From Buchnera aphidicola (Melaphis rhois) (GTDB lineage Bacteria > Pseudomonadota > Gammaproteobacteria > Enterobacterales > Enterobacteriaceae), in the NCBI RefSeq assembly GCF_005080745.1, contig NZ_CP033004.1:305107-326337 (forward strand): DNA of 21,231 nucleotides. Direction: 5' to 3'. Position numbers and translations under genes: made by a program. Below the pieces are notes generated by a model. It ran no database searches and had not been told where the DNA came from. It worked only from the letters and a program-made list of their open reading frames with translations. Positions 1 through 21,231 of the stretch are shown here, piece after piece; the first letter of the stretch is position 1; each line of letters opens with the position of its first letter.

Positions 1-2
1 TA

Positions 3-773
3 ACATTATGTGTTTCATCTCAATCGGGTTGTGCTTTATCATGTACCTTTTGTTCTACTGGAAGACAAAAATTTAATAGAAATTTAACTACATCAGAAAT
101 AATAGGACAGATTTGGTATGTTGGTAAATTAATATATGACAAAAAATTAAATAATTTGAGAAAAATCACTAATATAGTAATGATGGGTATGGGAGAACCA
201 TTGTTAAATTTAAATAATGTTGTTAATTCATTAAAAATTATGATGGATACTTTAGGATTTAACTTTTCAAAAAATCACGTAACTATATCTACTTCAGGTA
301 TTGTTCCTGCTTTAAAAAAATTAAAAAATATGATTGACGTATCACTGGCTGTTTCTCTTCATGCACCTAATGATACAATTCGAAATCAATTAATGCCAAT
401 TAATAAGAAATACAATATTCGTGCTTTGTTGAATTCAGTAAAATCATATCTTAATACTTCTTATGCTAATAGAGGACGAGTAACAATAGAATATGTTATG
501 TTACATAATGTCAATGATACTTTACAGCATGCAAAAGAACTAACATTGTTACTGCGAGATATTCCCAGTAAAATTAATTTAATTCCATGGAATATTTTAT
601 CAGAAAGTTGTTATATTCCTAGTAGTGATACTAGTATAAAGAATTTTGCTAACTTTCTGATTAAAAAAGGATATATTACTATTATTAGAAAAACACGAGG
701 TTACGATATTAATGCAGCTTGTGGGCAATTGACAGGAAAAACAATTAATTGTATTAATATAAGTAAACGTTAA
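3..773 (+). CDS. rlmN: RlmN, dual-specificity 23S rRNA/tRNA adenine-C2 methyltransferase (5' end missing)
   Basis: This is a radical-SAM enzyme that methylates C2 of A2503 in 23S rRNA and A37 in some tRNAs. The reading frame is open from the first bases of the window, so the N-terminal third (about 115 residues by comparison with E. coli) lies outside. Visible are TLCVSSQ, the 4Fe-4S cluster motif CALSCTFC (CxxxCxxC), the SAM-binding MMGMGEP stretch, SLHAPND, and near the C-terminus AACGQL, whose Cys carries the methyl group in the family. All key cysteines are present. The protein ends shortly after AACGQLTGK, about 15 residues earlier than E. coli RlmN. In E. coli rlmN is followed by rodZ, ispG and hisS; here rodZ is absent and a 140-bp spacer leads to ispG. 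Identity is very secure; only the start is unknown. Confidence 0.96.
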
Positions 774-916
774 ACTTTGTTCTGATATTACTTTTGTGAC
801 ATTTTGTATTATAAATGATTGTGATATTACAAACATATTTATTACTTTTTAAAGTACGTTTAATAAATTTAAAATAATATTTAAGATAAAATATCTTTTA
901 AATAATGGATACAAAA

Positions 917-2011
917 ATGAATATAAATCAATGTATTAAGAGACGAAAATCAGATCGAATTTATGTTGGAAATGTTCCTATTGGGAATAATGCACCTATC
1001 TCTGTTCAAACTATGACGAATACTGAAACTACTGATATTACTTCTACAATACAACAAATTATTAATTTAAAACATGTTGGAGCAGATATTATTCGAATTT
1101 CTATTCCGACAATGGAAGCTGCTGATGCTTTTAAAAAAATTAAAAATCAAGTAGATATCCCATTGATTGCAGACATACATTATAATTATAAAATAGCGAT
1201 AAAAGTATTGAATAATGGAGCTGATTGTTTAAGAATTAATCCTGGTAATATTGGAAATAAACGAAAAATTAAACAAGTAATAGATTGTGCAAAATATAAC
1301 AATGTACCTATTAGAATTGGTGTAAATTCTGGATCATTAGAAAAAGATATACTAGAAAAATATAAATCCCCGACACCTGAAGCATTGTTAGAATCAGCTA
1401 TGAGGCATATTGACTACTTAGATAATTTTAATTTTGATCAATTTAAAGTTAGTGTAAAATCTTCTAACATGTATATAGCCGTCAAAGCATATAAATTATT
1501 AGCTAAACAAATAACTCAACCTTTGCATATAGGTATAACCGAATCTGGGGGATTCAGAAATGGAACAGTTAAATCTTCTATTGGAATTGGGTTATTATTA
1601 TTAGATGGTATTGGTGATACAATTAGAATTTCATTGGCAGAAAATCCTATAGAAGAAGTCAAAGTAGGATTTGATATTCTTAGATCTCTAAATATTCGTT
1701 TAAAAGGCATTAATTTCATTGCTTGCCCTACTTGTTCTAGACAAGAATTTGATGTTATTAAAACAGTTAAAATACTTGAAAAAAGATTAGAAGATGTTAC
1801 AACGCCTATGGATGTTTCTATTATTGGATGTTCAGTTAATGGTTTAGGAGAAGCTCTTACGTCAACTATAGGCATTACTGGATACAGAAAAGATAGCGTA
1901 CTATATAAAGATGGTGTTCGTCAATTATCACGTATTAAAAATAATCAAATTATTGATGAATTAGAAAAAGAGATTCGTAATAAATCTAAAAAATTATTGT
2001 CTTTAACATAA
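917..2011 (+). CDS. ispG: IspG, 4-hydroxy-3-methylbut-2-enyl diphosphate synthase
   Basis: IspG (GcpE) performs the penultimate step of the MEP isoprenoid pathway, converting ME-cPP to HMBPP with a 4Fe-4S cluster and electrons from flavodoxin. The N-terminal TIM barrel shows [15 protein letters not shown] and [10 protein letters not shown]. The C-terminal cluster domain has [12 protein letters not shown] and IIGCSVNG, giving Cys270, Cys273 and Cys305 in exactly E. coli numbering, and Glu312 is kept. An in-frame ATG exists at 905, but the ATG at 917 gives a 364-residue protein whose first 12 residues align one to one with E. coli IspG, and a GGA lies just upstream; I chose 917. The oddity is residue 310: the family motif NGPGE reads NGLGE here (codon TTA at 1844-1846). 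The length is close to the usual 372. Confidence 0.97.
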
Positions 2012-2132
2012 ATGCTAATATATGAAATAGAATTTAATTCTGAAAGCAGTTAATATACTAGAATAATAAAGTTTATATATTTGTATTGATAAATTAACGT
2101 TTGATCATTTAATGTTCTAGAAAGGTAAATAT

Positions 2133-3422
2133 GTGGCTAACATAATTCAATCTGTAAAAGGAATGCATGATTATATTCCTAAAGATATTCAGATTTGGCA
2201 ATATATAGAGAAGATTTTTAAAAATGTGTTAAATAGTTATAGTTATCAAGAAATTCGTTTTCCTATTATAGAAAAAACAGAATTATTTCAACGTGGAATC
2301 GGAAATACTACTGACATAATTGAAAAAGAAATGTATTCGTTTAAAGACAAAAAAAATAGTAATCTTACATTACGCCCAGAAGGAACTGTAGGATGCATGC
2401 GTTCTTGTATTAAAAATGGATTGTTAAGACATTCTGAACAAAGACTGTGGTATTTAGGACCTATGTTTCGTTATGAAAAGCCGCAATGCGGAAGATATCG
2501 ACAATTTCATCAATTAGGTATTGAATCGTTTGGTTTAATAGGTCCTGATATTGATTTAGAAGTCATTATGTTAGTGCAAAGAATCTGGAAGTATTTACAT
2601 ATTTCTCAATATATTAACTTAGAATTAAATACTATTGGATCGATACATGATCGAATCAATTATAAAAAGTCATTATATTTATATTTTAAAAAATATGAAT
2701 CATTATTAGATAAAGACTGTCAACGTCGACTTTATACAAATCCATTTAGAATATTAGATAGTAAAAATGACAGTATAAAAGAAATTATTGATGATGCTCC
2801 TATTTTAACTGACTATATTGATGATGATTCTTCAATACATTTTGAACAATTATGTAAACTTATGGATAAAATAGGCATTTCTTATATAGTTAATTATAAA
2901 TTAGTTCGAGGATTAGATTATTACAATAAAACAGTTTTTGAATGGACAACAAATAAATTAGCATCAAAACATACTATTTGTGCAGGTGGTAGGTACGATT
3001 ATCTTTCAAAATATTTAGGATCTATTTCCGTTCCTGCTATAGGTTGTGCGATTGGAGTAGAACGTCTCATATTATTATTGAAGTCATTAAAAAATCAATC
3101 ATTGAATGTTATACTTTGCATTGATATTTTTATTATTTTTTTACAAAAAGAAATAGAATTACATGCTATAAAATTATCTGAAAATGTTCGAACAGCCTTT
3201 CCGGATAAAAATGTTCAAATAAACTTTCTAAATAGCAATATTACAAAACAATTTCGTAAAGCAAATAGGTTAGGTGCACGAATAGTATTATTATTAGGCC
3301 TGATAGAGGTAAAAAATAAAACAGTATTAATAAAAGATTTAAAGTTTAAAAAACAAAAAATATCTTTAATTAAAAATGTAATTCAGGAATTGAAATTGTT
3401 TTTTGTAGAAGATAATTTATAA
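2133..3422 (+). CDS. hisS: HisRS, histidyl-tRNA synthetase
   Basis: This is the class II aminoacyl-tRNA synthetase that charges tRNA-His in the cytoplasm. The 429 residues match E. coli HisS (424) throughout. Visible are RPEGT (81-85), motif 2 around GPMFRYEKP with GRYRQFHQLG (about 109-129), the histidine-binding LVRGLDYYNKTVFEW (257-271), AGGRYD (284-289) and motif 3 PAIGCAIGVERL (301-312). The C-terminal anticodon-binding domain is present. The start is a GTG giving MANIIQSVKGM, which fits E. coli MAKNIQAIRGM, and AGAAAGG at 2119-2125 is a good ribosome-binding site seven bases upstream. An ATG at 2131 overlaps the GTG out of frame and would give only four residues. The gene follows ispG, as in E. 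coli, and precedes glyA by 38 bp. Confidence 0.98.
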   Translation: MANIIQSVKGMHDYIPKDIQIWQYIEKIFKNVLNSYSYQEIRFPIIEKTELFQRGIGNTTDIIEKEMYSFKDKKNSNLTLRPEGTVGCMRSCIKNGLLRHSEQRLWYLGPMFRYEKPQCGRYRQFHQLGIESFGLIGPDIDLEVIMLVQRIWKYLHISQYINLELNTIGSIHDRINYKKSLYLYFKKYESLLDKDCQRRLYTNPFRILDSKNDSIKEIIDDAPILTDYIDDDSSIHFEQLCKLMDKIGISYIVNYKLVRGLDYYNKTVFEWTTNKLASKHTICAGGRYDYLSKYLGSISVPAIGCAIGVERLILLLKSLKNQSLNVILCIDIFIIFLQKEIELHAIKLSENVRTAFPDKNVQINFLNSNITKQFRKANRLGARIVLLLGLIEVKNKTVLIKDLKFKKQKISLIKNVIQELKLFFVEDNL

Positions 3423-3460
3423 AATAAAAAAATTATTAATTGAAGTAAAAGGATCTGTTT

Positions 3461-4723
3461 ATGCTTAACATTTTTAAAAATATTAAAGAATACGATTTAG
3501 ATTTATGGAAAATGATAAAAGAAGAGAATAATCGTCAAGAAAATCATATTGAACTAATCGCTTCGGAAAACTATGCTAGTTCATGTGTAATGGAAGCACA
3601 AGGATCTGTATTAACAAATAAATACGCAGAAGGATATCCAAAAAAAAGATATTATGGAGGTTGTGAATATGTAGATATGATTGAAGAATTAGCAATAAAT
3701 CGTGCAAAAACTTTATTTAATGCAGATTATGCTAACGTACAACCTCATTCTGGATCACAAGCTAATTTTGCTGTATATAATGCACTATTAAATCCAGGTG
3801 ACACTATATTAGGGATGAGTCTTTCTCACGGTGGTCATTTAACACATGGATCTAAAGTTAATTTTTCCGGAAAATTGTATCGATCTATTTCGTATGGATT
3901 AGACAAGTATGGTGATATCAATTATTCTCAAATAGAAAAGTTAGCTAAAATCCATAAACCTAAAATTATTGTTGGAGGTTTTTCCGCATATTCTGGAATA
4001 TGTAATTGGAAGTTGTTAAGAAACATTTCTGATACAGTTAATGCATATCTTTTAGTTGATATGGCTCATATTGCTGGTTTGGTAGCTGCAAATTTATATC
4101 CTAATCCTCTGAAATACGCACATATTGTAACAGCTACTACACACAAAACTTTAGCTGGTCCTAGAGGAGGGTTAATATTAGCAAAAGGTAAAAACAATGA
4201 TTCTTTATACAAAAAAATAAATTCTTCAGTATTTCCTTGTTGTCAAGGTGGGCCATTAATGCATATCATTGCTGCTAAAGCAGTTGCATTTAAAGAAGCA
4301 ATGAATCCTAATTTTAAAACATATCAAATCCAAGTGGTTAAAAATGCTCAACTTATGGTAGAAATTTTTATAGATCGGAAGTATAATGTTGTTTCAGGGA
4401 AAACATATAATCATCTTTTATTATTAGATTTATCAAATAAAAGTTTAACAGGGAAAGATGCAGAAACTGCACTAGGATTAGCTAATATTACTGTTAATAA
4501 AAATAGTATACCTAATGATTCTCGAAATCCATTTATTACTTCTGGAATACGTATAGGAACACCAGCAATTACTCGTAGGGGTTTAAAAGAACTTGAAGTA
4601 TATAAATTGTCTCATTGGATTAGCGATATATTAGATAATATTCATGATGTCAAAAATATTTTTCAAATAAAAGAGAAAATATTAGATTTATGTAATGCAT
4701 TTCCTGTCTATAAACCTATCTAA
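3461..4723 (+). CDS. glyA: GlyA, serine hydroxymethyltransferase
   Basis: This PLP enzyme interconverts serine plus THF with glycine plus 5,10-methylene-THF and is the main source of one-carbon units. The 420-residue length is near the E. coli 417. Signature stretches are LIASENYAS (32-40), YAEGYP (55-60), HSGSQAN (96-102), [10 protein letters not shown] (121-130), DMAHIAGL (200-207) and [12 protein letters not shown], where Lys229 is the PLP Schiff-base lysine at the same number as E. coli. The ATG has AAAGGA at 3448-3453 as its ribosome-binding site. The gene converges on bioD, with a hairpin between them. The full motif set suggests an active enzyme. Confidence 0.98.
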
Positions 4724-4738
4724 AACGATTTTATAATA

Positions 4739-4771
4739 TTATACCATCTTTACCCAGATGAGATGGTGTAA
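4739..4771. terminator. Hairpin between convergent glyA and bioD
   Basis: Arms at 4739-4749 and 4761-4771 form an 11-bp stem with one G-U pair and an 11-base loop; the core is ACCATCT paired with AGATGGT. It lies 15 bp after the glyA stop and 34 bp before the bioD stop (read on the minus strand), in the only spacer between these convergent genes. There is no clear U-run after the stem on either strand, so this is at best a weak intrinsic terminator or a transcript-end stabiliser. The core stem is unusually GC-rich for this genome, which argues for selection. Confidence 0.55.
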
Positions 4772-4805
4772 ATTGGTTATAGAAAATATTTGATAAAACA
4801 TTTAT

Positions 4806-5480
4806 TTACATGTGAATAGGTAACATAACGGTATTTTCAGGATAATAGAATTTTTCTAAATTATAGCAATACTTTATGTAGCCTAAAAATTTAGATTTTA
4901 AATATTTTTTTAAAATAATAATATATTCTTCATCATATTTATTTTTAGGATATAAATAATTTGCAACCCATCCGAAAAAAATTAAACCAGAATCGATAAT
5001 AGCTTTTTGTGTTAAAATGGCATGATTGATACAACCTAATCTTATTCCTACTACTAAAATAACACTTAACTTTTCTTTAATTACCCAATCTGCAAAAGTA
5101 ACATCTTCAGATAATGGAGTAAACCATCCGCCAGCACCTTCTATTAATATATAATTACATTTTTTTTTTAGATTGCTCAAACCTAATGATAATACATCAG
5201 TACGAATAGGAGTAGAACATATTTTACTGGCAACATGTGGACTAATGGGTTCAGGAAAAAAGAACGGATTAACTTCGTTATAAGTTAATATAACAGAACT
5301 AAAACATTGTAGTAAATATGCATCATTATTTTTATTATTGTCTTTTCTTGATCCAGAAGCAACAGGTTTATATCCAGCTGTATAGTATCCATGAGATTTT
5401 GCTAATTTTAATAATAAAATACTATAAGTTGTTTTACCTACATTAGTGTCAGTTCCTGTTATAAACCAACAATTTTTCAT
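4806..5480 (-). CDS. bioD: BioD, dethiobiotin synthetase
   Basis: BioD closes the ureido ring: DAPA plus CO2 plus ATP gives dethiobiotin, the step before BioB. The 224 residues match E. coli BioD (225). The N-terminal P-loop GTDTNVGKT is followed by YKPVASGS, NPFFFPEPISPH, the EGAGGWFTPLS loop and LGCINHAILT. The ATG overlaps the TGA of bioC in an ATGA arrangement, so the two are probably translationally coupled. It is the last gene of the bioBFCD run. A run of ten T at 5160-5169 (ten A in the mRNA) encodes three lysines in frame and is a potential slippage site. Confidence 0.97.
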   Translation of the reverse strand: MKNCWFITGTDTNVGKTTYSILLLKLAKSHGYYTAGYKPVASGSRKDNNKNNDAYLLQCFSSVILTYNEVNPFFFPEPISPHVASKICSTPIRTDVLSLGLSNLKKKCNYILIEGAGGWFTPLSEDVTFADWVIKEKLSVILVVGIRLGCINHAILTQKAIIDSGLIFFGWVANYLYPKNKYDEEYIIILKKYLKSKFLGYIKYCYNLEKFYYPENTVMLPIHM

Positions 5481-6229
5481 AAATATATCACCCCAAAAAC
5501 TAATTTATAAGTCAATGAATATCCATTCTTATTACGTGGCCAAGACTGTTTTAATATTTCTATCTTTTTTTTTGTAACAATTTTATTAGTAGTTCTATTG
5601 ACATAATTAGCTCCTACTTTTTTAATAGACATCATTGCTTCTAACACTTTTGAAAAAGATAGTGTAATCCAAACGCTATCTATAATAGTATTTTTTTTTT
5701 GACATACAGACGAAATTTCTTGAATAGTTAAAAAATCATTTACATGACAATGTGAATCTATAGCGCTCCATGCTTGTTTGAGTTCTGATAATGATCCGTC
5801 TGCGATAGTAGAAAATAAAATTATTCCTCCAGGCTTGGTTACTCTACACAGTTCTGAAATACCTTTGGATAAATTATGACACCATTGCAAAGATAAATTA
5901 CTCCAACATAAATCAAAAATATTGTTATTGATAGGTAATGCCTCAATATCAGCTTGTAAATAATAATCAGCTACTTTTGATTGTTTAGCATATAAGATCA
6001 TATTTCTGGATAGATCTAACGCTGTTACTTTGTTTCCATATTGTTTCCATTTTTTACTAAACCACCCGGTTCCACATCCTGCATCAAGAATCGAAATATT
6101 AAATTGTAATTTTGTTTTTGATAATAATATATTTCCAGAAACTTTCTGTAAAGTTGAATTAAAATCATAATTTTTTGCAGCTCTGTTAAATGCATACTCT
6201 ATTTTTCTCTTGTTTGTTATATAATTCAT
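5477..6229 (-). CDS. bioC: BioC, malonyl-ACP O-methyltransferase
   Basis: BioC methylates malonyl-ACP with SAM, disguising it so that fatty acid synthesis can build the pimeloyl chain of biotin. The SAM-binding motif LDAGCGTGW (about 48-56), then ALDLS, LSLQWCHNLS, CRVTKPGG and the C-terminal SWPRNKNGYSLTYKLVFGVI match E. coli BioC along its length. The frame is open upstream to 6334, but the ATG at 6229 gives 250 residues (E. coli 251) with the expected NRAAKNYD near the N-terminus, so I chose it. This start lies 44 bp inside the 3' end of bioF. A run of ten T at 5691-5700 is read in frame as lysines. Many Buchnera lineages, as I recall, lack this gene; here it looks intact. Confidence 0.95.
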   Translation of the reverse strand: MNYITNKRKIEYAFNRAAKNYDFNSTLQKVSGNILLSKTKLQFNISILDAGCGTGWFSKKWKQYGNKVTALDLSRNMILYAKQSKVADYYLQADIEALPINNNIFDLCWSNLSLQWCHNLSKGISELCRVTKPGGIILFSTIADGSLSELKQAWSAIDSHCHVNDFLTIQEISSVCQKKNTIIDSVWITLSFSKVLEAMMSIKKVGANYVNRTTNKIVTKKKIEILKQSWPRNKNGYSLTYKLVFGVIYL

Positions 6230-7364
6230 ATAATTTCTCGATAAGATAATCAATATCATTTTCTGTATGTATAGAGTTGAGTGTAATACGTAATCTTGCT
6301 TGATGAATTGGTACAGTTGGAGGACGTATAGCATTTATCCACAATCCTGATAATTTTAATTGCGATGATAATTGAGTAGCTTGTTCATTATCTCCTATTA
6401 TTATAGGTTGAATTGCTGAAAGTGAATTATTTAATTTAAGAGGTAAATTTCTTGATTTTTTAAGAAAATATTTAATGTTATTATTTAATTTACTACGAAG
6501 ATCATCTGATTGTTTAATATATTTTAATGCTTGTTGTATTGTATATGCTTGTGCTGCTGGCATAGCTGTACTGAACATGATGTGTTTAGAAAATTGTATA
6601 ATATATTCCGCTATATCGTTATTACACAGTACAGCAGCGCCACTAACTCCAAATGCTTTACTAAAAGTAATAGTAATAATATCTGGTTTTACACCTTGAT
6701 TCATGCAACTTCCCCTCCCCTGTCCACCTAATACTCCAATTCCATGAGCATCATCTACTAATAGTAGGCTTTTTACTTTCTTAGAAAAATTTAAAATAGG
6801 AAGTAATGGAGAGTAATCTCCATCCATACTAAAAACTCCTTCTGTAAGAATTAATGTTCCTCTACCATTTGAAGAATAATATTGACGTTTTAAGCTATTA
6901 ATTTCATTATGTGCAAACCTATATAATTTTCCTGGACTATTATGTGCCGGTATTAATAATGAAGCATGAGAAAATCTATCAGCGAAAATTTGATCTCTTT
7001 TTTTAATTAATGTCATAATTACTGACTCGTTAGCAGTAAAGCCAGAAATAAATAGTATTGCTTTATGGTATCCCATCCATTCTGCAAGTTCTTCTTCTAA
7101 AGATTGATGTATTTTGCTATATCCAGTAATAAAGCTAGATCCACATGATCCAATTCCATATTGATCCGCACCCTGTTTCCAGGCACGTATTATTCTTTCA
7201 TCATTGCTCAGTCCCAAATAATCATTACTAGAAAAATTTATATATTTAGTATTATTAATTTTAATTAATCCATTTTTATTACTTTGAATTGCAATTCGAG
7301 TTCTAAATTGTAATTTTTTGAGATGTGTATTTATATCATTAGACATTCTTAATTTCCAGATCAT
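6186..7364 (-). CDS. bioF: BioF, 8-amino-7-oxononanoate (KAPA) synthase
   Basis: BioF is a PLP enzyme condensing pimeloyl-ACP/CoA with alanine to give KAPA, the first step of ring assembly. The 392 residues match E. coli BioF (384). Seen are NFSSNDYLGLS (43-53), the glycine-rich GIGSCGSSFITGYS (70-82), SHASL with His133, EGVFSMDGD, DDAHG (204-208) and TFSKAFG with Lys236 as the PLP lysine, at the E. coli number. The ATG overlaps the bioB stop as TAATG, and AGGA sits just before it, so it is probably coupled to bioB. The C-terminal 44 bp overlap the start of bioC, and the tail is slightly longer than in E. coli. Confidence 0.96.
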   Translation of the reverse strand: MIWKLRMSNDINTHLKKLQFRTRIAIQSNKNGLIKINNTKYINFSSNDYLGLSNDERIIRAWKQGADQYGIGSCGSSFITGYSKIHQSLEEELAEWMGYHKAILFISGFTANESVIMTLIKKRDQIFADRFSHASLLIPAHNSPGKLYRFAHNEINSLKRQYYSSNGRGTLILTEGVFSMDGDYSPLLPILNFSKKVKSLLLVDDAHGIGVLGGQGRGSCMNQGVKPDIITITFSKAFGVSGAAVLCNNDIAEYIIQFSKHIMFSTAMPAAQAYTIQQALKYIKQSDDLRSKLNNNIKYFLKKSRNLPLKLNNSLSAIQPIIIGDNEQATQLSSQLKLSGLWINAIRPPTVPIHQARLRITLNSIHTENDIDYLIEKLYELYNKQEKNRVCI

Positions 7365-8395
7365 TATTTTCCTGCATTGTAATATTGTTGATTTTCTATG
7401 ATATTTTTATTCTTAAAAATATCATTTATATTTCTATGATTATGTGCATTAATACAATGATTTTTCGAATGTAATCCTAATTTCTTGAATAGACTTAAAT
7501 CGTTTTCTCGTTCAGGGTTAGCAGTAGTTAGTAATTTACATCCATAAAAAATTGAATTAGCACCTACCATAAAGCACATTGCCTGTGTTTGTTCATTCAT
7601 ATTTTTTCTACCAGCTGATAAACGAATATAAGACTTTGGCATCATAATTCGTGTAATTGCAATAATTCGTATTACATCAAACATATCTACATCTTTATTA
7701 TTTTCCATAGGTGTACCTTTAACTTTTACTAGCGTATTTATAGGAATACTTTCTGGAGCTTGTGATAAATTAGATAACTGTATTAAAAATTTTATTCGAT
7801 CGCTAGTTTGTTCTCCAAGCCCGATTATTCCTCCTGAACACACTTTCATTCCGGTGTTTCTTATTATGTTTAAAGTATTTAATCGATCTTGATAACTTCT
7901 AGTTGTTACAATTTCTTTATAAAAGCTTTCTGAAGTATCTAAATTATGATTATAAAAATCTAATCCAGCTTGTGCTAGTCTTTCTGCTTGGTATCGACTC
8001 AAAGTTCCTAGTGTCATACATGTTTCCATTCCCATGTTTTTCACTTCTTTAATGATTTTTTCTAAATATGGCATATCTCTATCTTTAGGATTTTTCCAAG
8101 CAGCTCCCATACAAAAACGTTCAGAACCCAATTCTTTAGCTCTTTTAGCAGATTTTAATATTGTTTCTATTTCTAATAATTTTTCTTTTTTTATATTTGT
8201 TTTGTATCTAGAACTCTGAGAACAATATTTACAATCTTCTGGACATAAACCTGTTTTTATTGATAATAGAGTACTAATTTGTATTTCATTTGGATTAAAA
8301 TATTTTCTATGAATCGTTTGAGCAAGAAATAAAACATCAAAAAGAGGCGAATCAAATAATAATTTTACTTGTTCAAAATCCCATTTTTTTTTCAT
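7364..8395 (-). CDS. bioB: BioB, biotin synthase (radical SAM)
   Basis: BioB inserts sulfur into dethiobiotin to make biotin, using a radical-SAM 4Fe-4S cluster and a sacrificial 2Fe-2S cluster; flavodoxin is the reductant in E. coli. The motif CPEDCKYC gives Cys51, 55 and 58. The 2Fe-2S ligands are present as [25 protein letters not shown] and the Arg of RLSAGR. The protein ends in YYNAGK, close to the E. coli ending. An ATG at 8407 adds four residues, but GGAG (minus strand, at 8402-8405) is correctly spaced for the ATG at 8395, giving 343 residues (E. coli 346), so I prefer that. It leads the minus-strand bioBFCD run and is divergent from bioA. Confidence 0.96.
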
Positions 8396-8474
8396 TTTTA
8401 ACTCCATTAATTATCTATTTAAGTAAATAACGGTTTATAATTGTAATTTACATTCTTCGAAATAATATTTCATC
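8396..8474. promoter_or_regulatory. Divergent bioB/bioA control region
   Basis: This 79-bp spacer separates bioB (minus) and bioA (plus), the same architecture as E. coli, where BirA represses both directions from one operator. It must contain both promoters and holds the bioB ribosome-binding site. I see only one stretch resembling a BirA half-site, GGTTTATAA at 8432-8440 (E. coli half-site GGTTTACAA), with no convincing partner at the expected spacing. BirA control is therefore not supported and may have been lost. Confidence 0.45.
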
Positions 8475-9764
8475 ATGAATAAATCTGATTTAATGTTCGA
8501 TCAACAACATATATGGCATCCTTATAGTTCAATGATTAATCCTTTACCATGTTATTTAATAAAGTCGGCTAAAGGAATTTTTTTAACTTTAGACGATGGA
8601 CGTCAGTTAATTGATGGTATGTCTTCATGGTGGTCTGTTATTCATGGATATAATCATCCTAGGCTAAATCGTGCTTTAAAAACACAAATTAGTCGAATGT
8701 CACATGTAATGTTTGGTGGAATTACACATTATCCAGCTATTTCATTATGTCGAAAATTAATTAAAATTACACCAAAAATACTAAGTTGTATCTTTCTTTC
8801 CGATTCAGGCTCTGTTGCTATTGAAGTAGCAATAAAAATGGCATTACAATACTGGAAAGCATTAAACAAAAACAGAACCACATTTTTAACAATTAAAAAT
8901 GGATATCATGGTGATACGTTTTCTGCAGTATCATTAAGTGATCCTATGAGTTCTTTTCATAACTTATATTGTGATTTTTTTCCTAAAAATTTGTTTTCTG
9001 ATGCTCCTAAGTGTTCATTTTACAGTAAATGGGATGAACAAGATATACATTCATTTAATTATTTAATTGAAAAAAATAAAGATATTATTGCAGCTGTAAT
9101 TTTAGAACCAATTGTTCAGGGTATTGGTGGAATGAATTTCTACCATCCTATGTTTTTAAGAAAAATAAGAACATTGTGTACTGAATTCAATATTCCACTA
9201 ATTTTAGATGAAATCGCTACAGGATTTGGTAGAACTGGGAAATTTTTTGCTTTTGAGTATTCACGTATTGTTCCAGATATCCTTTGCATCGGGAAAGCTA
9301 TGACAGGAGGTATGATAACTTTATCTGCAACATTAACTACAAGAAAAATTGCAGAAACTATTAGTAGTAGTGCGTCAGGATGCTTTATGCATGGCCCTAC
9401 GTTTATGGCTAATCCCTTAGCATGTGCAGTAGCAAACGAAAATATAGCAATACTCCAAGAAAAAAGTTGGAAAAAACAAGTAAAAAATATTGAAAAATAT
9501 TTTAATTTGTTTTTATCACCATTATTAAATCATCCAAACGTAAAAGATATTCGAATTTTAGGTGCTATTGGTGTTATTGAATGTATGCGTAATATAAATA
9601 TTGCAAGAATACAAGATTTTTTTGTAAAAAAAGGTGTTTGGATACGGCCGTTTCATAATATAATTTATCTTGTTCCATCTTATATCATTGATAAAAGTTC
9701 TTTAAAAAGACTTATACATGTTATATCTATTGCATTAAATTATAAGCACTTGTTTATAGAATAA
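8475..9764 (+). CDS. bioA: BioA, DAPA aminotransferase
   Basis: BioA is the PLP-dependent adenosylmethionine:8-amino-7-oxononanoate aminotransferase that turns KAPA into DAPA using SAM as amino donor. The 429 residues equal the E. coli length and align throughout. Visible are HIWHPYSSM (12-20), DGMSSWWSVIHGYNHP (47-62), DSGSVAIEVAIKMALQYW (110-127), NGYHGDT (142-148), LDEIATGFGRTGK with Asp245, CIGKAMTGG with the PLP lysine Lys274, and HGPTFMANPLAC. No ribosome-binding site is evident before the ATG. With bioB, bioF, bioC and bioD it completes a five-gene biotin locus. The 3' end converges with pgl across 42 bp. Confidence 0.97.
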   Translation: MNKSDLMFDQQHIWHPYSSMINPLPCYLIKSAKGIFLTLDDGRQLIDGMSSWWSVIHGYNHPRLNRALKTQISRMSHVMFGGITHYPAISLCRKLIKITPKILSCIFLSDSGSVAIEVAIKMALQYWKALNKNRTTFLTIKNGYHGDTFSAVSLSDPMSSFHNLYCDFFPKNLFSDAPKCSFYSKWDEQDIHSFNYLIEKNKDIIAAVILEPIVQGIGGMNFYHPMFLRKIRTLCTEFNIPLILDEIATGFGRTGKFFAFEYSRIVPDILCIGKAMTGGMITLSATLTTRKIAETISSSASGCFMHGPTFMANPLACAVANENIAILQEKSWKKQVKNIEKYFNLFLSPLLNHPNVKDIRILGAIGVIECMRNINIARIQDFFVKKGVWIRPFHNIIYLVPSYIIDKSSLKRLIHVISIALNYKHLFIE

Positions 9765-9774
9765 AATATTGCAT

Positions 9775-9803
9775 TATTAATGTAGTTTATATTAATACTT
9801 TTT
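9775..9803 (+). terminator. Weak hairpin plus T-run after bioA
   Basis: TATTAAT at 9775-9781 pairs with ATTAATA at 9791-9797 around a nine-base loop, followed by C and five T. It sits in the 42-bp spacer between convergent bioA and pgl. The stem is all A/T, so it is thermodynamically weak and could occur by chance in DNA of this composition. Confidence 0.3.
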
Positions 9804-9806
9804 ATT

Positions 9807-10805
9807 CTAATGTATCGAATGTATAGATATCCATACAGGTCTATTACCAGTTGGATATCTATTCTTAAATTTTAGTAATCCTGTTATATTATCAATACTA
9901 TACACACTCATACTATTAGATCGTTCTCCAACGACAATTAAATGTTGTCCTTTTTGATCAATATCAAATGATCGAGGTTGTGTCTCTGTGTAAATATTTC
10001 CAATTACTTTTATGTATTTAATATGTTCGTTGTTTTCTACTATTGCAATAGTATTGTTGCCTCTGTTCGAACCATATATATATTTTTTACATGGAGAGAT
10101 ATGAATATCTGAAGACCATGCAAAACTTTTTAATTTATTTAATACAATATCAACGTTTTTTAAAAATATAACACTATTGCACAATTTATTTACATGCCAT
10201 ATACTTATTGTTCCATTTAGTTCGTTAATATTAAATAAACGATTAGTATTTTTTTGAAAAATCATATGTCTAGGCCCAGAATTGTTACTTAATGATATAA
10301 ATTTATTTTTATTTTCTATCAAAACTCCATCAGGTGTAAAATTATATAAATAAATTCGGTCTGTTTTTAATGATGATACAAACAAGTTCCGATTATTATA
10401 ATGCATTAGTGATGCATGACATCCTTTTATTCCTTGTATAGTTTGTATTGACGATTGGGGAATACCTAATGAGTTAGTTATAGTAACATTAATGCAATTA
10501 AAATGATAGGAACTAGAGAACAGATATTTTTCTGTTTTATCCATTTCAAAATGATTAATACTAAAAGGAACATTATAGAATCCCATTTCTATTAAAGTAC
10601 CACTTTTTTCAATTTGATATGAGTTAATACAAAATTTTGGACGTATTCCTACATATAAACAATTTTTACCTTTTACAATAAAAATAGGTTGCGGTTCACC
10701 ATTGAGTTTTAATACTTGAATTAAATTTAAAGATGAATCGGAATTTAATTCCCATACTTCAATTTGTTGACTATTAGCACTAGAAACATAAACTATTTGT
10801 TTCAT
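9807..10805 (-). CDS. pgl: Pgl, 6-phosphogluconolactonase (YbhE)
   Basis: Pgl hydrolyses 6-phosphogluconolactone to 6-phosphogluconate in the oxidative pentose phosphate pathway. It is the seven-bladed beta-propeller (YbhE) type, not the DevB type. The 332 residues compare with 331 in E. coli. Matching landmarks run from MKQIVYVSSANSQQIEVW at the N-terminus through LYVGIRPKF, KGCHAS, LKTDRIYLY, GPRHMIF, NELNG, SSDIHISP and TETQPRSFDID to the C-terminal NRPVWISI. AAGGA lies about 11 bases before the ATG. Gene order pgl, bioA, bioB is inherited: in E. coli pgl is also close to bioA. Confidence 0.96.
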   Translation of the reverse strand: MKQIVYVSSANSQQIEVWELNSDSSLNLIQVLKLNGEPQPIFIVKGKNCLYVGIRPKFCINSYQIEKSGTLIEMGFYNVPFSINHFEMDKTEKYLFSSSYHFNCINVTITNSLGIPQSSIQTIQGIKGCHASLMHYNNRNLFVSSLKTDRIYLYNFTPDGVLIENKNKFISLSNNSGPRHMIFQKNTNRLFNINELNGTISIWHVNKLCNSVIFLKNVDIVLNKLKSFAWSSDIHISPCKKYIYGSNRGNNTIAIVENNEHIKYIKVIGNIYTETQPRSFDIDQKGQHLIVVGERSNSMSVYSIDNITGLLKFKNRYPTGNRPVWISIHSIH

Positions 10806-12505
10806 ATTTTATATTATCCTTAATTAAAAGTCGTATACTATCAAATTAAGTTTAGATGACTATTTTATAAGTAATACAACGTAGAACGTTTATAGGTCGA
10901 AAAATTACTATTTTATTAATATAAACTTTTTTATTTTTTTATTAATACAATTATGTTTATATCTATGTAAGAATTTTTTCATTAAACAATGTGTATGTTA
11001 AATCTAATTTAATACCAGTACATTTATATATAAAGTAAATTAGATTTATAAGAAATCACAATATTTATATTATTTAATTGTATTAAATAATATAATAAAT
11101 AAATACTATTATTTAACAATATAATATAATTGAATGTAATTTTAGTATAATAATTAGTACGTATATTTTAATATTTGATTTAATTATTTGAATAAAAAAT
11201 TTAATCTTATTTGTTATGAAATAATTTGTATTGTATTATTTTATTAAAATGTAAAGATATATATCGTAAAAATTAAATACATTTCAATAATTTTATATTA
11301 ATTTTATGTTATTATATTAAACAAAATTGCATTACTAATTTATTTATTATATTTTATTTCTATAAATATAATTACATATTTATATTATTTATAATTTAAA
11401 ATCATAAATTAGAAATCTTGAATAGTATTTTAAATAAATTTATCATTAGGTAGTTTAAAATAATATTATTTTGTCGTATTAGTTTTTGTAATTTAGTCTA
11501 AATAATTTAACATAAAAATTAAACTATGCATGTTGATACGTTTTATTTAAATTTCTTTATTAAATTTTAATCGAACAATTTTAATATAAATTAAATTCTT
11601 TAACAAATTAAAATTGGAATTTTTTAAAATATTATATTTATTTTATATTTATTTAAAAATATTTTCTTCAGTAACGTTAAAGTTAATGTATTTTAATATT
11701 ATTTAAAATATATGTACTTATTTATAAGTTTCTAATTTTTTAATTCCAATTATTAATTTATAATATATAAAAATTAAATTTTCTAATAGTTAATATTATT
11801 TATTGACTATGAGTACATAGACTTTATAGAAACGTACAATTTATAACTATTTTTAATGCTAAAAGATTAAATATTTAATTTCAATACCTATGTCTGAGTT
11901 AAATTTAAACTTTAACGTCACTGTATTTATATTTAAAACATATAATTACAGGACTAATTTTTGATTTTTTAATAAATATTTTATTTCAATTATTATAAAA
12001 TAAACAATTATAAGTTCAATTTTTTATGTAAGTAACATCTTATGTTATAAACTATAAAAATATATTGTTAATTTTATTACATATATTTCATATTATTGAA
12101 ATATAAATATATAAAATATATGACATCAAATATTTAAATTAAAATTACTAATATTCTTTTATTTTAATATTTTACATATAAATATGCTTAAAAAGTATAC
12201 TGTGTCTATAATATTAGTTTGAATTCAATAAAAAATTATTTTTAGTAGAATAATCGTTTAATTATTTTTACTATTTAATATACTAGAATAGTATAAATAT
12301 TAATTGATATTATAGTACTATAAGTGATTAATATCTATTTTGTTAAATAACAAAAATTATGTTATTTTTTAATAAACTAAAATAATTACTATATACTTAA
12401 TGATAAATATTTGACGATAACTATAAAACCATATTGTAGCTTTAAAATATCACTTTTACGTTATTTTAAATATTTCAATAAAAAATTATTATAAGATACT
12501 TTGAT
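10806..12505. other. 1.7-kb gene-free, extremely AT-rich spacer, probable gene graveyard (mfd site)
   Basis: No open frame of useful length, tRNA-like GC-rich block or recognisable protein fragment is visible on either strand. Sampled lines run at about 10-15% G+C, with a mildly richer patch near 11880-11940. The flanking genes are pgl (minus) and lolC (plus). In E. coli mfd lies just beyond lolC on the opposite strand, and to my recollection Buchnera of the pea aphid keeps mfd between pgl and lolC. The simplest reading is that mfd (about 2.4-3.4 kb when intact) once stood here and has eroded beyond recognition. The right end should also hold the lolC promoter. Confidence 0.6.
11669..11923. 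repeat. Imperfect inverted repeat inside the gene-free spacer
   Basis: CAGTAACGTTAAAGTT at 11669-11684 is the reverse complement of AACTTTAACGTCACTG at 11908-11923 with one mismatch in 16. The arms are 223 bp apart, and both contain AACGTTA-like sequence that is rarer than the surrounding A/T runs. It could be a remnant of an inversion, a relic of structured sequence, or chance. Confidence 0.35.
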
Positions 12506-13708
12506 ATGAATTTGTTTGTCTTATTTTTCATAGGAGTTCGATATTTTTTTAGTACATCTAGTAACCTTTTTAATAAACTAACAAATATATTGTCTATTAT
12601 TAGCATATCACTCGGAATATCAGCTATTATTATCGTAATTTCTATTATGAATGGATTTGAAGATGAACTAAAAAATAACGTTTTAAATTTTGTTCCCCAC
12701 GTTGTCATCAGTGATTCCAAAAATAATATAAATAAGTTTGTAAGTAAAAATAATAAAATTATTTCAAAAAATATAAATAAAATTTCTGAAACTATTATTA
12801 GTGATGTTATTGTTCAAAGTAATTCAGGAATGTCTATTGGTTCAGCGTTTTCTATACATAATGATGCATGTAACATATTTAAGCTTTATTTGACACATAC
12901 AGATAATATCAGTTTATTAAAAAAAAATTATTATAATGCAATTATGGGTCAGGGATTAGCAGACATATTAAATATTAATATTGGTGATAAATTTAGATTA
13001 ATTACTCCGAACTTTAGTCAATTATCTATATTTGGAAGTATACCTAATGAGCGCGTTTTTAAGCTAATAAATACTTTTATTACTGATAACGAAATAGATA
13101 ATTATCAAATATTAGTAAATCAAGATGATTTATCTAATTTCTTACATTATTCTAAAGATAACATTACAAAATTACGTTTGTGGTTAAAGAATCCATTAGA
13201 TATTGAAAATTATTTAAAAAACTTACATATACCTAATGTATTAATACAAGATTGGAGAGAGAATAAAGGAGAATTACTACAAGCTTCGAAATTAGAAAAA
13301 AATATGATGATGTTACTATTTAGCTTAGTTGTTATAATTTCTATTATTAGTTTAGTTGTTTCTGTTAGTTTGTTTATTATGGATAAGGAAAGAGATATTT
13401 CTATATTTACAACATTAGGTTTATCCAGATATAATATTATATTAATTTTTATCTTTCAAGGATTGCTTAGTGGTATAATAGGGACGTTATTAGGTACATT
13501 TCTAGGTTTATTTATCATGAATAAAACTATTGGAGTAATATCAATTATAAACTTTTTTTCGAGAGATTTTATATTACCTTGTTCTATTGTTCCACATCAA
13601 ATTGCAGTAATTAATCTATTAACTATAACGTGTGTCTTATTATCTATTATTTATCCTTCTTGGAAAGCTACTTCAATATTTCCGTCAAAAAGGTTAGCCT
13701 ATGAATAA
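12506..13708 (+). CDS. lolC: LolC, lipoprotein-releasing ABC transporter membrane subunit
   Basis: LolC is one of the two membrane subunits of LolCDE, which extracts outer-membrane lipoproteins from the inner membrane and hands them to LolA. The 400 residues equal the E. coli length. The N-terminal FIGVRYFF aligns with E. coli FIGLRYMR, then TM1 (about 27-49) ends in MNGFEDEL. A periplasmic domain follows, with the [21 protein letters not shown] stretch in two parts before TM2. Three C-terminal hydrophobic segments are visible, and the end, YPSWKAT to LAYE, is typical. No clear ribosome-binding site precedes the ATG. The 3' end overlaps the lolD start by eight bases (ATGAATAA), so the downstream gene is coupled. 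Confidence 0.96.
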
Positions 13709-14389
13709 GATTCCTCTATTAAAATGTACATCTATATATAAATCTTATAGAAATGAATCAAAAAAAAAATATATATTGAATAACGTTTCTTTAACATTAA
13801 AAAAAGGCGAAATGGTGTCTATTTTTGGTTCTTCTGGGTCAGGAAAGAGTACTCTTTTACACATTATAGGTGGTTTAGATTCACCTGATTCAGGAAAAAT
13901 TTTTTTTTAAATAAAAATATGCATAGCATTTCTAATAAAGAACAATCTATATTAAGGAATTATCATTTAGGTTTTATATATCAACTGCATCACTTATTAT
14001 TAGATTTTAATGTGATTGAAAATGTTGCTATGCCGTTGTTAATACAAAAAAAAAATAAATCAACAGCATTTGAACGAGCATATAACATTTTAAAAAATAT
14101 AGGAATAGAAGGAAAAAGTAACAATTATCCTTCAGAATTATCTGGAGGTGAACGACAAAGGGTAGCTATTGCTAGAGCATTAGTTACAAAGCCTAGTTTA
14201 GTCGTAGCTGATGAACCTACTGGGCATTTAGATAAAAAAAATTCTCATCACATTTTAGATTTATTTTTACGATTTAATGATAAATATCAAATAACTTTTT
14301 TAATAGTTACACATGATCTCGGATTGTTTAAAAACATACCATTAAAAATAAGATTAGAATCTGGAAAGTTATATAAAGTTAGTCTTTAA
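13701..14389 (+). pseudogene. lolD: LolD, lipoprotein-releasing ABC transporter ATPase, frameshifted in a T9 run
   Basis: LolD is the ATPase that powers LolCDE. The frame runs for 69 codons from the ATG at 13701, including Walker [10 protein letters not shown] (43-51) and [10 protein letters not shown], then hits TAA at 13908-13910 directly after nine T (13900-13908). Continuing in the next frame restores the protein: LGFIYQLHHLL (Q-loop), LSGGERQRVAIARAL (signature), LVVADEPTGHLD (Walker B) and VTHD (H-loop), ending at 14389. Adding one T (or removing two) gives an unbroken 229-residue LolD (E. coli 233) that aligns without gaps across the junction. Two A10 runs at 13760-13769 and 14046-14055 are read in frame. 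Every motif is conserved, so a recent mutation, RNA polymerase slippage rescue, or a sequencing error are all more likely than decay. Confidence 0.93.
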
Positions 14390-14404
14390 AAAGGAAGTTG
14401 TACG

Positions 14405-15643
14405 GTGATTTATTTGCCTATACTAATATCTAAAAAATTTAACATTACGTTTAAAAAAAATAGCATAGCTCCTCTAGTATCTACTATTTCTAAAATTGGC
14501 ATATTTGTAGGAACATTCGTTTTAATCGTGAGTTTTAGTGCTTTAAATGGATTTCAAATGGAATTAAATAACAAAATTCTATCTGTATTTCCACATGGAG
14601 AGATTTTTCCTATACATAAATCATTTCATAACTGGAAAAAAATTGAAAATTTACTAAAATTATCATCTGAGATTGTATCCATAACACCATATGTAAGTAC
14701 TACAGCACTAATTAATCATACACACGGTATAAAAGGTATTCAATTAAGAGGATTAAATTTTAATAACGATCATGGATCTAATAAATTATTTAAATTTATT
14801 AATTTTAAAACGTTAAAAAACATGCAAAAAAATAATAGTCAGATATTAATTGGGAAAAATATAGCAAAACGTTTATCTATTAAAAAAGGAGATTGGATTA
14901 ACGTTATTATTCCTAATAATTATAATGTTTTGACGTTATATCCAAAATATCTTTCGTTACAAGTGTTAGATTTTTTTCAAATTAATAGTAGTATAGACGA
15001 TAAATTAGTTTTAATGTCTATTTTAGATTTACAAAAACATCTTAATATGCAATCTGATATTTCAGGATTAGAAATATTTGTAAAACATCCATTTGATATA
15101 AATAAAACTTTTAAAGAAATTCAAACACATTTATCAAATAATTTTGTAATTAAAACTTGGATAGCAGAATACGGTTTTATATATCGTGATATTAAATTAA
15201 TAAAAACTATAATCTATTCAACTATGATATTAATTATTATTATTTCATGTTTTAGCATAGCTTCAATTACTCTATTAGAGGTATCTAAAAAAGTTAATAG
15301 TATTGCGATACTTAAAACGTTAGGATTGGATAATTATATAATAAGAATTATATTTTTAATTCATGGTATTAAATCTATATTCAAAGTAGGAATGTCATCG
15401 TTATTATTTAGTATAATATTATTATTAAATTTTAAACGTTTAATACATTATATAGAAAAATACTTAGATAGAAAAATATTGTCTGAAAATATTTACTTCA
15501 TTGATTTTATTCCTATTTCTGTATCTTGTGTAGATATTATATCAATATTTTGTATACTGTTTTTGATAGGGTGTATAACTAGCTATTATCCAGCTTATTA
15601 TGCGAGTAAAATTAACCCTATAGAAATTTTAAAAAAATATTAA
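14405..15643 (+). CDS. lolE: LolE, lipoprotein-releasing ABC transporter membrane subunit
   Basis: LolE is the second membrane subunit of LolCDE and is thought to bind the lipoprotein. The 412 residues compare with 414 in E. coli. The start is GTG, with AAGGAAG at 14391-14397 as ribosome-binding site, 15 bp after the lolD stop. Landmarks are TM1 ending SALNGFQMELNNKIL, FPHGEI, QLRGLNF, LIGKNIAKRL followed by KGDWINVIIPN, the TWIAEYGFIYRDIKLIKTI segment before TM2, the LKTLGLDN loop, ENIYFIDFIPI and the ending YYPAYYASKINPIEIL. The order lolC-lolD-lolE is as in E. coli. Its intactness supports continued use of the transporter. Confidence 0.95.
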   Translation: MIYLPILISKKFNITFKKNSIAPLVSTISKIGIFVGTFVLIVSFSALNGFQMELNNKILSVFPHGEIFPIHKSFHNWKKIENLLKLSSEIVSITPYVSTTALINHTHGIKGIQLRGLNFNNDHGSNKLFKFINFKTLKNMQKNNSQILIGKNIAKRLSIKKGDWINVIIPNNYNVLTLYPKYLSLQVLDFFQINSSIDDKLVLMSILDLQKHLNMQSDISGLEIFVKHPFDINKTFKEIQTHLSNNFVIKTWIAEYGFIYRDIKLIKTIIYSTMILIIIISCFSIASITLLEVSKKVNSIAILKTLGLDNYIIRIIFLIHGIKSIFKVGMSSLLFSIILLLNFKRLIHYIEKYLDRKILSENIYFIDFIPISVSCVDIISIFCILFLIGCITSYYPAYYASKINPIEILKKY

Positions 15644-15649
15644 ATTATG

Positions 15650-15680
15650 TTGTCTAAATTAAAGTATATTTTAGTATAAT
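15650..15680 (+). promoter_or_regulatory. Possible promoter before the small basic ORF
   Basis: TATAAT at 15675-15680 has TTGTCT at 15650-15655 (four of six matches to TTGACA) with a 19-base spacer, slightly long for sigma-70. It lies 54 bp before the ORF at 15734. In DNA this AT-rich TATAAT arises easily, so support is modest. Confidence 0.3.
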
Positions 15681-15733
15681 AATTATTAAAATTTATTAAA
15701 AAATTAAATAAAAAAAAATTATTAAGGAAAATA

Positions 15734-15868
15734 ATGCAGTTAATTAATCGCAGACTTAGAAACGCGCGTTATAGAAAACATAAACGAAAAATTCACCAAC
15801 GTTTTAGAAACAATATCTTTGAACGGAAAATTAAAAAGTATTTTTTAATACATAACTTTTTCGAATAA
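15734..15868 (+). CDS. Small, very basic 44-residue protein of unknown function
   Basis: The ATG has AAGGA at 15724-15728 as a good ribosome-binding site. The product starts MQLINRRLRNARYRKHKRK and ends LIHNFFE; nearly half of its residues are Arg, Lys or His. The ORF is about 27% G+C (about a third in its first 90 bases), while the DNA on both sides is around 10%, a contrast typical of selected sequence in this genome. The composition recalls small ribosomal or RNA-binding proteins, but I could not align it to L34, L36, S21, RMF or ArfA from memory. It stands alone between lolE and gapA, on the same strand. Alternatives are a conserved lineage-specific peptide, a gene remnant, or a structured RNA. 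I do not assign a function. Confidence 0.55.
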   Translation: MQLINRRLRNARYRKHKRKIHQRFRNNIFERKIKKYFLIHNFFE

Positions 15869-15953
15869 AACAAAAATTTTTTTATAGATACAATATTTAT
15901 TATTAATATAAAATTTTAAAATTAATGAAATTATATTTTATTAATTACAATAG

Positions 15954-17012
<1,059 letters not shown>

Positions 17013-17029
17013 ATTTAGTTATATAACTT

Positions 17030-17081
17030 TTATAAATTTCGTATTAACATTATACATCTTAATGTTATATGAAATTTATAA
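17030..17081. terminator. Strong bidirectional hairpin between gapA and fldA
   Basis: Arms at 17030-17051 and 17061-17081 are reverse complements apart from one G-U pair and one bulged base, giving a stem of about 21 bp with a nine-base loop (17052-17060). TTATAAATTTC at the outer left pairs perfectly with GAAATTTATAA at the outer right, and TAACATT with AATGTTA near the loop. It lies 18 bp after the gapA stop; its right arm covers the fldA stop codon (17076-17078). A run of seven T follows about 12 bases later on the plus strand. It most likely ends transcripts from both convergent genes. Confidence 0.7.
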
Positions 17082-17594
17082 TATATTTAACTCTTTTTTT
17101 AATTGGTTAGTCCATTTTATAACTCTTTCTTTACTTTTATTTGATTGTCGATCTTCGTCTATAGCTAATCCTAAAAATTCTTGTTTATTATATAAAGCTT
17201 TAGAATGTTCAAAAAAATAATCGTGGTTAGGCCATTTTCCAATAAAATTAACATGTGATTTTTGTATAGTATTGAATAAAATTCCAATTCCATCGCAAAA
17301 ATATTCAGAATAATCTTCTTGATCTCCACACCCAAATAGCGCAATAGTTTTATTACAAAAATTAATTGTTTCTAAAACTGGCAAAAAGTCATCCCAATCA
17401 CATTGTAATTCTCCATAATACCATGTAGATGTTCCTAATATAATCACATTATACTGTTCCATATCTTTTTTTTTAGAATTAGAAATATCATGTAATGTAG
17501 CTATATTATTACCCATATATTTTTGAATATATTTTGCTATCATTTCTGTGTTTCCTGTATCACTACCGAAAAAAATACCTATTTTTTGTTCCAT
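17076..17594 (-). CDS. fldA: FldA, flavodoxin 1
   Basis: FldA is the long-chain FMN flavodoxin that carries low-potential electrons. The 172 residues compare with 176 in E. coli. The FMN phosphate loop GSDTGNTE is at 10-17, followed by the first isoalloxazine loop TSTWYYGELQCDWDDF and the second LFGCGDQEDYSEYFCD, with the flanking Trp and Tyr both kept. GLAIDEDRQ is near the C-terminus. In E. coli flavodoxin reduces IspG, BioB and RlmN-type radical-SAM enzymes, all of which are encoded in this window. AGGA lies roughly ten bases before the ATG on the minus strand. It is divergent from phrB across 171 bp and convergent with gapA. Confidence 0.98.
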   Translation of the reverse strand: MEQKIGIFFGSDTGNTEMIAKYIQKYMGNNIATLHDISNSKKKDMEQYNVIILGTSTWYYGELQCDWDDFLPVLETINFCNKTIALFGCGDQEDYSEYFCDGIGILFNTIQKSHVNFIGKWPNHDYFFEHSKALYNKQEFLGLAIDEDRQSNKSKERVIKWTNQLKKELNIL

Positions 17595-17765
17595 ATAAGC
17601 GTATTCCTATTGAAATTAAAAATTTGTGAATAAACTTTTTATAAATCGTTTAGTGTTTTATCTTTCAAGATCTATAATAACATTAGATAATATGTTCAAT
17701 AAAATTGAAAAGTCTTATTTTTTAAAAAATGTTTAACTACATTTACTACAAACTTAAAGGATACA

Positions 17766-19193
17766 ATGAAAACTAATCTTATGTGGTTTCGAAGTGATTT
17801 AAGAATACGTAATAACCTAGCTCTTTATTCAGCATGTCAAGACTGTGAAGCTACAATATTAGCTTTATTTATTTCTTGTCCACACCAATGGAAATTAAAT
17901 TCAATGTCTTCTAGAAAAGCATTTTTAATCTATAAAAACATTATTTTTTTAAAGAAAGAACTAATGAAGTTAAATATTTATTTATATTATCATGAATCTA
18001 CTACTTTTTTAGAGTCAGTAAACTATCTTATCAAATTTTGTCGAAAAAACAAAGTAAATAATTTATATTATAATTATGAATATGAATTTTTAGAACAGAA
18101 AAGAGATATTATGGTAATGAAAAAATTAAAAAAGTATCACATTATTTCAAATGGATTTCATAGTTCTACATTAATTCCACCTGGAGTTATTATAAACAAA
18201 AAAGGTGAAATGTACAAAAAATATAGTCATTTTAAGAACAGATGTATTTTAGAAGTATTAAAAAACTCTTTAAATGATATTTTTATACCTAAGAAAAGAA
18301 AAACTATTATACTCACATCTAATACACCTATCGTTCCATTTGATTTTAATTTTCATCGATTTAATGAACAACTATTTCCAATTGGAGAAATAAAAGTATT
18401 AAAGAAATTAAAGCTGTTTTTTAAAAACAAATTTAACAAATATTTTACCAAAAATAATTCTATATCTAATGATACTAGCATGCTTTCTGCTCATTTGTCT
18501 ATTGGTGTATTGTCTCCTATGCAATGTTTATTTTTATTATTTAAATATTATCCTAACACATATGCATATTATGTTAAAAAATGTTGTTGGGTTAATGAAT
18601 TAATTTGGCGTGAATTTTTTAAACATTTATTATACTTTCATCCATTATTAAGTCAACAAAAAGTATTATGTGATTGGGAAAATAATATAAAATGGAGCAA
18701 CAACGAAAAACATTTTGAAGCTTGGAAACGTGGAAAAACAGGATTTCCTATTGTAGATGCTGGAATGCGTCAATTAAATCAACTTGGATGGATGCACAAT
18801 CGTTTAAGAATGGTCACTTCTAGTTTTTTGGTAAAAAATTTATTGATAGATTGGAGAAAAGGAGAACAGTATTTTATGTCACGACTTATTGACGGGGATA
18901 CAGCATTAAATAATGGTAATTGGCAGTGGATTTCTTCAATAGGTAGTGATAGCGCACCATATTTCCGAATATTTAATCCTATATTACAGTCTAAAAAATT
19001 TGATGCACAGGGTAAATTTATTCGTAAATACATTCCTGAATTAACAAAAATATCATATACCAATATACACGATCCTAATACATGGAATAGAAAAATACGG
19101 AGAAGAAATAGCTATCCTGAACCAATAATTAATCTTGCTGATTCAAAAAAAACAATGTTAACAGTTTTTAAACTTGCAAAATATAAACTATAA
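17766..19193 (+). CDS. phrB: PhrB, deoxyribodipyrimidine photolyase
   Basis: PhrB uses blue light and reduced FAD to split cyclobutane pyrimidine dimers. The 475 residues compare with 472 in E. coli. The N-terminal antenna domain starts MKTNLMWFRSDLRIRNN. The C-terminal FAD domain contains TSMLSAHLSIGVLSP, WVNELIWREFFKHL, GKTGFPIVDAGMRQL, GWMHNRLRM, IDWRKGEQYFM, the stretch from DGDTALNNGNWQW to SIGSDSAPYFRIFNP, and WNRKIRRR near the end. The tryptophans of the electron-transfer chain appear present. AAAGGA at 17756-17761 precedes the ATG. The antenna domain is more divergent than the FAD domain. ybgI follows in the same direction 16 bp later. Confidence 0.96.
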   Translation: MKTNLMWFRSDLRIRNNLALYSACQDCEATILALFISCPHQWKLNSMSSRKAFLIYKNIIFLKKELMKLNIYLYYHESTTFLESVNYLIKFCRKNKVNNLYYNYEYEFLEQKRDIMVMKKLKKYHIISNGFHSSTLIPPGVIINKKGEMYKKYSHFKNRCILEVLKNSLNDIFIPKKRKTIILTSNTPIVPFDFNFHRFNEQLFPIGEIKVLKKLKLFFKNKFNKYFTKNNSISNDTSMLSAHLSIGVLSPMQCLFLLFKYYPNTYAYYVKKCCWVNELIWREFFKHLLYFHPLLSQQKVLCDWENNIKWSNNEKHFEAWKRGKTGFPIVDAGMRQLNQLGWMHNRLRMVTSSFLVKNLLIDWRKGEQYFMSRLIDGDTALNNGNWQWISSIGSDSAPYFRIFNPILQSKKFDAQGKFIRKYIPELTKISYTNIHDPNTWNRKIRRRNSYPEPIINLADSKKTMLTVFKLAKYKL

Positions 19194-19209
19194 CTATATA
19201 AATAAATTT

Positions 19210-19953
19210 ATGAAAAATACTATATTAGAAAAAATCATTAATGACAAACTCAATTCTTTAAAATATAACGATTATATTCCAAACGGATTACAAATAGAAG
19301 GCGTTTCAGAGGTAAATAAGGTTATAACTGGAGTTACAGCTTGTCAGGAACTATTAGATGTTGCTGTTAAACGTCAAGCACAAGCTGTAATAGTACATCA
19401 TGGATATTTTTGGAAAAACAACGAGAGAACTATTAAAGGAATGTTAAAAAATAGAATAAAAACTATACTCGAAAATAATATTAATTTGTATTGTTGGCAT
19501 TTACCTCTAGATTTTCATCCTGAATTAGGAAATAATATTCAGATAGGAAAGATATTAAACATAAAATTAAAAGGATATATATTACCATTAGTCCCTTGGG
19601 GGGTATTTAAAAAAAAGGTAACTGAAAAAGAGATCGTTAAAATTATAAAAAATAAATTTAACAGAGTTCCTTTTCATTACAAACATAAAGCTTCTAAAAT
19701 CATTCAAAAGGTTGCATGGTGTAGTGGAAAAGGACAAAGTTTTATAAATTCCGTTGCTGAATTTGGAGTAGATGCATTTTTAACTGGTGAAGTATCAGAA
19801 GAAACAATTCATGTCGCTAGAGAAAATAATCTTCATTTTTTCTCTATTGGACATCATGTTAGTGAATGCGGAGGGATAATAGCATTGACTAATTGGATAA
19901 ATAATACATGTAATTTAGATGTTACTTTTATTAATGTTTACAATCCTATATGA
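19210..19953 (+). CDS. ybgI: YbgI, Nif3-family dinuclear metal protein (function unsettled)
   Basis: YbgI belongs to the NIF3/DUF34 family, hexameric rings with a two-metal site; it is often labelled GTP cyclohydrolase I type 2 homologue, but its physiological role is not settled. The ATG at 19210 gives 247 residues, the E. coli length, starting MKNTILEKIINDKLNS, which aligns directly; an upstream TTG at 19174 inside phrB is not needed. Metal ligands are visible: His63-His64 in VHHGYFW, His97 and Asp101 in WHLPLD, and the C-terminal HHVSE. WCSGKGQSFINS, GVDAFLTGEVSE and the end LDVTFINVYNP are conserved. In E. coli phrB and ybgI are also near neighbours. Confidence 0.95.
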   Translation: MKNTILEKIINDKLNSLKYNDYIPNGLQIEGVSEVNKVITGVTACQELLDVAVKRQAQAVIVHHGYFWKNNERTIKGMLKNRIKTILENNINLYCWHLPLDFHPELGNNIQIGKILNIKLKGYILPLVPWGVFKKKVTEKEIVKIIKNKFNRVPFHYKHKASKIIQKVAWCSGKGQSFINSVAEFGVDAFLTGEVSEETIHVARENNLHFFSIGHHVSECGGIIALTNWINNTCNLDVTFINVYNPI

Positions 19954-20347
19954 CTATATTTAATTTAGAATGATTTTACATATTATAAATATGTTTTATT
20001 AAAAGTTATAAAAATAATACATGTTCAGTTGATAATTATATAATATAAATTTTGTATAAACGTTATTAGTTTATTATAAATTTATTATATATTAATTTTT
20101 AAAAGATACACTTGTTTTAAAATTATAACAAATAATAAAGAAAACCTATAGCATTTATAATATTTATAATTCTTTTCAAGCATAATTTATATAATAAACG
20201 TAGAATGTATTTTATTAGTTACTTTGTTCTGTTATTAAATTTTTAATAGTTTTATTGTATAAATAATAACTTTTATTATTCATTATTTTAAATAATGTTA
20301 AACATTAAATATCATATTTACAATTATACTATCTATACAAGGAAATT
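19954..20347. other. 394-bp spacer between ybgI and sucA
   Basis: No ORF, tRNA or convincing hairpin is visible. The end contains AAGGA at 20339-20343, the sucA ribosome-binding site. In E. coli the interval from ybgI to sucA holds, among others, gltA and sdhCDAB; all are missing here, so this is probably the scar of that deletion and must supply the sucA promoter. TATAAA at 20055-20060 and TTGATA at 20029-20034 are loose promoter-like hexamers with a 20-base spacer. Confidence 0.55.
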
Positions 20348-21231
20348 ATGAGAAAAGATGAATTTAACAGTAAATCAGATTTTTCATTATTACTGAATGC
20401 TAGCAAATGTTATTTAGAAAAAATATATCAACAATTTTTAATCAATCCGAATTCTGTTGAACAATCTTGGCGTGCTTTTTTTTCAACAATTTTTAGTAAT
20501 ACACACTCAAATCACAAGTTAAAGCTATATAACAATAAAAATTATAAAAGTCAAGAAAATATAATATATATAGCATCTAATATAATAAAATTTTTTCGGA
20601 GATATGGACATAAATTTTCAAATTTAGATCCATTAAACTTAACAAAACGTGAATTTTGTCCAACATTAGAATCATTTTTATTCGACATGGATATCGAAAT
20701 TATTAATAAAAAATTTTTAATGAAATTATCACAATTTTCTTTTCATAATATTACTTTAAAAAAATTATATTCTACTTTATATGCAATATACTGTAGTAGT
20801 ATTGGATATGAATATATGCATATCAATTGTCAATATGAAAAAACATGGATTCAAAATTATATTGAACGTGATTTAAGTCAACATACATTGTCTAATCAGG
20901 AAAAAAAAAATTTACTCCAAAATTTAATTTCAGCTGAAACATTAGAAAAATACTTTGCATCCAAATTCCCTGGTTCAAAACGTTTTTCGTTAGAAGGTTC
21001 TGAATCGTTAATACCAATGCTACAAGAGACGATACATTATGCTACTAAAATGGATGTTAACAAAATAATTTTAGGTATGTCTCATCGAGGTCGATTAAAT
21101 GTATTAATTAACGTGTTAAATAAACCAATTAAAGATATATTTAATGAATTTTCAGAAATAATGAAGAAATACAATTCTAATAGTGGAGATGTAAAGTATC
21201 ACATGGGATTTAACACATGTACAAATACTAA
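20348..21231 (+). CDS. sucA: SucA, 2-oxoglutarate dehydrogenase E1 (3' end outside window)
   Basis: SucA is the thiamine-diphosphate E1 subunit that decarboxylates 2-oxoglutarate within the 2-oxoglutarate dehydrogenase complex. The frame is open from the ATG at 20348 to the window edge, 294 codons of roughly 930. The N-terminus shows FLINPNSVEQSWRAFF, matching E. coli FLTDPDSVDANWRSTF, then RRYGHKFSNLDPL, IGYEYMHI, EKTWIQNYIE, KFPGSKRFSLEGSESLIPML, LGMSHRGRLNVLINVLNKP and GDVKYHMGF. AAGGA precedes the ATG by four bases. An A10 run at 20901-20910 is read in frame as lysines, and alignment continues correctly beyond it, so no frameshift is needed. Confidence 0.96.
   Translation, partial: MRKDEFNSKSDFSLLLNASKCYLEKIYQQFLINPNSVEQSWRAFFSTIFSNTHSNHKLKLYNNKNYKSQENIIYIASNIIKFFRRYGHKFSNLDPLNLTKREFCPTLESFLFDMDIEIINKKFLMKLSQFSFHNITLKKLYSTLYAIYCSSIGYEYMHINCQYEKTWIQNYIERDLSQHTLSNQEKKNLLQNLISAETLEKYFASKFPGSKRFSLEGSESLIPMLQETIHYATKMDVNKIILGMSHRGRLNVLINVLNKPIKDIFNEFSEIMKKYNSNSGDVKYHMGFNTCTNT

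Follow-up and report, generated by a model that had tools for sequence, protein, structure and literature searches.

A one-base deficit in the T run of lolD, shared by most related Buchnera copies of the gene and probably rescued by RNA polymerase slippage

Homopolymer frameshifts that are rescued by transcriptional slippage are known from symbionts, and Wernegreen et al. 2010 is reportedly counted among the reports on them. The closest described cases come from Buchnera and Blochmannia (Tamas et al. 2008 via PMC5009743; Blochmannia vafer, PMC3017870). They resemble the lolD gene discussed here in that a single indel lies in a long A/T run of a symbiont gene, is kept between species without decay and is presumed to be corrected by RNA polymerase. 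However, the cases described in those sources are mostly poly(A), and slippage has been measured in them. In contrast, the lolD run is poly-T (poly-U in the mRNA), belongs to the gene of an export ATPase, is frameshifted in seven of nine species and is known from sequence alone.

Three systems from other bacteria also bear comparison. The mxiE gene of Shigella flexneri is expressed via a base added in a run of U, which joins two overlapping frames and makes the slipped product the longer one (PMC1088944, PMC5009743), just as is proposed below for lolD. However, mxiE encodes a plasmid-borne regulator, its slippage has been shown by experiment and it has no homology to lolD. In dnaX of Thermus thermophilus a run of nine leads by slippage to two protein lengths (PMC1088944, PMC5009743; the run is named by A in one source and by T in the other). 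Here the difference is that dnaX gives its full-length product without slippage and each of its two products has a role, whereas the unslipped lolD stub has Walker A only. Finally, tssM1 of Citrobacter rodentium is an interrupted gene rescued by homopolymer slippage, at about 20% as judged by fusions, but its run is A11 rather than T9 and both variants have been studied by experiment (PMC4256274). A literature search found no paper on lolD with a frameshift and slippage, and the main text of the Rhus-gall genome paper (PMC11188193) has no words starting with lol, pseudogene or frameshift.

The lolC-lolD-lolE locus and its relatives

The window, which is the whole stretch of 21,231 nucleotides analysed here, comes from the Buchnera aphidicola genome of Melaphis rhois (contig NZ_CP033004.1, positions 305,107 to 326,337). 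This genome (G000) is 616,452 bases long, in one contig. The gene order lolC-lolD-lolE is found in the window and in the other eight genomes with lolD. The features of the locus are as follows.

lolC, 12506..13708, + strand: single open frame of 400 aa, an intact permease gene; best NCBIfam match LolC PRK10814, below the curated cut-off
lolD first frame, 13701..13910, + strand: ATG at 13701, 69 aa that include Walker A, stop TAA on the T run; TIGR02211 positions 1-64
lolD second frame, one base back, 13889..14389, + strand: open, from the Q-loop to the C-terminus; TIGR02211 positions 69-220
T9 run, the putative slip site, 13900..13908, + strand: read directly; net one-base deficit at this place in seven of nine genomes
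Zero-frame stop TAA, 13908..13910, + strand: TAA or TAG at the equivalent place in six of the seven frameshifted species
lolE, 14405..15643, + strand: single open frame of 412 aa, an intact permease gene; best NCBIfam match LolE PRK11146, below the curated cut-off

The start of lolD is overlapped by the last 8 bases of lolC. A sequence-only reading of this DNA had stated that the lolD frame ends at TAA right after nine T and that one extra T would restore LolD. The split is confirmed by the letters: the TAA at 13908-13910 uses the ninth T of the run, which has five A upstream and AAATAAAAATATG downstream, and LolD continues one frame back. LolD identity was judged by the family profile TIGR02211. 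Searched apart, the two pieces both have TIGR02211 (LolD) as their best NCBIfam match, at positions 1-64 and 69-220 of 221. They score 78.9 and 211.2 bits, and the intact relative P0002 scores 294.2, the curated cut-off being 307.75. The same reading had called lolC and lolE intact, and they are single open frames in the window and in all nine same-genus genomes that have them. An Rfam scan of 13400-14500 returned only one CRISPR-repeat match, below the gathering score (E 0.19) and taken as chance. Elsewhere, at 4806-8407, the window keeps a biotin cluster, which we take to be bioD, bioC, bioF and bioB next to bioA; bioC and bioF were matched in only three of ten relatives (G003, G005, G010) within the stretches fetched.

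The same-genus comparison set comprised 11 genomes, with G000 as the window genome. Nine of the 11 have lolC, lolD and lolE, and the eight besides G000 are listed here with the aphid host assumed for each.

G001, taken as the Nurudea yanoniella symbiont, 608,857 bases: T10, in frame
G002, taken as the Meitanaphis flavogallis symbiont, 619,106 bases: T9, frameshifted
G004, taken as the Nurudea shiraii symbiont, 607,770 bases: T9, frameshifted
G005, taken as the Floraphis choui symbiont, 616,219 bases: T9, frameshifted
G006, taken as the Kaburagia rhusicola ensigallis symbiont, 617,138 bases: T9, frameshifted
G007, taken as the Chaetogeoica yunlongensis symbiont, 588,399 bases: T8 after GTA, in frame
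G008, taken as the Schlechtendalia peitan symbiont, 625,015 bases: T9, frameshifted
G010, taken as the Meitanaphis elongallis symbiont, 625,615 bases: T10 with one base less behind the run, frameshifted

The other two genomes, G003 and G009, gave no lolC or lolE match and no lolD match at 1e-30. G003 (615,980 bases) is presumably the symbiont of Baizongia pistaciae. If it is taken as such, the absence of LolCDE agrees with the description in PMC3246468.

It had been suggested that lolD be compared in related strains, and this comparison reveals more than chance would give. The same net one-base deficit occurs at the same place in seven of the nine genomes (G000, G002, G004, G005, G006, G008, G010), with run lengths among the nine copies of T9 in six, T10 in two and T8 in one. 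The zero frame stops on the run in six of the seven frameshifted copies, G010 being the exception, and six of the seven have a second frame that is open from 11 bases upstream of the run. Therefore, the two frames overlap only around the run in most species, and a recoding site is confined to its surroundings. As in the symbiont cases outlined above, there is a single indel in an A/T run of at least 9 with no other stop, and several species carry the shift without any decay of the gene (seven of nine genomes, with purifying selection on both halves). However, the nine-base run is conserved in only six of nine homologs, whereas programmed slippage as treated in PMC1088944 calls for conservation across all of them.

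Proteins and genomes from further afield were also compared. P0006, which has another source, is 69 aa long and identical to the first lolD piece of G004. P0003, likewise from another source, is a 134-aa C-terminal protein 93% identical to that of G006. Both are candidate split copies. The 233-aa relative P0004 has LolD in one frame. In another Buchnera-like genus (g104) LolD is matched in all 36 genomes, at 1e-25 or better. The site was inspected in 30 of these genomes and gave a result in every case but L122: the 29 loci are in one frame there, with a run of at most T7. Of seven loci from other small genomes, four gave a result; they too are in frame, and one has T8. When lolD was compared with plasmids by distant blastn, 268 records came up. 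In no case did the match reach 80% of the query, and the 20 matches listed resemble general ABC ATPases. A LolC scan of genome contigs found four proteobacterial MAGs and no Buchnera.

Other genes near the lol cluster also change frame, in single lineages: phrB in G004 (L210 near 15569), nif3 in G010 (L204 near 17010) and bioD in G009 (L214 near 15410). In G003, ispG (L212:16019-16995) is matched only in two frames and at 42-48% identity, as if decaying; its identity in other relatives where covered is 75-86%.

Constraint on the two halves and on the run

Is a gene split in this way still used? The second half of lolD is stop-free in all nine genomes. When it was evolved neutrally in simulations to a divergence of 0.2, a mean of 6.0 stops arose and only 0.2% of 2000 runs had none. 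Estimates of dN/dS (Nei-Gojobori, eight genome pairs) for the second half are 0.17-0.38 across the seven pairs without G007, among them 0.19 for G002-G006, in which both members have T9, and 0.54 for the pair G000-G007. Over the same eight pairs the values are 0.22-0.42 for lolC, 0.17-0.39 for lolE, 0.07-0.40 for the first half of lolD and 0.10-0.16 for gapA. The synonymous excess in G002-G006 has a Fisher p of 3.6e-5 in the second half and 1.6e-5 in the first. By these measures, both halves of lolD are under purifying selection in the shifted arrangement. Because the frameshift is common to seven of nine species and the protein is conserved on both sides of it, the frameshifted lolD is very probably still used. 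This part of the sequence-only reading has held up. It had also offered a mixed T9/T10 population as an alternative and named an assembly error among the refuting outcomes. As a general account, neither is supported, with six species at exactly T9 and in-frame relatives at T10 and T8.

The next question is how old the deficit is. A tree from 13 aligned protein blocks (11 genomes, 4219 columns) gives support of 100 to the pairs G003+G007, G001+G004, G002+G006 and G008+G009, with weak support (27-62) for the other branches. Judged by its place in this tree, the window genome would belong to the symbiont of a gall-forming Fordini aphid. Rooted on G003+G007, at least two changes are required among the lolD carriers. 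The minimal histories would be one loss before the Rhus-gall radiation together with a return in G001, or two losses.

The stability of the run was calibrated, in a small and rough manner, with runs of at least 8 (length in G002) in the close pair G002 and G006. Run length is unchanged at 184 of 186 coding runs, at six of 18 noncoding runs and at 11 of the 12 that lie in small unassigned frames. The six unchanged noncoding runs include the frameshift site in rimM, which is really coding. The ingroup tree is 20 times longer, and over it a noncoding-like run would change about 20-22 times, or about 11-12 times when the small-frame runs are counted as noncoding. Since coding runs are stable and noncoding runs are not, the stable length at lolD suggests constraint, and despite its missing base the run resembles coding runs under constraint. 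Such stability shows that the length is maintained; it does not show an advantage of the short state over the in-frame one.

Two other possible signs of selection were considered. That returns to T10 are rare is weak evidence for a preferred deficit, because the partners of long noncoding runs are mostly shorter. The lack of interruptions in the T run was dropped as a sign of selection for the run, because Phe is TTT in 90.5% of codons and an unbroken run is therefore not evidence by itself.

Slippage and its rivals

To place lolD among its like, frameshifts were surveyed in nine genomes, each sampled by ten 20-kb stretches together with the lol neighbourhood, as well as in ten stretches of G241. 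The criterion was a gene matched in two adjacent frames. About 36% of each genome was covered, and a site shifted in every genome is invisible to this approach. The survey found 28 frameshift sites, two of them only in G241. Of the sites in the nine genomes, 24 lie at a run of at least 9. Sense-strand poly-A accounts for 23 of these and lolD is the sole poly-T, which is unremarkable because poly-T makes up just 115 of the 904 sense runs of at least 9 in frames of at least 100 aa. The sites correspond to 42 genome-by-site cells: 34 are net -1, which is the class rescued by a one-base insertion, and 8 are net +1. Runs of at least 9 hold 38 of the 42 cells, the 1475 runs of 8 hold none and the 3001 runs of 7 hold one, near A11. 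Over all 28 sites, the lolD shift occurs in seven genomes, ftsI in four, recB and rne in three each with mixed directions, rsmD and rimM in two each (G002 and G006), one echo-like site in two and the remaining 21 in one genome. Echo-like junctions seem to stem from shortened query proteins (G005_L164, G008_L174, G010_L154); there is one among the 28 sites and none among the 24. In short, shifts at homopolymers occur often in these genomes, and within the roughly 36% surveyed none is shared as widely as that of lolD.

The second most widely shared site lies in ftsI, at about residue 100. An A9-A10 run there carries a net -1 shift in G000 (L148 near 966), G002, G006 and G010; ftsI is in frame in G008 and G241. 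Four more genes of G000, recB among them, are split at A10-A12 runs (L151 near 8766 and 12117; L149 near 4792 and 15877).

On these comparative grounds slippage during transcription, the mechanism that had been proposed from the window alone, remains the best explanation: lolD is probably a working gene that is one base short in its T run and is rescued by RNA polymerase. A single base would have dropped out of the run, either once at an early point of the Rhus-gall lineage or on two occasions. On T9, RNA polymerase would add one extra U in a fraction of transcripts. The added U would join the two frames to give full-length LolD, and unslipped transcripts would give the 69-aa stub. Slippage would have made the base loss bearable, and the length may have been held since because most other lengths could not be rescued. 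Several observations fit, namely the same net deficit in seven genomes next to in-frame copies in two, the concentration of shifts at runs of at least 9 and in the net -1 class, and a lack of conserved structure downstream of the run, since a ribosomal shift normally depends on such a structure. Of 157 transcription insertions recorded in Buchnera, 151 fall within homopolymers (PMC5574713), and corrected transcripts amount to 12-50% in symbiont genes according to PMC5009743.

However, not everything fits. The Buchnera study in PMC5574713 (strain LSR1), as described there, detected no restored reading frame. Most other sites have longer runs (A10-A12), on which more slippage would be expected than on T9. 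Much of the run-length pattern could come from mutation bias towards long runs alone, so this pattern is support, not proof, for polymerase slippage. Ribosomal -1 shifting predicts the identical protein and the identical -1 bias. Finally, the incomplete conservation of T9 among the homologs also counts against slippage.

What if the one-base-short state is itself favoured? In this hypothetical scenario, a programmed slippage switch would keep LolD, and perhaps also lolE via lost translational coupling, at a low set level. The short state would have been kept through most of the radiation of Rhus-gall Buchnera, and in G010 the run would have grown to T10 by substitution while the deficit stayed. 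We consider this tentative addition to polymerase slippage possible but doubtful.

The best of the rivals, although an unlikely one, is -1 frameshifting by ribosomes, in which the mRNA has U9 throughout and ribosomes slip back on U_UUU_UUU to make the same protein. This heptamer is in zero-frame phase in all seven frameshifted copies, with a stop at once in six of them, and AGGAG occurs a few bases upstream in five. However, AGGAG is absent from the window and from G004, and G010 lacks the immediate stop. A conserved stimulator of -1 frameshifting, either a downstream structure or an upstream Shine-Dalgarno-like site, was not found in the seven sequences. Consensus folding behind the run gives only -0.12 kcal/mol, and single-sequence folding z-scores range from -1.12 to 0.81, except for -2.53 in G004. 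Unstimulated heptamers in E. coli reach at most about 10 times a background of 0.055% (PMC4066793, a figure for such heptamers in general). It also argues against ribosomes that only one of the 42 frameshift cells, the one near A11, belongs to a run of 7 or 8, though such runs are far more numerous.

A mixture or phase variation at the DNA level is less probable again. Genome copies or cells would differ between T9 and T10, with the T10 copies supplying LolD. Noncoding runs of such length do change easily (12 of 18 differ between G002 and G006), and the sister species taken as N. yanoniella (T10) and N. shiraii (T9) differ at the site. Nevertheless, six species have T9 in their assemblies and G010 keeps the deficit with T10, whereas a standing mixture should presumably show both states in more even shares.

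Perhaps LolD could work as two chains, the stub and a reinitiated C-terminal chain assembling as a split ATPase. An ATG does lie 11 bases after the run in the window, at 11 in G005 and at 10 in G010. However, in G002, G004, G006 and G008 the second frame has no ATG, GTG or TTG until 44 to 410 bases past the run, and the second half is conserved in these four as well. With four of seven copies lacking a start codon within 40 bases of the run, reinitiation is not the common solution, and we regard two chains as very improbable. Hardly better is a recent pseudogene, freshly lost and not yet decayed. Loss does occur in the genus (lolCDE is absent in G003 and G009), but the shift is common to seven of nine species, the second half is conserved, and lolC and lolE are intact in all nine. 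Least probable of all is a sequencing or assembly error: homopolymers are its usual place and eight of the other genomes, judged by length, come from one project (PMC11188193 Table 1), but the project sequenced with Illumina, T8, T9 and T10 all occur at the site among its genomes, the length of the window genome does not appear in that table and the 69-aa P0006, a candidate split copy identical to the first piece of G004, has another source.

The Lol route and what the deficit may mean

LolA and LolB are both present in the window genome:

LolA, G000:C1:340814-341281, - strand
LolB, G000:C1:180474-180938, - strand

They are the partners of LolCDE, which releases lipoproteins from the inner membrane. 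The two were matched without stops in G000, G007, G008 and G010 and with stops in G005, and gave no match in the remaining six of the 11 genomes. The Lol route is thus complete in the window genome, in keeping with a continuing need for lolD. G001, G002, G004 and G006 keep lolCDE without LolA or LolB matches. The presence of LolA and LolB in G000 contrasts with the symbionts of A. pisum and S. graminum as described in PMC3246468.

This kind of case is already known in Buchnera and Blochmannia, and lolD is a widely shared poly-U member of it. What lolD offers is a natural series of related symbionts: some lack one base in the gene (T9), others have it in frame (T10, T8) and others have lost it. 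Such a series suits tests of how genomes become dependent on errors of their polymerase. If slippage is the true explanation, a whole group of species would have depended on it for a lipoprotein export pump, and anyone calling pseudogenes in genomes of this kind would have to allow for slippage.
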